NCBI GenBank assembly: GCA_018822665.1 | Contig: JAHJJX010000027.1 | Span: 434,001-498,000, forward strand | Length of the DNA stretch: 64,000 nucleotides | Reading direction: 5' to 3' | From: a bacterium | Lineage (GTDB): Bacteria > Campylobacterota > Campylobacteria > Campylobacterales > Sulfurimonadaceae | Shown here: positions 1-64,000 of the stretch, one piece after another | Layout of the letters: every line of letters begins with the position of its first letter | Numbering within the stretch: the first letter of the stretch is position 1 | Notes under the pieces: model-generated | Seen by the model: the letters and a program-made list of their open reading frames with translations, nothing else | Databases searched by the model: none | Told to the model about the DNA's origin: nothing | Made by a program: the position numbers and the translations under genes

Positions 1-228
1 GAGTTCATTAAACATTAAATATCTTCTTTGTTTGTACTCGCTGCTGTAAAGATACTCTGCACTCAAATTTACTGCAAAAATATCATTTTCAAGTTTTATT
101 TTTGTATCGCCTTGAAACAAAGTTTCATTTGCAAAGCTGTCGTAACTTAGATATTTAAGTTTAATATTTGATTTATAATCTATGGCATGTGCAAATAACG
201 AAAATATAATCAAAAACAAAATTCTCAT
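1..228 (-). CDS. Exported envelope protein, N-terminal part only
   Basis: The first 76 codons of a leftward gene that runs off the left edge. The start ATG at 228 overlaps the TGA stop of the LolA-like gene (ATGA), so the two are translationally coupled. Residues 1-16 (MRILFLIIFSLFAHA, then I) form a signal peptide with a cleavage site after AHA. The mature part is rich in alternating polar and hydrophobic residues with many Tyr, Lys and Asn, as in outer-membrane beta-barrels. Proteins of this kind commonly follow a LolA-like gene in RND/MMPL export operons. That assignment is inference from context; the family cannot be named from this fragment. Confidence 0.6.
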   Translation of the reverse strand, partial: MRILFLIIFSLFAHAIDYKSNIKLKYLSYDSFANETLFQGDTKIKLENDIFAVNLSAEYLYSSEYKQRRYLMFNEL

Positions 229-971
229 TTTAATGCTCTTTGCGAGAACTCTTGTTCACTCAGAGCCATGAGGATTGTATCTTCATCCCAGATGAGTAAG
301 GAGCTCTTTTTTGTCTGAACATTATTCATCTGCATTTTTTTAATTCTGCAAATACCCTCAAGTTTTTCATATTCTAAAAACAAAACTTCTTTAAGAAGCT
401 TCTCTTGTTTGTCATAATACTCCCCATATTTTGCCAAATAATTTTTTGTATCAATATAGAGTATCTGTCTTGAGTAAGCACTGTTTTCATCTTTTGGAAT
501 TCTTGATATTTTAAAATACTCATCTTTTTCATGTGTGAATTTTTCGGCTTCACCCTCATAAGCATAGTTCCTGTAATTTTGCGAAGCAATGTCTTCATAA
601 CTAAATTCACTCGCCATAAAAGAGCCTGATTTATTGTTAGAGCTAATTCTTTTTACCCTTTTTAAAGCAGGCAGATAAAGCCACTGTTCATCCTCTTCAC
701 CTATTTTCTCAAAACTCAGAAGTTTTGTGTCTTTGATATCCAATGGATATAAAAAAGTGATTAAAGATTTATCCCCATCACTTCCTTCGAGTTTTTTTAT
801 CTCCAACTTTCTGATATTTTCTTCTCCTTGCCCGTTTTTAAGTATCATAGTCGTTTTTGAGATACTGCTTTTATATCCTGACATAGCCTCATACGATTTT
901 TTGCCAACTTCTAAAGAACTTTGCGCAAATAAAACAACTCCAAGCCCTAAAATCAATACTATTTTTTTCAT
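225..971 (-). CDS. Outer-membrane lipoprotein-sorting (LolA-like) protein
   Basis: A 248-residue exported protein. I place the start at ATG 971, with AAGGA eight bases upstream and a clean signal peptide (MKKIVLILGLGVVLFAQS); an upstream start at 986 would add five residues before it. The body has the pattern of the LolA-like family PF17131, including DKSLITFLYP, an EDEQWLYLPALKRVKRI stretch and a following GSFMASEFSYEDI segment. Such proteins sit in the periplasm and are thought to handle lipids or lipoproteins beside an MMPL-type exporter. The gene is coupled to the partial envelope gene at 1-228 and divergent from a TetR regulator at 1068, which probably controls it. Confidence 0.75.
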   Translation of the reverse strand: MKKIVLILGLGVVLFAQSSLEVGKKSYEAMSGYKSSISKTTMILKNGQGEENIRKLEIKKLEGSDGDKSLITFLYPLDIKDTKLLSFEKIGEEDEQWLYLPALKRVKRISSNNKSGSFMASEFSYEDIASQNYRNYAYEGEAEKFTHEKDEYFKISRIPKDENSAYSRQILYIDTKNYLAKYGEYYDKQEKLLKEVLFLEYEKLEGICRIKKMQMNNVQTKKSSLLIWDEDTILMALSEQEFSQRALK

Positions 972-995
972 AACAAATCCTTTCAATCTTTTAAA

Positions 996-1043
996 GTAAA
1001 CAATGTTAACATATAAATATTAAAATGTAAACATTGTCAACAT
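996..1043. promoter_or_regulatory. Paired operator for the divergent TetR regulator
   Basis: Two 17-base sites, 996-1012 (GTAAACAATGTTAACAT) and 1027-1043 (GTAAACATTGTCAACAT), differ at two positions and are 31 bases apart, close to three helical turns. Each contains a TGTTAACA-like dyad. They fill the gap between the LolA-like gene start (971) and the TetR start (1068), where an autoregulated TetR protein would bind to repress both directions. Function is inferred from position and symmetry. Confidence 0.6.
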
Positions 1044-1067
1044 AAAGTTTTATGATAAAATGCTCTC

Positions 1068-1727
1068 ATGATAAAAAATGACTACCACCACGGAAATTTA
1101 AAAGAAGAGTTTTTACGCATTGCTTTTGATTTTATAGCTAAAGATGATGTTGAAAATCTCACTCTAAAAATTCTCTCAGATGCAACCGGAACTTCACGTT
1201 CTGCTATTTATAGACATTTTTCTTCAAAAGATGCACTTATAGAAACGATGATAATAAAAGGTTTTAAAGAGTTTGATACTTATATATCTCCTCTATTGAG
1301 AGAAACAGGGAAGCCTTTAATAGACAGGTGTTACATGAGCGGAAAGTCTTATTTAGAGTTTGCAAAACAAAATGAAAATCTTTATAGACTGCTCTTTGGG
1401 AAAAAATATGCGCATATAAGAGAAAATAGTCTCAGCATTAAAGATGAAAACTGCAGCGGATTTTCCTCACTTAAACTTGCTATAGAAGAGGGACAAAAAA
1501 GTGGAATTCTCAAAAAAGAGGACAGTTTTCATAGAACCATACTCATTTGGTCTTCACTTCACGGTTTGGCATCGCTGATTATTGACGGCTTTATGGATAT
1601 AGATAAAATCTATCCGGAGCTTTACGACAAAATGTTTCAAGACATACTTGCTTCATCCATCACAAACAAGGTTAAATTACTTTCAAGTATTCCATTTGTT
1701 GAAAAAATACTCAAGCCGACTGTTTAA
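1068..1727 (+). CDS. TetR/AcrR-family transcriptional regulator
   Basis: A 219-residue regulator. The N-terminal helix-turn-helix covers roughly residues 30-56 (LSDATGTSRSAIYRHFSSKD), the classic TetR DNA-binding signature with YRHF before the ligand domain. The C-terminal two thirds is helical and variable, as expected of the ligand-binding domain. It is transcribed away from the LolA-like export operon, with two near-identical dyad sites between them, so the likely job is repression of that operon and of itself in response to an exported compound. The ligand cannot be told from sequence. Confidence 0.88.
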   Translation: MIKNDYHHGNLKEEFLRIAFDFIAKDDVENLTLKILSDATGTSRSAIYRHFSSKDALIETMIIKGFKEFDTYISPLLRETGKPLIDRCYMSGKSYLEFAKQNENLYRLLFGKKYAHIRENSLSIKDENCSGFSSLKLAIEEGQKSGILKKEDSFHRTILIWSSLHGLASLIIDGFMDIDKIYPELYDKMFQDILASSITNKVKLLSSIPFVEKILKPTV

Positions 1728-1784
1728 TATTTTTTTATTGTGAATTCTTCTACGACAAAAATTTCATAAAAAGTGTTGGGAGGT

Positions 1785-1806
1785 GTCGTCCCGAGGGAAG
1801 GACGAC
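1785..1806. terminator. Hairpin downstream of the tetR gene
   Basis: GTCGTCC (1785-1791) and GGACGAC (1800-1806) form a perfect 7-bp stem with an 8-base loop, 58 bases after the regulator stop. There is no U-tract, so it may be a repeat remnant and not an intrinsic terminator. The loop and stem resemble the GTCCC/GGGAC hairpin of the repeats at 3650, 4355 and 5066. Confidence 0.3.
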
Positions 1807-1844
1807 GGAGGAAGAATGAATGAAATTTAAAATTAACGAACCAA

Positions 1845-1982
1845 GGTGTAAGTGGTGACGGTCAAATATCGGAAAACCGATATAAATCAACGGTATATTT
1901 GTATCACGCATTAACTCTTTACCGTAACTGTTACCAATCATAAAATCAACCGGCTGTGTAAAGAGTAACGAACGCATGTGCC
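1845..1982 (-). pseudogene. Isolated 138-bp fragment of nifK
   Basis: This stretch aligns without gaps to 10549-10686 inside the intact nifK gene, 134 of 138 bases identical by eye. It encodes nifK residues from HMRSLLFTQPVDF to FDRHHLH. The four differences lie in three codons (Leu CTT/TTA, Tyr TAT/TAC, Phe TTC/TTT) and all are synonymous. There is no start codon, and sequence on both sides is unrelated to nifK. The left flank is a hairpin-bearing spacer and the right flank runs within about 15 bases into a truncated copy of the local hairpin repeat. It cannot make a nitrogenase subunit. Confidence 0.85.
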
Positions 1983-2170
1983 GCAGGTGAAGTGTCAAGC
2001 CTCGCTTTTTGGTGAAGCTTTTTTGTTGAGTTTGGATTATTTAGGATTTGCTCTATATAAGTTATAAGTTTTGATTTGAAGGTTTTAGCGGCTGATTTTT
2101 TATCTAAGGCGATGTAGTTTAGTATATCTTTAAGTGACTTTACAAAATGCTCTTCATAAACTATTTTCAT
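1946..2170 (-). pseudogene. RelE/ParE-type toxin, C-terminus replaced
   Basis: The start ATG (2170) overlaps the antitoxin stop as ATGA. About the first 50 residues look like a RelE/ParE-fold toxin (MKIVYEEHFVKSLKDILNYI, then KKSAAKTFKSKLITYIEQIL). From about residue 50 the frame runs into spacer repeat A and the nifK fragment, giving a 74-residue chimera that lacks the usual beta-sheet core and catalytic C-terminus of these ~95-residue toxins. It is probably inactive. Recombination at the repeat is the simplest explanation. Confidence 0.6.
1996..2040. repeat. Truncated copy of the cassette-spacer repeat (copy A)
   Basis: The stretch AAGCCTCGCTTTTTGGTGAA followed by GCTTTTTTGTTGAG and TTTGGATT matches the right halves of the repeats at 3626, 4325 and 5050. 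The left half (with the GTCCC/GGGAC hairpin) is missing and replaced by the nifK fragment. The stem AAGCC...GGCTT-like plus T-run would act as a rho-independent terminator on the plus strand. The copy overlaps and truncates the 3' end of the toxin gene on the minus strand. Confidence 0.6.
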
Positions 2171-2394
2171 AAAGAATCTATATGCTTATCTATCTCTTTT
2201 ATAAACTCATCATGGTCTATATATTTGGCATTTTTTTCTGCTTCAAAAACTCTTTTTTTTGCCTCTTTTACATCATTAACTACAAAAGAGGGAGTATCTT
2301 CAACAACTTTAAGTTCGTTTGATGGGAATGTTTGAAACAGAGAAAGTATCTGCGCATATATGTTATCTGAAACACTCAATTTTATTGTATGCAT
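2167..2394 (-). CDS. Antitoxin partner of the truncated RelE/ParE-like toxin
   Basis: A 75-residue protein coupled to the toxin by an ATGA overlap. The N-terminus (MHTIKLSVSDNIYAQILSLF) is a short DNA-binding-type beta-strand and helix, followed by a charged helical tail rich in Glu and Lys, the plan of RelB-like antitoxins. It resembles in plan the antitoxin at 3776, whose start is MRTIQLQIEDDNYESFL. With its toxin truncated it may only survive as a DNA-binding remnant. Family membership is inferred from size, order and the N-terminal pattern. Confidence 0.6.
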   Translation of the reverse strand: MHTIKLSVSDNIYAQILSLFQTFPSNELKVVEDTPSFVVNDVKEAKKRVFEAEKNAKYIDHDEFIKEIDKHIDSL

Positions 2395-2531
2395 GAAACA
2401 CCCTTCTACTAAATATTTTTATACTGCGATTATAACATTGTTTGATAAAAATTCAACTCTCGAGGATTTCTCGGTAGTTCGGCAAGAAGGTGGTAGAAGC
2501 GTTAAAAGAAACATAAAACACTACAATCCTA

Positions 2532-2922
2532 TTAATTGAGTTTTGACAACAAATCATCAACATCTATATTTATTTTAGAAAATGCAAACCATTATTTACC
2601 TAAATCTTTTAAACTTACACCAATTAGAAATCTATCATGAGATGGTTGCGCACATATATATCCCTTGTTCGGTAAATACTTTAGGATTTGTTCTTATTTT
2701 AGAAATATTTGCGGTCAAAATTTTTGACCGCAAATTATCAAACTCTATATTTGTCAATTCAAAATAAAAATCTTCCGGAAATTTATCAGGATTGTTTCTA
2801 ACAGCTTGATTTATATGTTTTGTTTCCACTTGATAAAGTTCTGCCAAATCTCTATCTAGCATAACTTGAATACCTCGTATAGTGTGTATTTTACAGGGTA
2901 TATTGTCGATGATGATTTGCAT
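2532..2922 (-). pseudogene. Degraded ORF6N-domain (phage-type) gene
   Basis: Residues 1-90 from ATG 2922 are a good ORF6N domain (PF10543): IRGIQVMLDRDLAELYQVET, then NNPDKFPEDFYFELT and KVFTEQGIYM. The frame then stops at 2635. Immediately after, in another frame, lies a recognisable C-terminal tail (DRFLIGVSLKDLGK, in-frame TAA at 2592-2594, then WFAFSKINIDVDDLLSKLN, stop at 2532). ORF6N proteins usually end with a DRFLI...GASLKDLGKKWFAFSK segment, so this gene suffered an internal deletion with frameshift plus a nonsense change at the second Lys. ORF6N genes are typical of phage and mobile regions. Confidence 0.65.
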
Positions 2923-3064
2923 AATGTTTTCCTATTTTGAAATCTTTATAACTGTAACGCAGATTATAATTTTGATTTTAAAATATTGCAGATTGTCATG
3001 TTTTTAAATAAAAATCAAATTTTTTGTTATGGTTTTGTATCTTTAAAATCTAGGAGCAGTGGAG

Positions 3065-3589
3065 ATGGATACAAAAAATCAAGTTTTAAATAATATTGTC
3101 GTCGATGATAAAATATTTATCATCAGAGGTATTCAAGTAATGATTGATAAGGATTTAGCCGAACTTTATCAAGTTCAAACTAGCAGACTGAATGAACAGG
3201 TTAAAAGAAACATAGAACGATTTGATAGTGATTTTATGTTTCAACTGACAAAAGAGGAGTTTGATAACTTGATATCGCAAAATGCGACATCAAGTTGGGG
3301 AGGTGTTAGAAAATTGCCATATGTATTTACTGAACAAGGTGTTTACATGTTGGCTACAGTTTTAAAAAGCGGTATTGCCGTAGAAGTTACAAAACAAATT
3401 ATGCGAACATTTACAAAACTTAAAAATCAATCCGTACCATACTTTGACATCATTAAAAGACTTGAAAAACTAGAAACAAACGACAAAGAGACAACAGAAC
3501 TACTCCAAAAAGTAGTGCAAGTGGTTTCTAGTATGCAAAGTATCCATGATGAAGCTAGAGAGGGAACGAAAAAGATAGGGTTTGTGTGA
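3065..3589 (+). CDS. ORF6N-domain protein
   Basis: A 174-residue protein with an ORF6N domain at about residues 10-95 (IIRGIQVMIDKDLAELYQVQ, RNIERFDSDFMFQLTKEEF, YVFTEQGVYMLATVLKS) and a helical C-terminal tail. I chose ATG 3065 with TAGGAG eight bases upstream over the GTG two codons earlier. The domain is found in phage antirepressor-like and mobile-element proteins and probably binds DNA. It is related to the dead gene at 2532-2922, on the opposite strand and back to back with it, suggesting two independent arrivals rather than a recent duplication. Confidence 0.75.
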   Translation: MDTKNQVLNNIVVDDKIFIIRGIQVMIDKDLAELYQVQTSRLNEQVKRNIERFDSDFMFQLTKEEFDNLISQNATSSWGGVRKLPYVFTEQGVYMLATVLKSGIAVEVTKQIMRTFTKLKNQSVPYFDIIKRLEKLETNDKETTELLQKVVQVVSSMQSIHDEAREGTKKIGFV

Positions 3590-3625
3590 TTTAGGTAATT
3601 TGTTATACAATCACTTTTAAGTATT

Positions 3626-3720
3626 TGGGCTGGAGACCTTATCTCTTTGCTCGTCCCTTGGGGACAATTTTAAATCCTCGCTTTTTGGTGGGGCTTTTTT
3701 GTTTAGTTTGGATTTATAAA
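3626..3720. repeat. Cassette-spacer repeat, copy B
   Basis: Contains the hairpin GTCCCTTGGGGAC (3653-3665), then AATTTTAAATCCTCGC and TTTTTGGTGGGGCTTTTTTG, which can fold into a second stem with a T-run. Downstream comes TTTAGTTTGGATTTATAA. The same order of elements recurs at 4325-4465 and 5050-5160, and the right half at 1996-2040. It lies between the ORF6N gene and the next toxin-antitoxin pair and could terminate transcription of the former. Confidence 0.7.
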
Positions 3721-3775
3721 TAATTTTATATTAAAAATGAGATACAATAAAGAATAAAGGAAAAGAGAGGTAAGG

Positions 3776-4042
3776 ATGAGAACTATACAGCTTCAAATAG
3801 AGGATGATAACTATGAGTCATTCTTAACTGTTATAAAAAGTTTGAAAGAAGGCATGGTCAAAAATTTCTCTGTAAAAGAGGACGGTGCCGTAGATAAAGA
3901 TTTTGAACAAACAAAGGTCTATTTTCATAAATGCTTATCAGATATAGAAAATGGCAATACGCAGTTGCTATCGCAGGAACAATATACCAATCAAATGAAT
4001 GATTTCAAAGAAAATCTCAAGTCTAAATATGCAAATAATTAG
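3776..4042 (+). CDS. Antitoxin of a ParE/RelE-type pair
   Basis: An 88-residue acidic protein beginning MRTIQLQIEDDNYESFLTVI, with a purine-rich ribosome site (AGGAAAAGAGAGG) before ATG 3776. The N-terminal part resembles the ribbon or helix DNA-binding end of small antitoxins and the rest is a helical toxin-binding tail. It overlaps the toxin start by 14 bases. The pair stands between spacer repeats B and C. Confidence 0.7.
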   Translation: MRTIQLQIEDDNYESFLTVIKSLKEGMVKNFSVKEDGAVDKDFEQTKVYFHKCLSDIENGNTQLLSQEQYTNQMNDFKENLKSKYANN

Positions 4043-4313
4043 AGATACCGACTATCTTCAAAAACTCCAATCTATCATGGAATATATAGCACAAGACAGT
4101 CTGAATCAGGCTCTAAAATTTCAAGTAGATTTAGATGAGACTATAGATGATATACCAAATATGCCTTTTAAATATAAAAAATCAATCTACTTCAATGATA
4201 AAAATGTAAGAGATTTTGTATTCAAAGGTTATGTTGTGCCTTATAAGATTGATACTGCTAAAAATCAAATTATTATCATCGGTATAAACAAATATATGGA
4301 AAAGTTAATATGA
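4029..4313 (+). CDS. ParE/RelE-superfamily toxin
   Basis: A 94-residue protein starting MQIIRDTDYLQKLQSIMEYI at ATG 4029, inside the last codons of the antitoxin gene. It shows the plan of the ParE/RelE fold: N-terminal strand, two helices (IMEYIAQDSLNQALKFQVDL), an interhelical PFKYKKSIYF segment, then RDFVFKGYVVPYKID and the final strand IIIIGINKY. These proteins act on DNA gyrase or ribosome-bound mRNA; which one cannot be told here. An earlier start at 3999 is less likely because it has no ribosome site and would lengthen the overlap. Confidence 0.8.
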   Translation: MQIIRDTDYLQKLQSIMEYIAQDSLNQALKFQVDLDETIDDIPNMPFKYKKSIYFNDKNVRDFVFKGYVVPYKIDTAKNQIIIIGINKYMEKLI

Positions 4314-4324
4314 GTTTGTTTTAT

Positions 4325-4465
4325 TTGGACTGGAGAATTTTATATTTTTACTCATCCCATGGGGACAATTTTAAAGCCTTGCCTTTTGATGGAGCTTTTT
4401 TGTTGAGTTTGGATTTATATAAGTTGTAAAACGAACTGCAAATATTGTCAAAAGTGGAGATTTAA
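4325..4465. repeat. Cassette-spacer repeat, copy C
   Basis: Divergent left half (ACTCATCCCATGGGGACAAT) followed by TTAAAGCCTTGCC, GGAGCTTTTTTGTTGAG and TTTGGATTTATATAAG, then GTTGTAAAACGAACTGCAAA and AAAAGTGGAGATT. The last two parts are shared with copy D but absent from A and B. The hairpin CCCATGGGG and the AAGCC/GGCTT stem with T-run are both conserved in structure despite base changes. It separates a plus-strand toxin from the convergent brnTA genes. Confidence 0.65.
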
Positions 4466-4481
4466 CCTTTGGGGTGTAGCA

Positions 4482-4691
4482 TTAAACTGCCAGTTTTTTA
4501 GAGATTTCTATGTCTTGTTTTAATAATGAATTTATAATCTTGCTTAAAGAAGCATCTTTATCTCTGTTTTTCAATTTTTGCATAAAAAAAGTCTTAACAT
4601 CATCATCCAAATATATTGGTATATCCAATTCATTTAGAGGTCTATAAAACTTGCCTTGTTCTGCATTTGTAAAATCGTACTCTTTTTTCAT
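4482..4691 (-). CDS. brnA: BrnA-type antitoxin
   Basis: A 69-residue antitoxin. ATG 4691 overlaps the brnT stop (ATGA) and has AAAGG eight bases upstream, so it is preferred over an upstream GTG at 4700. The sequence has the BrnA pattern: KKEYDFTNAEQGKFYRP, then LDIPIYLDDDVKTFF and a short C-terminal ribbon-helix-helix-like LSKIINSLLKQDIEI. BrnA neutralises BrnT and represses the operon. Its gene follows the toxin gene, the order usual for brnT-brnA. Confidence 0.85.
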   Translation of the reverse strand: MKKEYDFTNAEQGKFYRPLNELDIPIYLDDDVKTFFMQKLKNRDKDASLSKIINSLLKQDIEISKKLAV

Positions 4692-4981
4692 GATGGACAC
4701 CTTTCATTATAAATTTTTTGTTCTTTTTTTGTAGCATTTCTAGCAGATATAATCCTAACTATTTCAATGCCATCTTTGTCTCTAAATGTATGAACTACAA
4801 CTAATATAATTTCATTTAAAGATTTACCTAGCAATATCCATCTATCTTCATCTTCTGAATGCTCTTCATCAAAAAGAGTTAGAGAATACGCATCGCTAAA
4901 CACATAAGCAGCTTGCTCAAAAGATACTTCATGTTTTTTTATATTTGATTTTTCTTTTTTAGTATCCCATTCAAACTTCAT
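4688..4981 (-). CDS. brnT: BrnT-type ribonuclease toxin
   Basis: A 97-residue toxin of family PF04365. I choose ATG 4981 (MKFEWDTKKEKSNIKKHEVS), which matches the usual BrnT opening, over an in-frame start at 5035. Diagnostic pieces follow: FEQAAYVFSDAYSLTLFDEE, DEDRWILLGKSLNEIILVVV and the closing RIISARNATKKEQKIY. BrnT has a RelE-like fold and cleaves RNA in vitro in the Brucella system. The pair stands between spacer repeats C and D. Confidence 0.88.
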   Translation of the reverse strand: MKFEWDTKKEKSNIKKHEVSFEQAAYVFSDAYSLTLFDEEHSEDEDRWILLGKSLNEIILVVVHTFRDKDGIEIVRIISARNATKKEQKIYNERCPS

Positions 4982-5049
4982 AATATTATTGTAGCGTAAA
5001 ATAGTATTAATTTGCGTATTTAATAAATCATACAAAATAGCGTTTGTGC

Positions 5050-5160
5050 GAATTTATCTCTTCGCTCGTCCCTTGGGGACAGTTTGAAAGCCTCGCTTTT
5101 TGGTGGAGTTTTTTTTTGTTGTAAAACGAACTACAAATATTCTAAAAAGTGGAGATTCAT
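5050..5160. repeat. Cassette-spacer repeat, copy D
   Basis: TCTCTTCGCTCGTCCCTTGG and GGACAGTTTGAAAGCCTCGC closely match copy B, followed by TTTTTGGTGGAG, a long T-run, then GTTGTAAAACGAACTACAAA and AAAAGTGGAGATT as in copy C. The left border is in the upstream region of brnT and the right border touches the small HTH gene at 5161. Confidence 0.7.
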
Positions 5161-5352
5161 TCACAGGGGCGCTGTTTTAAACTGCTCTTCCAAAGCTTTT
5201 AGTTCGTCGGCGTTTTGTTGAGCTTTTTTTACAGCTTCTTCAAACGCAAAGCCTTTCATAACTATTTCGTATAAATGCGGTTTATCTCTTCTCCAGTTTC
5301 TTAGCGTAACAGGGGTAATATCCAAATAACCAGCCATATCTCTTTGAGTCAT
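5161..5352 (-). CDS. Small helix-turn-helix protein beside the type III R-M genes
   Basis: A 63-residue protein with an N-terminal helix-turn-helix-like segment (MTQRDMAGYLDITPVTLRNW RRDKP) and a charged helical tail. ATG 5352 has AAAAGG six to seven bases upstream. It is divergent from the methyltransferase gene at 5509, with repeated AATATTTAAC boxes in between, which suggests a local controller of restriction-modification expression. The DNA-binding role is inferred from pattern and place; no known C-protein family is recognised. Confidence 0.55.
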   Translation of the reverse strand: MTQRDMAGYLDITPVTLRNWRRDKPHLYEIVMKGFAFEEAVKKAQQNADELKALEEQFKTAPL

Positions 5353-5406
5353 TTTTTGCCTTTTTTAACAAAAAAAATATCTCAATAGAGATTAGTTCTC
5401 AACAGA

Positions 5407-5480
5407 TTAAATATTAACTACTAATAGCTATATTTTAGTTAATATTTAACTATTTAAGTATAAAACAGATAATATTTAAC
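5407..5480. promoter_or_regulatory. Repeated AT-rich boxes before the type III methyltransferase gene
   Basis: Three related boxes: TTAAATATTAAC (5407-5418), GTTAATATTTAAC (5438-5450) and AATATTTAAC (5471-5480). The first is the inverse of the second. They fill the divergent control region between the small HTH gene and mod, where operator copies for a controller would be expected. AT-rich DNA produces such words by chance, so support is modest. Confidence 0.35.
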
Positions 5481-5508
5481 TTAAAAACTTAAAAAAGAGA
5501 AAATATTT

Positions 5509-7425
5509 ATGGCTTTATCACTTATAGAAGAATTACCAAAAATAGTAAAAGAGGGAAAAGCTGAAGCGGCTAGGATTTTGGAGCGGATAAATAGTGGAAA
5601 TGCTCTTGCTCTTCAAACAAACGAGCTGGTTTTGCCCTCTAAAGATGTAAGCGGACTTTTTCGTGGTGAGATGCCGAGTTCTGATGAGAATGAGTGGAAA
5701 AACAGGCTTATTTATGGGGATAATATTTTAGTTATGCAAGGGCTTTTAGCAGGTGATGCGACAAGTGGGCTTGAGAGTATGCGAGGCAAGATAGACCTTA
5801 TCTACATCGATCCACCGTTTGACTCCAAAGCGGACTATCGCACTAAAATCACCCTGCCAAATGTAAACCTCAGTCAAAAACCGACAGTTATAGAACAGTT
5901 TGCCTATGCCGATACATGGAAAGACGGCACGGTAAGTTACTTGAAGATGATATATCCCCGTTTAGTTTTGATGCGTGAACTTTTAAGTGAAAAAGGTTCT
6001 ATTTATGTGCATATTGATTGGCATGTGGGGCATTATGTAAAAATCTTGCTTGACGATATTTTTGGAAAAGAGAATTTTAATAATGAAATTATATGGTCGT
6101 ATTTTGGATTTAAAAGAAAAACGGCATCAAAATTTCCACAAAAACATGATGTTATCTATTCTTATAAAAAAACAGAAAATAGAATATTTTATACACAATT
6201 TAAACCTCATAATCAAGAATATTTAAAACGCTTTAAGCCTGATGAGACTGGTAGATTGTGCAGAAGTGATGTTAATCCAACAGCAGGTGGAACGAGAAAA
6301 ATATATCTTGATGAAATAGAAGGTGATATTATTGACTCAGTTTGGAATGATTTATCACCGGTAAACCCTGTTGCAAAAGAACGAGTTGATTATTCAACCC
6401 AAAAACCTGAAGCACTTATAGAACGCATCATTAAAGCCTCATCAAACGAAAACTCCATAGTAGCCGACTTCTTCGGCGGAAGTGGAACAACCGCCGCAGT
6501 TGCCGAAAAACTCGGTCGCCGTTGGATAAGCTCCGACATCGGCAAACCATCTATCATGGTGCAGAGAAAACGGCTTATCGACAATGAGGTCAAACCATTT
6601 CTCTACCAAAGTATCGGCGATTATCAAAAAGAGGCATTGGAGAGTAGCCGTATGTTTAAACGCATCGGCGATTTGTCTCAAGTTGTTATCTCTCTTTTTA
6701 GCGATGAGAGCGGAAGCGGTGCACTTAGTTTTGGAAGCGAACATCCGCAAAATCTGGGCTACATCAAAGACAAAAAAACGCTTGTCTATATAGACAGTCC
6801 AAACAAGATGACAGGCAGAGCAACACTCAAAAAAGCAATAGAACTGCGTGATAATTTCTTAGGCGGTTGGGATAAAGTGGTCGTTCTTGGGTGGAACTTT
6901 GCTTATGATATCAGCTCCGCTATAAATGAACTCTCCGATAGTAGGCTTGAGATATTGGTTATTCCGCCCGATTTGCTTGACAAACTAAAAAGCAAAGCAA
7001 CATACAAAAAACTCGTCGATAGTGGCAAGATACGATTTAGCTCACTCCAATACTTAACCATCAAACCCATAGAGAAAAAAGTCTATGACAGCGAGCTTGA
7101 AGAGCTAACCATAAAACTTGATAACTATATCTTGCTAAGTCCCGACAACATTCCGCTTGATGATGCAGACAAAAAATCGCTTCAAGATCTTATGGCTCAT
7201 GACCCTCTTGCTCTCATAGAGTACTGGAGTATCGACCCTGACTATGACGGAGTGACTTTTAGAAGCAAATGGCAGGATTACAGAGAAAACACGGCAAACG
7301 ACGGCGACCCTTTACATGTAGTTTACTCGGCTAAAATTATGGTGGCACGCAAAGAAAAAAGAGTAGTGAGCGTTAAAGCCGTTGATGTCTTTGGTTTTGA
7401 GTCTGTCGTAAAAGCGGAGGTGTAA
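5509..7425 (+). CDS. Type III restriction-modification methyltransferase (Mod), adenine-specific
   Basis: A 638-residue beta-class N6-adenine DNA methyltransferase. The catalytic motif IV (YIDPPF) is at residues 99-104 and the SAM-binding motif I (FFGGSG) at 321-326, with the target-recognition segment between them, the order typical of type III Mod proteins. The C-terminal ~290 residues probably serve Res contact. The recognition segment (about 190-290) has base composition more AT-rich than its surroundings, common in exchangeable recognition domains. It is followed within two bases by the frameshifted res gene. Protection of the host DNA could continue even though the nuclease gene is broken. 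Confidence 0.88.
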
Positions 7426-7426
7426 A

Positions 7427-10329
7427 GTGGCAACACCCATAAATACGCTCACGGGCGACATACCACTACAGCTTGCGCAAAAAATATCAGACATTGTTCT
7501 TGGCATGTGGAATGATGGAGCGTTCTTAGATAAAGTAACTCCAACAACGGCGGATTTGCTAAAGTTTTGGTTTTGTGAACCGCATACCTCGCAGCGTGAG
7601 ATAAATTTTCATAGAGGGCAAAAAAACGCCATCTTAAACACTATCTATCTGCATGAGATTTTAAAAGTAGATAGCGTTTTAGAGATTTACGAAAAGTGCG
7701 ACAAAGAGCTTATACCGAAGTTTAATCATACGCTTTGGCTAAAGAGAAATATAAAATACCCAAATACGCCATGAAGATGGCAACGGGAACGGGAAAAACT
7801 TGGGTTATGAACGCTCTTTTTATCTGGCAGTATCTAAACGCAAGAGCCGAGAAAGAGAGAAGCGGAAGATTTACTAAAAACTTTTTGCTTATCGCTCCGG
7901 GGCTTATCGTCTATGAGAGACTGCTTGACAGCTACATGGGCAAAGAGAGAGAAGATAAAAGCCGTGATGTAAACACAAGTGACATTTTCAAAAATAGAGA
8001 GCTGTTTTTACCGCAAAGATATGAAGTGACTATAAAAGCATTTTTGCAAAGCAGTGTTGTAAAAAAAGATGAAATTGGAAAGGTTACAAGTGACGGATTT
8101 ATAGCCATCTCAAACTGGCACTTGTTTATGGGTAAAGATGAAGAAAGAGAGGAGATAAGCCCGCTTGATGACCCAAGCGGAGTGATAGCCGATATTTTCC
8201 CCGCTCGTCCTGGAATAAGTGCAGGAAACAGCTTAGAACAGCTTGACGGAGCATATTTTAGCGGCGGCGAGATAGAGTATTTGGCGGAGCTTGATGATTT
8301 GGTGGTTATGAACGATGAAGCTCATCACATACATGAGAACAAAACGGCAGGAGAGATACAAGAGGTCGAGTGGCAAAAATCTTTAAACTTTATAGCTAAA
8401 AATAAAGGGAGTAAATTTGTTCAGATAGACTTTTCAGCTACGCCTTACGACACGACGGGAAGCGGACAAAAAAGAGCCAAACACTACTTTCCACATGTCA
8501 TAGTTGACTTTGACCTAAACGCCGCCATAAAAGACGGGCTTGTAAAGATGATAACGATTGACAAACGAAAAGAGCTTTCAACTTTGGAGCTTGATTTTAA
8601 AGCACTTCGTGATGAGGGAACAAACAAGGTTATCGGTCTGAGTGACGGGCAAAAAGTGATGATTCAAGCAGGACTTACAAAGCTAAAAATCCTTGAAAAA
8701 GATTTTAGCAAACTTGACAACCCTAAACATCCAAAAATGCTTATCATGTGTGAAGAGACGGAAGTTGTCCATTATGTCGAAGAATTTTTGGTTGAAATTG
8801 GACTAAAAGATGATGAGTTTATGGGTGTTCACTCAAAGAAAAATGGAGAGATTCCTAAGGAAGAGTGGGAGCGGCTAAAACAAAAACTCTTCAATATAGA
8901 CGCTCACGAAAATCCAAAAGTTGTCATTTCCGTTTTGATGTTAAAAGAGGGTTTTGATGTAAGCAATGTTTGCGTCATAGTTCCGCTTCGCTCAAATCAA
9001 TCCTCTATTTTATTGGAGCAAACCATCGGGCGTGGGCTTAGGCTGATGTTTAGAGAAAGAGAGTTTGAAGATGAAAAAAATGAAAATCGTGTAAGAGTTT
9101 TAAAACAAAAACTTAGTCCAAATTCGTATCTTGATGTTTTAAGCATAGTTGAACATCCTGCTTTTAGCCAGTTTTACGGGGATTTACTAGCAGAAGATGA
9201 GTTTGGTTTTGATGAAAATGAACCAAAAGAGGGAACAAGTACTGGCGACATGATAAAAGTGGGGCTTAAAGAGAACTATGAAGATTATGACATGGCGTTT
9301 TTAGAGATAGTCAAAGATGAAGAAGAGGAGTTAAACGCACCTGAGTTTGATGTAAATGCACTTCCGCCGTATATCTACCATAGTTTGGAGCAGCTAAAAT
9401 CATGGACAACAAAAGGCGAGGTTTTTCACTCTGAGGAGCTAACGGTTAAAACAACTTTTGGCGACTACATGATAAGTGCGGATTTGTTTACAGCCAATAG
9501 CTACAACGAGTATCTGCAAAAGATTTTGGAGATTTTAACGCATAAAATGGGGCAGTTAAGAGTTCGTGGAAACAACCGTGCGCTACCATCTATGCAAATC
9601 TATCAACCGCAGCTTTTAGGAGTGTTGGACAGATACATCCGAGAGAGGCTTTTTTCGCAAAGTTTCAACCCGTTTCTTGATGAAAATTGGCGTGTTTTGA
9701 TGCTTAAAAATGCAAACATTACGCCGCATATCACAAACGCTATCCAAAGGCTCATACATGATATGCAAAACTCCACGACTTACATAAAACCAGTTGTCAA
9801 CAAAATCTATTTCTCAAAGGTTGCAAGTTTAAATATGAGAGCAAATTACGCACTTGATTTGCAAAAAACTATTTACGAAAAAACAGCATATCCATCAAAC
9901 AAAGGCGGATTTGAAAAGGCGTTTTTGGAGTATTTGGACACCGATAGCAAAGTTTTAAAGTTTATAAAAATACTTGAATTTAAACATGACTTTGCAACGA
10001 TAAGTTATTTCAGAGACGACGGGCTTATGGCTAGTTACTATCCTGATTTTATGGTTGAGACTGACTTACATGTACATTTGGTCGAGACGAAATCCGACAA
10101 AGATTTAAAAGATGTCAATGTCAAGCAAAAGCAAAGAGCCACGCTTGATTTTGTAAGGCGGATAAACTCTCTTGATGAAGATTTGCGAGATAACAAAACT
10201 TGGAGTTACCTACTTTTGGGAGAGACACAATTTTACTCTTTGAAAAAAAGCGGTGCGGATATAGAAGATTTGGCAAAAAGTGCAAAAATGAATGAGAGTA
10301 GTTTGAGTGGAAACCTTTTTGATGTATAG
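7427..10329 (+). pseudogene. Type III restriction subunit (Res), frameshifted near codon 103
   Basis: Two frames together make one Res protein of about 967 residues. 7427-7734 encodes the N-terminal domain ending FNHT; the continuation KEKYKIPKYAMKMATGTGKT is in another frame from 7735, which has no ribosome site. Adding one T in the TTT at 7734-7736 restores one frame. The second part carries Walker A (ATGTGKT), motif II (NDEAHH, near residue 295 of the joined protein), motif VI (QTIGRGLRLMFR) and a C-terminal PD-(D/E)XK nuclease (YYPDFMVE...VETK, near 870-886). Everything after the shift is intact, so the lesion is recent, a sequencing error, or recoded. Confidence 0.8.
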
Positions 10330-10361
10330 TTAATATTGGTTATATCATAGAAGTTTTGGAG

Positions 10362-10394
10362 AATAGCCACCCCCCCCATGAAAGGATGGCTTAG
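10362..10394. terminator. Hairpin with C8 tract between convergent res and nifK
   Basis: TAGCCACC...GGATGGCTTA form an imperfect stem around a loop holding eight consecutive C residues (10370-10377). It lies between the convergent ends of the res gene (10329) and nifK (10418), the place for a shared terminator. A run of eight C is rare in this AT-rich DNA and could vary in length, but it is outside any gene. Confidence 0.45.
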
Positions 10395-10417
10395 GGAAAA
10401 ATGAAGAAAAAAACTGC

Positions 10418-11962
10418 TTAGCGAACTAAGTCGAAGAAGTAGTCAGTTGAAGCGATACCTTTTGTCTCTTCGTCAAGCTGGTCAAGGACTTTATTTGTAA
10501 TCCAAGTCAACAAGTTAAGAGCACCATCGTATCCGCTAATTGAATAACGGTGTAAGTGGTGACGGTCAAATATCGGAAAACCGATATAAATCAACGGTAT
10601 ATTTGTATCACGCATAAGCTCTTTACCATAACTGTTACCAATCATGAAATCAACCGGCTGTGTAAAGAGTAACGAACGCATGTGCCATAAATCTTTCCCA
10701 GCCCATACATGACAATCAGAGCACGCTGGAGAAGTATCAAGCATTGCTCTGATTTCTTCTTCCCAGCCACGTGCAGGGTTGTTACAAAGTACGTGAGTCG
10801 GCTCTGCGCCCATCTCTAAAAGAAAAGAAACCATTCCCACTAAAAAGTCAGGGTCACCCCAGATTGCGAATTTTTTACCGTGCATATACGGATACGAATC
10901 CTGCATTGCATCTACCAAACGACCACGTTCGGTTTTAAGTTTTTTAGGAACTTCTTTACCTGTAATCTCAGCGAGCTTCATAACAAACTCATCTGTCCCT
11001 TTAAGGCCGATTGGATTAGACAAACCTCCCTCGTGTTTCCATTTTTTAACCATTTTCATAGTTTTAACGGTTGCATACTTTTGTAAAGAGATAGTCGCTT
11101 TTGCATTAATACAATCTTTTGCTTCAGCGATTGGTGTACCGCCGGCAAACATAGAGTAATCACCCGCAGGCATATCCCACTGATCCGAGTGGTCGCCAAG
11201 CATTGTGTATTCAGCACCAAAAGACTCAACAATAGCTTTCACAGAACGGATTGAACCGATATACGTCTCAAACCCTGGAATAATGTTAATTTTACCGTTT
11301 TTCTTTTCTTTTTTATTACCCTCAGTCAACTGAGACATAATTCCGTGCATCATGTTGTCATAACCGGTAATATGGCTTCCTGTAAAAGATGGAGTATGCG
11401 CATAAGTAATAGGGAAATCTTCCGCTAAAAACTCGCCGCCGTCTTCTTCTTTTGCCGCAATTGCAAATGCATACAGGTCGTCTCCGATAACTTCTGCCAT
11501 GCATGTAGTTGAAACGGCAATCATTTCAGGCTTATAAAGTGCCGCACAGTTCTTAAGACCGTCTTTCATATTTGTAAGACCGCCAAAAACCGCTGCATCT
11601 TCAGTCATAGAGTCAGACACACATGGTGTCGGCTCTTTGAAGTGACGTGTAAAATATGAACGGAAATACGCAACACATCCGTGGCTTCCATGAACATAAG
11701 GCATAGTATTCTCAAAACCTAAAGCTACCATTACGGCACCAAGAGGTTGACAGGCTTTTGCAGGGTTTACCGTAATAGCTTCACGGGCTAAATTTTTCTC
11801 ACGGTAATCCCAGCTTCGAGTCCACTCAGCAATCTCTGCAGTTTTAGCAGGGTTTATAGCACCCATACCGCCTTCAAATTGCTTTTTATTTTCTAATACT
11901 TGTTTATATTCGGGGCGCTGAAACAGTTTTTGACCATTTACAATATTATCTATTTCTTGCAT
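10418..11962 (-). CDS. nifK: Nitrogenase molybdenum-iron protein beta chain
   Basis: A 514-residue subunit of the MoFe protein, which with NifD carries the P-cluster. The three P-cluster cysteines are at C71 (AKACQPLGA), C96 (GSHGCVAYFR) and C154 (STTCMAEVIGDD), matching C70, C95 and C153 of the Azotobacter protein. The conserved RSYFTRHFKEP and CSDCHVWAGKDLWH-MRSL segments are also there. Start ATG 11962 shares a base with the nifD stop (TAATG), so translation is coupled. It is the last gene of nifH-orf-nifD-nifK. A 138-bp part of its 3' region recurs at 1845-1982. Confidence 0.98.
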   Translation of the reverse strand: MQEIDNIVNGQKLFQRPEYKQVLENKKQFEGGMGAINPAKTAEIAEWTRSWDYREKNLAREAITVNPAKACQPLGAVMVALGFENTMPYVHGSHGCVAYFRSYFTRHFKEPTPCVSDSMTEDAAVFGGLTNMKDGLKNCAALYKPEMIAVSTTCMAEVIGDDLYAFAIAAKEEDGGEFLAEDFPITYAHTPSFTGSHITGYDNMMHGIMSQLTEGNKKEKKNGKINIIPGFETYIGSIRSVKAIVESFGAEYTMLGDHSDQWDMPAGDYSMFAGGTPIAEAKDCINAKATISLQKYATVKTMKMVKKWKHEGGLSNPIGLKGTDEFVMKLAEITGKEVPKKLKTERGRLVDAMQDSYPYMHGKKFAIWGDPDFLVGMVSFLLEMGAEPTHVLCNNPARGWEEEIRAMLDTSPACSDCHVWAGKDLWHMRSLLFTQPVDFMIGNSYGKELMRDTNIPLIYIGFPIFDRHHLHRYSISGYDGALNLLTWITNKVLDQLDEETKGIASTDYFFDLVR

Positions 11963-13434
11963 TACGCTTCTCCTTCTTTATCCCATGGTGCTTTGCTATG
12001 TCCCCAAACAGGAGAGTTAATCGCTAAGTCCATATCTGCTGCAAAGATTGCAAAACCATCATATCCGTGGTAAGGACCACTATAATCCCAAGAGTGCATT
12101 TGTCTATATGGAAGACCCATTTTTTGGAACACATACTTCTCTTTAATGCCTGAAGCTACTAAGTCCGGTTGAAGTGCTTTTACAAATGCTTCAAGCTCAT
12201 ACTCGTTCACGTCATCATAGATTACAGTTGATCTGAAAATCTCATCTTTTGTTCTTTTATAGTCATCATCATGAGCGAACTCATAACCTGTACCGATAAC
12301 TTCCATACCTAAATCTTCATAAGCACCAATAACGTGACGAGGGCGTAAACCACCTACGAACAACATTACTGTCTTGCCTTCTAGGCGTGGACGGAATTTA
12401 TTTGTAACTGCATCAACCATTGGTTGGTATTTAGCAATAACTTCTTCACATTTTGCTTGAATACTCTCATCAAAGAATGCAGCAATTTTGCGTAGAGATT
12501 TAATCGTTTGGCTTGGGCCAAAAAAGTTATACTCTATCCAAGGAATCCCATACTCTTTCTCCATATGACGAGAAATATAGTTCATTGAACGGTAACAGTG
12601 AAGTAAGTTAAGTTTTACTTTTGTTGTTTGAACCATCTCTTTAATTGTCGCATCACCTGACCACTGAGCTACAACACGTAGACCCATCTCTTCAAGTAAA
12701 ATACGGCTTGACCATGCATCACCGCCGATATTGTAATCACCGATAATAGCAACGTCATAATCTGTAACTTCGATTGGCTCGCCAAGTGTGTTTGGAGAAG
12801 CATCAAAGATATAATCACGAACCGTATCATTTGCGATGTGGTGACCAAGTGACTGAGAAACCCCTCTAAAACCTTCACAGTTTACAGGAACAATTGTTTG
12901 ACCGGTTTTCTTAGTGTACATCTTTGCAACAGCATTGATATCATCACCTATAAGACCGATTGGACATTCTGACTGAACAGTGATGCCGTTGTTTAACGGA
13001 AATAATTCATCAATTTCATTTAAACATTTTTCAAGTTTTTTGTCTCCGCCAAATACGATATCTTTTTCTTGAAAATCCGAAGAAAAGTTCATTGTTACAA
13101 ATGTATCGACACCCGTAGTTCCGATATAATAATTACGACGGCCGGCACGTGAATACTGACCACAACCGATTGGACCGTGAGAGATATGAACCATATCTTT
13201 TACAGGACCCCATACAACACCTTTTGAACCGGCATACGCACAGCCGCGCTGGCTCATAACACCCGCAACTGTTTTCTTGTTCGAGCGAACATTTCCACAT
13301 GTCTTTTGACTCTCATCGTCCGGAGAGCCAACACCTAAGTGTTTCGCACGATTTTTTGCAGCTTTTTCAGGATACGCTTTTAAAACTTCTTCAATCGCTG
13401 CTTTTTGTTTTGCTTCCAATGATTCTGGACCCAT
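11962..13434 (-). CDS. nifD: Nitrogenase molybdenum-iron protein alpha chain
   Basis: A 490-residue subunit holding the FeMo-cofactor. P-cluster cysteines are C65 (SQRGCAYAG), C91 ([10 protein letters not shown]) and C157 ([12 protein letters not shown]). FeMo-co ligands are C280 ([11 protein letters not shown]) and H447 ([14 protein letters not shown]). His 198-199 (SLGHHIAND) is the catalytic-site histidine region. ATG 13434 has AAGGAGA six bases upstream. Cofactor ligands are those of molybdenum nitrogenase; no vnf or anf features are seen. Confidence 0.98.
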
Positions 13435-13484
13435 TATAGTCTCCTTTAAAATTATTTTTTACTCAATTTTTTTACAACAGCTGC

Positions 13485-13832
13485 CTACGCAGCAGTAATT
13501 TTAAAGTGAGCCATTGAATCAAATTTTTTACAAAGAGCCATAGTCTCATCATCAGAATCTAATCTTTTTGAAAGTTCAGAAATTTGGTAACGATTTGTAT
13601 AAATCATATAATCAGTTTCTGCTGTTTTTACATAATGAACAAGTGCTTTGAACATAAATGTATCTTTCTTAGTGTAAGAAAGTTCTTCTTTTTGACCGTG
13701 GTATTCTGTAACCATTTTGATTTCATTAATACCGCTTGTATCAATACCTGATTCGTCTAATTTAGCAACTACTGCTGCATCTGGAACTGTATTACCCATA
13801 TCAGCTGGGAAGTGAAAACCTAATATAAACAT
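13485..13832 (-). CDS. Conserved-looking protein of unknown function between nifH and nifD
   Basis: A 115-residue soluble protein I do not recognise. It has a good ribosome site (AGGAGAATTAG before ATG 13832), lies on the nif strand 51 bases before nifD and 100 after nifH, and so must be co-transcribed with the nitrogenase genes. The sequence has no CxxC pairs (one Cys), no signal peptide and no PII signature; it starts MFILGFHFPADMGNTVPDAA and contains a Tyr/Lys-rich middle (YHGQKEELSYTKKDTFMF). PII-type NifI proteins occupy this position in some archaea, but this protein does not resemble them. A role in nitrogenase maturation or protection is inference from position. Confidence 0.8.
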   Translation of the reverse strand: MFILGFHFPADMGNTVPDAAVVAKLDESGIDTSGINEIKMVTEYHGQKEELSYTKKDTFMFKALVHYVKTAETDYMIYTNRYQISELSKRLDSDDETMALCKKFDSMAHFKITAA

Positions 13833-13883
13833 CTAATTCTCCTACTTTATCTATTATTTTCTTTTCATTACGAGAATGTTGTG

Positions 13884-13901
13884 TTCCCCGAATAAGGGGA
13901 A
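13884..13901. terminator. GC-rich hairpin after nifH
   Basis: TTCCCC (13884-13889) and GGGGAA (13896-13901) form a stem with a six-base loop in the 100-base gap between nifH and the next gene. There is no T-run on the transcribed strand. Such hairpins after nifH are generally thought to stabilise the abundant nifH message or give partial termination, so that NifH is made in excess over NifDK. Confidence 0.5.
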
Positions 13902-13932
13902 ACGCACTAATTTTTAAATCTTTATGAGTCTC

Positions 13933-15070
<1,138 letters not shown>

Positions 15071-15166
15071 TTTTGGTTCCACATGCCAAGCTTGCTTCCA
15101 CATGCCAAGATGCTTCCACATGCCAAGATGCTTCCACATGCCAAGATGCTTCCACATGCCATCTAC
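15071..15166 (-). repeat. Tandem array of five GGCATGTGG words with 18-base period
   Basis: Five copies of the minus-strand word GGCATGTGG at 15079, 15098, 15116, 15134 and 15152 (plus-strand starts), spaced 19, 18, 18 and 18 bases. The unit on the plus strand is TGCTTCCACATGCCAAGA. The middle three units are identical. This is the only tandem arrangement of the word in the window and it lies between the nifH leader and the end of the peroxiredoxin gene. The unit is too short and lacks spacers for a CRISPR. Confidence 0.95.
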
Positions 15167-15175
15167 CATCCATCT

Positions 15176-15724
15176 TTAAACGGACATCCAATTTTCGTGA
15201 GTATGCCCTTTTTTCTTTTCACGCACTATCATTTGAATTGCCTCAATACAGGCATCGTAGTTCACTTCATCCACTATCTCCGAAACCAGTTCTTTATACG
15301 CCACTAAACCTTCTTTATCGATGACAAAAACAGCTCTTGCCAAACGGTCTTTTAACTTTCCTTCTGAAATAAGAAGCCCAAATTTTTTACCAAAATTACG
15401 CTCTTCGTCTATCACCAGTTCGGCACTGTCTATGCACTCTTTATTTTTATACTCTTTGACAAATTCAATATCATCCGTTGTGACCATGATTGTTGTCAGT
15501 TTTTTAAACTGCTTTACCAAATCATTAAATTTTTTAGCACCCAAAGAGCATACTTCTGTTTTTAATGAAGGAATCGCAATAATAAGTTGTGTATTTGGGG
15601 CAATCATTCCGATAACATTTTTAGTTTTGTCCAGTTTTGTAATACGTGCTGCCGGAGCCTCTTTACCCACCGACACCTCTTTGCCTATGAGTTGCGTAGT
15701 TGTTCCATGTACTGTTATTTTCAT
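15176..15724 (-). CDS. Tpx-like peroxiredoxin in the nif island
   Basis: A 182-residue cytoplasmic thiol peroxidase-like protein. The peroxidatic Cys is C59 in PSLKTEVC, compared with PSxDTPVC in E. coli Tpx; a second Cys at C97 (NKECIDS) is placed like the Tpx resolving cysteine. Overall order (VGKEAPAARI...APNTQLIIAIPSL...FNDLVKQF...RAVFVIDKEGLVAY) fits the Tpx branch of atypical 2-Cys peroxiredoxins. The C-terminus is longer, ending in KKKGHTHENWMSV. A sigma-54-like box 35 bases before the start suggests co-regulation with nif, and a role in removing peroxide near nitrogenase. Confidence 0.85.
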   Translation of the reverse strand: MKITVHGTTTQLIGKEVSVGKEAPAARITKLDKTKNVIGMIAPNTQLIIAIPSLKTEVCSLGAKKFNDLVKQFKKLTTIMVTTDDIEFVKEYKNKECIDSAELVIDEERNFGKKFGLLISEGKLKDRLARAVFVIDKEGLVAYKELVSEIVDEVNYDACIEAIQMIVREKKKGHTHENWMSV

Positions 15725-15759
15725 TTTTTCCTCATTATGTTGTAATTAATAAAGAGAAA

Positions 15760-15775
15760 TGCATAAAATATTCTA
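15760..15775 (-). promoter_or_regulatory. Sigma-54-like promoter for the peroxiredoxin gene
   Basis: Minus strand reads TAGAAT-ATTTT-ATGCA, with the last A 35 bases before the ATG at 15724. The PII-gene box is TAGAAC-AAAAC-TTGCA at the same distance. Two core mismatches (T for C, A for T) weaken the match; the identical geometry supports it. Confidence 0.45.
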
Positions 15776-15876
15776 TTTTTCATACATTTCATTGCTTATT
15801 ATTTATACAGTATCGAGGTAGATTTACATATCTCTTTCTAATATAATTATAAAAATCTATCTGAGAATAGGACAAT

Positions 15877-17514
15877 ATGTATAGTGAAATAAATATACCG
15901 AACAACGAAGAATGCAAAACCTGCGCGCTTACTTTTGCATATAATGAAATCAAAATTCTTTACGATATTGCCGTTATGCTCTTTAATAATTCACATGTTG
16001 ATGAGAGCATAGAAAAAGGGATGCGTTTGCTAAAGCGCAACTCTTATCTGGAACGTTGCAGTCTTTTTTTACTCTCTGATGACAAAAGCTCTGTGGAGAT
16101 GCACACATCGCTCGACATTACAACGCAACAAAGAAAAATGGCAGTGTATAAACTTGGAGAAGGAGCAACAGGTTTAGCCGCACAAAGTGCGGAACCCGTC
16201 GTGATAGAAAATATTCAAAACAATATCAACTACTTAAATAAAATGGGTATCGTAGATACAAAATCTATCTCTTATGTTGCCGTTCCGATTATTCAAGATG
16301 AAAATGTTTTTGGTGTTATTTCTGCAAATATAAATAAATCATCGGTGCTGGGTTTTGATGATATCGTAAGAATGCTTACGATTGTCGGCTCTTTATTTTG
16401 CGGAGCATTGGCAACACAAAAAAGATTTGTCAAAGAGAAAGAAAATCTTACAGATTTAAAAACATATTACAAAGAACAAGCGCTTAGTGATTACAAGTTT
16501 GAAAATATTGTTGGAAACAGTACAAAAATGCAAAGAATTTTCAGCTTGCTTGAAACCGTTTCCCCCTCAGATGCGACTATTTTGGTGCGAGGCGAAACAG
16601 GAACGGGCAAGGAGCTTATCGCAACAGCCGTACACAACCTCAGCAAGCGCAAAAATGGACCCTACATAAAACTCAATTGTGCGGCCATTAGTGAAACACT
16701 TTTGGAAAGTGAGCTTTTTGGTCACGAAAAAGGGGCATTTACAGATGCAAAAGAGATGCGTAAAGGAAGATTTGAACTAGCAGATGGCGGTACACTTTTT
16801 TTAGATGAGATTGGCGATATATCTTCTTCGCTACAGGTAAAACTTCTGAGAATTTTACAAGAGCAGGAGTTTGAAAGGGTTGGGGGAACAAAAACAGTAA
16901 AAACAAATGTCCGCCTTGTAGCGGCAACCAACCGCAATCTTGAGAGTATGGTCGCAAAAGGTGAATTTAGAGAAGACCTTTTTTATCGTCTGAATGTTAT
17001 CCCTGTTTTTCTTCCCCCTTTGAGAGAAAGATATGAGGATGTAAAACTTCTTATAGAACATTATCTTCACAAGTTTATGAAAGAACACCGCAAATCCATG
17101 AATTTCAGCAAACAGTCCTTGGAAATTTTACTCGATTATCCATGGCCGGGCAATATTCGTGAACTCCAAAATACAATGGAGAGAATTGTTCTTATATGCC
17201 CCGACGGTACCGTCGTACCTGAGATGTTAAACCATGTCTTACCCTTCAATTATCAAAAACTCTATATGGAGCCGACACCTCAAACAGCGGCAAAAACGGT
17301 TGAAGAAGCGATACCTGAGCAAAGCGTTCGCACAACGGTGCCTGCAAACAAAACACCGATGCTTACAAAAAGAAATATGCAAGATATGGAAAAAGAATCC
17401 ATTATGCAGGCTCTCATTGACAATCGAGGCATCCAAACAAAAGCTGCCGCACAACTAGGCATGACTGCAAGACAAATTGGATATAAAATTAAAAAATATG
17501 AGATTGAATTTTAG
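15877..17514 (+). CDS. nifA: NifA, sigma-54-dependent nif activator
   Basis: A 545-residue enhancer-binding protein. Residues ~25-180 form a GAF sensor domain; the AAA+ domain follows with Walker A GETGTGKE (239-246) and Walker B GTLFLDE (305-311); a Fis-type helix-turn-helix closes it (TKAAAQLGMTARQIGYKIKK). The sigma-54-contact loop reads GAFTDA (286-291), not the usual GAFTGA. There is a CxxC (C13, C16) before the GAF domain, and the C-X4-C linker motif of oxygen-sensitive rhizobial NifA is absent. It is divergent from the peroxiredoxin gene and convergent with nifT. With rpoN in the same island it very likely controls the nif operons. Confidence 0.92.
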   Translation: MYSEINIPNNEECKTCALTFAYNEIKILYDIAVMLFNNSHVDESIEKGMRLLKRNSYLERCSLFLLSDDKSSVEMHTSLDITTQQRKMAVYKLGEGATGLAAQSAEPVVIENIQNNINYLNKMGIVDTKSISYVAVPIIQDENVFGVISANINKSSVLGFDDIVRMLTIVGSLFCGALATQKRFVKEKENLTDLKTYYKEQALSDYKFENIVGNSTKMQRIFSLLETVSPSDATILVRGETGTGKELIATAVHNLSKRKNGPYIKLNCAAISETLLESELFGHEKGAFTDAKEMRKGRFELADGGTLFLDEIGDISSSLQVKLLRILQEQEFERVGGTKTVKTNVRLVAATNRNLESMVAKGEFREDLFYRLNVIPVFLPPLRERYEDVKLLIEHYLHKFMKEHRKSMNFSKQSLEILLDYPWPGNIRELQNTMERIVLICPDGTVVPEMLNHVLPFNYQKLYMEPTPQTAAKTVEEAIPEQSVRTTVPANKTPMLTKRNMQDMEKESIMQALIDNRGIQTKAAAQLGMTARQIGYKIKKYEIEF

Positions 17515-17535
17515 GTTTTTTAAGTTGGGGTTCTT

Positions 17536-17760
17536 TTAATCTTCTTCACCACGCTTGATTATTTTTGCATTCACTTCATTTGGAAGCGTTTTTGCATTAG
17601 GTTCTATAAACCAAATATCTCCGTTGCTAAGATGAACATTTCCACCCCATTTTTCGGCGCTATCAAATTCTAAAGATTCAACAATCTCCTCCATATCTTT
17701 TTTAGCAACATAAAAAAGAACTTTGCCCTCATCATTTTCTCGTAACATAACTTTAGCCAT
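17536..17760 (-). CDS. nifT: NifT/FixU protein
   Basis: A 74-residue protein of the NifT/FixU family (PF06988), starting MAKVMLRENDEGKVLFYVAK at ATG 17760; an earlier in-frame start at 17841 would add 27 residues from within the nadB-like gene and is rejected. The EEIVESLEFD...WGGNVHLSNGDIWFIE segment is typical. Function is not settled in any organism; it is regularly found in nif operons. It ends the nifU-AKR-nadB-like-nifT unit, 20 bases after the flavoprotein gene. Confidence 0.9.
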   Translation of the reverse strand: MAKVMLRENDEGKVLFYVAKKDMEEIVESLEFDSAEKWGGNVHLSNGDIWFIEPNAKTLPNEVNAKIIKRGEED

Positions 17761-17779
17761 CTTGTATCCTTTTATTTGG

Positions 17780-19435
17780 TTAAGCTCGGGTAAATAAACT
17801 TTTGACTTTATACAAAAAATCACCCAGAGTATCTTTTTCAAAAGAGATTCTTAAAAATCCATCTCCTAAATTCCTAATATACGAAGGTGTCGCATAATAC
17901 TTGTCGTTGCGACTTGGAAAATCGGTACGGTAATGCACACCTCTGCTCTCTTCTCTTTTTAGCGCCGAAAGTATCATTGCTTCGGCAATATAAAGCGCAT
18001 TTTTAAATTCCAATATTGAAGAGAGTTCCACATTATTGTGTTTTTCTTTGTTGACGCAATGCAAGCCGTACTGGCATTTCATAAGATAATGCACATATTC
18101 CAAAGCTTGTACGAGGGTTGATTCTGAACGATAGACACCCACATTTCTAAATAAAGATTCTCCTAAGTTCTTTCGCATTGCATTAATATTAAAATGGCTT
18201 TCACTCTCAAGTATTAAATTTATCCTTCTGTACTCTTTGTTCACCTGCGCATAATCAATGGGAAGGAAGTCTTGTCTCTTTGCTCTTCTGGAAGCTTCGA
18301 TTCCTGCCAAACGACCAAAGTAAATCCCTTCAAGCAAGGAGTTTCCGCCAAGTCTGTTTGCTCCATGCACACCCGTTACAGCGCACTCTCCGCAGGCAAA
18401 TACTCCGGGAAGATTCGTAGAAGTGTCTCCTCTTGTCCATATTCCTCCTATCGTGTAATGCGCGGAGGGTGTAATCTCTAAAAGTTCTGTTCTTATATCT
18501 ATTCCGGCACCGTTGAGTGCCATTTTTTGGGTAGATGGCAGTTTTGTCTCTATCGTTTGCGTACTTAAATGTCTAAAATCCAAATACACTTTATGCCCAA
18601 GCAACAGATGCGATACAATACAACGCGAGAGCGTATCTCTTGTTTGGAGCTCATCTGTAAAACGCAGCCCGGTTTCATCTACTATATAGGCCCCTTCCCC
18701 GCGCGCGGCTTCACTTATAAGCGCGCCGTTTTTTAAAGCGCTTGGATGAAACTGCACAAATTCCAAATTTGACAGCTTCATATCAGCGCGTAAAGCCGCA
18801 GCTATAATATCCCCTGAGCTTTCTTGCGGATTTGTTGAATGTCCTCTAAAAATTCCGGCATAACCTCCGCCTGCTAAAACAAGTGATTTGCATGCAAAAG
18901 CAATCACATGCGAATCAGATCTTTGCACTAAAGTTATACCCGACAATCTGCCTTCAAATTTTGCAATGTTTAATAACTGATGATTGCTAAGAATCTCCAC
19001 ACCCTCTTTACGACACTGCTGAAGCAGAGTTTGCACAATGGCGCTTCCCGTACGGTCAGCAATATAACATGTTCTATTGGAACTAGCTCCTCCAAATGGA
19101 CGCTGTTTTATATTTCCCTCTTCATCGCAGTCAAAACCGACCCCCATTTGTTTAAGCTCCGCAATAATATCTCCTGCATCATGGCACATATCATTGATAT
19201 TTTGCGCATTGCTCAATCCATCCGCACCTTCAAGCGTATCTTGAATATGTCGCTTCACAGAGTCGTATTCATCCAGATTTATTACAGCATTGATGCCACC
19301 TGAAGCAACGGCAGAATTTGAGCGAAAGGGATTGCTTTTTGTAATCACCACAACGCTGCAACCTGCTCTTTTTGCATATAAGGCACTAAATAGTCCGGAA
19401 ATTCCGCTTCCGACTATGATTACATCATAAAGCAT
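17780..19435 (-). CDS. FAD-dependent L-aspartate oxidase / fumarate reductase-family flavoprotein
   Basis: A 551-residue soluble flavoprotein. The FAD-binding GxGxxG is VGSGISGLFSA (about 8-18); further family blocks are SNSAVASGGINAV, EFVQFHPSAL, RGEGAYIVDE, the catalytic-region AHYTIGGI, and GVHGANRLGGNSLLEG. These are shared by NadB and the fumarate/succinate flavoproteins; absence of a partner iron-sulfur subunit and the length favour a NadB-like oxidase. It overlaps the aldo/keto reductase gene by 11 bases and sits in a nif operon, so it may serve nif redox chemistry instead of NAD synthesis. NadB enzymes can make hydrogen peroxide, which would fit the nearby peroxiredoxin. Confidence 0.8.
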   Translation of the reverse strand: MLYDVIIVGSGISGLFSALYAKRAGCSVVVITKSNPFRSNSAVASGGINAVINLDEYDSVKRHIQDTLEGADGLSNAQNINDMCHDAGDIIAELKQMGVGFDCDEEGNIKQRPFGGASSNRTCYIADRTGSAIVQTLLQQCRKEGVEILSNHQLLNIAKFEGRLSGITLVQRSDSHVIAFACKSLVLAGGGYAGIFRGHSTNPQESSGDIIAAALRADMKLSNLEFVQFHPSALKNGALISEAARGEGAYIVDETGLRFTDELQTRDTLSRCIVSHLLLGHKVYLDFRHLSTQTIETKLPSTQKMALNGAGIDIRTELLEITPSAHYTIGGIWTRGDTSTNLPGVFACGECAVTGVHGANRLGGNSLLEGIYFGRLAGIEASRRAKRQDFLPIDYAQVNKEYRRINLILESESHFNINAMRKNLGESLFRNVGVYRSESTLVQALEYVHYLMKCQYGLHCVNKEKHNNVELSSILEFKNALYIAEAMILSALKREESRGVHYRTDFPSRNDKYYATPSYIRNLGDGFLRISFEKDTLGDFLYKVKSLFTRA

Positions 19436-20546
19436 TTTCTCTCCCTAAAAGCTCTTTAATTTGTTCATTCTTTGCAGAGGGCAGATACGCGAGCGTCAAA
19501 TTATCTTCCACATGCCGAGGGTCAACTGCTCCAAAAAGAGCACTCACTACACTTCCGCTTCGGGCAAATTGCAAGGCGCTCAGAACATCGTTAAAGTCTG
19601 ATGTTCCTAAAATTTCACCGACTTTTGGTGCGAATTTGCCTTTAAATAGATTTAACTGCAGTAAAGAGGATGACGCCATCAGTTGCAATCCATATCCGCT
19701 CACAGCCTGCATAAGCGTATAATAACGGCCATCGGGGCCTTTTTGGTTGCTAAAGTTGTATGCGCCCGGCTTGCCTAAATTATAGGGTGATTGAATATAT
19801 TTGAAGTGATGTTCTTTGCCACCGACTTTTTGCGCTATCGCTACAACATCACCCAGACGTATATACTCTTTATGCGTATCTTCATATAAAAATCCGTTCC
19901 ATGCGGCTATTCCATAAGCTCTGATTTTTCCCTCTTTTACAAGTTTTTCAAACAAAACAAACGCTTTTTCAATCCGTTTGAGAAGGGTTTCATAGTCAAT
20001 ATAGCCCAATTGTGTCTCAGGATTGTGTAGATACAAAATATCTAAGGTTTTAAGCTGAAGATTTTTAAGAGACTGCTCAACACTCCATCTTAAATAGCGA
20101 GGCGATAAACAGTGTTGGTCAATGACTATCTCCTCTTTTGTTACTAAATTTTTTTGTAGAATCTCCTCTTCTATCCATTTGTACGGATTTTCAGGAAAAG
20201 GAAAATCCAGCGGTAAAAATCCTGCTTTAGACGTGATAATGAGTTGCTCTCTTGAAGCTTTATTCTCTTCAAACAACTCTTGCAATGCCTCCCCAATCTC
20301 CCTCTCGCTTATCTGATAACGGTAGTTGATAGCTGTATCTATGTGATTGATTCCATTTAAAACAGCCATCTTTACCGCATTTTTATAGTTGATGACATAA
20401 TTTTCTTCGCGATAAGGCTCTTTTCTGAATGTTCCAAGACCCAAAGAGGAGATAAAAAAATCTCCATTGAATCTGTAAAAATCTTTACTATAATCCGGAT
20501 ATTGTTTGAGATACGTAAAAGTACCCTCTTTTGTAGCGTATTGCAT
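19425..20546 (-). CDS. Aldo/keto reductase in the nifU operon
   Basis: A 373-residue AKR-superfamily protein. The catalytic tetrad region is present: HIDTAINYRY (Asp and Tyr), IITSKAGF (Lys) and YLHNPE (His). The C-terminal half includes GIAAWNGF and a SVVSALFGAV nucleotide-binding-type stretch. It starts one base after the nifU stop and overlaps the next gene, so it is part of a tightly packed nif unit. AKRs use NADPH to reduce carbonyls, but the substrate here is unknown. A copy of the GGCATGTGG word is embedded at 19508. Confidence 0.82.
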   Translation of the reverse strand: MQYATKEGTFTYLKQYPDYSKDFYRFNGDFFISSLGLGTFRKEPYREENYVINYKNAVKMAVLNGINHIDTAINYRYQISEREIGEALQELFEENKASREQLIITSKAGFLPLDFPFPENPYKWIEEEILQKNLVTKEEIVIDQHCLSPRYLRWSVEQSLKNLQLKTLDILYLHNPETQLGYIDYETLLKRIEKAFVLFEKLVKEGKIRAYGIAAWNGFLYEDTHKEYIRLGDVVAIAQKVGGKEHHFKYIQSPYNLGKPGAYNFSNQKGPDGRYYTLMQAVSGYGLQLMASSSLLQLNLFKGKFAPKVGEILGTSDFNDVLSALQFARSGSVVSALFGAVDPRHVEDNLTLAYLPSAKNEQIKELLGRENAL

Positions 20547-20547
20547 T

Positions 20548-21519
20548 TTATGTAACTATCACCTTGATATTTGCTTTGAGTTTGAATTTGAGCATATCTT
20601 CTATCCCCGCCAAAGTAGTAGTCGTGTTCATAGAACAGCTCATACACTCACCCTGGTATTTAATAAGCACATTAAAAACACCCTCTTCCTCTTTAATGTC
20701 AATTAACTCCACATTTCCGCCATCGGCTTTGAGGGTAGGACGGATATATTCTTCTAAAATAGACTCAACCGCTTTGATTTTTTGAACAAGCCCCATCGAG
20801 TTAAAAATACCCTCACCCTTGGCTTCGATAATTCTGCGAGATTTGTCTTGGGCTTCTAAGGCATTCATAACTTCTGCGAGCAAATCCACAAGATACACAT
20901 CTTTATGCTCGTGTCCTCCGGGTTTAATGCACGACTTACAAAAACCGCCCGCTTTTGTGTAATCTGTAATTTCTTCTAAAGTAGTCAGTTTATTAAGTTT
21001 TATCACTTCCATGAGCGTATCTTGAGAAACACGCGCACATTCGCAGATGATAAACTCTGTTTCAAGAGTCTGTATATCTACATTTTTGTAAATAGATGCC
21101 GCTTTTTTGATAACATCATACGCCATTACAGAACAGTGCATCTTTTGTCCCGGGACGGCAGGGATATCGATATTGTCACGAAGCGCTTTTTCCACATCAA
21201 TGTTTGTAATTTTGAGCGCTTCATCTACTGTTTTATTCATACATAACTCTGCCATCATATCTGAAGATGCGATTGCCGTACCACATCCGAAACTTTTAAA
21301 TTTGCTGTTTCTAATCGTATCTGTTTGAGGGTCTATGAGCCAGTAAAGTCTTACCGCATCCCCACAACTCTCCGCTCCAAAGTCGGCAATAATTAATTCA
21401 TTATCACCCTTTTGGGCTTCAGTAATTTCACCCATATTTGTTGGATTATCCATTCTTCTTTGTACTTCGAGTGAGTACTCTTCCCAGAGTGCTCCACCAA
21501 TTAAACTATCTCTTGCCAT
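20548..21519 (-). CDS. nifU: NifU Fe-S cluster scaffold, full length
   Basis: A 323-residue three-part NifU. The IscU-like N-terminal domain holds FGCGTAIASSDM and the third Cys in KMHCSVMAYD; the middle [2Fe-2S] domain has IICECARVSQDTL and GGFCKSCIKPGG; the C-terminal Nfu domain has GECMSCSMNT with the CxxC cluster-binding pair. It assembles clusters for nitrogenase proteins. It heads the nifU-AKR-nadB-like-nifT operon behind a sigma-54-like promoter, divergent from the PII-like gene. nifS, its usual sulfur-donor partner, is not in the window. Confidence 0.96.
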   Translation of the reverse strand: MARDSLIGGALWEEYSLEVQRRMDNPTNMGEITEAQKGDNELIIADFGAESCGDAVRLYWLIDPQTDTIRNSKFKSFGCGTAIASSDMMAELCMNKTVDEALKITNIDVEKALRDNIDIPAVPGQKMHCSVMAYDVIKKAASIYKNVDIQTLETEFIICECARVSQDTLMEVIKLNKLTTLEEITDYTKAGGFCKSCIKPGGHEHKDVYLVDLLAEVMNALEAQDKSRRIIEAKGEGIFNSMGLVQKIKAVESILEEYIRPTLKADGGNVELIDIKEEEGVFNVLIKYQGECMSCSMNTTTTLAGIEDMLKFKLKANIKVIVT

Positions 21520-21556
21520 AGAATCCTCTTTATGTCTAATAATTTAAATTCACTAT

Positions 21557-21572
21557 TGCAATTACCGTTCTT
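21557..21572 (-). promoter_or_regulatory. Sigma-54-like promoter for nifU
   Basis: Minus strand reads AAGAAC-GGTAA-TTGCA; the last A is 37 bases before ATG 21519. The -24 GA and -12 GC spacing fits sigma-54, and the same core occurs before nifE and the divergent PII-like gene. Confidence 0.65.
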
Positions 21573-21602
21573 GCTACAAAATTGTCATATAAGTGAGTGC
21601 GC

Positions 21603-21618
21603 TAGAACAAAACTTGCA
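21603..21618 (+). promoter_or_regulatory. Sigma-54-like promoter for the PII-like gene
   Basis: TAGAAC-AAAAC-TTGCA, last A 35 bases before ATG 21654. The 14 bases GAACAAAACTTGCA are identical to those before nifE (31192-31205), at the same distance from the start codon. Confidence 0.72.
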
Positions 21619-21653
21619 AATGAACTTTTAAATTAAGTTTTAAAAGGATTACC

Positions 21654-22052
21654 ATGTACCAACTTACTGCAATATTTAACAAAATATGTCTCATTGATGT
21701 TTTAGAGGACCTCCGCGAAAGAAAGATAGAAGGAATAACGGTTATCGATGTTGTCGGAAAAGGAGGAATAGGCTTCATCGAAGAGGGTGGAACTCCAGAC
21801 CTTGACCCAAAAGTAAAAATTGAAATTATCCTCTCATCGAACGAGTATAAAGAGAGTGCAAAAGAGGCGATAAGAGCCAACACACAAGATTTGGGTCACG
21901 GAGCAGGTAAAATGTGGGTAACACAAATTCTTGAAGTTGAACGCATCCGCACAGGTGAAAAAAATGAAGCGGCATTGACACAATCAAGTACAAGTAAGAA
22001 AAACACCCCTTATCAGAGTAATTTTACAATAATTGACACGCCTGCCAGTTAA
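21654..22052 (+). CDS. PII-family regulator with an atypical T-loop
   Basis: A 132-residue PII-type protein. The core fold is clear: MYQLTAIFNKICLIDVLEDL, GITVIDVVGKGG, DPKVKIEIIL, and the C-terminal GKMWVTQILEVERIRTGE. The T-loop, between VVGKGG and DPKVK, is about five residues shorter than in GlnB and has no tyrosine, so the usual uridylylation site is absent. The C-terminus carries a ~25-residue Ser/Thr-rich extension. Divergence from nifU, and a nif-type promoter, point to nitrogen-status sensing for nitrogenase, possibly by binding ATP/ADP/2-oxoglutarate only. Confidence 0.85.
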   Translation: MYQLTAIFNKICLIDVLEDLRERKIEGITVIDVVGKGGIGFIEEGGTPDLDPKVKIEIILSSNEYKESAKEAIRANTQDLGHGAGKMWVTQILEVERIRTGEKNEAALTQSSTSKKNTPYQSNFTIIDTPAS

Positions 22053-22095
22053 AAAAATTTAAGATTTTTGTTGGCATGTGGAGTCACTTGTTTGC

Positions 22096-22374
22096 TCATT
22101 TATTCAACCCATCTAAAATAATTTTCTCAAACCCTGAACATTCAACAAACTGTACACACTCAATTGCTACGTTAATATACTCCTCAGGTGTAACACTTGA
22201 GTAGTCTATAAACTTATAGCCATTATAAGCGACAATCATAGCAAATTCTTCTTTTGGCTTATGCTCAAAATCTTTGAGATAATTCTCTTGTTTTAACTCT
22301 TCAAATATCTTTTTAGGTACATCGCTGTCCTTATAATAAGAGAGATTACTTACTAGCTGATACTTTGATGCCAT
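22096..22374 (-). CDS. Hypothetical 92-residue protein
   Basis: I do not recognise this small soluble acidic protein (MASKYQLVSNLSYYKDSDVP..., aromatic-rich middle EEFAMIVAYNGYKFIDYSSV). Its start overlaps the end of a small upstream gene that appears frameshifted, as in toxin-antitoxin or phage-type couples, and a Fic gene lies upstream on the same strand. No nif-type promoter precedes it. The GGCATGTGG word at 22073 lies just after its stop. Confidence 0.5.
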   Translation of the reverse strand: MASKYQLVSNLSYYKDSDVPKKIFEELKQENYLKDFEHKPKEEFAMIVAYNGYKFIDYSSVTPEEYINVAIECVQFVECSGFEKIILDGLNK

Positions 22375-22494
22375 ACTTTTCCCTCAAAGCTTTTGCTTCT
22401 TTTAGAGTCTCGCTTTTGCTACTGACCCTTTAATCGCCTGAGAGATTTCTATGATTTTTGAAACTATTTTTTTGTTGATAGGGTTTTTGCTCAT
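22346..22494 (-). pseudogene. Small gene with an apparent single-base frameshift
   Basis: ATG 22494 (GGAG upstream) opens MSKNPINKKIVSKIIEISQA IKG, which stops after SVAKARL. One frame over, the sequence continues well as SKSETLKEAKALREKYGIKV SASK and stops at 22346. Joining the two by one added base near 22430 gives a ~50-residue basic helical protein that would overlap the next gene by 29 bases. It could be an antitoxin-like partner. The short product may be the real one; evidence is only the coding look of both halves. Confidence 0.35.
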
Positions 22495-22553
22495 CTTCAT
22501 GCTCCATTTGTTAGATTATACACTAATTCGTTTTTCACACATACATCTATTTC

Positions 22554-23702
22554 TTAGTTGTTATTTAAAAAATCGGACACAAAACCATTCTCTTTGAGCA
22601 CTTTCATAATACCTCTTAAAAGATAGTTGTTTACAAATCTTATAGTGTAGATTCTACCGCCCTCAGTAACAGGTACAACAATATTTTTATCTTTGAGTTT
22701 ACCCATAACTACTGCTTTTTTCTTAGAATCTGTTATTCCTAAAAAGCTCAACTCTTCGGACTTCATCGCCATATCATCTTTATTTATGAGGTACTCTAAT
22801 ATTTTAAACTCTTGGTCTGTAATCTGCTCACTATTTCGTGCTAAAACTAAAGTAGGTAAAAGTATCTGTTTTTTTACATACTCTTTATTAAGCAAAGAGT
22901 CTATCTTCTCTATCTCATTTTTTAGTCCGAGCAAAAAGTATTCACACCACGCCAAAATATCATCACTTTTTAAAGAGTCGGCACGAGAAAGCATCTCATA
23001 ATATTTATCTCTATCCGTATAAAAGACGGATGAAGGGTTAATGATTCTTCCATTTTTTACTTGAAAACCAAGTTTGATTAAAAAAGCATAGTTGAGCAGT
23101 CTTCCCATTCTTCCGTTTCCATTGTCAAAGGGGTGAATAAATTCAAACCTATGATGTGCAACAGCGACCATTAAAAGCTGATACTGCTCTTTGTGTGCAA
23201 AATTTATGAAGTCTATAAATTTTTCAAAATACTCTCTCAAAATAAAATGCTCTGGCGGAGTGTGTCCCGAACTTTTTATCTTTACATTATGTACTCGAAG
23301 TTCTCCGGGATTTTTTGAGCCTTCACCGCTTGGTGGCGGAGTCAAGTTTTTGGTTAAAATCTGATGAATTTCTGAAATAAAAGCGCGGTTAAAAAGTGTA
23401 TTTTCATCCGTATTTTCTTCAATAAAATCTATGGCATTTTCCAAATTTTTTATTTCATCATCACTTTCATCATGTGTATTTTTTTCAATAATTTTTTCTA
23501 CATATTCTGAAAGTGTTGTATTGTTGCCTTCGATTCTTGCACTTCCTAAAGTCTCTAAAATATGAAAAATATCTTTGAGTTGAAAAAAAATATGAGAAGG
23601 AACATTCCCGCCAAGTCGTTTGGTTCTAAGTTTTTCCAAATCTAAAATAATATTAGCTAAATCACTATCCCAAGAAGGAGCCGGTATATTAATATCTTTC
23701 AC
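22554..23702 (-). CDS. Fic-family AMP-transferase, class II
   Basis: A 382-residue Fic protein. The catalytic motif HPFDNGNGRMGR is near residues 183-194. An N-terminal inhibitory motif, SARIEGN, is present before the core, which makes it a class II Fic enzyme that holds itself in check. The C-terminal ~90 residues look like a winged helix (TDQEFKILEYLINKDDMAMK, MGKLKDKNIVVPV). Such proteins AMPylate target proteins such as gyrase or topoisomerase; the target here is unknown. It and the two small genes after it interrupt the nif island and look accessory. Confidence 0.9.
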   Translation of the reverse strand: MKDINIPAPSWDSDLANIILDLEKLRTKRLGGNVPSHIFFQLKDIFHILETLGSARIEGNNTTLSEYVEKIIEKNTHDESDDEIKNLENAIDFIEENTDENTLFNRAFISEIHQILTKNLTPPPSGEGSKNPGELRVHNVKIKSSGHTPPEHFILREYFEKFIDFINFAHKEQYQLLMVAVAHHRFEFIHPFDNGNGRMGRLLNYAFLIKLGFQVKNGRIINPSSVFYTDRDKYYEMLSRADSLKSDDILAWCEYFLLGLKNEIEKIDSLLNKEYVKKQILLPTLVLARNSEQITDQEFKILEYLINKDDMAMKSEELSFLGITDSKKKAVVMGKLKDKNIVVPVTEGGRIYTIRFVNNYLLRGIMKVLKENGFVSDFLNNN

Positions 23703-23968
23703 CTTACTTCCTTTTTAATTTTTCACTACTTACCTTATATACGCTTTATAGTACCATTGTAGCGCAAGTTTTCTTGTTGTTTAGATTTTATTACTTACCT
23801 TTTTGTACTCACACTACTTCCTTGTAGTGCTTAATTTTTTCACACAAACATCTTTTGAAGCGGTACTTTTCTGCTCTTCGCCCATATTTGCTAAACCCTA
23901 TTTAAAAAATTATTAGATTTTAGCGTAAGCGAACTAAAATGGCGGATTTGGGCATGTGGAAAACTCTT

Positions 23969-25237
23969 TTACAACATTGCCAATTTATACAAAAATGTTC
24001 TCTCTTTAAAAGCCGGAATATCAAGTTCCTGACGGTATTTTGCAATGGAGCGTCTCACCATTTTGACACCAAATCTCTCTTCAATTTTTTCGTGCAAATA
24101 TTTATCGCTAAAAGGTTTCTCTTTATCTTCACTGCTTACGAGTCTTTGCAAAAAGCTTTTAATCTCCGAAGTAGACACATTGTCAATAGCGTTGGAAAAA
24201 AAATCTTTAAAAGCAAAAACACCACGCTCACACTCTAAATATTTATCGCTTATTGCGCGCGATATCGTCGACTCATTAAAGCCAAGTTCATCTGCAACAT
24301 CTTGGAGTCGGAGGGGTTTGAGTTCGCTTCCCATAAAAAATGCGTACTGTCTTTCTATCAGAACAAGGGCAATGTTGTAGAGCGTAGCTTTGCGAAGGTC
24401 GAGCATCTTCACGAGTTCTCTGGCTTCTTTAAACTTTTGTTTTGCAAAATTATCATATTTATCAATCTGATTTACTGTCAAATTCGGGTAAAAATCATTA
24501 TTGATTCGTATGGTGAACTGCTCATTCTTCGTCTCAATAAACATATCCGGCAAAATGTGTTGTTCTGCCGACATATAGGATATTGCGGGTGGGTTATTTA
24601 ATCTTTTTATCATCTCTTTGGCATCATGGAATCGAGGATGCTTAAGAAACTTTTCTATATACTCAAACTGCATAATCATCGCACTGAGCAAAATGCTAAG
24701 TTCATCATCAAGTTCATAATCACTCAGCTGAAAAAGAAAAGATTCTTTGTAATCCACCGCACCTACCCCTATGGGTTCAAGATACGCGAAACGCTGACGA
24801 ATTTGTTCAACCTTGTAGACATCCGTGTCGCACTGTCTTGCAATTTCTTCTAAATTACCCTCAAAATAACCTTCATCATTGATATAAAAAATGATTTGCT
24901 TGGCAATTTTTTGTGAGATAGGTGTCGGAAAAAGCGGAGCGCTAATCTGGTTATCTAACTTTTCATACAGAGATTCAGAAGAAACACTCATCCACTCTAT
25001 CTCATCGCTTGACGAGTTCGTCACATTATTTTGATATTCCATAAATGCAGAGTGTGATTTGCTTGTTGAACTTTCTGAAATTTCAAAACCCGATTGAACT
25101 TCCAAACAAGGGTTGTCGTTTGTGATAACTTGAATATGTTTGTCTAAATCACTCAAAGAACATTGTAACAAGGGCAGCCATGTTTGCATAGATAATCGAG
25201 GTAATTGTTTTTGTTTAAATGAAAATTCTTGTTTCAT
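23969..25237 (-). CDS. rpoN: RNA polymerase sigma-54 factor
   Basis: A 422-residue RpoN. Region I is the Gln/Leu-rich start (KQKQLPRLSMQTWLPLLQ); region III ends in the diagnostic RpoN box, here VRRSIAKYRQEL near residue 400, that contacts the -24 element. The HTH part reads LQDVADELGFNESTISRAIS. In Campylobacterota sigma-54 also serves flagellar genes, so a copy within a nif island may be a dedicated second paralog or the single genomic copy. It lies 207 bases after a nif ferredoxin gene on the same strand. Confidence 0.95.
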   Translation of the reverse strand: MKQEFSFKQKQLPRLSMQTWLPLLQCSLSDLDKHIQVITNDNPCLEVQSGFEISESSTSKSHSAFMEYQNNVTNSSSDEIEWMSVSSESLYEKLDNQISAPLFPTPISQKIAKQIIFYINDEGYFEGNLEEIARQCDTDVYKVEQIRQRFAYLEPIGVGAVDYKESFLFQLSDYELDDELSILLSAMIMQFEYIEKFLKHPRFHDAKEMIKRLNNPPAISYMSAEQHILPDMFIETKNEQFTIRINNDFYPNLTVNQIDKYDNFAKQKFKEARELVKMLDLRKATLYNIALVLIERQYAFFMGSELKPLRLQDVADELGFNESTISRAISDKYLECERGVFAFKDFFSNAIDNVSTSEIKSFLQRLVSSEDKEKPFSDKYLHEKIEERFGVKMVRRSIAKYRQELDIPAFKERTFLYKLAML

Positions 25238-25310
25238 TGCTTTAACTTCTTTACAAGCTATAATCTACGTAAATTATACTTTTATTTGTGGTATTGAAGA
25301 GACCTTGACT

Positions 25311-25447
25311 TGCTCTTTTTTTATACAGATGCATATTTTGTTCTAGAAAATGAAAAGAGGTCAGTAGCGGCAGAGATTTGTATGACATCACCCGGACAAA
25401 GGCAGATTATCGTGCCCGAAGTGAATGTCAAATACGTAAGTTTTTAG
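25311..25447 (+). other. Possible C-terminal gene remnant
   Basis: An open frame of 45 codons from TTG 25311 ends FVLENEKRSVAAEICMTSPG and QRQIIVPEVNVKYVSF before TAG. It reads like the tail of a protein and lies in the 207-base gap between two convergent-facing ends of nif genes. There is no ATG at its head and only a weak ribosome site. It may be the stump of a deleted nif gene or chance. Confidence 0.25.
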
Positions 25448-25734
25448 TATTTTAGACGAATAAGTCCATTTGGCTGAACTATTTTCATTTGGCATGAAAG
25501 ACGAGCTTTTGGGTTTGATTCATTAAGCATTTTCATAACAGCTTTTTCTTTATCTGTCATGTCACTTAAAAATTCCATTCCTGATTCTATAGAAACGATA
25601 CAAGTACCGCATTCACCGTCACGACAGCCAAAAGGAAGCGCACTTCCAGATGCTTCAACTATATCTTGTATAGTTTTTCCGGGCTTCACATTTATTGCTA
25701 AAAAGTCATTTACAATTTCTACACGAGTTGTCAT
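25444..25734 (-). CDS. [2Fe-2S] plant-type ferredoxin
   Basis: A 96-residue ferredoxin from ATG 25734 (AAAGGA seven bases upstream), starting MTTRVEIVNDFLAINVKPGK. The cluster motif is C-X4-C-X2-C in FGCRDGECGTC, with the fourth Cys in ARLSCQMKI. It follows a second ferredoxin gene by 16 bases. In this setting it probably feeds electrons to nitrogenase or to cofactor-assembly enzymes. Confidence 0.9.
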   Translation of the reverse strand: MTTRVEIVNDFLAINVKPGKTIQDIVEASGSALPFGCRDGECGTCIVSIESGMEFLSDMTDKEKAVMKMLNESNPKARLSCQMKIVQPNGLIRLKY

Positions 25735-25750
25735 TCTATTTCCTTTATTT

Positions 25751-26146
25751 TTATTCAAATGGTTTAACAAGTAATGGACCCTTGATGATACATTGACATG
25801 CAAGTCTCACGGGAGTTTGTTGTGCATACTGCTGTGCTGATTCCGCCTCAAGTTTGCTTATAGCACCCATTTCAACCAATGTGCTAAGCTCTTTTTCTTC
25901 CATATAGGTTGTGTATTTGTCTTTATCCCAACCATCCGGATCAACTGCGCTTGCATGAGTGCTCGCACTTGGCACATATCCAATCTCTTCTATACGTACA
26001 GCACAACTTCCGCACATACCGTCTTTACACTCCGTCGGTATTAAAACGCCGTTATTTACTGCAACACGCAAGAGCAAATCACCTTGTTTGGCAATTACCC
26101 GCTTATCCATTCCTTCGCCAAAACCGCAAAAAATTACATTTACCAT
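25751..26146 (-). CDS. [2Fe-2S] ferredoxin, second
   Basis: A 131-residue protein with a plant-type cluster site, ECKDGMCGSC, and the fourth Cys far downstream in VRLACQCII. Compared with the neighbouring ferredoxin it has a ~40-residue insert (VPSASTHASAVDPDGWDKDK..., ELSTLVEMGAI) between the third and fourth cysteines. It lies 74 bases after nifZ, within the same nif strand run. Confidence 0.88.
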   Translation of the reverse strand: MVNVIFCGFGEGMDKRVIAKQGDLLLRVAVNNGVLIPTECKDGMCGSCAVRIEEIGYVPSASTHASAVDPDGWDKDKYTTYMEEKELSTLVEMGAISKLEAESAQQYAQQTPVRLACQCIIKGPLLVKPFE

Positions 26147-26219
26147 ACGTTCTCCTTAAATTATTCCGCAAAGCATATATGACCTACACTCTCACGGTCG
26201 TCAATTCACAAAAAGCTAG

Positions 26220-26624
26220 CTATTCTCCTTCTTTTTGAGATTGCAAAGCTGATTCTTTTTCAGCTTTTTGCGCGGCTTTATTGGCACGATGCTCACGAAG
26301 CCATCTTAATTCTTCTTCAACTTCGTCATACCCCTCAAGATCATCAACAGCCTCAAGTTCAGCTTCGCGGCATCCATAGGTATCGCCCTCTTCTATAAAA
26401 TGTACTTCATAGATACGAATCACCTGAAGCCAATCGCCTATGTGTTTCACATAACCCTCGGCTCCGGCATGCACCAATATTTCATTGGGCTCATTAAATG
26501 GGTTCGAGCCGTCATTGCGTATGGGTTTTGTCATACGAACACGCTGCCCTAAGCGAAAGACGGGAAGAATTTCGTCCTTAATTGAAGCTGAGACTTGGCT
26601 GGCTTGTGCATGCGTGAGTTCCAT
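26220..26624 (-). CDS. nifZ: NifZ-family protein
   Basis: A 134-residue protein of family PF04319. The NifZ core is FRLGQRVRMTKPIRNDG, then HAGAEGYVKHIGDWLQVIRI and YEVHFIEEG. NifZ helps P-cluster maturation of the MoFe protein. The C-terminus is a charged tail of Lys, Ala and Glu. Its start overlaps the end of nifW by 47 bases in another frame. Confidence 0.9.
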   Translation of the reverse strand: MELTHAQASQVSASIKDEILPVFRLGQRVRMTKPIRNDGSNPFNEPNEILVHAGAEGYVKHIGDWLQVIRIYEVHFIEEGDTYGCREAELEAVDDLEGYDEVEEELRWLREHRANKAAQKAEKESALQSQKEGE

Positions 26625-26955
26625 TTGTCACCTCCTCAACATCATTACAGCTCGTCGATGTAGAACAGCTTCCACAAGCACTTGGATTATCAAACATAGA
26701 CCAAACATCGGCAGCTGAAGGGGAATACCCGTTTTCAAAATTTTTATAAACACTTAGAAGTGCAAACTTATAAAATTCCAATAATTTTTCATCACTTCCA
26801 AGGTCATGTTCTTTGCCTTTGCTAATCATTTCCCCGTACTTTTTCAAAATATGAAATCTTTTTACGTACACTAAACGCTCATTGTATTCAAGATTGAAAA
26901 AGTCAAAAAATTCTTCAGTATCCGTTAATGTTTCAAATTCTTCAAGTCTGCTCAT
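26578..26955 (-). CDS. nifW: NifW-like protein
   Basis: A 125-residue protein starting MSRLEEFETLTDTEEFFDFF at ATG 26955; the codon before is also ATG. The NifW family (PF03206) pattern is seen in FFNLEYNERLVYVKRFHILKK, and NifW is thought to protect or stabilise the MoFe protein against oxygen. The C-terminus is unusual in being Ser/Cys-rich (ACGSCSTSTSC, then HACTS), including CxxC, which could bind metal. Confidence 0.88.
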   Translation of the reverse strand: MSRLEEFETLTDTEEFFDFFNLEYNERLVYVKRFHILKKYGEMISKGKEHDLGSDEKLLEFYKFALLSVYKNFENGYSPSAADVWSMFDNPSACGSCSTSTSCNDVEEVTNGTHACTSQPSLSFN

Positions 26956-26989
26956 CATTCATCCCTTATAATTCATTTACTCAAATAAA

Positions 26990-27006
26990 TGCAATTTCCA
27001 ATCTTG
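26990..27006 (-). promoter_or_regulatory. Possible sigma-54-like promoter before nifW
   Basis: Minus strand reads AAGATT-GGAAA-TTGCA, with its last A 34 bases before ATG 26955. The TTGCA half and distance agree with other nif boxes, the GATT half does not fully. It would allow a nifW-Z-fdx-fdx unit separate from nifE-N-X. Confidence 0.35.
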
Positions 27007-27042
27007 TATAAAAGATACAAAATCTTACATTTATGTCATTGT

Positions 27043-27567
27043 TTAGAAACTCTTCTTAATACCCATCTCATTTTTCACTTGAGCGGCCCAAGCATGGATT
27101 CTCTCCTTTGTTAAATCTTCTTGATTGATATCATCAATAGCCAAGCCGCAAAACTTTCCGTTTTTTTCAGCCGCCGAATGTTTATATGCGTATCCGTCTG
27201 TCGATGTGTAGCCAAACTCGGTATTTGCACCAAGCTTGGTAAAAATATCTTTCATTTTTCCCAAAGCAGTTACAAACTCTTCAGGATGGCTTTTCTGGTC
27301 GCCTGCACCAAAAAATGCAACTTTTTTTCCACTGAAATCCGGCTCTTCGTTTTGCATCTCATAAAGCGGGTCCACCCAGTCTCTTTGAACATCCCCTTGC
27401 CCCCATGTAGAAGAACCTATGAGCAAAACATCGAAATCATCAAACTGCGCATCATAATCCTCTTCCATGTTGATTAGCTCAGCACCCTCAAACAACTCTG
27501 CAAGTTTTTGGGCCGCGCCTAAAGTGACTCCTCCGCTGCTTCCTACAAAAATACCCACCTTCGCCAT
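27043..27567 (-). CDS. nifF: Flavodoxin, nif type
   Basis: A 174-residue long-chain flavodoxin from ATG 27567, which shares a base with the stop of the upstream gene (TAATG). The FMN phosphate loop is VGIFVGSSGGVTLGAA; note GSSGGVT instead of the common GSxTGxT. Further blocks are LLIGSSTWGQGDVQRDW and AFFGAGDQKSHPEEF. In nif operons this protein is the direct electron donor to NifH. Confidence 0.9.
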   Translation of the reverse strand: MAKVGIFVGSSGGVTLGAAQKLAELFEGAELINMEEDYDAQFDDFDVLLIGSSTWGQGDVQRDWVDPLYEMQNEEPDFSGKKVAFFGAGDQKSHPEEFVTALGKMKDIFTKLGANTEFGYTSTDGYAYKHSAAEKNGKFCGLAIDDINQEDLTKERIHAWAAQVKNEMGIKKSF

Positions 27568-28022
27568 TAGTCCTCTCCTTTGCACGGTTTGTATTGCGCA
27601 TAAATTTCAAATGATTTATCTAAATATTTGTCACCCTCTTCATAAAGTTTTTCCAAGCTTCTAAAACTGAAACGGTGAGCATCTTTAAAATATTTATCCA
27701 CCAAAACTATTCTTCCCGCAATGACGATACAACGCCCAAAACCCTCATGGCTCATCTCCATAACAACGTTGCACATTACACCTGTTTGTCTCTCAAACTG
27801 AAGGGCTACTGCTTTAAATATCATTTTAATTTCACCAATGAGCATCTCATCGATATCTGCAATAATAGGAATCAGTTTTAAGTCCTCTTTTGTTTTAACA
27901 AACTTTTTAATCAAAACTTCTTCATCACTCATTTTTGCCCAGTTTGCAAATTGGTCTGTTGCTCTTAACTGGCGAATCAACTCTTGTGTAAACGGACTGA
28001 ATTTTGTAGTTTCTTGGCGCAT
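27567..28022 (-). CDS. NifX-associated DUF269 protein
   Basis: A 151-residue protein of the nif-associated DUF269 family (PF03270). I choose ATG 28022 (AAGGA upstream; MRQETTKFSPFTQELIRQLR); an earlier in-frame start at 28103 lies inside nifX. Typical segments are IPIIADIDEMLIGEIKMIFK and GRCIVIAGRIVLVDKYFKDA HRF. Its gene almost always follows nifX, as here. Molecular role is unknown, with a link to FeMo-co handling presumed. Confidence 0.88.
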   Translation of the reverse strand: MRQETTKFSPFTQELIRQLRATDQFANWAKMSDEEVLIKKFVKTKEDLKLIPIIADIDEMLIGEIKMIFKAVALQFERQTGVMCNVVMEMSHEGFGRCIVIAGRIVLVDKYFKDAHRFSFRSLEKLYEEGDKYLDKSFEIYAQYKPCKGED

Positions 28023-28033
28023 TATTCTTTTCC

Positions 28034-28489
28034 TTATTCCTCTCTCCAGCGCTCTAAGCGCGGGTCTAATGTTGTTTGTATATTCATAATCTTTTTCACC
28101 CACGGAGGAGGATTGTCATTTATCACTACGAGCAATTCTTTAAGCACCTCTTCAATTTTACGAGGCTCTTGCACTTTCATAGGGTTAATCCCCCCGCGAA
28201 TCACTTTTGCAGCAGCAGTCCCGCCGATAGATTCACAGTACATAATATTGACACCCTTTAAAGCTTTTACTTTAAAATCTGTTTTATCATCACCCTCCAT
28301 TGCCGAAGTGTCTGTTGTAATCACTTCGCTCATCTCAAACCCTTTGGGTGAGACCTTATAGACAACAAACTCTTTTGCTCCGCCAAAATGCGCATTAATC
28401 ATTTGCATATCTTTTGTTGCAAATGCCACTTTTATAGCATTTTCCAATGGAGCGTTACTTTCAAGCGTTATTTTTGTTGATTCACTCAT
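28034..28489 (-). CDS. nifX: NifX, FeMo-cofactor carrier
   Basis: A 151-residue protein of the NifX/NafY/NifB-C family (PF02579). Core pieces are IKVAFATKDMQMINAHFGGA KEFVVY and VNIMYCESIGGTAAAKVIRGG. It binds NifB-co or a FeMo-co precursor and passes it to the NifEN complex. The start overlaps the nifN stop by eight bases, so the genes are coupled. Confidence 0.92.
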   Translation of the reverse strand: MSESTKITLESNAPLENAIKVAFATKDMQMINAHFGGAKEFVVYKVSPKGFEMSEVITTDTSAMEGDDKTDFKVKALKGVNIMYCESIGGTAAAKVIRGGINPMKVQEPRKIEEVLKELLVVINDNPPPWVKKIMNIQTTLDPRLERWREE

Positions 28490-29795
28490 GATGTTTAATT
28501 CCTCTTAATTTATTTGCTACTTCAAAAAGAAAGTAGGTGCTTCCTTCATAAAGTTGGTCATTTTTAAGCTGATTGCCCAATTCTTCATAATTTGGAAACC
28601 CTCTCAGGATTAAGGCAGTATGCTTTTCTTGTATGTGCAATAATCGTTCTGCATGAAAATTACTGATAACCAAATCTGCACTCTTAAAATGTACTTCGGC
28701 ATCTTCAAGGTCGCCGACAAAAATATTTTCGGCTTGTATCTCCTCAAGCACTTTGCTGTACGTTGTAGCAATGACGGCATGTATGGTTCCCCCGACACTT
28801 TGAAGCAATTCACACATACCCACACACATGTCGGGCTCGCCTGTGATTACAAAGCTCGAAGAGCCTATAAGAAAATGGCTGTCAAGCATTGCATCTTGGA
28901 GTCTTCCTCTCCAACGTTTGAGTAGCGGTCTTGGCTGGATTTGTCGTATTTTTATGAGTGATGCTACAAAATTGTCGTTCATCTCCAAACCCATAAGATG
29001 ATTAAAATGCAAATGTATAATCTTTTCATTTTTAGCTAAAAGTGCTTTTGCGGCTATCTTCATGGATGTTCCGATGGTAATGACAGTTGCTGAACTGCCC
29101 AAATCCCGTATATCTTCTATGCTTATCGCGCCTGTTCCCAATTTGCCTTGACCTTCACTCAGGTATCCATCTAGTGAAGTAGATAAATCCGGCATGGCAA
29201 GCGTTTCAAAGCCGAACCCTTCACAGCACTCTTTTATCTTTTGCACTTCTACCGGCTGCATACTGACATGAGGCAAAAGAAGGAGTTTATTTGGTTTGAG
29301 TTCTGCCGTTTTTATGCTGTGTTGCTCAATGAGTGCTTTAGCAGTCAATGCCCAGCCACTCTCCATTCCTCCTTCAAAATCAGGCGTATTGACATAGCAG
29401 TAAGGTATCTCTATATGCATCCCGATACTTCGAACGTCATCCCCTTTTGTTTCCGTAAGCCCTGTTGTATGAAGTCCGATGAGTTCAGGTTTTAAACTTG
29501 TATTTTTTTTGCCAATGTTTTCAATAGACATCAAAATAGAGTAATCTCCTCCATCCAAAACAGCGGTAATGTCACTTACGGAGGTGTTGTACATGGCGAT
29601 GGGTTCATTAAAATGGCGGGTGTAAAATACTTTCGTATACGAAGCGCACCCCTGAGAAGCGTGCATAAGAGGCAGACAGTTTTTGATTCCCATAAAAGCG
29701 AGTGCCGCGCCCATAGGTTGCGAGTGTTTTATGGGGTTGACTTGAAGCGGTTTGTGCTCATGTTTGCTTAATTGTATTTTTTTTTCAGATTCCAT
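28482..29795 (-). CDS. nifN: NifN, FeMo-co assembly scaffold beta subunit
   Basis: A 437-residue NifK-like protein. The start is ATG 29795, within the nifE stop (TAATG). The NifK-type opening PLQVNPIKHSQPMGAALAFM and the Cys in HASQGCASYTKVFYTRHF are kept, and ETKGDDVRSIG replaces the usual NifK P-cluster Cys segment. Sequence TTGLTETKGDD is a NifN hallmark. It pairs with NifE to mature FeMo-co from NifB-co. Confidence 0.95.
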   Translation of the reverse strand: MESEKKIQLSKHEHKPLQVNPIKHSQPMGAALAFMGIKNCLPLMHASQGCASYTKVFYTRHFNEPIAMYNTSVSDITAVLDGGDYSILMSIENIGKKNTSLKPELIGLHTTGLTETKGDDVRSIGMHIEIPYCYVNTPDFEGGMESGWALTAKALIEQHSIKTAELKPNKLLLLPHVSMQPVEVQKIKECCEGFGFETLAMPDLSTSLDGYLSEGQGKLGTGAISIEDIRDLGSSATVITIGTSMKIAAKALLAKNEKIIHLHFNHLMGLEMNDNFVASLIKIRQIQPRPLLKRWRGRLQDAMLDSHFLIGSSSFVITGEPDMCVGMCELLQSVGGTIHAVIATTYSKVLEEIQAENIFVGDLEDAEVHFKSADLVISNFHAERLLHIQEKHTALILRGFPNYEELGNQLKNDQLYEGSTYFLFEVANKLRGIKHHE

Positions 29796-31156
29796 TATTC
29801 TGCCTCCCACGGTGCTTTTTTAGAGACATTGGCAAAAACAGGATTGCGAAATGCGTACTTCAAATCTTCAGCCAAATTCAAAAGTCCCTTATATCCGCCG
29901 TAGCTGACTTTTTTCTCCTGATTTACATCGATGAAAGATATTTTTTTCTTGATTGCCGTATAAAGACTTCGACCGCCTGCAAGAAGAATATCTGCACCTC
30001 GTTCATCTATCACTTTGGATTGTTCTGAGGCAGGAGCTTTCATTAGAATCCCGTTTTTTCCGAGATATTCTCTGGCTTTTGCTATATCATCTTCGGTTGA
30101 TTTTCTAATAGAGGTCGCAACAACTTCAATGCCCAAGTCCTGAAGCCCCGAAGCGATAGACCAAGCCTTGTTTCCGCCTGTATTTAAAACTGCTTTTTTC
30201 CCGGCAAAGAGCATTTTATAGGGGAGGAGTTTTTCTTCCAGTATCGCCTCTTCTTGAGCGATAATCTCTTTTGCTTTTTGAATCAATTTTTCATCACCCA
30301 GAGCATTGACTATCTCCATAATTGCAAAAGTGGTATCGCGCTTTCCGTAAAAAGAGACAGATATCCAAGGGATATCGTAATTTTCCTGCATCTTGCGACA
30401 CAGTGTAATGAGTGATTTTGCGCAGACGATGACATTGAGTTTTGCACGGTGTGCGCCTCTTATGTCTCCGATACGCCCATCACCGCTCATGGAGCTAAGA
30501 ACTCTGATTCCGATTTTCTCAAACAAAGGAAGATACTGCCACATATCGCCCGTTACATTGTAATCGCCAATGAGGTTAATGTCGTAGGGAGTTGTAAATT
30601 CAGGTTCTTTTGTGCCTATGAGATGTTCTAAAACCGCCTCGCCTGCGATACGCGAACCAAGATTTTTCCCGCCCACAAAACCTGGTGCATGTACAGGAAC
30701 AACAGGAATAGCGTGTTTTTTGCTTCCAAGCTTACAGGTCATATCAATATCATCGCCGACCATCGCCGTTACGCATGTGGAATAAACAAAAATAGCTTCG
30801 GGATTGTAGTGTTGCATGATGTAGTCTATGGAATCAGCGAGACGTTTGTCTGCGCCAAAAATAACATCGTTTGTCGTAATGCCGGTCGTAAAACCCATTA
30901 CGGTATGGTCACACCCTTTGTAGGAGCTGCGAGTCTCCCTCGTTTCCCATGAAGCACCCAGACACGTCTGCGGACCATGCACCAGATGCACGGCATCGGC
31001 ATAAGGAAAAAGCGAAATTTGCGCTCCATCAAAAGCACAGCCGCCAGTCGCCGTTCCAGGCTTAGGCATATCGCACCCTTCACCTTTTTTCTTATCTTTG
31101 TTATGAGAGCAGGCACTCTCGTTCATCAGCTCTTTTATTTTTGCACGATTGACCAT
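29795..31156 (-). CDS. nifE: NifE, FeMo-co assembly scaffold alpha subunit
   Basis: A 453-residue NifD-like protein. Key cysteine segments are TGGCAFDGAQ, HGPQTCLGAS and YSTCVTAMVGDD, and the C-terminal half has INLIGDYNVTGDMWQ. The N-terminal 30 residues carry a Cys-rich leader (ACSHNKDKKKGEGC). It heads nifE-nifN-nifX-DUF269-nifF, each coupled or nearly so, behind a clear sigma-54-like promoter. Confidence 0.96.
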   Translation of the reverse strand: MVNRAKIKELMNESACSHNKDKKKGEGCDMPKPGTATGGCAFDGAQISLFPYADAVHLVHGPQTCLGASWETRETRSSYKGCDHTVMGFTTGITTNDVIFGADKRLADSIDYIMQHYNPEAIFVYSTCVTAMVGDDIDMTCKLGSKKHAIPVVPVHAPGFVGGKNLGSRIAGEAVLEHLIGTKEPEFTTPYDINLIGDYNVTGDMWQYLPLFEKIGIRVLSSMSGDGRIGDIRGAHRAKLNVIVCAKSLITLCRKMQENYDIPWISVSFYGKRDTTFAIMEIVNALGDEKLIQKAKEIIAQEEAILEEKLLPYKMLFAGKKAVLNTGGNKAWSIASGLQDLGIEVVATSIRKSTEDDIAKAREYLGKNGILMKAPASEQSKVIDERGADILLAGGRSLYTAIKKKISFIDVNQEKKVSYGGYKGLLNLAEDLKYAFRNPVFANVSKKAPWEAE

Positions 31157-31191
31157 GTTAATACTCCTTGGAGTTGTATTAACTCTAATGA

Positions 31192-31205
31192 TGCAAGTTT
31201 TGTTC
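31192..31205 (-). promoter_or_regulatory. Sigma-54-like promoter for the nifE operon
   Basis: Minus strand GAAC-AAAAC-TTGCA, identical over 14 bases to the box before the PII-like gene, with its last A 35 bases before ATG 31156. A ribosome site (AAGGAG) lies between box and start. Confidence 0.72.
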
Positions 31206-31289
31206 GAGGAAGGAGAAAAGGGGCTGTTTTAGGGGATGAGGCTACATAGTTATCTAAAATATTGATAAAACGGAACAAGAAAAATTACA

Positions 31290-31622
31290 TTATATCTTCC
31301 CCTTCCAAAAAACCAGCCAGGCAAAAGACACACCAATCATGTCAGCGGCTACATCCAAAGCGGAAAATTCCCGCCCTGGTATAAAATACTGCACTGTTTC
31401 TATAGAAACGGCAAAAACTAAAAATAAAAACACCTTCATCAAAACCGACACTTTTTTGTATGCCAAACTCATCAAAATATAAAGCACAAAAAAGGCAGCA
31501 AAATGGTTAAGCTTATCCCAACTGTTTTGAATGACTTGTATCTCTTGTGTTGTGGTCGCCAAATAGATTATGACTATCAAGCATACATAAAAAAGCGTTT
31601 GAATTACTCTTAGTTGCTTCAT
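31290..31622 (-). CDS. VanZ-like membrane protein
   Basis: A 110-residue protein with about four membrane segments (residues ~7-23, 38-55, 60-78, 88-106). The VanZ-family (PF04892) signature is DKLNHFAAFFVLYIL followed by the ETVQYFIPGREFSALDVAAD loop, which is the most conserved part. VanZ proteins are linked to glycopeptide resistance or cell envelope traits; here no resistance is implied. It ends 12 bases before, and on the same strand as, the rhamnose genes. Confidence 0.85.
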   Translation of the reverse strand: MKQLRVIQTLFYVCLIVIIYLATTTQEIQVIQNSWDKLNHFAAFFVLYILMSLAYKKVSVLMKVFLFLVFAVSIETVQYFIPGREFSALDVAADMIGVSFAWLVFWKGKI

Positions 31623-31634
31623 CCTGTTTGCGTA

Positions 31635-32651
31635 TTAAGTATTTTCATACTTCTGCAAATACCACTCAATCGTCTTCACAATCCCGCTCTCAAAGTTCTC
31701 ATCTGCCTTCCAGCCAAGCTTAGTTTCCAGTTTTGTTGCATCAATGGCGTAGCGTCTGTCATGGCCTGCTCTGTCTTCTACGAAAGTGATGAGTTCTTTG
31801 TAACTTTTGTTGGCATGTGGAACTTTTTCATCAAGTATCGTTGTGATGGCATCCACTATTTGCAGGTTTGTTCTCTCGTTTCTTCCGCCGATGTTATAAA
31901 CATTGCCTTGTTTTCCCGTATGGTAGACGATATCTATCCCTTTGCAGTGGTCAAGCACATAGAGCCAGTCTCTTATGTTTTTTCCGTCTCCGTAGATTGG
32001 GATACTTTCACCTGCTAATGCTTTTCTGATGATAGTGGGAATGAGTTTTTCATCATGTTGTTTTGGTCCATAGTTGTTGGAACAGTTTGTGATGACCGTG
32101 TTGAGACCATAAGTTTCTTGATAGCTTCTCACAATCATATCGCTACCTGCTTTGCTTGCTGAGTAGGGAGAGTTTGGAGCGTAAGGAGTTTCTTCTGTGA
32201 AGAAGTCTGTTTCGTTGAGGGTTCCGTACACTTCATCTGTGCTTATGTGGTGAAAACGGCATCCTTTATACTCCTCTTTATATTCAAAAGGCTTCTTCAT
32301 CCAGTACTTCTGTGCTACATCTATAAGAGTGAAAGTTCCTGTGACATTGGTCTGCACAAAAACACCCGGGTTTTTGATGGAGTTGTCCACATGCGATTCT
32401 GCCGCAAAGTGGATAACACCCTGAATATCGTACTCATTAAAAATAAACTCTACTAATTCACGGTTGCAGATATCACCTTTAATGAATTTATATCTCGGGT
32501 TGCCTTCACACTCTTTAAGGTTTTCCAAAGTGCCTGCGTATGTTAACAAGTCCAAATTGATTACGTTATATTGCGGATATTTTTCTAAAAAATACGGAGC
32601 AAAATTAGAGCCTATGAAGCCTGCTGTTCCTGTTAATAAAATTGATTTCAT
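31635..32651 (-). CDS. rfbB: dTDP-glucose 4,6-dehydratase
   Basis: A 338-residue extended short-chain dehydrogenase. NAD-binding GTAGFIGSNF is at the start; the catalytic region has TDEVYGTL and YSASKAGSD (Tyr and Lys of YxxxK). It makes dTDP-4-keto-6-deoxyglucose from dTDP-glucose, step two of dTDP-rhamnose synthesis. It directly follows rfbD with no gap. One GGCATGTGG word at 31812 is read on the gene strand as PHA. Confidence 0.97.
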   Translation of the reverse strand: MKSILLTGTAGFIGSNFAPYFLEKYPQYNVINLDLLTYAGTLENLKECEGNPRYKFIKGDICNRELVEFIFNEYDIQGVIHFAAESHVDNSIKNPGVFVQTNVTGTFTLIDVAQKYWMKKPFEYKEEYKGCRFHHISTDEVYGTLNETDFFTEETPYAPNSPYSASKAGSDMIVRSYQETYGLNTVITNCSNNYGPKQHDEKLIPTIIRKALAGESIPIYGDGKNIRDWLYVLDHCKGIDIVYHTGKQGNVYNIGGRNERTNLQIVDAITTILDEKVPHANKSYKELITFVEDRAGHDRRYAIDATKLETKLGWKADENFESGIVKTIEWYLQKYENT

Positions 32652-33533
32652 TTATCTTCTTTCTCCCATTTTCTTTAAACATTCATCTAAACTATCTTTC
32701 CAGTAAGGGATAGTTATGTTGAACTCTTTTTTTATCTTTGATTTGTTAAGCAGACTATAGTTTGGTCTCTTTGCCGGTGTAGGGTACTCTTTGGTCTCAA
32801 TAGGGTTCACTTGGCATGTGGACTTGCTCATACGCATAATCTCTTTTGCAAAATCATACCAGCTGAGGACTCCCTCGTTTGAGTAGTGATATATCTCAAC
32901 TTTTTCATTTTTAATATTTGGCACTATCTCTAATATAGCTTTTGCCAAATCTCTTGCATAAGTCGGGGTTCCTACTTGGTCAAAGATTACACCTAAGCTT
33001 TCTTTTTCTTTGCCTAAGCGAAGCATCGTTTTGACAAAGTTGTTTGCGTATGAAGAGTATACCCATGAAGTTCTGATGATAATGGAATTTGCAGGATTTA
33101 TCTCTAACATAGCCCTTTCACCCTCAAGCTTAGTTTTTCCGTAAACACCGTTTGGATTTGTTTGTCCGTCTTCAGAGTATGGCATGTGGGCTTTTCCGTC
33201 AAACACATAGTCGGTTGAGATGTGGATAAGTTTGATATTTTTTTCTTTTGAGATTTGTGCCAAATATTTTACTGCCAAATGGTTGATTTTGTTTGCGTTT
33301 GCTTCATCTGTCTCTGCCTTGTCTACGGCTGTGTAGGCCGCACAGTTGATAATGATATTGATATTGTTTTTTTCAATAAACTCAGTGATGGCATGTGGAT
33401 TTGTGATATCGAGAATCTCTCTGTCTGTAAAAAAAAAGTGCTTGTTCGGGGCTAAAGCATCGGCTCCAGATATCAGTTCTCTTATCTCAGAACCTAGTTG
33501 TCCATTACTTCCTGTTACTAAAACATTAGGCAT
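32652..33533 (-). CDS. rfbD: dTDP-4-dehydrorhamnose reductase
   Basis: A 293-residue SDR enzyme. It has VTGSNGQLGSEI, the ISTDYVFDG block and YGKTKLEGE with the catalytic YxxxK. It performs the final NADPH-dependent step to dTDP-L-rhamnose. The start overlaps the end of rfbC by eight bases. Three copies of the GGCATGTGG word lie within it (32813, 33181, 33390), giving STCQ, HMP and PHA. Confidence 0.96.
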   Translation of the reverse strand: MPNVLVTGSNGQLGSEIRELISGADALAPNKHFFFTDREILDITNPHAITEFIEKNNINIIINCAAYTAVDKAETDEANANKINHLAVKYLAQISKEKNIKLIHISTDYVFDGKAHMPYSEDGQTNPNGVYGKTKLEGERAMLEINPANSIIIRTSWVYSSYANNFVKTMLRLGKEKESLGVIFDQVGTPTYARDLAKAILEIVPNIKNEKVEIYHYSNEGVLSWYDFAKEIMRMSKSTCQVNPIETKEYPTPAKRPNYSLLNKSKIKKEFNITIPYWKDSLDECLKKMGERR

Positions 33534-34101
33534 AATAATCTACTCCATACGCAAACAAGTCATTTGTCTCAGCAAGTTTAGGCTGTACTTTGTCTTTTGC
33601 GGAGAGATTCAGCTTGGCATGTGGAACTTTCCAGTCAATACCTAAAGCTTCATCACTAAATAAAATACCTCTGTCATTTTCAGGCGAATAGTAGTTGTCT
33701 ACTTTGTAGGCAAAGATGGTATCGTCTTCGAGCACGACAAAGCCGTGAGCAAATCCGCGAGGGATAAGGAGTTGTCTTTTGTTTTCACTTGTCAATTCAA
33801 CTGCTACATGTTTTCCAAAAGTTGGGCTTCCTTTTCGTATGTCAACGGCTACGTCTAAAACGCTTCCTTGGATGACACGAACAAGCTTTGTCTGCGCGTC
33901 AGGGGCTAACTGGTAATGCAAACCTCTAAGAACTCCGCAGGAGCTTTTAGACTCATTGTCTTGAGAGAAGTTTATCTTGTAGCCCAAAAAATCTTCAAGT
34001 TTATCGCACCTAAAAGTCTCCACGAAATAACCTCTTTCATCTCCATGCACTTTTGGCTCAATAATGAGTACATCCGGAATCTCTGTTCTTATAAAGTTCA
34101 T
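33526..34101 (-). CDS. rfbC: dTDP-4-dehydrorhamnose 3,5-epimerase
   Basis: A 191-residue cupin-fold epimerase. The family blocks are DERGYFVETF, FSQDNESKSSCGVLRGLHYQ with the catalytic His, RVIQGSVLDVAVDIRKGSPTF and IPRGFAHGF. It lies between rfbA and rfbD. One GGCATGTGG word is at 33616 (read as PHA). Confidence 0.97.
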   Translation of the reverse strand: MNFIRTEIPDVLIIEPKVHGDERGYFVETFRCDKLEDFLGYKINFSQDNESKSSCGVLRGLHYQLAPDAQTKLVRVIQGSVLDVAVDIRKGSPTFGKHVAVELTSENKRQLLIPRGFAHGFVVLEDDTIFAYKVDNYYSPENDRGILFSDEALGIDWKVPHAKLNLSAKDKVQPKLAETNDLFAYGVDYYA

Positions 34102-34102
34102 C

Positions 34103-34993
34103 CTATCTCAAACCTCTCGGCTGAGAAGCTCTTCTAATCAAATACTGTCCGTATTGGTTTTTTTTCAGCGGTTCTGCCAACTCTAAGAGTTTCTCTTTAG
34201 AAATGTATCCCATCTCATAGGCTATCTCTTCTATACATGCCACCTTGAGAGATTGGCGGTTTTCAATTGTCTGAATAAACTGGCTTGCTTCAAGCAAAGA
34301 CTCATGTGTTCCCGTATCAAGCCAAGCATAACCTCTTCCCATAAGTTCCACTTTGAGTCTTTGTTCATTGAGGTAGTTTTGGTTGAGACTTGTTATCTCC
34401 AACTCACCGCGAGCCGAGGGTTTCACCTCTTTTGCTTTTTGTACTACATCGTTGGGGTAAAAGTATAATCCCACAACGGCATAGTTGCTTTTTGGCTCCG
34501 TCGGTTTTTCGTCAATACTTGTGACATTGCCTTGGCTGTCAAACTCTGCCACACCGTAACGCTCAGGGTCGCTTACATAGTAGCCAAAAACTGTTGCATT
34601 GTTATCTTCTTGTGCATTTTTCACGCTTTGGGCAAGAAGTTCGGTGAGTCCGTGACCGTGAAAGATATTGTCTCCCAGAACCAAACACACATCATCCTTG
34701 CCTATAAAAGTATCACCGAGCAAAAATGCCTGTGCAAGTCCATCCGGAGAGGGCTGAACAATATAACTGAATCTCATTCCTATGTCAGAACCTTCACCCA
34801 AAAGTTCCTCAAACCTTGGTAAATCTTTTGGGGTTGAAATAATTAACACCTCTGTAATACCTGCAAGCATAAGAACCGAAAGCGGATAATAAATCATCGG
34901 TTTATCGTAGATTGGAACGAGCTGTTTGCTCACACCTTTGGTTATCGGGTAAAGTCTTGTACCGCTTCCTCCGGCTAGAATTATTCCTTTCAT
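34103..34993 (-). CDS. rfbA: Glucose-1-phosphate thymidylyltransferase
   Basis: A 296-residue nucleotidyltransferase from ATG 34993 (AAGGAG upstream); an in-frame start at 35047 adds 18 unlikely residues. The signature is [16 protein letters not shown], followed by [17 protein letters not shown] and [10 protein letters not shown]. It makes dTDP-glucose from dTTP and glucose-1-phosphate and is the first of four genes ordered rfbA-C-D-B, a full dTDP-rhamnose route. Confidence 0.97.
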
Positions 34994-35095
34994 TTTGCTC
35001 CTTTTTTTGATGGCATGAAACACCTGTTTTTCTTTGCACCGCTTCACTTTGCAAATGAAACGTCTCTAGAGTTTTTTCGTCGTAACTCTTCTTTT

Positions 35096-36304
35096 TTAAT
35101 TTTTTAACTTCAGCTTGTCTTTGAGTATAATCTTTCCTGCTTCAACACCCGGCTGGTCGTATGCGTTGATGTACATAAATTTTGCACATACAGAGGTAAG
35201 CAGCTCATACTCATACATCAAACTTGCAACACTTCTCTCGCTGATGCTGTCAATGGTAATAACATCACATGGAATATCTTTAAGGTTGTTGAGCGCTTCT
35301 ATGCTTGAATCTGCCTGCATATTGATAAGCTTGGAAAACTTCATATTGTTGATGTAGTCTAACTCTTCGAGCCCTTGAAGTTTTGTAGGAGGGATGGTCA
35401 GGTCACTGTAAAAATCATCTATTTTAATAACCGTAACCGTTTTATCTCTTGTACCTTGAACAATCAACTGTAAAAAAGAGTGCTGGTCTATCGGACCTAT
35501 AATGCCGATAGGAGTAAGCCCTTGATTGGTGTTGTTTATGTCTATTTTTCCTAGCGATTCACCCCATAACTGGATATACCACTTATTAAAACCTTCCAGT
35601 CTTGAAGAGTAGGAAAAAACAACATTGATGTTAAATTTATTTCTGTTTTCCGTAAAAAATCTTGCTTTTTTCAAAATCTTTTTGTAGTCAAGCTCTTGAT
35701 TAAAAAATGAATCGTGCATCTCTTTTGTACCTGCCAAGATTTCATCTATATCTATCCCGACAACGGCAAGAGGTAAAAGTCCTACTGCACTAAATACGGA
35801 AAATCTTCCTCCGACATCTTTTGGTATCTCAAATCTCTTCATATCATTTGCAAGTGCGTATGTATTGAGTTTTGAATCATGCTCGGTGATAATCACCGTG
35901 TTTGTTTTATCTATGGTGACAAGGGAGTGAAGATATTTAAAAATAGACACTGTTTCTATGGTAGTGCCGGACTTCGAGATAACAACAAACAGCGTATCAC
36001 TCAAATCAATATTCATCAGCTTAGACTTAATATCGATAGGGTCGGTAGTTTCTAAAAAGTAAAGTTTTTTCGTTAAAGTTTTAGAGTGTTTTAAAAATTT
36101 ATATATTGCGTACGTTCCAAGCGTGCTCCCGCCGATGCCGATGACAACTATATTTTTTTGCTTCACTGTTTGGGCATACTCTTTATACGGTGCGGTGTCT
36201 TGATGCACAAGATTATAATAACCTATGCTCTCTTTTTCATTTACAATCTCATTAAAAACGTCTTCATCCGATATGGTTGGGTTATAGTTGTCCGTGTATC
36301 TCAT
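35096..36304 (-). CDS. pgi: Glucose-6-phosphate isomerase
   Basis: A 402-residue isomerase, shorter than the ~550-residue E. coli type but in line with Campylobacterota. Motifs: VVIGIGGSTLGTYA, VISKSGTTIETVSIF and GGRFSVFSAVGLLP. It links hexose supply to the sugar-nucleotide genes beside it. The 204-base gap to pglB (36305-36508) contains no gene that I can see. Confidence 0.95.
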   Translation of the reverse strand: MRYTDNYNPTISDEDVFNEIVNEKESIGYYNLVHQDTAPYKEYAQTVKQKNIVVIGIGGSTLGTYAIYKFLKHSKTLTKKLYFLETTDPIDIKSKLMNIDLSDTLFVVISKSGTTIETVSIFKYLHSLVTIDKTNTVIITEHDSKLNTYALANDMKRFEIPKDVGGRFSVFSAVGLLPLAVVGIDIDEILAGTKEMHDSFFNQELDYKKILKKARFFTENRNKFNINVVFSYSSRLEGFNKWYIQLWGESLGKIDINNTNQGLTPIGIIGPIDQHSFLQLIVQGTRDKTVTVIKIDDFYSDLTIPPTKLQGLEELDYINNMKFSKLINMQADSSIEALNNLKDIPCDVITIDSISERSVASLMYEYELLTSVCAKFMYINAYDQPGVEAGKIILKDKLKLKN

Positions 36305-36508
36305 GGTATCCCTTTATAGTTTGATTTAAATAATTTAGTGTCGCATTTATGATTTGAATCCGCCTCAAAGATAAGTTTAAAATATATTTTCTAAACTTAC
36401 ACTTGCGACAATCTCATTTTTTTATCTCTTGCTGAATTATTTGTTTTTTTAAAACTTACTCTGTTATTTTATAAAATTAATACATAAGCCAAGTTGAATG
36501 GAACCCTC

Positions 36509-38602
36509 TTAAATCTTCAACTTGTAGACCTTGGCATGTGGAGTTGCAATTATTTTTTCATAGAGAGAAGCATCATATTCTTCCAAAACCATAAGCTGTA
36601 TATATAATGAATTGTATGTTTTCTCATCCACGACTAAAAAAGTGTTATAGTTGGACATATATATCACGCTGATGTTAGAATTAAAATTCATGAGCTGCGT
36701 ATTTTTTTTGAGATGCATGCCGGCATCATAAAAAGTTTTTGTAAATCTTCGTATCGGCACAATCTGCTGTCCCATTTTAAGAGTTTGGTCTTTTTTATTT
36801 ATGGAAACACCCCTGCCGAGTTCTATGGTGTCTTGCGTGTCGGAAAAGTTTCTGCTCATAAAGAAAAAAGGCTCTTTCATTGCTTTGCCACTCATGAGGT
36901 CAATATTTGAAAACGCACCCACCGTCGGATAAATATTGAGCATTTTAAATGGCAGATAAAAGTAAATCTCCCTTGTTTTTTCCGGCAATTTCATCTGTGT
37001 TTGAAGAGAAAGTAAAAAATCATTCGTATCGTCAAATCCATACTCTGTGCTCATCTGTTCTATGTTTGTAAAGGCTTTGGGGGATTTAAAATTCCTCTCC
37101 GTAAACTCCACATCCAAGCGAGCCATTTTTGCAGAAACATCCTGCGGATTCGTCAGCATAAAACTTACGGGAAAATTCACCTCTCCGCTGTGTTTTCCCC
37201 CATCGACAAGTGTTTTTACGTCTGCATAATATCGTATAGGGTAGCCATAATCCCACCAAGCGATAACATAGTCCTCTCTATCGGCTTTTTGTTTGAGTTG
37301 CGCTAAGGTATTTACCTCTTCTGCACTAAAAACCGTTGGAACCTTATACGATTCCACATGCCTAATATTTGGAAACAAGACAGCCAAAGTTAAAACCGCC
37401 ATACTTAGATATTTTATTTTTTTGTTTGGCATAAGAAGAGAGATTTCAGTGATTAAAAAAGCTATGCCAAAGGCTAAAACGGGAACGGCATAAATAGTAA
37501 ATCGAAGCCCGCCGACCATAGCCAAAAAGCCAAGCCCTATCATAGGAAGCGCAAATAGCATTATTTTGTGTCTGTATGCCAAATAGATAAAACCGATAAG
37601 AGATAAAATAAAAGTCAATACATGTCCGCTTATTCTGTTTGCAAACTCAGAAAAAGGGATACTCCCCGCTTCTCTTACGGTTTGCATAACCGTAAAGAAA
37701 TGCAGGTTCAGCCCCTGCGCTCCCGCGCTTACCAAATCTTTAAACACATACCCTTTTAATCGAAACCAGATTGGCTCCACTCCGCCCGTTGCCAAAAACA
37801 AAATAACGGAAGCTGCAAAAATGTGATACACGTATTTTTGAAATCTTTCTTGTCTCAGTAAAAAGAACACTCCAAGAACAAGCGCAACCCTTATGTAGCC
37901 GTCCACCATAAGCATGGCAAACATCATAAGCGCCAAAAGTTTATAGTTGTAAAGATTTTTTCTGTCGTATACCAAAACATATACAAGGATTAAAGCAAAA
38001 AATGAAAATTCGAGTGCATAACTCGCAGGGTACCACCATCTGTAAATGAGAATATCCAGCGCCGTAATAATGAGGTATCTGTCCTGATTTGTTTTAATAG
38101 CCCAGACGATGGACCACAGCAAAAACATCGGCAAAACTATGTTTAACATATCCGTATCATAATAACCGACCATCGTGCGATTGTAATAACTCCACCCGAT
38201 GCAAGCCAGAAGTGCGGCTATAAATCCAAGTTCCAAATTGTCCAAATTTTTGGCAATTAAGATGATAGGAACAACAACAAGCGAACTTAAAAATACAGGC
38301 ATATAAAGGATGACGGATTCAAAAGAAAAAGGGAGAATAGCCGCAAAAAAAGCCGTGAGTTGTGAGACTGCACTCGTTATAGGCGATAAATCATTTTTCT
38401 GATTCACTCCGCTAAGAATATCTCTGGCTCCCTCGGCAAAATAATAACCGTCGTTTGTGTTTATCATAAACTGTCCATTAAACATAAACGCTTCGTAGCC
38501 TGAGAACTGATACACCCAAATCATTCTCACCGCCACTGAAAAGGCAAAAGCTATTAAAATATAAAGCAGTGTTTTATTTGTTTCATTTCCAAATTTAAGC
38601 AT
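36509..38602 (-). CDS. pglB: PglB/Stt3 oligosaccharyltransferase
   Basis: A 697-residue membrane enzyme that transfers a lipid-linked glycan to Asn in D/E-X-N-X-S/T sequons. The N-terminal ~430 residues contain about a dozen membrane segments with a DTDMLN-type metal motif (VGYYDTDMLN). The periplasmic catalytic signature WWDYGYP lies near residue 448. Size and layout match Campylobacter PglB. It overlaps the glycosyltransferase gene by eight bases. GGCATGTGG words occur at 36533 and 37354. Confidence 0.95.
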   Translation of the reverse strand: MLKFGNETNKTLLYILIAFAFSVAVRMIWVYQFSGYEAFMFNGQFMINTNDGYYFAEGARDILSGVNQKNDLSPITSAVSQLTAFFAAILPFSFESVILYMPVFLSSLVVVPIILIAKNLDNLELGFIAALLACIGWSYYNRTMVGYYDTDMLNIVLPMFLLWSIVWAIKTNQDRYLIITALDILIYRWWYPASYALEFSFFALILVYVLVYDRKNLYNYKLLALMMFAMLMVDGYIRVALVLGVFFLLRQERFQKYVYHIFAASVILFLATGGVEPIWFRLKGYVFKDLVSAGAQGLNLHFFTVMQTVREAGSIPFSEFANRISGHVLTFILSLIGFIYLAYRHKIMLFALPMIGLGFLAMVGGLRFTIYAVPVLAFGIAFLITEISLLMPNKKIKYLSMAVLTLAVLFPNIRHVESYKVPTVFSAEEVNTLAQLKQKADREDYVIAWWDYGYPIRYYADVKTLVDGGKHSGEVNFPVSFMLTNPQDVSAKMARLDVEFTERNFKSPKAFTNIEQMSTEYGFDDTNDFLLSLQTQMKLPEKTREIYFYLPFKMLNIYPTVGAFSNIDLMSGKAMKEPFFFMSRNFSDTQDTIELGRGVSINKKDQTLKMGQQIVPIRRFTKTFYDAGMHLKKNTQLMNFNSNISVIYMSNYNTFLVVDEKTYNSLYIQLMVLEEYDASLYEKIIATPHAKVYKLKI

Positions 38603-39398
38603 TCAAATCCCTCAATTTTTCTTCATAAATTTTAATATCTGCAATTCTATCATGTTTAATTGCCCCTTTTAATAAAAGTCGATATTTGCCAATCAGCGTC
38701 TCCATAACCACGCTTTTATTTTTTGTCTTCAAGAATTTCTCCAAAGATTTCACCCTGAATCTGTCCATTCCCCAATGTTTCATACTCAGCTGCGCATCAT
38801 CTCCGCCGTATTTTATCATCAGTTTTTTATCAATCAAAGCTATCTCATGTCCACATGCCACGCGCAGCCATAAGTCGTAATCTTCACACACCTCCAGACT
38901 CTCATCAAAAAGCCCTACTTCGCGCAGTAAATCTTTATGTAAAAAAGCTGCCGAGGGAGCGATAATGCAGTGGGACAAACACTCTTTAAAAATATTTCCG
39001 CCATATTTTTTGTATTTTTGAGGCACATTTACTTCAACACCTTTGCGTATCCATACTTCATCCGTGTAGCTCATGAGCAGTTGCGGATTTTGTCGGTGAA
39101 GTTCCACATGCCGCCTCAGTTTATCTGCATGCCAGACATCATCAGAATCCAAAAATGCAATCCATTGGCATGTGGAATTTTTTATGCCCGTGTTTCTTGC
39201 ACTTGAAACTCCTGCATTGTTTTGGTAAATATATCTGGCATGTGGAAATTCTTCTCTTATTTGTGCGGTTTCATCCTGCGAACCATCATCAACGATGATA
39301 ACTTCTTTAGGCATGTGGCTTTGTGAATAAACGCAGCGCAAGGCTCTTTTTAGAACTTCATAACGGTTGTATGTTGGAATGACAACCGTTATATCCAT
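38595..39398 (-). CDS. Family 2 glycosyltransferase
   Basis: A 267-residue GT-A enzyme. It opens MDITVVIPTYNRYEVLKRAL, has VIIVDDGSQDET, NAGVSSARNTGI and FLDSDD (DXD metal motif), and ends in a short helical tail. It probably adds a sugar to the glycan later moved by PglB; the donor is unknown. Four copies of the GGCATGTGG word crowd into its 5' 300 bases (39104, 39167, 39237, 39310), plus one at 38851. Confidence 0.93.
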   Translation of the reverse strand: MDITVVIPTYNRYEVLKRALRCVYSQSHMPKEVIIVDDGSQDETAQIREEFPHARYIYQNNAGVSSARNTGIKNSTCQWIAFLDSDDVWHADKLRRHVELHRQNPQLLMSYTDEVWIRKGVEVNVPQKYKKYGGNIFKECLSHCIIAPSAAFLHKDLLREVGLFDESLEVCEDYDLWLRVACGHEIALIDKKLMIKYGGDDAQLSMKHWGMDRFRVKSLEKFLKTKNKSVVMETLIGKYRLLLKGAIKHDRIADIKIYEEKLRDLNA

Positions 39399-39405
39399 GC
39401 GCGCT

Positions 39406-40467
39406 CTACCAAACCTTTATTTCATTATAAACGCTGTCTCTCTCAACGGGCGTAAACCCCGTGTTTTTGATAAGCCCCACAAACTCCTGCAGATTTACTC
39501 CGTTTGCGCTGGCGGCTCCTGCGGCAGAATTGATGGATTCTTTTTCTATCGTGCCATCAAGGTCATTGGCACCAAATTCCTGAGCAACCAGAGCCAAGTT
39601 GACGGTAGAAGTCACCCAGTATGCTTTAAGATTTGGCACATTATCCAAAACAATACGGCTTATTGCCATTGTTTTGAGTATCTCATTTGCGGTTATAAAC
39701 TCTTGGACGTTAAGGTAGTTGTTTTCAGGCTGGTACACAAGAGGGATAAAGCAATTAAATCCGCCTGTTTTATCTTGAAGCGCACGTATGCGCATCATAT
39801 GGTCAATTCTGTCTTTTCTTTTTTCCACATGCCCAAACAGCATGGTGACATTGCTTTTTTTGCCTCTGTTGTGCCATTTCTCGTGTATCTCCAGCCACTG
39901 CGCAGAAGTCACTTTGCCTTTGCAAATAAAACTTCTCACCTCTTCATCAAAGATTTCAGCACCGCCCCCCGGCATAGAATCCACCCCGTTTTCAATCATC
40001 AAATCGATAATCTCATCATAACTTTTGCCGTATTGCTCCGCTAAAAAATTCACTTCAGCAGCCGTAAGCGCTTTTATATGCATGTGGGGATACGCAGTTT
40101 TGATTTTTTTGAAAATCTCCAAATACCATTCCAAGCCCGTATTTGGGTTATGTGCGGAGACGATATGCACCTCTGTGGCTTGGCGGGAGTCTATCTCTTT
40201 TACTATGTCCATTATCTCTTCATGGCGCATTGTGTACTGATTTGGATTTTTTCTTGTTGCGCTGTAAGCACAAAATTTACACACATCCTTGCAAACATTT
40301 GTAGGATTAATATGGCGGTTAATATTGAAATATGTTTTTTTGCCGTGAAGCGCCTTTCTTTTTGCGTCAGCCAACTCGCCTAACTCAAAAAAATCCATCT
40401 CGTAAAGGCTCAAAGCCTCATCAAAATCGATACGTGCACCTGATAATATTTTCTCTGTTACATTCAT
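39406..40467 (-). CDS. mqnE: Aminofutalosine synthase (radical SAM)
   Basis: A 353-residue radical SAM enzyme of the futalosine menaquinone pathway. I place the start at ATG 40467 (MNVTEKILSGARIDFDEALS), not 40512. The cluster cysteines are C59, C63 and C66 in CKDVCKFC. MqnE rather than MqnC is favoured by PGGGAEIFDEEVR, NVTMLFGHVEKRKDRIDHM and TGGFNCFIPLVYQPENN. Campylobacterota use this pathway to make their only respiratory quinone. A GGCATGTGG word is at 39825. Confidence 0.9.
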   Translation of the reverse strand: MNVTEKILSGARIDFDEALSLYEMDFFELGELADAKRKALHGKKTYFNINRHINPTNVCKDVCKFCAYSATRKNPNQYTMRHEEIMDIVKEIDSRQATEVHIVSAHNPNTGLEWYLEIFKKIKTAYPHMHIKALTAAEVNFLAEQYGKSYDEIIDLMIENGVDSMPGGGAEIFDEEVRSFICKGKVTSAQWLEIHEKWHNRGKKSNVTMLFGHVEKRKDRIDHMMRIRALQDKTGGFNCFIPLVYQPENNYLNVQEFITANEILKTMAISRIVLDNVPNLKAYWVTSTVNLALVAQEFGANDLDGTIEKESINSAAGAASANGVNLQEFVGLIKNTGFTPVERDSVYNEIKVW

Positions 40468-40551
40468 AATTGCCCTTTTTATAATCACGGGAATTATATC
40501 TAATTTATACAACTACACTATAATGCTAAAAATCATTTCAGGATTCTCAGT

Positions 40552-43056
40552 GTGGATTTAGTATTACAAATAGAAAATATTATAGAAAAAAATGGTTCGG
40601 ACTTTGAACTCTCAAAACTCTTTAAAGCTTACATTAATGAATACAAAACATCTTTGCCGGAGCTTTTTCAAAGCACGCAGGGGAAAGATTTTTTAGTAAA
40701 ACATACAAAAAAACTTGATTTTATCCTCTCTTTGATGTACAAAACAATTCTTCGACGCGTTTTTGGAAACTACATACCTATGAGAAGCTCCATCCCCATA
40801 GCCGTTGTTGCGCTTGGGAGTTACGCAAGAGAGCAATTGTGCGTCCATAGCGACATCGACCTGCTTCTAGTTTATGAAAAAGTTGAAGGCTACAACACTT
40901 CGCTCATCATAGAAAAACTGCTTTATCTTGCTTGGGACGCGGGACTGAAACTCGGTCACAGAGTGCATGAAACGGGAGATTTGTTTCAAGCTAGTACGCA
41001 AGACATCACCATACGAACATCCTTGCTAGAGTCAAGGCTTATTACGGGTTCCCCTTTTACTTGGCATGCAACACAAAAGGAATTAAATAAAATCCGTCTG
41101 TTTGAGCAAAAAGAGTTTATACTCGCCAAAGTGGAAGAGGCCGTAAAACGGAGAAAAAAATATCCTGTTTCCATGCAGCCAAACATTAAAGAGAGTGTCG
41201 GAGGTCTTAGAGACAGCCAACTTCTTTTTTGGCTTGCCCTCACTATTTACGGGGTAGGAAATCTAAGAGAATTAAGTCAGATTCTCTTTTCAGATGAAGA
41301 GTATAAAAATTACCGTATAGCCTTAGAACTTCTGTTTCGTGTAAGAAGTGCGCTTCATCTCATTGCAGGAAAACAAGAGGACAGGCTTTTACTGGAGTAC
41401 ATGCCGCAAGTAGCGCAAATGCTCGGCTTTAAAGATGCGGCTAAAATGGCTCCCAAAGTTTTAGAAGCGCAATGGAGAATCAACAATTTTAGTCAAATTT
41501 TTGTTAAAAAAATGGTGCGCCCTTACTTGGTAGACCTGCGTAATGTAAGCAAGTTTAGAAAAAATCGTCTCAGAAAGGGTATTTATGAGCTTGAAGGAAG
41601 ACTTTATGCATCTTATAATCTAAAAGTTACCCCTATCAACCCTCTGCTTGAGCTCTTGGTGTCGCTTCAAGATAAAAACTATAATTTTGATGCAGGATTC
41701 CTGCTTTTGTTTACAAATGCAAAAATTCTCCAGCCAAAACAAAGCAAAACATATACTCTTATCAAAGAGCTCTTTGCCAAAAAAAATATGTACTGCTTTT
41801 TGAAACTTTTTTATGATGCGGGAATACTCCATCTCCTGTTTTCCAATTTTAGAAAGGTTCTGCATCTTCCGCAGTTTGACGGTTATCACACGTTTGCAGT
41901 GGATTTGCACTCTATCAAATGTGTTGAAGCGCTTGAAAATATAAAAGACCCTTTTATACAAAAACTCCACGACGAACTCTCCTACGATGAAAAACTTCTT
42001 TTAAAAATAACCGTACTTTTTCATGATACGGGCAAAGGTCGCAAACAGGACCACAGTGAAATCGGTTCAAAAATCATCATCCCTTTTGCAAAACATATCA
42101 AACTCAAAGAGGAGCTTATTTACCGTGCTTCAACGCTCATCAAACACCATGTTTTAATGAGCAGCGTAGCCTTTAAAGAAAATATTCATAATGAAAAAAC
42201 TCTCTATAAGTTTATGTCAAATATTCAAGATTCTAAAAATCTCAAACTCTTATATATCCTCACCTATGCAGATATGAACGGAGTTGCGGGAGATACGTAC
42301 AACTCCTTTAACTCCAAACTGCTTTATGATTTATACACGGGGGCGCTGGAAGTTTCCCAAAACAGCAACCGCATAACAGACGCTACAAAAAGAATAAATA
42401 TAGAAAAAAAAGTTCAAAATCTCGAAGAGTTTAAAATATTGCCAAAATTGCTGCAAACAAAAATTTTACGCATTGAATCCAATCTCTTTTTCTTTAAACA
42501 TCTGCCTCAAGAGATTATAACCATAGCAAAAAAAGCAAACGACACAAAAGAATACAGCTACAATGTAAAAAGCACTACCTATTTGAGCATAGAAATTTTT
42601 AGAAGAATTCCGCTCAATGTCGGCTATCTGTTAGCCTCACTCAGCCGCCTTGATGTACGCTCCATGGAAATTCTTACGCTTTTTGACGGTGTCAAATATT
42701 TTAGAATAGATTTTACGGAGTTTGTCGAAGGAAACGAGCTCATCCTGATAGAAGAAATTGTAGAGAATGCTTTTGATATGACTCGGCATGTGGAACTAAA
42801 AAATATTGTTATCAAAAAAAATGAGATAAGCATAGACTGTGAACATTCGCTCACCCACGCCGAGCTGATGATAAACACCACAAACCAAAAAGGGCTTCTG
42901 GCTTACATTATGAATTGTTTTGAAGAGTTGCGCATTAACATTGTCACAGCAAAAATTCACAGTACGAAATACAAAGTAAGAGACAGCTTTTTAATGGAAA
43001 AACAAAACGAGATATGCAATAATACGGACAAAATTTATAAACTACTCACAAACTAA
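40552..43056 (+). CDS. glnD: GlnD, PII uridylyltransferase / uridylyl-removing enzyme
   Basis: An 834-residue multidomain protein with GTG start 40552 (AGGA upstream). The nucleotidyltransferase site is GSYAREQLCVHSDIDLLLVY (residues 89-108); the HD hydrolase site is LFHDTGKGRKQDHSEIG near residue 490; one or two ACT domains end the protein. GlnD modifies a Tyr in the PII T-loop according to glutamine level. The PII-like protein at 21654 lacks that Tyr, so GlnD must act on another PII elsewhere, if at all. One GGCATGTGG word is at 42785. Confidence 0.93.
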   Translation: MDLVLQIENIIEKNGSDFELSKLFKAYINEYKTSLPELFQSTQGKDFLVKHTKKLDFILSLMYKTILRRVFGNYIPMRSSIPIAVVALGSYAREQLCVHSDIDLLLVYEKVEGYNTSLIIEKLLYLAWDAGLKLGHRVHETGDLFQASTQDITIRTSLLESRLITGSPFTWHATQKELNKIRLFEQKEFILAKVEEAVKRRKKYPVSMQPNIKESVGGLRDSQLLFWLALTIYGVGNLRELSQILFSDEEYKNYRIALELLFRVRSALHLIAGKQEDRLLLEYMPQVAQMLGFKDAAKMAPKVLEAQWRINNFSQIFVKKMVRPYLVDLRNVSKFRKNRLRKGIYELEGRLYASYNLKVTPINPLLELLVSLQDKNYNFDAGFLLLFTNAKILQPKQSKTYTLIKELFAKKNMYCFLKLFYDAGILHLLFSNFRKVLHLPQFDGYHTFAVDLHSIKCVEALENIKDPFIQKLHDELSYDEKLLLKITVLFHDTGKGRKQDHSEIGSKIIIPFAKHIKLKEELIYRASTLIKHHVLMSSVAFKENIHNEKTLYKFMSNIQDSKNLKLLYILTYADMNGVAGDTYNSFNSKLLYDLYTGALEVSQNSNRITDATKRINIEKKVQNLEEFKILPKLLQTKILRIESNLFFFKHLPQEIITIAKKANDTKEYSYNVKSTTYLSIEIFRRIPLNVGYLLASLSRLDVRSMEILTLFDGVKYFRIDFTEFVEGNELILIEEIVENAFDMTRHVELKNIVIKKNEISIDCEHSLTHAELMINTTNQKGLLAYIMNCFEELRINIVTAKIHSTKYKVRDSFLMEKQNEICNNTDKIYKLLTN

Positions 43057-43074
43057 AACTTTAAAAGGCAGCAT

Positions 43075-44889
43075 ATGTGCGGAATCGTTGGATATTTAGG
43101 TAAAAAAAACACAAAAGAAATTTTATTGGAAGGGCTTAAAGAGCTGGAGTACAGAGGGTACGACTCAGCTGGAATCGCCATACTTCAGGAAAACGGTTTT
43201 AACAGCTTTAAAGCAGTAGGAAAGCTTGTGAATCTTGAAGAAAAAACAAAAGATTTTATAACAGACACGTTTGCGGCGGGCATCGGACATACACGCTGGG
43301 CAACACACGGAAAGCCGACAGAGCTAAACGCGCATCCTCACTTAGGACAAAGCTCTTATGTTGTCCATAACGGAATCATAGAAAACTATGCCAAGCTGAA
43401 AAAAGAGTTAATGCGCGAGGGTGTTGTATTTTTAAGCCAAACAGATACGGAAGTAATTGTTCATCAGTTTGAGAAAAACCTGAAATCATCTTCGGATGCT
43501 TTTGAAGCATTTGCCAAAACCGTAAAAGAGCTAGAGGGAGCATTCGCTATTTTGCTAGTCACCAAAGATGAAAAAAATACTATCTTTTTTGCAAAACAAG
43601 GCTCCCCTATGCTTGTGGGGATAAATAGTGAAAATGAAAAATATTTTGCATCTTCAGATACTCCTCTTATCGGGCATTGCACGGAAGTAAACTACTTTGA
43701 AGACGGTGAGTACGGTTATGTAACTTCGGATGAAATAGTGATTGTTGACAAAATAGGAAATAATAGACAGCCTGTTTTTTCCAAACTTTCACAAAATAAA
43801 CTCTCTGCCCAAAAAGACGGATACAGATTTTTTATGGAAAAAGAGATTTATGAGCAAAGCACGGTAATCGCAGATACGCTTATGGGAAGATTAGGCAGCG
43901 AAGAGGTGCTTTTTGACGAACTGGATGCTGAACTTTTTCATGGAATCAACGAGATAAAACTTTGTGCATGCGGAACTTCTTATCATTCCGCACTCAGTGC
44001 GACCTACCTTTTTGAGCGATACTCAAAAATCAAAACTTCAGTAGAGATAGCGAGTGAGTTCAGATACAGAAACCCTATTATGTCAAAAGATACACTTTTC
44101 ATTGTTATCTCACAAAGCGGTGAGACTGCCGACACTTTGGAAACGCTCAAAATGGCAAAAGAGGCAGGACTTAAAACTCTCGTTATCTGCAACGTTGACA
44201 ACTCCTCCATGGTTCGCTTGGCAGATGCAAGTATCTTAACAAGAGCCGGTATAGAAAAAGGAGTGGCATCGACAAAAGCTTTTGCAACACAGATTGCAGT
44301 TTTTTGGATGCTGAGCCTTTATGTGGCTAAACTTAGAAACTCTTTGGATGCAAATGAAATAGCCAAACAAATAACCCTTTTAAGAGAAGTTCCTGCATCG
44401 CTTAAGGTGACAGATAGCATGCACGAAAAAATTAAAAGACTCTCAAAAAGATACTTGCACGGGCATGGCTTTTTCTTTATCGGGCGTGATATATTTTTTC
44501 CGCTTGCGTTAGAAGGTGCTTTGAAGTTAAAAGAGATTTCATATCTTCATGCCGAGGGGTATCCATCGGGGGAGATGAAACATGGACCTATCGCTTTGGC
44601 AGACCCTGAACTTTTCACCATAGCCCTGCTTCCTCAGCACATGCTCTATGAAAAATCAAAAAGCAATGTTGAAGAGTTGAGCGCAAGAGATTCTACCATC
44701 TGCGCCATCAGTCCCATAGAATTTGATAAGGCAGATGATTTTATACAAATATCTACATACAGCGATTATATGTTGGAATTTTTTGAAATGATGATTGTCC
44801 TTCAGCTTCTTTCACTTGAAATTTCAGTCAGACTCGGGAATGATGTGGATATGCCGAGAAATCTTGCAAAGAGCGTTACGGTAGAATAA
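43075..44889 (+). CDS. glmS: Glutamine-fructose-6-phosphate aminotransferase
   Basis: A 604-residue enzyme that makes glucosamine-6-phosphate. The catalytic N-terminal cysteine is C2 (MCGIVGYLG); the glutaminase domain shows YRGYDSAGIA, HTRWATHG and HNGIIEN. Two SIS domains follow, with CGTSYHSA and SQSGETADT, and the C-terminus ends LAKSVTVE. It starts 18 bases after glnD and may be co-transcribed. Confidence 0.98.
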   Translation: MCGIVGYLGKKNTKEILLEGLKELEYRGYDSAGIAILQENGFNSFKAVGKLVNLEEKTKDFITDTFAAGIGHTRWATHGKPTELNAHPHLGQSSYVVHNGIIENYAKLKKELMREGVVFLSQTDTEVIVHQFEKNLKSSSDAFEAFAKTVKELEGAFAILLVTKDEKNTIFFAKQGSPMLVGINSENEKYFASSDTPLIGHCTEVNYFEDGEYGYVTSDEIVIVDKIGNNRQPVFSKLSQNKLSAQKDGYRFFMEKEIYEQSTVIADTLMGRLGSEEVLFDELDAELFHGINEIKLCACGTSYHSALSATYLFERYSKIKTSVEIASEFRYRNPIMSKDTLFIVISQSGETADTLETLKMAKEAGLKTLVICNVDNSSMVRLADASILTRAGIEKGVASTKAFATQIAVFWMLSLYVAKLRNSLDANEIAKQITLLREVPASLKVTDSMHEKIKRLSKRYLHGHGFFFIGRDIFFPLALEGALKLKEISYLHAEGYPSGEMKHGPIALADPELFTIALLPQHMLYEKSKSNVEELSARDSTICAISPIEFDKADDFIQISTYSDYMLEFFEMMIVLQLLSLEISVRLGNDVDMPRNLAKSVTVE

Positions 44890-44975
44890 TTATAAAAAAA
44901 GTTTTATAACACTTTCACTTTAAATTTATTTTTTATTAGTTATTATTATAAATCATATTTTTAAAGAGAATTTTC

Positions 44976-46820
44976 ATGCAAACAAAATCAAAACTCCTTC
45001 TTATCGTATCTTTTATGTTGCTTGGTTTGGCCGTGGCAACAATCATTAATGTTTCTCTTAACTTCAGAGAATACAGCATTAACAGCGCTATTGAAAAATC
45101 GAAAATGGCGGCAAACATTGTAAGAGACGGGTTAACTGCCCACATGGTAAATGGGGTTATGGATAAAAGACAATACTTTTTAGACCAGATATCTACAAAC
45201 CGTTCCATTAAATCACTCTGGATTGTACGTTCAGAAAATGTTATACAGCAATACGGAGACGGTTTTCACAGCGAATCTGTCCGAGACGCGATAGATTCGC
45301 AAGTTCTTAAAACAGGAAATGTGCTTCAGCAAATTACCGAAGAAACTGAGAATATTCTTTTAAGAATCACCATCCCTTATAAAGCGGATGTAACATCGGG
45401 AACTTCAAACTGTTTGAATTGTCATGACGTAAAGATGGGAGACACCCTTGGTGCCGTGAGTATGGAGTTTGACATCAGCGCGATGAGAAGCAGCGGATTT
45501 TTCACTATTTTAAAAATCCTTGGAATCAATCTTCTTTTTATAATTGTGGCACTCTTTCTTATAAATTATTATGTTACCCCTTACATGAAACTTTTTACAA
45601 ATTTGCAAACTGGAATAAAAAAAGCATACCGTGGCGATTTTACACATACATTTTCAACTACCGTAAAGGGAGACGGAAAAAGTATCGTTGATCAGATGAA
45701 CACCCTCTTTAGAAAAATGCAAGAAACTTTCGGTGATATAAAATATAATCTCGCAACTTTCATTCCTCAAGGATGCACCTCTTCATCGGACCCTCTGTAT
45801 GAAGCAAAAACAATAATAAGCGAACTTTCCGATATCTATAAATTTAAAAAAACGATAGAGCTTGATTTAACAAAAAATGATGTTTATTCAAGAATTATTG
45901 ATGTTTTAAAATTTAAATACCAGCTGAGCCATTTTGCATTTTACGAAATAAATAATACAACAATGGAGAGAAAATTAATCTATATCAGCCATGGTGAAAG
46001 CATTTGTCATGAGTTTATCAATAAAGACTCTTCTCTTTGCAGGGCATACAGAACAAAAACAGATGTAATTTCCACTGAGTTTGTGAATCTCTGTCAAACA
46101 TGCAATGCAAAAGAATTAAAATACATATGCATCCCCTTTACAATCAACGATGATGCTTCTTTAGTTTTATCAATCACAACAAACACTGAAGCCGAGTTAA
46201 ATAAAATCAGTATGCAAGCTACAAGCATTAAAAATTATATAGAAGCTGCAAAACCCGTCATAGAAAGTAAATTGCTTATGGACAAGCTACGCGACACATC
46301 TCTAAGAGACGGGATGACCGGGCTTTACAATAGAAGATTTTTAGAAGAGTTTATAGACCAGGTAATGAGTCAGGCAAGCAGGTCAAAAGACACCTATTCC
46401 GTAATGATGCTGGATGTAGATTTCTTCAAAATGGTGAACGATACATACGGGCATGATGTTGGAGATAAAGTGATAGTAGCCTTAGCAGGTGTGATAAAAG
46501 AAAATATTCGCGAATCAGATTTGGCAATACGCTACGGCGGCGAAGAGTTTGTTTTAATGTTGCATAATGCGAATGATGAGGGAAGTTTAAAAGTAGCACA
46601 AAAAATCCATTCCGGTTTTGGCAATCTCATCTTTGATGTAGGAGTCGGCGAAACAATGCAAAAAACCATCAGTATTGGTATAGCTAAATTTCCTAGTGAT
46701 GGAGACAGCATTTGGAAATGTATCAAGTATGCAGATACAGCTTTATACAGTGCTAAAAATACGGGAAGAAATAAGATAGTTGAATTTAAGGCAGAGATGT
46801 TTAGCGGCGAAGAGTTTTAA
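44976..46820 (+). CDS. Diguanylate cyclase with periplasmic CxxCH (heme-type) sensor
   Basis: A 614-residue membrane signalling protein. TM1 is about residues 7-27 and TM2 about 174-199. The periplasmic part between them carries a single c-type heme site, C146-L-N-C149-H150 (SNCLNCHDVKMGDTLG). A HAMP-like linker and a ~200-residue cytoplasmic region follow, with a Cys-rich patch (FVNLCQTCNAKELKYICIPF), and the GGDEF domain has RYGGEEF, the active GGEEF form. It probably makes cyclic-di-GMP in response to redox state, oxygen or nitric oxide sensed by the heme. Confidence 0.9.
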   Translation: MQTKSKLLLIVSFMLLGLAVATIINVSLNFREYSINSAIEKSKMAANIVRDGLTAHMVNGVMDKRQYFLDQISTNRSIKSLWIVRSENVIQQYGDGFHSESVRDAIDSQVLKTGNVLQQITEETENILLRITIPYKADVTSGTSNCLNCHDVKMGDTLGAVSMEFDISAMRSSGFFTILKILGINLLFIIVALFLINYYVTPYMKLFTNLQTGIKKAYRGDFTHTFSTTVKGDGKSIVDQMNTLFRKMQETFGDIKYNLATFIPQGCTSSSDPLYEAKTIISELSDIYKFKKTIELDLTKNDVYSRIIDVLKFKYQLSHFAFYEINNTTMERKLIYISHGESICHEFINKDSSLCRAYRTKTDVISTEFVNLCQTCNAKELKYICIPFTINDDASLVLSITTNTEAELNKISMQATSIKNYIEAAKPVIESKLLMDKLRDTSLRDGMTGLYNRRFLEEFIDQVMSQASRSKDTYSVMMLDVDFFKMVNDTYGHDVGDKVIVALAGVIKENIRESDLAIRYGGEEFVLMLHNANDEGSLKVAQKIHSGFGNLIFDVGVGETMQKTISIGIAKFPSDGDSIWKCIKYADTALYSAKNTGRNKIVEFKAEMFSGEEF

Positions 46821-46821
46821 A

Positions 46822-46861
46822 GTTTCGTTCCACATGCCGCGCGCGGCATGTGGAACGAAAC
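46822..46861. terminator. Perfect 40-bp palindrome built from two GGCATGTGG words
   Basis: GTTTCGTTCCACATGCCGCG (46822-46841) is followed directly by its exact reverse complement (46842-46861). It starts two bases after the GGDEF stop and ends 26 bases before the stop of the convergent mrp gene. The folded RNA would be a very stable hairpin, and on both strands the sequence continues with T/A-rich bases, so it would serve as a two-way terminator. Paired uptake words forming terminators are a hallmark of Neisseria and Haemophilus. Confidence 0.85.
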
Positions 46862-46887
46862 GCAGATATTTTTATGCGGGTGTCACC

Positions 46888-48051
46888 TTAGTGACAACCA
46901 CATCCTGAATCACTTTTTTGAGGAGCTTGCTGTTTTGGAGCAGCAGCAGTTGAACAAGCGCTTACACCCGGAGCTGTTGTTGGCTGAACTGCCTGATTGT
47001 CAACTCCGCCGTTTGCGTTAATCTCTTCTATTGTCGCCCAGATAGACTCAGCGGCAGCCATATAGCGTTTTGCACTCTCAGAGTTTGGAGATACAAAAGT
47101 GATAGGTTTTCCTTCATCACCACCTGTTCTGATTGCAGGCTCGATAGGGATTTCGGCAATAATTTTAGTGTTAAATTCATTTGCCATAGGAGTCGAGGTT
47201 CCTTTTCCGAAAATATCGTACTCCACCCCTGTATCGGGAGCAATAAATCCGCTCATATTTTCAATAATACCGGCTATTGGAATATGTAATTTTTTAAACA
47301 TATCCAAAGAACGGCGAGAATCATCTAACGAAACACCTTGTGGAGTTGTCACGGTCAAACCGACCGTAACGGGAACACTTTGAGCCAAAGTAAGCTGTGC
47401 ATCACCGGTTCCAGGAGGCATATCGATAACTAAAACATCAAGCTCAGACCATAAAATGTCTCTTAAGAACTGCTCAATCGCTTTCATAATCATAGCCCCG
47501 CGCCAAATTAAAGACTGCCCCGGCTCCATCAAAGAACCCATAGACATAATCTCAATTCCGTACGCTTTAATCGGAAGAACTTTATTCCCGTTCACTTCTG
47601 GTTTAATATCTGATATTCCCATCATACGAGGAATATTCGGACCATAAATATCCGCATCCAAAAGACCCACTTTTTTTCCCTGAGCGGCAAGCGCGATAGC
47701 AATATTCACCGATGTCGTTGATTTACCGACTCCACCCTTGCCCGAACTTACCATTAAAAAATTTTTCACTTGCGGAGCAATATTTTTTCCGCGAGATGAA
47801 CTCTCTTTTGGCATTTTAGGAGAGCGTACATTTGCGGACACGTTTGCGGCACCTACTGCTTTTAACTCTGCAACTGCATCATCACTTATCTGCTGAGCAA
47901 CCTCCGGAGCACTTGAAGTTATCTCCACATTAAAACTTACATCATTTCCATTTATTACTATATTATTTACAAATCCGAAAGTAACGATATCCTTGGTAAA
48001 ACCCGGATAAAGAACTTTTGAAAGTGCCGATTTTACAATTTCTTCAGTCAT
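46888..48051 (-). CDS. mrp: Mrp/NBP35-family Fe-S cluster carrier ATPase
   Basis: A 387-residue protein. It has a DUF59-type N-terminal domain, then the deviant Walker A SSGKGGVGKST (102-112), LLDADIYGPNIPRM and VIDMPPGTGDAQL. The C-terminal tail is Ala/Gln-rich and ends CGCH, with a lone C earlier (VSACST); the usual central CxxC is not seen, so the tail may carry cluster ligands. It delivers Fe-S clusters to apoproteins. It converges on the GGDEF gene. Confidence 0.92.
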   Translation of the reverse strand: MTEEIVKSALSKVLYPGFTKDIVTFGFVNNIVINGNDVSFNVEITSSAPEVAQQISDDAVAELKAVGAANVSANVRSPKMPKESSSRGKNIAPQVKNFLMVSSGKGGVGKSTTSVNIAIALAAQGKKVGLLDADIYGPNIPRMMGISDIKPEVNGNKVLPIKAYGIEIMSMGSLMEPGQSLIWRGAMIMKAIEQFLRDILWSELDVLVIDMPPGTGDAQLTLAQSVPVTVGLTVTTPQGVSLDDSRRSLDMFKKLHIPIAGIIENMSGFIAPDTGVEYDIFGKGTSTPMANEFNTKIIAEIPIEPAIRTGGDEGKPITFVSPNSESAKRYMAAAESIWATIEEINANGGVDNQAVQPTTAPGVSACSTAAAPKQQAPQKSDSGCGCH

Positions 48052-48142
48052 TATTAGCCTTTATAAATTTTTCATAACTTTATCATAATTAAATAAGACA
48101 AAAATTGTCTCTTATCAATTTTACGTAATTTTAAAGTTAATT

Positions 48143-49531
48143 TCAGCCAGCTTTTCTGGCTTCTTCTGCAATTCTTGCCTCTTCTGCTATTTTTGCAATC
48201 CCTTCGGGATTACTCATAATTTCTTGTGTTATTTTATATGAACAAAATTTAGGTCCGCACATAGAACAAAATTCTGCCTCTTTAAATACATCCTGAGGAA
48301 GTGTTTCATCGTGATATTCTCTCGCTCTTTCACTGTCAAGCGCTAACTCAAATTGTCTCTCCCAGTTAAAAGAGTAACGGGCATCACTCATCTCATCATC
48401 TATATCTCGCGCACCCTTGCGACCTCTTGCGATATCAGCAGCATGTGCAGCAATTTTATAAGCAATAATTCCCTCACGTACATCTGCCGCATTTGGCAAG
48501 CCCAGATGCTCTTTTGGCGTAACATAACAAAGCATACTCGCTCCATGCCATCCGCCTACGGCAGCGCCGATCGCCGAAGATATATGGTCATATCCTGCGG
48601 CGATATCCGTAACTAAGGGACCAAGTATATAAAAAGGCGCTTCATGACAAAGCTCTCTCTGAATCTTCATATTGCGCTCAATTTGGTTTAGAGGAACATG
48701 CCCCGGACCTTCAATCATAACCTGAACATTTTTTTCCCACGCTCTGAGTGTAAGCTCTCCAAGAACCTTAAGCTCACCCAACTGCGCATCATCTGATGCA
48801 TCGTGTAAACATCCTGGGCGAAGCGAATCTCCCAACGACAAGGAAACATCGTATTTGGCACAAATGTCTAAAATATCATCAAAGGCTGTATAAAAAGGAT
48901 TTTCTCTGTGGTAGTGCATCATCCAAGCAGCCATTAACGAACCGCCGCGGCTCACGATACCCATCTTTCTTTTTGCAACTTTTGGCATCGTTGAGAGTAA
49001 AAAACCGGCGTGAATAGTAAAGTAACTCACACCTTGAAGTGCTTGACGCTCAAGCACTTCAAGCATAACTTCTATGCTCAAGTCTTCTATTTTGTTTCCT
49101 ACATCGTGAAGGATTTGATAGATTGGTACGGTGCCTATTGGAATTTTAGAGTTTGCAATAACTGCTTTTCTAATCTCATCCAAATCCCCGCCTGTCGATA
49201 AATCCATAGCAGTATCGGCTTTATAGTGTTGAGAAACTTGAACTTTTTCAATTTCACCCTGAACATCGGATGCGATTGCGGATGAGCCGATGTTTGCATT
49301 GATTTTACATTTAGAAGCGATACCGATTGCCATAGGCTCCAATGATAAATGATTAACATTCGCCGGGATAATTAATCTACCCCGAGCAATCTCACTACGA
49401 ACAAGTTCAGGAGACAAATCTTCTATTTTTGCGACATATTCCATCTCTTGCGTGATAATGCCTTGCTTAGCGTAGTACATCTGTGTTCTAACAGGATGCT
49501 CTTTACGCTCTTCTACCCATGAAGTTCTCAT
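48143..49531 (-). CDS. thiC: Phosphomethylpyrimidine synthase
   Basis: A 462-residue radical SAM enzyme that converts AIR to HMP-P for thiamine. The C-terminal cluster motif is [11 protein letters not shown] (CxxCx4C). Other blocks are [18 protein letters not shown] and [14 protein letters not shown]. It lacks the long N-terminal region of E. coli ThiC, as is normal in this phylum. I see no TPP riboswitch in the 238 bases upstream (49532-49769), which otherwise hold only AT-rich spacer. Confidence 0.97.
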
Positions 49532-49769
49532 AGTTTTTCTCCTAAAATTTCAGTATAAATTAAAACTCTTTTGTACTTATACACATATTTTTAAAATATA
49601 TTAAGTGTTGGAAATATAATCAAAAAAAGTTAAAGTTTTATTAAGTCAAATAATTGAGTTATCATTTTAGCCAATTAAGTTGAAATTATATAAACTATTT
49701 TATCCCTTCAAGATAAAAAAAAGCTTTGTCTATGTATAATTTCGTAACACTTTAGCGAGAGGGGTTTGT

Positions 49770-50891
49770 TTGTCAAATTTAACACTTGTTTTGCTTGCCG
49801 CCGGGAGTTCTACCCGTTTTGGCCTCCATGTTAAAAAACAGTGGCTCAGAATAGAGCACAAGCCTTTATGGCAGTTTGTAGCCGACAGACTGGCACAAAC
49901 GGAACTTTTTAACAAAATTATTGTTACATCTTCGAGTGATGATATAGAATTTATGAAAAATTATTCCTCTTACACTTTCGTAGAGGGGGGAAGCACCAGA
50001 CAAGCATCTTTGAAAAATGCACTCCATGAAGTTTCCACCGAATATGTTTTAGTCAGCGATATCGCAAGAGCCTGCATCAGTGAAGATTTTTTAAATAAAA
50101 TCATCTCCAAACAAGGCAATAGCGACTGTATAGTTCCTTTTTTAAATGTGAACGATACCATCGTATATGAAAATACGACTATTGACAGAGACAAAGTAAA
50201 AAGAATTCAAACACCTCAGCTCTCACGAACCTCTATTTTGAAACATGCTTTAAATTCGCACGAAGAGTTTACGGATGAAAGCAGTGCGATTGTCGCCTAC
50301 GGAGGCACCAGAGAGTTTACTAGGGGCGAAGAAGACGCACATAAAATCACTTACATAAAAGATTTAAACAATCTGCCCTGCTTGGCCCCTCCCTCTTCCG
50401 ATATACTCAGCGGAACAGGATTTGATGTTCATGCTTTTGATGACAAAGGGGAGATGTTTCTTGGGGGAGTTAAAATAAATTCCGACTTTGGCTTTAAAGC
50501 GCACAGTGACGGGGATGTTGCGATTCATGCACTTATTGATGCCCTCCTTGGCGCTGCGGGGATGGGAGACATTGGGATGATGTTTCCGGACAATGACAAT
50601 CAGTACAAAGGGATAGACTCAAAAACACTGCTTGAAAGAGTAGTGCTAAAGCTAAACAACTTTGGTTTTGTGATTATTAATATAGACATAACCATCGCTG
50701 CACAAACACCAAGAATAGGAAATTACAAATTACAAATGAGAAAAAAGCTTGCTAAAATTTTAGGCTGTGAAAGTTCAAGAGTAAACATAAAAGCAACAAC
50801 CACGGAAAGACTTGGTTTTATCGGCCGAAGCGAGGGAGTTGGAGTGATTGCAAATGCAAATTTAAAATATTTTGATTGGACAAAAATTTGA
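49770..50891 (+). CDS. ispDF: Bifunctional IspD-IspF isoprenoid enzyme
   Basis: A 373-residue fusion with TTG start 49770 (GAGAGGGG upstream). Residues 1-205 are IspD (LLAAGSSTRFG nucleotide-binding motif; TPQLSR), and from ~215 IspF (GTGFDVHAF with the metal-binding D-x-H, HSDGDVAIHALIDALLGAAG). The two catalyse the third and fifth steps of the MEP pathway. The fusion is common in Campylobacterota. A TATAAT box lies at 49735-49740. The last bases overlap the next gene. Confidence 0.95.
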   Translation: MSNLTLVLLAAGSSTRFGLHVKKQWLRIEHKPLWQFVADRLAQTELFNKIIVTSSSDDIEFMKNYSSYTFVEGGSTRQASLKNALHEVSTEYVLVSDIARACISEDFLNKIISKQGNSDCIVPFLNVNDTIVYENTTIDRDKVKRIQTPQLSRTSILKHALNSHEEFTDESSAIVAYGGTREFTRGEEDAHKITYIKDLNNLPCLAPPSSDILSGTGFDVHAFDDKGEMFLGGVKINSDFGFKAHSDGDVAIHALIDALLGAAGMGDIGMMFPDNDNQYKGIDSKTLLERVVLKLNNFGFVIINIDITIAAQTPRIGNYKLQMRKKLAKILGCESSRVNIKATTTERLGFIGRSEGVGVIANANLKYFDWTKI

Positions 50892-51775
50892 AAATACTAA
50901 TTATAGAAAATGAAGTTTATTTAGCACAAAGTATAGCTACAAAACTGGGCGAATTAGGGCATGTTTGTGAGATGTGTACATCAACGAGAGATGCGATAAA
51001 AAGCACGAACTATGATGTGGTTTTATTATCTACAAATATCAATGGGCAGGATTTTATTCCCGTCATCGAAACATTTAAAAAGTCCATTGTCTTACTTATG
51101 GTTTCTTACATCAGTAACGATACTGTTTCAAAACCACTGAGTGCAGGTGCGAAAGATTATATTTTGAAACCTTTTATGATAGAAGAGCTTATTAGAAAAA
51201 TAGATCATTATCAAGATTATGAAAAACTCAAAAAAAGAAACGAAGCATACGAGAAGTATTTAACTCATAATTTTTCGACTATTGCACATGAGCATGAACA
51301 TCTCAATGTAGAACTTCCTGTTTTCATCTCATCGAGCTTTCAAAAGTATTCGGACGCTTTTGCTTTTAAACATGCAAATAAGAGAAATCTGCCGATACAC
51401 TTTGTGACGTTAACCGACGCAAAAGCGATGAGCGAAATCAACTCTTTTACTCAAAATGCTATCATTTACATTATAGATTTTCACACTCTTAAAAAAAGTG
51501 ACAGAAAGGCTTTTTGTGAACTTATCGCAGATAAACAGGCGATTGTGGCGAGTACGGACAAAATAGACGATATAAAATATAAGGTAATAGAAATTAAAAG
51601 CGATAATAACATTTTCGAGCAGGGTGATATTTTGCCGATTGAAGATTATGTAAAATTTATAGTTTTAAATTATCAAGCTAAATTTCCGGACACCGAATTA
51701 TCTAAAAAATTAGGAATATCTCGTAAAAGTTTATGGGAAAAACGAAAAAAATATGACATCATCAAGAAAAAATAA
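50888..51775 (+). CDS. Response-regulator-like protein with degenerate receiver and Fis-type HTH
   Basis: About 295 residues. I favour TTG 50888 (TTGA overlap with the ispDF stop; MKILIIENEV) over TTG 50876. The receiver-like domain keeps the Lys (DYILKPF) but the phospho-acceptor Asp is replaced by Ser48 (DVVLLSTNI) and the acidic pair is E-N. The C-terminus is a Fis-like helix-turn-helix (LSKKLGISRKSLWEKRKKY). It is therefore probably a phosphorylation-independent DNA-binding regulator. It overlaps sat by 23 bases and may control sulfur or isoprenoid genes. Confidence 0.8.
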   Translation: MKILIIENEVYLAQSIATKLGELGHVCEMCTSTRDAIKSTNYDVVLLSTNINGQDFIPVIETFKKSIVLLMVSYISNDTVSKPLSAGAKDYILKPFMIEELIRKIDHYQDYEKLKKRNEAYEKYLTHNFSTIAHEHEHLNVELPVFISSSFQKYSDAFAFKHANKRNLPIHFVTLTDAKAMSEINSFTQNAIIYIIDFHTLKKSDRKAFCELIADKQAIVASTDKIDDIKYKVIEIKSDNNIFEQGDILPIEDYVKFIVLNYQAKFPDTELSKKLGISRKSLWEKRKKYDIIKKK

Positions 51776-52943
51776 AACCCTTTATATAGATAAGGAAGCC
51801 GCTTCGGCTTTGGAGTTGGTGAAGAATGGTCTTTTGTATCCCGTCACAGGATTGATGGGAAAACAAGAGAGTGAAAATGTTTTAAAGACGGGTCTTATTA
51901 ATGGGCAAACCTTTCCTTTTCCGTTTATTTTGGCTCCATCGGGACAAAAAAATCAAGAACTTATCGAGTCTCTGGAAAAAGGGGAAGAGATTACCATCAT
52001 TTGCGAGGGGGAAGAATATGCTACCCTTATCGTAGATGAAACCTTTCAGATTGACCCTAGCGAGAGAACAAAACACATTTACGGTACCGATGATTTAACA
52101 CATCCTGGAGTATTGGCTACAAGAAAAAGGCTTGGGTCATGGGCACTCAGCGGTGAATATAACTTTATCAACAGCAAACCCAATAAAAACAAACAAACAA
52201 TTGATGAAGCAAAAAATATAATAGGTGCAAATCATACCACCTCTTTGGTCATGGCGGCAAACCCTTTACATAGGGCGCATGAGCGTCTTATTAGACAAAC
52301 TTTGGATACGACGGATTTGCTGGTTATTTTTTTATTAAAGCCCTATGCAAACACAAACCTGAGTTTTGAAATTAGAAAAGAGGCCCTAGAGTTTTTTGTC
52401 AATAATTACCTTCCAAAAAACAGGGTAGTGATAGTGCCGCTTGAAAACAGCTATATTTTTGCAGGTTACAATGAAATCATTATTGATGCGATTGTTGCAA
52501 GAAATTATGGCTGCGACAGACTCACGGTAGGAAGAAATCACGCAGGATTGGGAATGTTTTATGATTGTAATTCAAATAAATCAATTATAGACAGAGTCAT
52601 AGGTATTGACATAGAGATGCAAATAGCAAGCGAATATGTTTACTGTGACAAATGCACCACGCTTGTAAGCAAAAACACCTGTCCGCATGGACAGCATCAT
52701 CAAATCTCATACCACGCAGACTCGATTTTGGAACTCTTACAATTAGGAATTTTACCGCCTGCTGTTTTAATGAGAAAAGAAATTTCATCTTTTGTTTTAT
52801 CAAAACTGCTTCCAAACAGATTTAGAAATTTGGGGAAAATCTATTATGACCTCTTACCTGTTGAAGGGCTTTTAGAAGAGCACACAGAAAAAGATTTTTA
52901 TTTAGAATTAATGAAACTCTATCAAACAACATCACTGACATAG
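51753..52943 (+). CDS. sat: ATP sulfurylase (sulfate adenylyltransferase)
   Basis: A 396-residue enzyme of the homo-oligomeric Sat type. The HxxH-like nucleotide site is AANPLHRAHERL; other blocks are LLKPYANTNLS and the VGRNHAGLG signature. A Cys-rich zinc-type site (YCDKCTTLVSKNTCPHGQHH) follows. It catalyses APS formation from sulfate, or the reverse in sulfur oxidation; direction cannot be told here. Its gene starts inside the regulator gene. Confidence 0.93.
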   Translation: MTSSRKNKTLYIDKEAASALELVKNGLLYPVTGLMGKQESENVLKTGLINGQTFPFPFILAPSGQKNQELIESLEKGEEITIICEGEEYATLIVDETFQIDPSERTKHIYGTDDLTHPGVLATRKRLGSWALSGEYNFINSKPNKNKQTIDEAKNIIGANHTTSLVMAANPLHRAHERLIRQTLDTTDLLVIFLLKPYANTNLSFEIRKEALEFFVNNYLPKNRVVIVPLENSYIFAGYNEIIIDAIVARNYGCDRLTVGRNHAGLGMFYDCNSNKSIIDRVIGIDIEMQIASEYVYCDKCTTLVSKNTCPHGQHHQISYHADSILELLQLGILPPAVLMRKEISSFVLSKLLPNRFRNLGKIYYDLLPVEGLLEEHTEKDFYLELMKLYQTTSLT

Positions 52944-52963
52944 GGTTAATTATGCCAAATCCA

Positions 52964-53000
52964 ACTAGTTACTTCTGCAGAGAGTTGCTTTGTAACTAGT
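52964..53000. terminator. Inverted repeat between convergent sat and res genes
   Basis: ACTAGTTAC (52964-52972) and GTAACTAGT (52992-53000) form a perfect 9-bp stem with a 19-base loop. It stands between the ends of sat (52943) and the type III res gene (53004), so it probably ends transcription from both sides, though it lacks a GC-rich stem. Confidence 0.45.
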
Positions 53001-53003
53001 AAA

Positions 53004-56000
53004 TCATCTTAAAACTTTATCCATCAACTCCCCGTAATCTTTCACACAATCATAAGTGATACTCGCATCATTTAAACACTCAAAATATTTTTTAGCATAT
53101 TGGATTTTTAAATCTTCACTGCCTTTGAGTTGCAAGGCATCGCAATTTCCCTTTGTCTCCGCCACAAAATAGATATTTTTTTTATCCGCTCTCTCAAAAA
53201 CAACCGCCCAATCAGGGTTGTAATTTCCCATCGGTGTGGGTATTTTAAAATCATTTGGCAGTTTTGCATACACAACGATTTGCCCGCTATCCATGTTTCT
53301 TGCAAAATCTCTCTCCACTCCAGAATCTGATTTGAGATAATCATAAATATGTTTTTTAACCTCTATGGTATCCGTTGCAAGGTTACATTTAAAATGCGGT
53401 ATCGTAAAAATATCCGTCTCATACACTGCATCTGACTTGAAATATTTTATGCCGCTTACCAACATTTTTGCTTTTTGCATATTAATGATTTTGGTAATTT
53501 TTATGATGAAATCTTCAGGATTTGTCTTAAACATAGCAAACTTATTTTCTCTTATTTCGCTCAAAATTGCGACAATTGTTTTTCTGGTAAGTTGCGTATT
53601 TTTGACTACTTCGCCGACCAAATCATACTTTGTCGCTCCAAGCTCATAACTCACCGACTCATAACTGTTTTGCACCTCTTGCATCATGCTTTTTTCTTTT
53701 GCCAAATCATCCACTTTGAGACTCTCTTTTTGAGAAGAAGAGGCGATATGCACTTTTACTTTTGTCACTTCAAGTGTCTGATGTATGGCTTCTACACTGC
53801 TTTTTATAAGTTCATCGCTTGCAACATTGATTTTATAAGTCGCTTGTGCATTTATCTTTTTCCAAAGCTCTTGAAACTCTTTTTTGTCAAAATTTTCATT
53901 TGGTTTGAGCGTCATTTCGCTGATAGCTTTTTCATTTCCTATCATCCCTTTTACAACCACGCTGCTGCTTGCTTTTTTCACCAGCTCTCCCAGCTCTTTT
54001 TCAAATCCCGCGAACTGAGGCAACACTTCAAAATCATCGTTTTTAAAATCTTGTATAGCTTTATGCGTGATAAACTCATCCTCGCCGATATACCCTTTTT
54101 TCTTCCAATCTTCTACAAGTGCCGCCGCCAAAGTTTTATCAATTTTTAGTTTTTCCCCTTTTTTGTTTGCAAGTGTAATTTTGCTTAAAACTTCTACGGT
54201 TATTTTTGTCTCACGGCTCAAACTCTCCAAAATCTCTTTTTGTAAGGTACTTGCAAACTCTTCGTACGATTCACTTGCAATGACTGTGAGATTATTTACC
54301 TCAAAAAATGCACTCTCCAAAAGACTGACATCTTGCCTTATGCCGTCTTTATCGACACAAATCCTAAGCCCTCGCCCTATCTCTTGTCTTTTGCTATCGC
54401 TAGAGTTTGAGTGTTTGAGTGTACATATTTGAAACACATTGGGGTTGTCCCACCCCTCTTTGAGTGCGGAGTGTGAAAATATAAACCGTGTAGGTTCAGC
54501 AAAAGAGAGCAGTTTTTCTTTCTCTTTCATAATCAAATCATACGCACGCACATCGTTTGAAATCTCACTCTCTTTTGTAAGCGGTCTCCCTTTTTTGTCG
54601 ATAGAAAAGTAGCCTTTATGAATGGAATCTACAGAAAAACTATCTACATACTGAAAATATTTTTCATCAAAAAGTGTTCGCTCCTCTTCCAAAACTTTCG
54701 CGTACTCCTCTTCAAAAATCTCTTCATATTCCCCTTTTATAAGCGTTTTGTTTTCATCATATACTCTATATTTAGCGACCTCATCGATAAAAAAGAGGCT
54801 CAAAACTTTGATATTTTTTTGAAATAGCTCTTTCTCTTTTTTGATATGGCTTCGCACTGTTTCTCTTATTTGAATGCGTCTAAGATGTTTTTCGCCAACC
54901 GAACCGTTCACTTCGCCCGTTTGAAGTTTGACACCATTCAAAAATCGTATGCTATTTTCAAAGCCGTTTATCTGTGCCACTACAAAATTATCGCTATACT
55001 CACTCAGTTCGTTTGAGAGTTTAAAAAGATTATCCCCCTCATGGACACGAACTATTTTTTTTGAAATGCTCTCTTTAAGTTTCACATCTATTTCAAGCAC
55101 GGCATGTGGATTTTTCTCTTTACTCAAAACAATGGTATCAAAATAGACATATCCACCCGTTGCACTCTCACCTTTGACATCTATGGCTTTTACGGAGATT
55201 TTTTTGACCAGTTTTTGGTTATATGCGTCAATGGCATCCAGTCTATAAATCTTATGAAAATCCTCTTTGTGTGTTGCGCTGTATCGCAGAGTAAAGAGGG
55301 GCTTAAACTCTTGTAGTTTGCTCTGGGCCGTTTTCCCCAGTCTTTGGGGTTCATCTATAAGAAGGATGGGTTTTGTACCGCTTATGACTTCTATGGGGCG
55401 ACGAGACTGCATGCTGTCTTGCTTTTCATAAATCTTTCGACTCTCAGACGAAGCGGTTGCAAATGCTTGAAAGTTCATGATAATAACTTCTATCTCGCTA
55501 CTATTTGCAAAAGTGCTTATATTTGTAAGGTTTGAGCTGTTTTTTGTGTCGTAGATAAAATAACGAATCTTTTTGCCATACTTCAGTTTGAAGTGTTCCG
55601 CCGTAATCTCCAAAGATTTATGCACACCCTCTCTAATGGCGATACTAGGCACGATGATGATAAACTTGCTCCAGCCATAGCGTTTATGAAGCTCAAAAAT
55701 AGTTTTGGTATAAACAAAAGTTTTTCCCGTTCCCGTCTCCATCTCGACACTAAAATTAAGTTTGGCTTTCATATCCACGCTCATTTTTAAGAGTTCATCT
55801 TTTTTTTGCACTTTTTGGATATTTGCCAACATGTCAAGATGTGGTTCAAGCTCTTTATTTGAAAATCTTTTGATGATTTGCTCTTCTTTGATTAAACCCG
55901 TTTCAATGATTTTTCGCTCACTAATATCTTCTCTCACACCTCTGCTTTGCCCCTCAAACAGTTCCACAACTGCCCCAGCCGCATCGCTTTGATATGCTTG

Positions 56001-56021
56001 TGTTTTAAACTGAAACTTCAT
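53004..56021 (-). CDS. Type III restriction subunit (Res) of the second system
   Basis: A 1005-residue protein from ATG 56021 (AAGGA upstream; MKFQFKTQAYQSDAAGAVVE). Helicase motifs: Walker A METGTGKT (94-101), motif II LLIDEPQRLG, and motif VI in RQEIGRGLRICVD. The C-terminal nuclease is PD-(D/E)XK type: NPDWAVVFERADKK then VAETKGN. Res works with Mod to cut DNA after ATP-driven diffusion between two sites. It is intact, unlike the res gene at 7427. It is the last gene of the four-gene defence operon. Confidence 0.92.
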   Translation of the reverse strand: MKFQFKTQAYQSDAAGAVVELFEGQSRGVREDISERKIIETGLIKEEQIIKRFSNKELEPHLDMLANIQKVQKKDELLKMSVDMKAKLNFSVEMETGTGKTFVYTKTIFELHKRYGWSKFIIIVPSIAIREGVHKSLEITAEHFKLKYGKKIRYFIYDTKNSSNLTNISTFANSSEIEVIIMNFQAFATASSESRKIYEKQDSMQSRRPIEVISGTKPILLIDEPQRLGKTAQSKLQEFKPLFTLRYSATHKEDFHKIYRLDAIDAYNQKLVKKISVKAIDVKGESATGGYVYFDTIVLSKEKNPHAVLEIDVKLKESISKKIVRVHEGDNLFKLSNELSEYSDNFVVAQINGFENSIRFLNGVKLQTGEVNGSVGEKHLRRIQIRETVRSHIKKEKELFQKNIKVLSLFFIDEVAKYRVYDENKTLIKGEYEEIFEEEYAKVLEEERTLFDEKYFQYVDSFSVDSIHKGYFSIDKKGRPLTKESEISNDVRAYDLIMKEKEKLLSFAEPTRFIFSHSALKEGWDNPNVFQICTLKHSNSSDSKRQEIGRGLRICVDKDGIRQDVSLLESAFFEVNNLTVIASESYEEFASTLQKEILESLSRETKITVEVLSKITLANKKGEKLKIDKTLAAALVEDWKKKGYIGEDEFITHKAIQDFKNDDFEVLPQFAGFEKELGELVKKASSSVVVKGMIGNEKAISEMTLKPNENFDKKEFQELWKKINAQATYKINVASDELIKSSVEAIHQTLEVTKVKVHIASSSQKESLKVDDLAKEKSMMQEVQNSYESVSYELGATKYDLVGEVVKNTQLTRKTIVAILSEIRENKFAMFKTNPEDFIIKITKIINMQKAKMLVSGIKYFKSDAVYETDIFTIPHFKCNLATDTIEVKKHIYDYLKSDSGVERDFARNMDSGQIVVYAKLPNDFKIPTPMGNYNPDWAVVFERADKKNIYFVAETKGNCDALQLKGSEDLKIQYAKKYFECLNDASITYDCVKDYGELMDKVLR

Positions 56022-56141
56022 AAAATTTTCCTTGACTTTATAATATTGATTTGTTACAATCATCCCCATAATTACCTTCGGGTCACGCTCTGTATCTTGC
56101 AGAGTGTCTAAATCACTCTAAAAAATTCTTAATTTTTTCTT

Positions 56142-58037
56142 TTATATAACCGATACAGTTGTAACACTTGCCAACTCTTGCAAAGCATTTATCTTGTCGT
56201 TATCATCTGCGAAACAGCCGTCTTTTAGAACGACTTGGTAGGGTTTGAGTTTTTTTATCTCTTGGATGGCAGCTTGTGAGATAGTGTCTTCAAGACATGC
56301 TATGAGTTCGTTGTTTTCTAGCAGGTAGAGTTTTGTGCCCTCCACTGTTTGGGGTGTTATTTTGAGTGAAAGCTCTATGCCGAGGTCGAGCATTATTTGA
56401 AACAGCAAATCTAGGTCGGTTCTCTCTTCTTTGATATTTGTTTGAAAGTCAAAAATATCTTTTTGTGTAAGATTGTTTGGATGATAATAAACATCTTTGA
56501 AATTTGTGGTGTCGAGTCTTAGAACTCTAAAGCCGATGTCAAGATTGCCGTCATTGCGAGGCTTTGCCGAAGCAATCTTCATTTCGTCGTTGCGAGGCTT
56601 TGCCGAAGCAATCTCTTGTGTTATTTTAGCTCCCGCACGGCGGATTCTCTCTTTGCCTATCTCACAAATATTTTTATATCCCGCCTTGAAAGCCTCACTT
56701 TTTTCATCGGTCGCTTCAGGGAGTTGCACCATGATAAACTTACGATTTCCGCCATCTTCAGAGTTTAGTTGCATGACGGCATGTGCGGTTGTGGCTGAAC
56801 CGCTGAAGAAGTCGAGGATTATTTCATTGTCATTGTTTTGGAGATGAAATAATAGTTTTTTGATTAATGTCGTAGGTTTTACTGTTTCAAAATCATGTTC
56901 TTTTGTGTCAAGTGTTTCCGATAATTCCGTTTTTCCTGTTTCTGCCGTTCCGTAAGCTTCTTTATTAAAAAAATGAGACCAAAAAGGATAATACTTTTTT
57001 ATATCTTCATCTTCTGGTCGTATTTTGAAAAAAACCTTATTATCAATTCTAACAATATCATTTCTCAGTAAGAATTCATTAATAGTATCTTGTCCAACTT
57101 TCCATTGTTTATTCTCATTTGGCAAAATTCCTAAAATTGGATATATCATGGTAGCTCGTCCTCTCATACCTAGAGCAGACATTTCCTCTATCAATTTATA
57201 TCTAAATACACCTCTTTCATCGTCCAAGTCATAATTTTTATTACCAGACACCTCTAAATTAAATCTAATTTTATTTATATTTTTTTTGTAAGTTAATATA
57301 TATTCTGTTTTAGATTGAAACATATTTTTTGCATCAAGAGTATTTTGTGCTTTGGTTCGTTTTTCCCAAGTAATATTCCCTACAAAATTCCCTTCCCCAA
57401 AAACCTCATCACAAATCTTTCTCAAATTGTGCACTTCGTTATCATCTATGCTTATAAAAATTACCCCATCCTCTTTGAGTAAATCCCTCGCCACCAAAAG
57501 CCTTTCATACATCATGCTCAGCCAGTCGCTATGAAATCTTCCGTTGCTGTCCGTGTTTTTAAAGAGTTTGTTTCCCTCTTCATCTCTCATTCTAATCGCA
57601 TCTTCAAAATCTGCTTTACTTTGCGTAAAGTTGTCACGGTAAACAAAATCTTTGCCCGTGTTATACGGCGGGTCGATGTAAATCATCTTGATTTTGTTTA
57701 AGTAACTCTCACTTAAAAGCTTCAACACTTCAAAGTTATCGCCCTCGATGTAGAGATTTTGCGTGTTCTCAAAATCGACACTCTCATTTACGCATGGGCG
57801 CAGGGTTTTATTTATACTGCTGTTTGCTTTGAGAAGTGAGGCTTTTTTACCCACCCAGTCAAGGCGGTATCGCTCCTCATCGCCCTCGACTATACTCTCG
57901 CTGAGTATTTGTCTGAGCAAATCAAAATCTATTTTACTTTCACTCACGGCATGTGGAAATAGCTCCTTGAGTATTTCCACATGCCGATTAGTTTTGTTTG
58001 GTGTTTGCATCTCTAATTTTTTAATCTTTTGCATCAT
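56142..58037 (-). CDS. Type III methyltransferase (Mod) of the second system, with in-frame repeat insert
   Basis: A 631-residue beta-class adenine methyltransferase. Motif IV is IDPPYNTG (121-128); motif I is DFFSGSATTAHAV near residue 405-415; the AT-rich recognition segment lies between. At about residues 475-497 two tandem copies of a ~30-base repeat add IASAKPRND twice, just before the family segment LDIGFRVLRLD. Two GGCATGTGG words in inverted order (57948, 57977) form a 14-bp stem within the first 40 codons. It overlaps the DUF4391 gene by 17 bases. Confidence 0.9.
   Translation of the reverse strand: MMQKIKKLEMQTPNKTNRHVEILKELFPHAVSESKIDFDLLRQILSESIVEGDEERYRLDWVGKKASLLKANSSINKTLRPCVNESVDFENTQNLYIEGDNFEVLKLLSESYLNKIKMIYIDPPYNTGKDFVYRDNFTQSKADFEDAIRMRDEEGNKLFKNTDSNGRFHSDWLSMMYERLLVARDLLKEDGVIFISIDDNEVHNLRKICDEVFGEGNFVGNITWEKRTKAQNTLDAKNMFQSKTEYILTYKKNINKIRFNLEVSGNKNYDLDDERGVFRYKLIEEMSALGMRGRATMIYPILGILPNENKQWKVGQDTINEFLLRNDIVRIDNKVFFKIRPEDEDIKKYYPFWSHFFNKEAYGTAETGKTELSETLDTKEHDFETVKPTTLIKKLLFHLQNNDNEIILDFFSGSATTAHAVMQLNSEDGGNRKFIMVQLPEATDEKSEAFKAGYKNICEIGKERIRRAGAKITQEIASAKPRNDEMKIASAKPRNDGNLDIGFRVLRLDTTNFKDVYYHPNNLTQKDIFDFQTNIKEERTDLDLLFQIMLDLGIELSLKITPQTVEGTKLYLLENNELIACLEDTISQAAIQEIKKLKPYQVVLKDGCFADDNDKINALQELASVTTVSVI
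56549..56614 (-). repeat. Two tandem copies of a dispersed-type repeat inside mod
   Basis: Plus-strand copies at 56549-56578 and 56585-56614, 36 bases (12 codons) apart and differing at one base. Each reads CGTCATTGCGAGGC then TTTGCCGAAGCAATCT. Words of the kind GTCATTGCGAGG...GAAGCAATC are widespread intergenic repeats in many bacteria. Here the frame is kept, as with Rickettsia palindromic elements that sit within genes. Confidence 0.85.
57948..57985. repeat. Inverted pair of GGCATGTGG words inside mod
   Basis: GGCATGTGGAAATA (57948-57961) and TATTTCCACATGCC (57972-57985) form a perfect 14-bp stem with a 10-base loop. The gene reads them as RHVE and PHA. It would give a strong hairpin near the 5' end of the mod message. 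Confidence 0.85.
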
Positions 58038-58638
58038 TTTCCTTTAGTAAGTTTTGAAATTCTTGTTCAAGCGGTTTGAGTATTCGGCTGAGTTCTAACT
58101 GCTTTTTAAACTGCTTCTCGTTTTTGATTTTATTTTCTAGTGCTTGTATCTCTTTGCCAAGCGTTTGTACTTTTTGCTCAAGTGCTAAACTCTCTTTAAA
58201 ATCCTTTGTCGTGCTTACATGTAAAAAAGATTTGACTATATTTTGATACACTTTTTCAAGAGTAGTGTCGCTAAAACTAAACTCTTTTACCTCATCCCAC
58301 TCTGAATAAAAGTACCTTTTCTCTTCAAGTAACGAGATACCAAAACAAAAATGCTCTTCATGCACAAACTTGTAAAGTATGGGCAGAGATATGATTGCAT
58401 CTATGGCTTTGATGGCGTTTTTTGGTATCTTTTTTTCATGTAACACTATTTCAAATAGAAGTATTTCAGGCACTTTTACTGTTTTTTCTATGTTGATGGT
58501 GTGCGGAGAGAGTTTATGTGTGAGTGTGATTTTGACGACAGTTTTAAAAACTTTTTTGCCTTTTGGTGTTTTGGCTTCAAAAACTTTTTTTGGCAAAAAT
58601 TTATCGGCTAAAGTTGATTTTGGAAGTGCAAAACTCAT
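58021..58638 (-). CDS. DUF4391-type protein of the type III defence operon
   Basis: A 205-residue protein resembling the DUF4391 family (PF14335). The first ~130 residues are mixed alpha/beta with a conserved-looking LFEIVLHEKKIPKNAIKAID stretch; residues ~150-200 are a coiled coil (QTLGKEIQALENKIKNEKQF). It overlaps the helicase gene by four bases and the mod gene by 17, so it belongs to the same transcript. Genes of this family often sit between an SNF2-like helicase and type III mod genes. Molecular role unknown; it may bridge the helicase to Mod-Res. Confidence 0.7.
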   Translation of the reverse strand: MSFALPKSTLADKFLPKKVFEAKTPKGKKVFKTVVKITLTHKLSPHTINIEKTVKVPEILLFEIVLHEKKIPKNAIKAIDAIISLPILYKFVHEEHFCFGISLLEEKRYFYSEWDEVKEFSFSDTTLEKVYQNIVKSFLHVSTTKDFKESLALEQKVQTLGKEIQALENKIKNEKQFKKQLELSRILKPLEQEFQNLLKENDAKD

Positions 58639-61600
58639 CTAATAACCACAAAAGCTATGAGTTCAAAATCATCTAATCCACTCACATCATTTTGCAAAAA
58701 TGTCGTTGCTCCACCGCTAAAAAGCGACTCTATATCGCTCATCTCTTTTGTGGCAACGATGGAAGAGATAGCATCGCCTAAAAGATTTGAGTAAACATTC
58801 ATCTCTTTACCGTCTTTTGTCTCTTCGTTAAAACGAGTGTAAACCTCTCGCAAAGGTTCATCCTCGCCTTTGCAAAGAACTCTTAGCGTGTCGAGTATAT
58901 TTTTTACTTGTAAATGATTTGATTTAACTATGCCCTCTTTATCGACATAAACCAGATAAAAAGGGTGCAGTTGGTTGACGTTGTCTATGTTGACATCATT
59001 GTTTATATTTTTAAGAACAAAAATCACTCCCTCATGTATGTTTTTGCCCTCATCTTTTTTACAAACAGTATGTAATCCGCTACTCACATCTTTTATGTCG
59101 CCTTTTGTTTGCAAAAAATTGACCAAATCCATGCGAAAATCATTCAGCCCCAAATCTGTTATGGAGATAGAACTCTCAATATCTTCTATGTCCACCACTT
59201 CGGTTTGGAGCTTTTGCAGTTGTGTTTTTCTAAAATCCATCTCGCTTGATTTGTTCGTGAGAACATTATCTTCACCCGTTGCCGTGGTATCGACCATAAA
59301 CATGCGGGTTTCCACTCTGTTTTTAAGGTTTATGTACTCATCAAGGCTGATTTGCGGCCAAAAGTTTATAAGCTGAATAAACTCGTTTTTACTCCCGATT
59401 CTGTCAACTCGTCCAAACCGCTGAATAATGCGCACAGGGTTCCAGTGAATATCGTAGTTGATGAGAGTGTCGCAATCTTGCAGGTTTTGCCCTTCGCTTA
59501 TGCAGTCGGTGGCTATGAGAATGTCTATCTGTTTTTCATCTGCTTTGAGACTTTTGTTTTTTGAGAGCGGGGAGAAGTGGCATAAAATATTATTAAATTC
59601 ATTGTGAATGCCAAGTGTTGTTTTGTTGAGACTGCTTCCCGTGATTTTTGCACTTTGGAGTCCTAAAGAGAGATTGAACTCTTTTAGCTCTTCATAGAGG
59701 TAGTTTGCCGTATCTGCAAAAGCTGTAAAAATGAGTATTTTTTTATTTCGGCTATTGATAGGGTTTTGCAGTTTTTCTTTGATTTTGGATTTTAAGATAT
59801 TGAGTTTTGTATCATGCAAGGGTGTTACTTTTTGCATCTCTTCTAAAATACTAAGTGCTATTTGCAAATCTTCAAGCAAATCTTGCTTCCAGCCTAAAGT
59901 GTTCATGTCGCTTAGGTTGATTTTTACTTTTTTGCCTATGCTAAAATCATCATCAAGCCACTCTTCATTTTCTATATCTTCAAGCTCCATGGAGTTTATA
60001 TCTTCAATAGAGCCCTCATTTGTGGCTTCAAACGCATCTATTTTTGTTTTGACAAGTTGAATATTTGAAGCAAAATGCTCCAGCGTGATTCTAAAGCTAT
60101 CGACAGAGCTCTCCAGCCTTTTGAGGAAATTGACACGCATTAAAATTTTGAGATTGTTTTCTCTGTTTTTTTGTTTTAAAACTCTTTTGTTGTCTGTTTT
60201 GTTGTCGTAAAGGTTGCTGTAAAAATCAACTTTGCTATCCAAAATATAGTCAAACGGGCTGTAAACAGACATGTTAAAACTTGAGAGTTTTTTGTAAATT
60301 GCATCGATTTTCATCACATGTTGGAGTTCTGTTATGTCGCTTCGTATGGTTTGGGGTGCTAGCCTTGTAGGAAATTTACCGATGCTTTGCATGTCATAGT
60401 ATTTTTCAATATGTCTTCTGCTTCGTGCGATGGTTACGGAGTCTAAGAGCTTGAAAAAGTCAAAATTGAGGTTAAGTTCATCAAGAAGTTTTTTTGTCGT
60501 TCTTGCCTCATGCGGGAGTTTTGACCAGTTGTTAAATGTAAGCTGCGCTTTTCGCAAAATCGCATCTATGGAGTTACTCACTCCAAGTTTGTCATCTTTT
60601 AAATGTGTATGACCCTCGTAAGCGAGTGAGAGTTGATTTTTTAAATCATTAAAACGGTTATTTACGGGTGTTGCCGAGAGCATCAAAAGTTTTGTTTTAA
60701 CACCCGTTTTTATGGTGCTAAGAAGTTTTTGGTATCTTGTGGTTTTCTCTTTTCTTGCATCGTTATTTCTAAAATTGTGCGATTCATCAATCACTATCAA
60801 ATCATAATTTGCCCAATGAATGCGTGACAAATCTACGCCGTTTGAAAATCCTTTATCCCGTAAAAGGTCGGTATGATATAAAACGGCATAGTTAAATCTA
60901 TCTTTTAAAAGTGGATTGTCTTCGTAGTTGTTTAGAAATGTTTTCCAGTTGTCGCCTAGTTTTTTTGGACAAAGCACCAAAATAGATTTGTTTCTCTCTT
61001 GATAATATTTGATTACTCCAAGAGCCGTAAAAGTTTTGCCGAGTCCAACGCTGTCGGCTAATATACAACCGTTATATCTCTCAAGTTTGTTTATAAGTCC
61101 TAAAACTGCATCTTTTTGAAAATCATAAAGCATGCTCCAGATAATGCTAGTTTTGAAACCTGTTTTTTCATTTGCAAGTTCATCTTCATTCAAATCTTCC
61201 AAAAATTCATTGAAGATTTGATATAAAATAAGATAATAGATTGATTCAGGTGCATTTTCTTTGTAAAGATTGTCTATGTAAGCGATGACTTCATTTGTAA
61301 TATCTTTTAAAATATTTTCATCGCCCCAGACTTTATCAAAGCTTTTTAGAAACTCTTTCGTGGTTGTGGTATCTTCGATTTTGTTGATAATTCTTAGAGC
61401 GGAATTGTCCTTTTTATAGCCAAATCCCGCACTGCTAAACTCATCCATTCCCAAATAAACAGACTTTTCTTCATTGGTATTTTCAAGTATAAACATGGGC
61501 TGAATCGAACTTTTGCCGCGGTTAGATTTGAACTTTACTTTTTGTTCGCACCAAACTTTGCACTCTTTGGCAATATGCCGCCCTTTGAGTTCGTTTTTTA

Positions 61601-61877
61601 GATTTATCTCAAACGCTGAACCGCTTATGGATTTTTCTCTGTTGGATGTGTTGATTGCAAATAGTTTGCTTTTTTTTTCTTTTTCATCGATTTGCATAAA
61701 AGTCGGGTCTGTAAAGATGAAACGGAGTTCTTCTATTTTACCGAGCTCTTTTTTAAGAGACTCAAATCCGTAAATTGAAAAGATAGACGCTGCAACGCTG
61801 AGTTTGCTTGTTTTTGTCATGGAAATTTTTAAATCATCGCCAACAATATTTATTTTATTATCGAAAGTTTTAATCAA
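58635..61877 (-). CDS. SNF2-family helicase of the second type III system
   Basis: A 1080-residue protein with TTG start 61877 (AAGGA upstream). The N-terminal ~200 residues resemble a phospholipase-D-like fold found ahead of such helicases, but I do not see a full HKD motif. SF2 motifs: Walker A ADSVGLGKT near 276, motif II VIDESHNF near 362, SATPVNNR, and motif VI QRFGRVDRIG near 824. It is the first gene of helicase-DUF4391-mod-res. It may add DNA translocation or a second restriction activity to the type III pair. Confidence 0.85.
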   Translation of the reverse strand: MIKTFDNKINIVGDDLKISMTKTSKLSVAASIFSIYGFESLKKELGKIEELRFIFTDPTFMQIDEKEKKSKLFAINTSNREKSISGSAFEINLKNELKGRHIAKECKVWCEQKVKFKSNRGKSSIQPMFILENTNEEKSVYLGMDEFSSAGFGYKKDNSALRIINKIEDTTTTKEFLKSFDKVWGDENILKDITNEVIAYIDNLYKENAPESIYYLILYQIFNEFLEDLNEDELANEKTGFKTSIIWSMLYDFQKDAVLGLINKLERYNGCILADSVGLGKTFTALGVIKYYQERNKSILVLCPKKLGDNWKTFLNNYEDNPLLKDRFNYAVLYHTDLLRDKGFSNGVDLSRIHWANYDLIVIDESHNFRNNDARKEKTTRYQKLLSTIKTGVKTKLLMLSATPVNNRFNDLKNQLSLAYEGHTHLKDDKLGVSNSIDAILRKAQLTFNNWSKLPHEARTTKKLLDELNLNFDFFKLLDSVTIARSRRHIEKYYDMQSIGKFPTRLAPQTIRSDITELQHVMKIDAIYKKLSSFNMSVYSPFDYILDSKVDFYSNLYDNKTDNKRVLKQKNRENNLKILMRVNFLKRLESSVDSFRITLEHFASNIQLVKTKIDAFEATNEGSIEDINSMELEDIENEEWLDDDFSIGKKVKINLSDMNTLGWKQDLLEDLQIALSILEEMQKVTPLHDTKLNILKSKIKEKLQNPINSRNKKILIFTAFADTANYLYEELKEFNLSLGLQSAKITGSSLNKTTLGIHNEFNNILCHFSPLSKNKSLKADEKQIDILIATDCISEGQNLQDCDTLINYDIHWNPVRIIQRFGRVDRIGSKNEFIQLINFWPQISLDEYINLKNRVETRMFMVDTTATGEDNVLTNKSSEMDFRKTQLQKLQTEVVDIEDIESSISITDLGLNDFRMDLVNFLQTKGDIKDVSSGLHTVCKKDEGKNIHEGVIFVLKNINNDVNIDNVNQLHPFYLVYVDKEGIVKSNHLQVKNILDTLRVLCKGEDEPLREVYTRFNEETKDGKEMNVYSNLLGDAISSIVATKEMSDIESLFSGGATTFLQNDVSGLDDFELIAFVVIR

Positions 61878-61900
61878 GAATTTCCTTAGTTTTAAAAAAG

Positions 61901-61965
61901 CAATCTAATATATTAGATTGAGAAAAATATCTTAACACATTAGACTTTATAATCTAATATATTAG
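61901..61965. promoter_or_regulatory. Palindromic operator of the second defence operon
   Basis: CAATCTAATATATTAGATTG (61901-61920) is a perfect 20-bp palindrome 24 bases upstream of the helicase start. A second, partial copy, AATCTAATATATTAG (61951-61965), lies eight bases before the XRE gene start. Two copies between divergent genes are typical of autoregulating HTH controllers such as restriction C-proteins. Confidence 0.75.
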
Positions 61966-61973
61966 GGTGACCG

Positions 61974-62228
61974 TTGAAAGATATTGATGATTTGCCAAAC
62001 GACTTTTCTGAACAACTGCATAAAAATATTGGTAAAAATGTGAGCAGAATAAGAAAGTTAAAAAATATATCTCAATTGAAATTAGCATATGCATTAGGCT
62101 ATAAATCGGTTTCACCTATTTCTAGTGCTGAAATTTACTACAATAATATACATTTCAATGTTGAACAACTTGTGAAAATCGCTTATATTTTAGAGTGTGA
62201 AGTGAATGATTTTTTTGAAAATATTTAG
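61974..62228 (+). CDS. XRE-family HTH regulator, probable R-M controller
   Basis: An 84-residue one-domain regulator with TTG start 61974 (AGGGTGA upstream). The HTH is VSRIRKLKNISQLKLAYALG followed by SVSPISSAEIYYNN, and the C-terminal helices are EQLVKIAYILECEVNDFFEN. It is similar in size and plan to restriction-modification C-proteins. It is divergent from the helicase operon with two palindromes between, so it likely sets expression of the operon and itself. Confidence 0.85.
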   Translation: MKDIDDLPNDFSEQLHKNIGKNVSRIRKLKNISQLKLAYALGYKSVSPISSAEIYYNNIHFNVEQLVKIAYILECEVNDFFENI

Positions 62229-62305
62229 TAAAGTAGAATTTAACCGCTCTTTGACTACACTTGCACATCAAAATTACAAATTTCTAAAATATACGAAGGA
62301 AAAAA

Positions 62306-62809
62306 ATGAATTGGTTTTTTATAACATTAGGATACAGCGGTTTATCTCCAAAGGCACCTGGAACGGCGGGGAGTATCGTTGCCCTGCTGCTTGGCATGTG
62401 GATATTAATTGCTTTTGATGCTCAAACTCTTTTTTTAGCCTCACTTCTCATCACTGTTATCGCCATTAAATCCATCAATCAATATGAAGAGATGAGCGGA
62501 ATTCATGATGATAAACGCATAGTCATCGATGAATTGGCCGGCATGTGGTTTGCTCTGAGCGTTGCGCCTGCCCTGAGCGTTGGACTCCATGAAGTCTCTG
62601 ATTTTCACAATGGATTTTTAATACAAAGCTTGCTCTCTTTTGCTCTTTTTAGATATTTTGACATTAAAAAACCCTCTATCATCGGCAGAATCGACAGAGA
62701 AGCAAAAGGCGGCATCGGCGTTATGGGCGATGATATTATTGCCGGATTTGCAGCGGGAATACTAAGTGCGGTAATCTGGCAAGGCATATTGGCTCTGCAA
62801 GGTTTTTAA
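62306..62809 (+). CDS. pgpA: Phosphatidylglycerophosphatase A
   Basis: A 167-residue membrane enzyme that makes phosphatidylglycerol. Family blocks are KAPGTAGSIVALLLG at the start, KRIVIDELAGMW with the conserved acidic pair, FDIKKPSIIGRID and GGIGVMGDDIIAG. About four membrane segments are visible. Two GGCATGTGG words are read as GMW (62393, 62540). Confidence 0.93.
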   Translation: MNWFFITLGYSGLSPKAPGTAGSIVALLLGMWILIAFDAQTLFLASLLITVIAIKSINQYEEMSGIHDDKRIVIDELAGMWFALSVAPALSVGLHEVSDFHNGFLIQSLLSFALFRYFDIKKPSIIGRIDREAKGGIGVMGDDIIAGFAAGILSAVIWQGILALQGF

Positions 62810-62811
62810 AT

Positions 62812-63006
62812 ATGGGTTGGACCTGCCAGCATGACTATAAAGGGGAGTGCAAACTTCTCATGAAACCTTGTTTACCCGGTATCAAAGGGTGTATTTTAAA
62901 CAAAAGTGAATATATTTTTAGTACGGGAAGTTATGAAGAGGACAAAAAAAGAAAAGAGCAAAGTATCCAAGAGATTGACTTTGCTGCTCTTGCAAAATTT
63001 CATTAA
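62812..63006 (+). CDS. Small four-cysteine protein after pgpA
   Basis: A 64-residue protein two bases after pgpA. The N-terminal half has four evenly spaced cysteines, C5, C13, C20 and C27 (GWTCQHDYKGEC..., KPCLPGIKGC), and the rest is a charged helix. The spacing could hold a metal or Fe-S cluster. I do not recognise the family. The last codons overlap the end of the convergent gene by four bases. Confidence 0.65.
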   Translation: MGWTCQHDYKGECKLLMKPCLPGIKGCILNKSEYIFSTGSYEEDKKRKEQSIQEIDFAALAKFH

Positions 63007-63509
63007 ACAAACATTGGGTCTGAAGTCGGCTCTATCTCTTGGAAATCTTCTATAATCGTATGAAACATTCGCATTGTTTTTTGCGCTTTTGCAATTTGCT
63101 CATCAAAAATAGATTTTGAGGAAGGAAAGTTCTCCGCGAGTTCTTTATAGATAAGAATACGCCCATTGATGTGTTTGTCCACTTCTGTGAATGCTTCTTT
63201 GAGGTACTCTTTTTTTGTTGTATGTCTAAATAAGGCTCTCACCATCTTCACACGTTCTTTGATAGGAATGGACTCATCTATCGCTTCGGCAATTCTCTTA
63301 ATATCTAAACGAGACAAATACACTCCGCTGTGTGCAGGCGCTAAAAGCTTTGATGTGAGAGCATCCACAAACTGGGGAACAGCTTCTTCATCCTCTTTGT
63401 CGCCCGCATCTGGATTTTGATTCGCACCGGATTCGGGGTCAAGTGAGCACTTCTCATGTACAAATTTATCAAACTCCGCTCTTAAATCGCTTAAATCATC
63501 TTTATTCAT
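63003..63509 (-). CDS. Hypothetical 168-residue helical protein
   Basis: I do not recognise this soluble protein. Residues 1-45 are acidic and likely disordered (GANQNPDAGDKEDEEAV), and the rest is alpha-helical (LDIKRIAEAIDESIPIKERV, LFRHTTKKEYLKEAFTEVDK). It follows the AroE-like gene by three bases on the same strand. It has no membrane segment and no cysteine cluster, with only one Cys. Confidence 0.7.
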   Translation of the reverse strand: MNKDDLSDLRAEFDKFVHEKCSLDPESGANQNPDAGDKEDEEAVPQFVDALTSKLLAPAHSGVYLSRLDIKRIAEAIDESIPIKERVKMVRALFRHTTKKEYLKEAFTEVDKHINGRILIYKELAENFPSSKSIFDEQIAKAQKTMRMFHTIIEDFQEIEPTSDPMFV

Positions 63510-63512
63510 AAA

Positions 63513-64000
63513 TTATCCTTGTATAGCTTTATACGCTTTATTTGTTAGTTTTTCAATTATATCGTCGTAACTTGTATAGCTAACACCAAGCTCACTCGCC
63601 CTTGTCTTGAGTGCGGAATACTCTTTTTCATTTTTCATGTCAAAATTAAAAACCGGCAGTTTGGTAATCATAGCTAAATTATTCATATTTGAAAAGTCTA
63701 AAACTGCCTCAAAATGAGACAACTCAGAATCCATACCACTTGATAAACGGTTTAAATCAGCATCTTTTAATTCTACCTCATTACTAAAGAGCATAAGCCC
63801 TTCAAGGTTGTCATTAAAGTAACTCACTTCAAATCCACATGCCAAGAATGAAAAAGCTTTGGCATGTGGAGTTGTTCCTAGGAGTGCTATTTTAGAAATA
63901 TTTAAATCTTTTAAATACTCAAGCAATACTCTCATGCCGTAGATATCACCTCTGAGCTTTTCACCCTCGCGAAACACGATATCGCACATACCGCTTCTTT
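63513..64000 (-). CDS. AroE-like (shikimate dehydrogenase-type) protein, C-terminal part
   Basis: The frame is open to the window edge, so the true start lies outside; an internal ATG at 63989 is not needed. The visible ~162 residues look like the second, nucleotide-binding half of a shikimate-dehydrogenase-type protein: CDIVFREGEKLRGDIYGMRV, then IALLGTTPHAKAFSFLACGF (a Rossmann turn lacking the full GxGxxG) and LDFSNMNNLAM. The weak Rossmann motif makes enzymatic assignment uncertain. Two inverted GGCATGTGG words lie inside (63835, 63861). Confidence 0.5.
   Translation of the reverse strand, partial: RSGMCDIVFREGEKLRGDIYGMRVLLEYLKDLNISKIALLGTTPHAKAFSFLACGFEVSYFNDNLEGLMLFSNEVELKDADLNRLSSGMDSELSHFEAVLDFSNMNNLAMITKLPVFNFDMKNEKEYSALKTRASELGVSYTSYDDIIEKLTNKAYKAIQG
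63834..63870. repeat. Inverted pair of GGCATGTGG words inside the AroE-like gene
   Basis: TCCACATGCCAA (63834-63845) and TTGGCATGTGGA (63859-63870) form a perfect 12-bp stem with a 13-base loop. The gene reads them as ACG and PHA. With the pairs at 46830/46845 and 57948/57977 this is the third inverted pair in the window. Confidence 0.85.

Follow-up and report, generated by a model that had tools for sequence, protein, structure and literature searches.

The uptake sequences known as DUS in the Neisseriaceae and as USS in the Pasteurellaceae are the closest described counterparts of the 10-mer TCCACATGCC, which is dispersed through the genome of a bacterium of the Sulfurimonadaceae and which, at one place on the nifH side of a thiol-peroxidase-like gene, forms a regular tandem array. 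Eight dialects of the Neisseriaceae DUS are described in PMC3630211, very over-represented 10-12-mers that are found on both strands, are lineage-specific and form inverted pairs; neisserial DUS and genome evolution are the subject of PMC2397512. In these two papers the term "tandem" does not occur, and direct tandem arrays are not mentioned under it. TCCACATGCC shares the listed features of the DUS, but it is a different word, its host belongs to another phylum, the Campylobacterota, and its uptake role and receptor are putative. It also resembles the Pasteurellaceae USS in its hundreds of copies, both intragenic and intergenic. The USS of H. influenzae has A/T-rich flanks, unlike the present word, whose profile in a 464-kb sample of the host genome is aNTTCCACATGCC[A/G]AG without extended flank. 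This sample consists of the window, i.e. the whole 64,000-nucleotide stretch that was analyzed, and 20 further stretches.

The hallmarks of uptake sequences are evident in the host genome (G000), where TCCACATGCC is present in 859 copies in 2.5 Mb, balanced between the strands (437/422), against 0 and 2 by strand for the reversed control. It is the most over-represented 10-mer of the 464-kb sample, with 171 copies vs 12 expected, and shows an intergenic excess: 124 of these words lie inside ORFs of at least 100 aa and 47 outside, while such ORFs make up 88% of the sample. Neighboring words no more than 45 bp apart form inverted pairs 11 times in the sample, 8 of them intergenic, where an arithmetic estimate from the density gives ~1.4. 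Three inverted pairs of the window, at 46828-46855, 57947-57986 and 63833-63871, are possible two-word terminators. A flank duplication suggesting insertion was not clearly present, outside the array, at any of the 171 words of the 464 kb; the word itself is thus not an insertion element, and its spread as a very small mobile element that duplicates its target is ruled out.

The distribution of TCCACATGCC is limited to a lineage. Among 398 genomes sampled across the order, counts above 11 were found only in G000, G105 (887), G119 (1302) and G041 (71), all of this genus, and across 100 genomes of the genus at least 100 copies were found in 8, 31-71 in 4 and 13 or fewer in the rest. A ComEC-type protein (PF03772) is encoded by 23 of the 24 genomes tested, G000 included, and word-poor genomes also have it. 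When mapped on a tree of ComEC from 23 genomes, in which G106 and G115 were entered as word-rich on the basis of word triplets and not of counts, the word-rich label (at least 100 copies) needs 2 changes, whereas shuffled labels average 7.8 and in none of 500 shuffles was the number as low. From the word statistics and the likeness to DUS and USS we infer an uptake function for TCCACATGCC, which probably serves as the own-DNA label for DNA uptake in this species. Literature searches covering Sulfurimonas, Epsilonproteobacteria, Campylobacterota and Campylobacter yielded no description of a word of this kind from the phylum, and with it own-DNA marking would therefore be known from sulfur-oxidizing, nitrogen-fixing bacteria as well. 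Two points are new here: a Campylobacterota word with the character of an uptake sequence, and the repeated appearance of 18-bp arrays built on it.

In its anatomy the array resembles the bacterial minisatellites (VNTR loci), with short identical units head to tail and degenerate ends; it differs from these in having a genome-wide word as the basis of its unit, and this word forms arrays with other spacers at many loci. Five TTCCACATGCC(A) words occupy positions 15077-15161 of the + strand and start at 15077, 15096, 15114, 15132 and 15150, at spacings of 19, 18, 18 and 18. The first unit, of 19 bp, has the variant spacer AAGCTTGC (15077-15095); three identical 18-bp units TTCCACATGCCAAGATGC follow (15096-15149), and the final word (15150-15161) is without a further spacer copy. 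The first-pass annotation, which proposed five copies in a near-constant 18-bp period with three identical units, was correct in both respects and had the array in the right place, although its limits of 15071-15166 were slightly too wide. Tandem Repeats Finder returns the same interval with period 18, 4.7 copies, 97% matches and a score of 154, and it is the strongest tandem array of the window. With up to 2 mismatches TTCCACATGCCA has 37 matches in the window, where shuffled sequence averages 4.9, CACATGCCA occurs 21 times against 0.32 in shuffles, and the genome density predicts 0.03 words in 85 nt. A CRISPR array, which would have different spacers between its repeats, is ruled out by the identical or near-identical spacers seen here.

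The array is located between nifH (13933-14841, - strand; TIGR01287, above cut-off), with nifD and nifK beyond it on the far side, and the thiol-peroxidase-like gene (15176-15724, - strand; NCBIfam matches below cut-off), which has its 3' end toward the array and its stop codon 14 nt from the array end. A NifA-like activator gene (TIGR01817, 508 bits against a cut-off of 529) follows at 15877-17514 on the + strand. When 14842-15320 was compared by BLAST with 135 genomes of the genus, the homology of the nifH leader in 13 relatives all ended at base 15029, and in one further relative it spanned 14984 to 15038. The conserved leader block is thus 14842-15029 (- strand), and the array, which begins 236 bp away from the start of nifH and 47 bp beyond this block, lies outside the conserved leader and not, as had been supposed, in the nifH leader region. 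Wherever both the leader and the peroxidase-like gene were found in relatives by BLAST they were on different contigs. On the peroxidase side 17 loci were compared, of which L262 and L266 gave no tblastn match; the 14 other rows not from this genome, two of them for the same place, represent 13 relatives, and neither the word nor the nifH leader was found in their sequence just past the peroxidase-like gene, one of these stretches being only ~50 nt long. On these grounds the junction of nifH leader and peroxidase-like gene looks private to this genome among the relatives examined. Of the 80 fetched loci, 17 from named relatives were examined, and the word is missing upstream of nifH in all of them; in six word-bearing relatives a single word is found in one, an inverted pair in one and neither in four, and an array is absent from the 17 and the six alike. 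No plasmid records resembling the region were found.

Arrays of the word recur elsewhere in the genus, and closely spaced tandem runs of at least three words are present in 7 of the 135 genomes. A 12-base pattern search gave 29 matches, several of which are single matches within unrelated sequence. The spacer of the regular arrays is locus-specific and the unit mostly 18 bp: G106 has an array of 16 words with spacer AAGATATT and a second of about nine units with GTGATGTT, G087 one of five words with AACCCAAA, G105 one of period 18 with GGGTTGAT and another of period 17 with AAACATT, G045 one with AAGTTATT, and G119 one of period 16 with ACAACTT. Some of these repeats are translated. In the linker of dnaX (DNA polymerase III gamma/tau) word pairs or arrays of periods 18, 18 and 15 encode VPHAKE-type repeats in three genomes (L176:1950-2032 of this genome, G000:C32, with spacer AAAGAAGT in the host array; L187; L117), and a three-word array of G087:C42 (L179:2050-2105) encodes FPHAK repeats in the leader of a prepilin-like (PilV/GspI-type) protein. 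Relatives of the zeta, YafQ and TumE toxins, a C5 methylase and a Y1 transposase are encoded near some arrays, and 14 array loci gave no match to a known RNA family. Same-strand words with 0-30 bp between them were surveyed in 12 genomes, and the 73 places found were reduced to 64 loci by merging by hand those of the same array. The period is exactly 18 bp at 13 of the 64, against 0.66 expected per distance, and periods of 15 and 16 bp are represented by 6 loci each; with two probable homologous pairs collapsed, 11 of 62 loci have the 18-bp period (P = 4e-6 relative to an even spread, before correction for the choice of distance). The near-perfect non-word arrays listed for the 464-kb host sample have units of 9-15 bp, and 18 is therefore not the default unit.

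REP elements and their RAYT transposases offer a further comparison, in that hairpin elements stand beside some word arrays in relatives. The element, of ~53 nt, has the form TCATAGTCT...GTGAAnnnnTTCAC...AGCCGTCTCATGCC and in several cases is flanked by the same spacer as the neighboring array; loci with it are L334 (G106:C8), L333 (G106:C18), L335, L336 and L184-L186. A stricter form of the hairpin pattern is found in 11 of the 135 genomes, chiefly word-bearing ones, and in this genome once, at G000:C41:107219-107248, far from the window. The likeness to REP/RAYT ends there, since no hairpin element was seen at the window array and the transposase tested does not track the word: with the one Y1 transposase found beside an array as query, homologues were present in 65 of the 135 genomes, word-poor ones included, and a RAYT transposase is ruled out as the cause by this distribution. 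At L333, L183 and L335 two consecutive AT-rich hairpins of similar design are found to the left of the array, one with a DNA fold z of -2.44.

The account favored here, and with reasonable confidence, is that the uptake-like word was duplicated locally and expanded by strand slippage, and that selection for nifH expression played no part. One copy of TCCACATGCC in the interval that separates the nifH leader from the thiol-peroxidase-like gene would have been duplicated together with 7-8 bp of its neighborhood to give the 18-bp unit, and slipped-strand mispairing would have expanded this unit to five words. The result would be a small minisatellite of the uptake-like word, likely contributing at most redundant binding sites for a putative uptake receptor, and we infer that the array is probably neutral for nifH. 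Identical inner units between degenerate ends, the same behavior of the word with other spacers at unrelated loci, and the absence of an array upstream of nifH in the relatives examined are together best fitted by local duplication and then slippage, so that the earlier suggestion of slipped-strand expansion from one dispersed copy is borne out as the best-fitting mechanism. Plain slippage, however, does not predict one preferred unit length, and the 18-bp preference is left over. A dedicated process that recognizes the word and copies it with its flank in ~18-bp steps, slippage being secondary, would draw on that preference, seen at 13 of 64 loci with locus-specific spacers, on the 9-15 bp units of the listed non-word arrays, and on the hairpin elements next to several of the relatives' arrays, with which they have spacers in common; another process may thus act at those arrays. 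It is nevertheless unlikely, as no enzyme is tied to it, the widespread Y1 transposase included, 15- and 16-bp pairs are also enriched, and the window array has no such hairpin element in view. Equally doubtful is the wider proposition that the uptake-like word, in one group of Sulfurimonas-type genomes, also seeds tandem amplification, preferably in steps of ~18 bp: the word with 8 bp of local flank would be copied in head-to-tail order at numerous loci, in some cases next to shared hairpin elements. If true, it would point to an enzyme that recognizes the word or to word pairs being selected at this spacing, e.g. by a multimeric uptake receptor. Tandem arrays of an uptake-like word with a preferred 18-bp unit would constitute a natural record of how uptake words originate and multiply, one that is testable in long-read data.

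Duplication and slippage must also be set against readings in which the array has a function where it stands, or in which it is not real. That the array binds a protein and so regulates nifH, the peroxidase-like gene or the nifA-like gene is suggested by its position between nifH and the peroxidase-like gene and near the nifA-like gene, and by four occurrences of a loose GG-N10-GC pattern on the nifH sense strand of the 335-nt spacer against ~0.6 expected, these being due to the repeat, which carries the pattern. Neither a NifA site (TGT-N10-ACA) nor a strict sigma-54 match (TGGC(A/G)-N7-TTGC) is present on that strand of the spacer, the leader homology of 13 relatives ends 47 bp short of the array, the 17 named and six word-bearing relatives have no array there, and similar arrays are found in the dnaX linker, in a prepilin leader and beside toxin genes. 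A regulatory binding site is accordingly very unlikely, and the regulatory or structural role for the nitrogenase genes entertained in the first-pass annotation is not supported, nif regulation as the main reading being ruled out by the leader homology, the pattern scans, the promoter and terminator scan and the folding. Still less probable is a role of the array as a terminator, or as an RNA structure, downstream of the peroxidase-like gene: it does start 14 nt after the stop of that gene, and pairs of inverted words that lie at the ends of other genes could act as terminators, but the five words of the array are all in one direction and so form no stem among them, the fold z-scores are an ordinary -0.27 and -0.01 on the two strands, and the scan gave no promoter or terminator above chance in the array region. 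The smallest probability of all is assigned to an array that is an assembly artefact or due to chance. Repeats are prone to mis-assembly and some arrays in relatives are at contig ends, but this array is interior to a 521-kb contig and its end units are variant; five words by chance are excluded by the shuffle counts and the word density.

The arrays at contig ends are L338, L339 and L340 of G105 and L181 of G087; they are probably longer than assembled, and three of the four share boundary sequence around GATCTGGCTA / TAGCCAGAT. Two word-poor relatives have over-represented palindromic words of their own with an ACATG core, TACATGTAA in G093 (39 sites in 100 kb; L369-L373) and CTACATGTA in G060 (19 sites in 100 kb; L374-L378), and these may be dialects of the uptake word. 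No over-represented word with this core was found in the relative G061, and in G099 (L379-L383) a different over-represented word family is centered on AAACGCA(A/G)C.

Follow-up and report, generated by a model that had tools for sequence, protein, structure and literature searches.

We propose, with a probability of roughly two in three, that the perfect 40-bp palindrome at positions 46822–46861 of the window (here, the whole 64,000-nucleotide stretch of DNA that was analysed) acts as a two-way 3′-end hairpin common to a GGDEF gene and the convergent mrp gene, and that it was assembled from recruited copies of a putative uptake word. Its assignment as a 3′-end hairpin is well supported, and the word CCACATGCC from which it is made is, judging from its distribution, a plausible candidate DNA-uptake word. 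Transcription from either side would produce a GC-rich stem that most likely halts RNA polymerase, or sets or protects the RNA 3′ end, and the convergent GGDEF and mrp transcripts would consequently be kept from running into each other. The palindrome is built of two inverted copies of the genome-wide word TTCCACATGCCAAG, which was most likely spread and kept through the preference of competent cells for word-bearing DNA, and word pairs would later have been recruited, repeatedly, as 3′-end hairpins.

The palindrome and its neighbouring genes

The original prediction that two inverted CCACATGCC words form a perfect 40-bp palindrome, with one full word and matching flanks in each arm, was confirmed. 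Indeed, the 20-nt arms (GTTTCGTTCCACATGCCGCG followed directly by CGCGGCATGTGGAACGAAAC) are 100% complementary with no spacer, and they pair 8 bases outward past the 9-base word, which random word flanks do in 0.1–0.3% of draws; among the short-range inverted repeats of the 64-kb window, this palindrome is the strongest. It had also been placed exactly between the convergent gene ends, which holds as far as both flanking stops are concerned, but the palindrome lies off-centre and abuts the GGDEF stop. The features of the junction are the following:

44976–46820, + strand: GGDEF (diguanylate cyclase domain) gene (ORF, Pfam GGDEF), with its stop 2 nt before the palindrome
46822–46861, no strand: perfect 40-bp palindrome at the convergent gene ends (inverted-repeat search)
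46830–46838, + strand: word CCACATGCC, copy 1, in the extended form TTCCACATGCCG (word search)
46845–46853, − strand: word CCACATGCC, copy 2, inverted, 6 nt (GCGCGC) from copy 1 (word search)
46888–48051, − strand: mrp / NUBPL-type Fe-S P-loop ATPase gene (ORF, ParA/NUBPL domain match), convergent, ending 26 nt after the palindrome

On both RNA strands, the palindrome is predicted to fold into an 18-bp stem with a 4-nt loop (folding energies of −36.6 and −33.2 kcal/mol, z of −6.3 and −7.5). When up to 3 mismatches were allowed, GTTCCACATGCCGCG gave 17 matches in the window against 0.58 expected from shuffles, so that the words of the palindrome are not there by chance. The window is part of contig C20 of a 2.51-Mb genome (G000), in which genes were called with a simple caller trained on a 464-kb sample of the same contig. 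Note that the background figures also derive from this sample, and that the related genomes are partly fragmented MAGs. Judged by the GGDEF gene, the named relatives are mostly Sulfurimonas MAGs, with ~69–74% protein identity to the closest.

A sharply defined word repeated across the genome

With 33 copies, CCACATGCC tops the 9-mer counts of the window. Genome-wide it occurs 905 times, 458 on the + and 447 on the − strand, whereas the reversed word, taken as a control, occurs 7 times; CCACATGCC therefore displays the hundreds of copies, far above chance and equally shared between strands, of an uptake-type word. The consensus is sharp, since the exact word was found 175 times in the 464-kb sample against 0–6 times for nearly every one-base variant. 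Its extended form is TTCCACATGCCAAG around the core CCACATGCC, or about TTCCACATGCC(A/G)(A)G when derived from the 464-kb stretch, in which conservation next to the core is limited to about TT on its upstream and AAG on its downstream side, with little shared further out. In the same sample of G000, GCACATGCC (25 copies) is the sole one-base variant clearly in excess.

Genes and intergenic DNA both contain words, the latter holding 50 of the 175 where 14.5 were expected. Single intergenic words favour gene ends and avoid promoter regions, reaching 2.04 per kb in convergent gaps versus 0.47 in divergent ones. The word also occurs five times in tandem, with an 18–19 bp period, in the intergenic region 15076–15160 of the window, and tandem arrays of up to ~16 copies with a 17–18 bp period were observed in other carriers (G322, contig C18; G289, contigs C13, C86 and C94).

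Inverted word pairs concentrate behind stop codons

An inverted pair was defined as two opposed words with a gap of up to 30 nt, one overlap being merged in the count, and the expectation was computed from the density of words in genic and in intergenic DNA. Genome-wide, 50 distinct inverted pairs (27 −+ and 23 +−) were found against ~8 expected, an excess of about sixfold, and 43 of them are intergenic in a genome with a non-coding share of 8.3% (p = 2e-39). Two inverted pairs of the window overlap called genes:

57947–57986, no strand: inverted word pair, arms of 15 nt with 10 nt between; an ORF is called over the pair and its context is uncertain
63830–63874, no strand: inverted word pair, arms of 16 nt with 13 nt between; called as coding

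The convergent gaps hold 19 of the 43 intergenic pairs (16.5% expected, p = 2e-5) and the divergent gaps only 3, while a facing stop codon lies within 50 nt of 38 of the 43 (25% expected, p = 6e-18). This concentration just after stop codons, which the original prediction had proposed to check, is also found in related carriers. Indeed, G289, G322, G350, G346, G337 and G313 contain 62, 90, 102, 69, 40 and 40 inverted pairs, respectively, where ~6–17 were expected (scaled word counts being used for five of these six expectations); of 36 pairs sampled in related carriers, 34 lie outside called coding sequence, and a stop was found within 50 nt for 26 of the 33 pairs with both neighbours known (p = 2e-10). 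The excess of pairs and their placement behind stops and between convergent genes are both features of uptake-word-pair terminators. In addition, the strongest hairpins at the convergent ends of the 464-kb sample are word-made, and the word is present in 12 of 37 hairpins.

Part of this placement can be explained by permissiveness, since unpaired intergenic words show a similar preference for gene ends and avoidance of divergent regions. In its full form, which we find quite improbable, this explanation would have words gather in the least constrained DNA behind stop codons, with pairs arising by chance or by local inverted duplication and playing no role in transcription. Direct word pairs (18, several belonging to tandem arrays) likewise exceed chance, and the lack of T-tract enrichment after word-pair stems (see below) is in line with such an origin. 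However, inverted pairs outnumber direct ones by 50 to 18, and 43 intergenic inverted pairs were seen against 5 expected even when the higher intergenic word density was allowed for. Pairs also lie nearer to stops than single intergenic words (38/43 versus 13/25, p = 0.0014), and base pairing in the stems continues beyond the words further than with random flanks (3.42 versus 2.40 bp and 2.33 versus 0.95 bp); both argue against a purely permissive origin.

A probable 3′-end hairpin without a T-rich tail

The palindrome had been called a terminator; its placement and structure agree with this term, but the T-rich tail is missing. After the word-pair stems of G000, T occurs 2.64 times per 8 nt versus 2.63 in the background, so that flanking A/T tails giving a U-tract were not found at these pairs, and the corresponding value in related genomes (2.89) is little above background. 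With no T-rich tail and neither pair orientation preferred, the designation as a terminator rests on position and structure. At the palindrome, the tails GCAGATATTTTT (+ strand) and TTTAAAACTCTT (− strand) are both weak and a simple terminator scan made no call, and a canonical Rho-independent terminator thus found no support. Some non-word hairpins behind codirectional genes of G000 carry T-rich tails (3.88 T per 8 nt).

Since the tails are not T-rich, termination may be brought about by the strength of the stem, or by Rho with subsequent trimming back to the stem. The second possibility would make the hairpin a 3′-end stabiliser, with transcription ending further on (e.g., through Rho) and exonucleases trimming the RNA to the stem. 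Stable stems located right behind stops without U-tracts (mean energy of word-pair hairpins, −21.7 kcal/mol) would suit such a role, but the clustering of pairs in convergent gaps suggests that read-through has to be blocked, and we consider such a stabilising role, in place of intrinsic termination, rather unlikely.

Comparison with known uptake-word systems

In Neisseria, the DUS GCCGTCTGAA occurs as hundreds of exact words on both strands, and its close inverted pairs form hairpins that are enriched in convergent gaps and after stop codons (PMC1852404; PMC3630211), with 226 pairs in the +− orientation versus 5 in the other and with A/T tails (PMC1852404). The word described here is likewise short, exact and strand-neutral, with close inverted pairs behind stops or between convergent genes. 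Unlike in Neisseria, its pairs are distributed as 23 +− versus 27 −+ and their tails are not enriched, the words number ~905 versus ~1,900, and both the phylum and the word are different. The orientation bias is weaker in Pasteurellaceae (50 versus 25 in H. influenzae and 6 versus 8 in H. ducreyi; PMC1852404), and our pairs resemble those of the USS (AAGTGCGGT) in this weak bias and in the similar number of words; the USS, however, has an extended A/T-rich downstream motif, in contrast to the short conserved flanks reported above. The parallel with the Neisseria and Haemophilus pair terminators therefore extends to arrangement and placement, and stops at the T-tail and the orientation bias of Neisseria. 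As in Rho-independent terminators, a stable GC-rich hairpin stands right behind the stops and would work in both directions between convergent genes, but the U-tract is not enriched. Overall, the palindrome resembles an uptake-word-pair terminator by its position and structure, the uptake role of the word being putative.

Is the word an uptake sequence?

The word is limited to a set of Sulfurimonas genomes and is nearly absent from the other Campylobacterota sampled. Related carriers contain 535–946 copies of its 11-base form, and intermediate counts (50–152) were obtained for G341, G339, G379, G413, G351, G404 and G315, which may mean that the word is decaying, that a near dialect is in use or that the assemblies are mixed. 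In G000, the longest word-free stretch (C20:179969–209664, loci L146–L147) covers 29.7 kb at 32.5% GC and is island-like, with genes for ArdC, a NERD/UvrD-like helicase, WYL, AAA_14 and DUF1848. This would suggest word scarcity in acquired DNA, yet other long gaps carry housekeeping genes. ComEC was found in 16 of the 16 genomes tested, with or without the word, which indicates that competence machinery is present but is not word-specific; in the window's genome, pilin-like genes lie near ComEC.

A pilin cluster present in 7 of 7 tested carriers was considered as a receptor candidate and dropped, because its ORFs read as a complete type II secretion operon in G000 and because non-carriers have comparable pilin pairs. 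These pairs are similarly spaced in the 7 carriers and in some non-carriers. In G000, locus L231 (C26:24001–42000) holds a complete-looking type II secretion operon beside a large secreted-type protein.

Other Sulfurimonas (L232–L243) carry a second word, the palindromic YTACATGTA, in hundreds of copies (as an example, 1026 in G129, 1141 in G300 and 1257 in G310, palindromic sites possibly being counted on both strands). The two words are mutually exclusive, since strong CCACATGCC carriers have YTACATGTA at background only and vice versa; they have an ACATG core in common, and many Sulfurimonas have neither. Note that 20-kb pieces gave weak signals in this dialect search and that 60–100 kb per genome settled the question. 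In Neisseriaceae, related species use differing DUS dialects with a short CTG core in common, usually with one main dialect per genome (PMC3630211). YTACATGTA and CCACATGCC look like such dialects, being similar words around one short core (ACATG instead of CTG), although one of the two is palindromic and neither is present in many members of the genus. A palindromic YTACATGTA would also fit a symmetric DNA-binding protein.

This last point bears on whether the word is an uptake sequence at all. It could instead be a binding site or a mobile repeat: it might serve in chromosome organisation or segregation, mark recombination hotspots, be linked to methylation or represent a REP-like element. 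We regard this explanation as doubtful but far from negligible. The palindromy of the word enriched in other Sulfurimonas (TTACATGTAA, CTACATGTAG) suggests a symmetric binding protein and is unusual among known uptake words. A KOPS- or Chi-like polarity was rejected, as strand use is about equal genome-wide and roughly balanced in every 58-kb block of the 464-kb sample; a mobile or REP element was also rejected, because conservation ends at ~14 bases, flanks are unrelated between copies, and Rfam gave no match around the palindrome. The spread of the word over genes and intergenic DNA, and its absence from the 30-kb island-like gap, also argue against a binding site or mobile repeat and would be consistent with an uptake word.

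Our judgement is evenly balanced on the broader proposal that an uptake-sequence system of its own exists in Sulfurimonas, in which at least two dialects with an ACATG core (TTCCACATGCC and YTACATGTA) exclude each other and pairs were recruited as two-way 3′-end hairpins devoid of a U-tract. In the open-licence literature, we found no report of uptake words in Sulfurimonas or Campylobacterota and, as far as found, uptake words and their reuse in terminators have been described in Neisseriaceae and Pasteurellaceae. If true, uptake words with recruitment into terminators would have originated independently a third time, outside these two families, and the pattern would be one that evolves repeatedly. 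In addition, as the genus includes carriers of either word and many species that lack both, dialect change, genetic isolation and receptor evolution could be studied in it directly. The hairpins without a U-tract also lead one to ask how transcripts are ended in the Sulfurimonas group.

Sequence turnover at the orthologous junction

At the orthologous GGDEF/mrp junction, word hairpins with differing loops and spacers were found in G346, G322 and G350, and among named loci in L040, L042 and L104; G322 has two word hairpins in a row, and one arm is imperfect in G350. The same junction has no word hairpin in the carriers G337, G313, G347 and G289, and several word-less named relatives (e.g., L060, L079 and L057) appear by eye, in an unscored comparison, to have unrelated hairpins there. 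The position at the junction is kept while the sequence is replaced, as one would expect of a 3′-end hairpin if any inverted repeat can serve to restore it. In L044 and L046, hairpins made of TTTCACWTGTC / GCATGTGAAA lie directly behind the GGDEF stop and possibly represent a third dialect.
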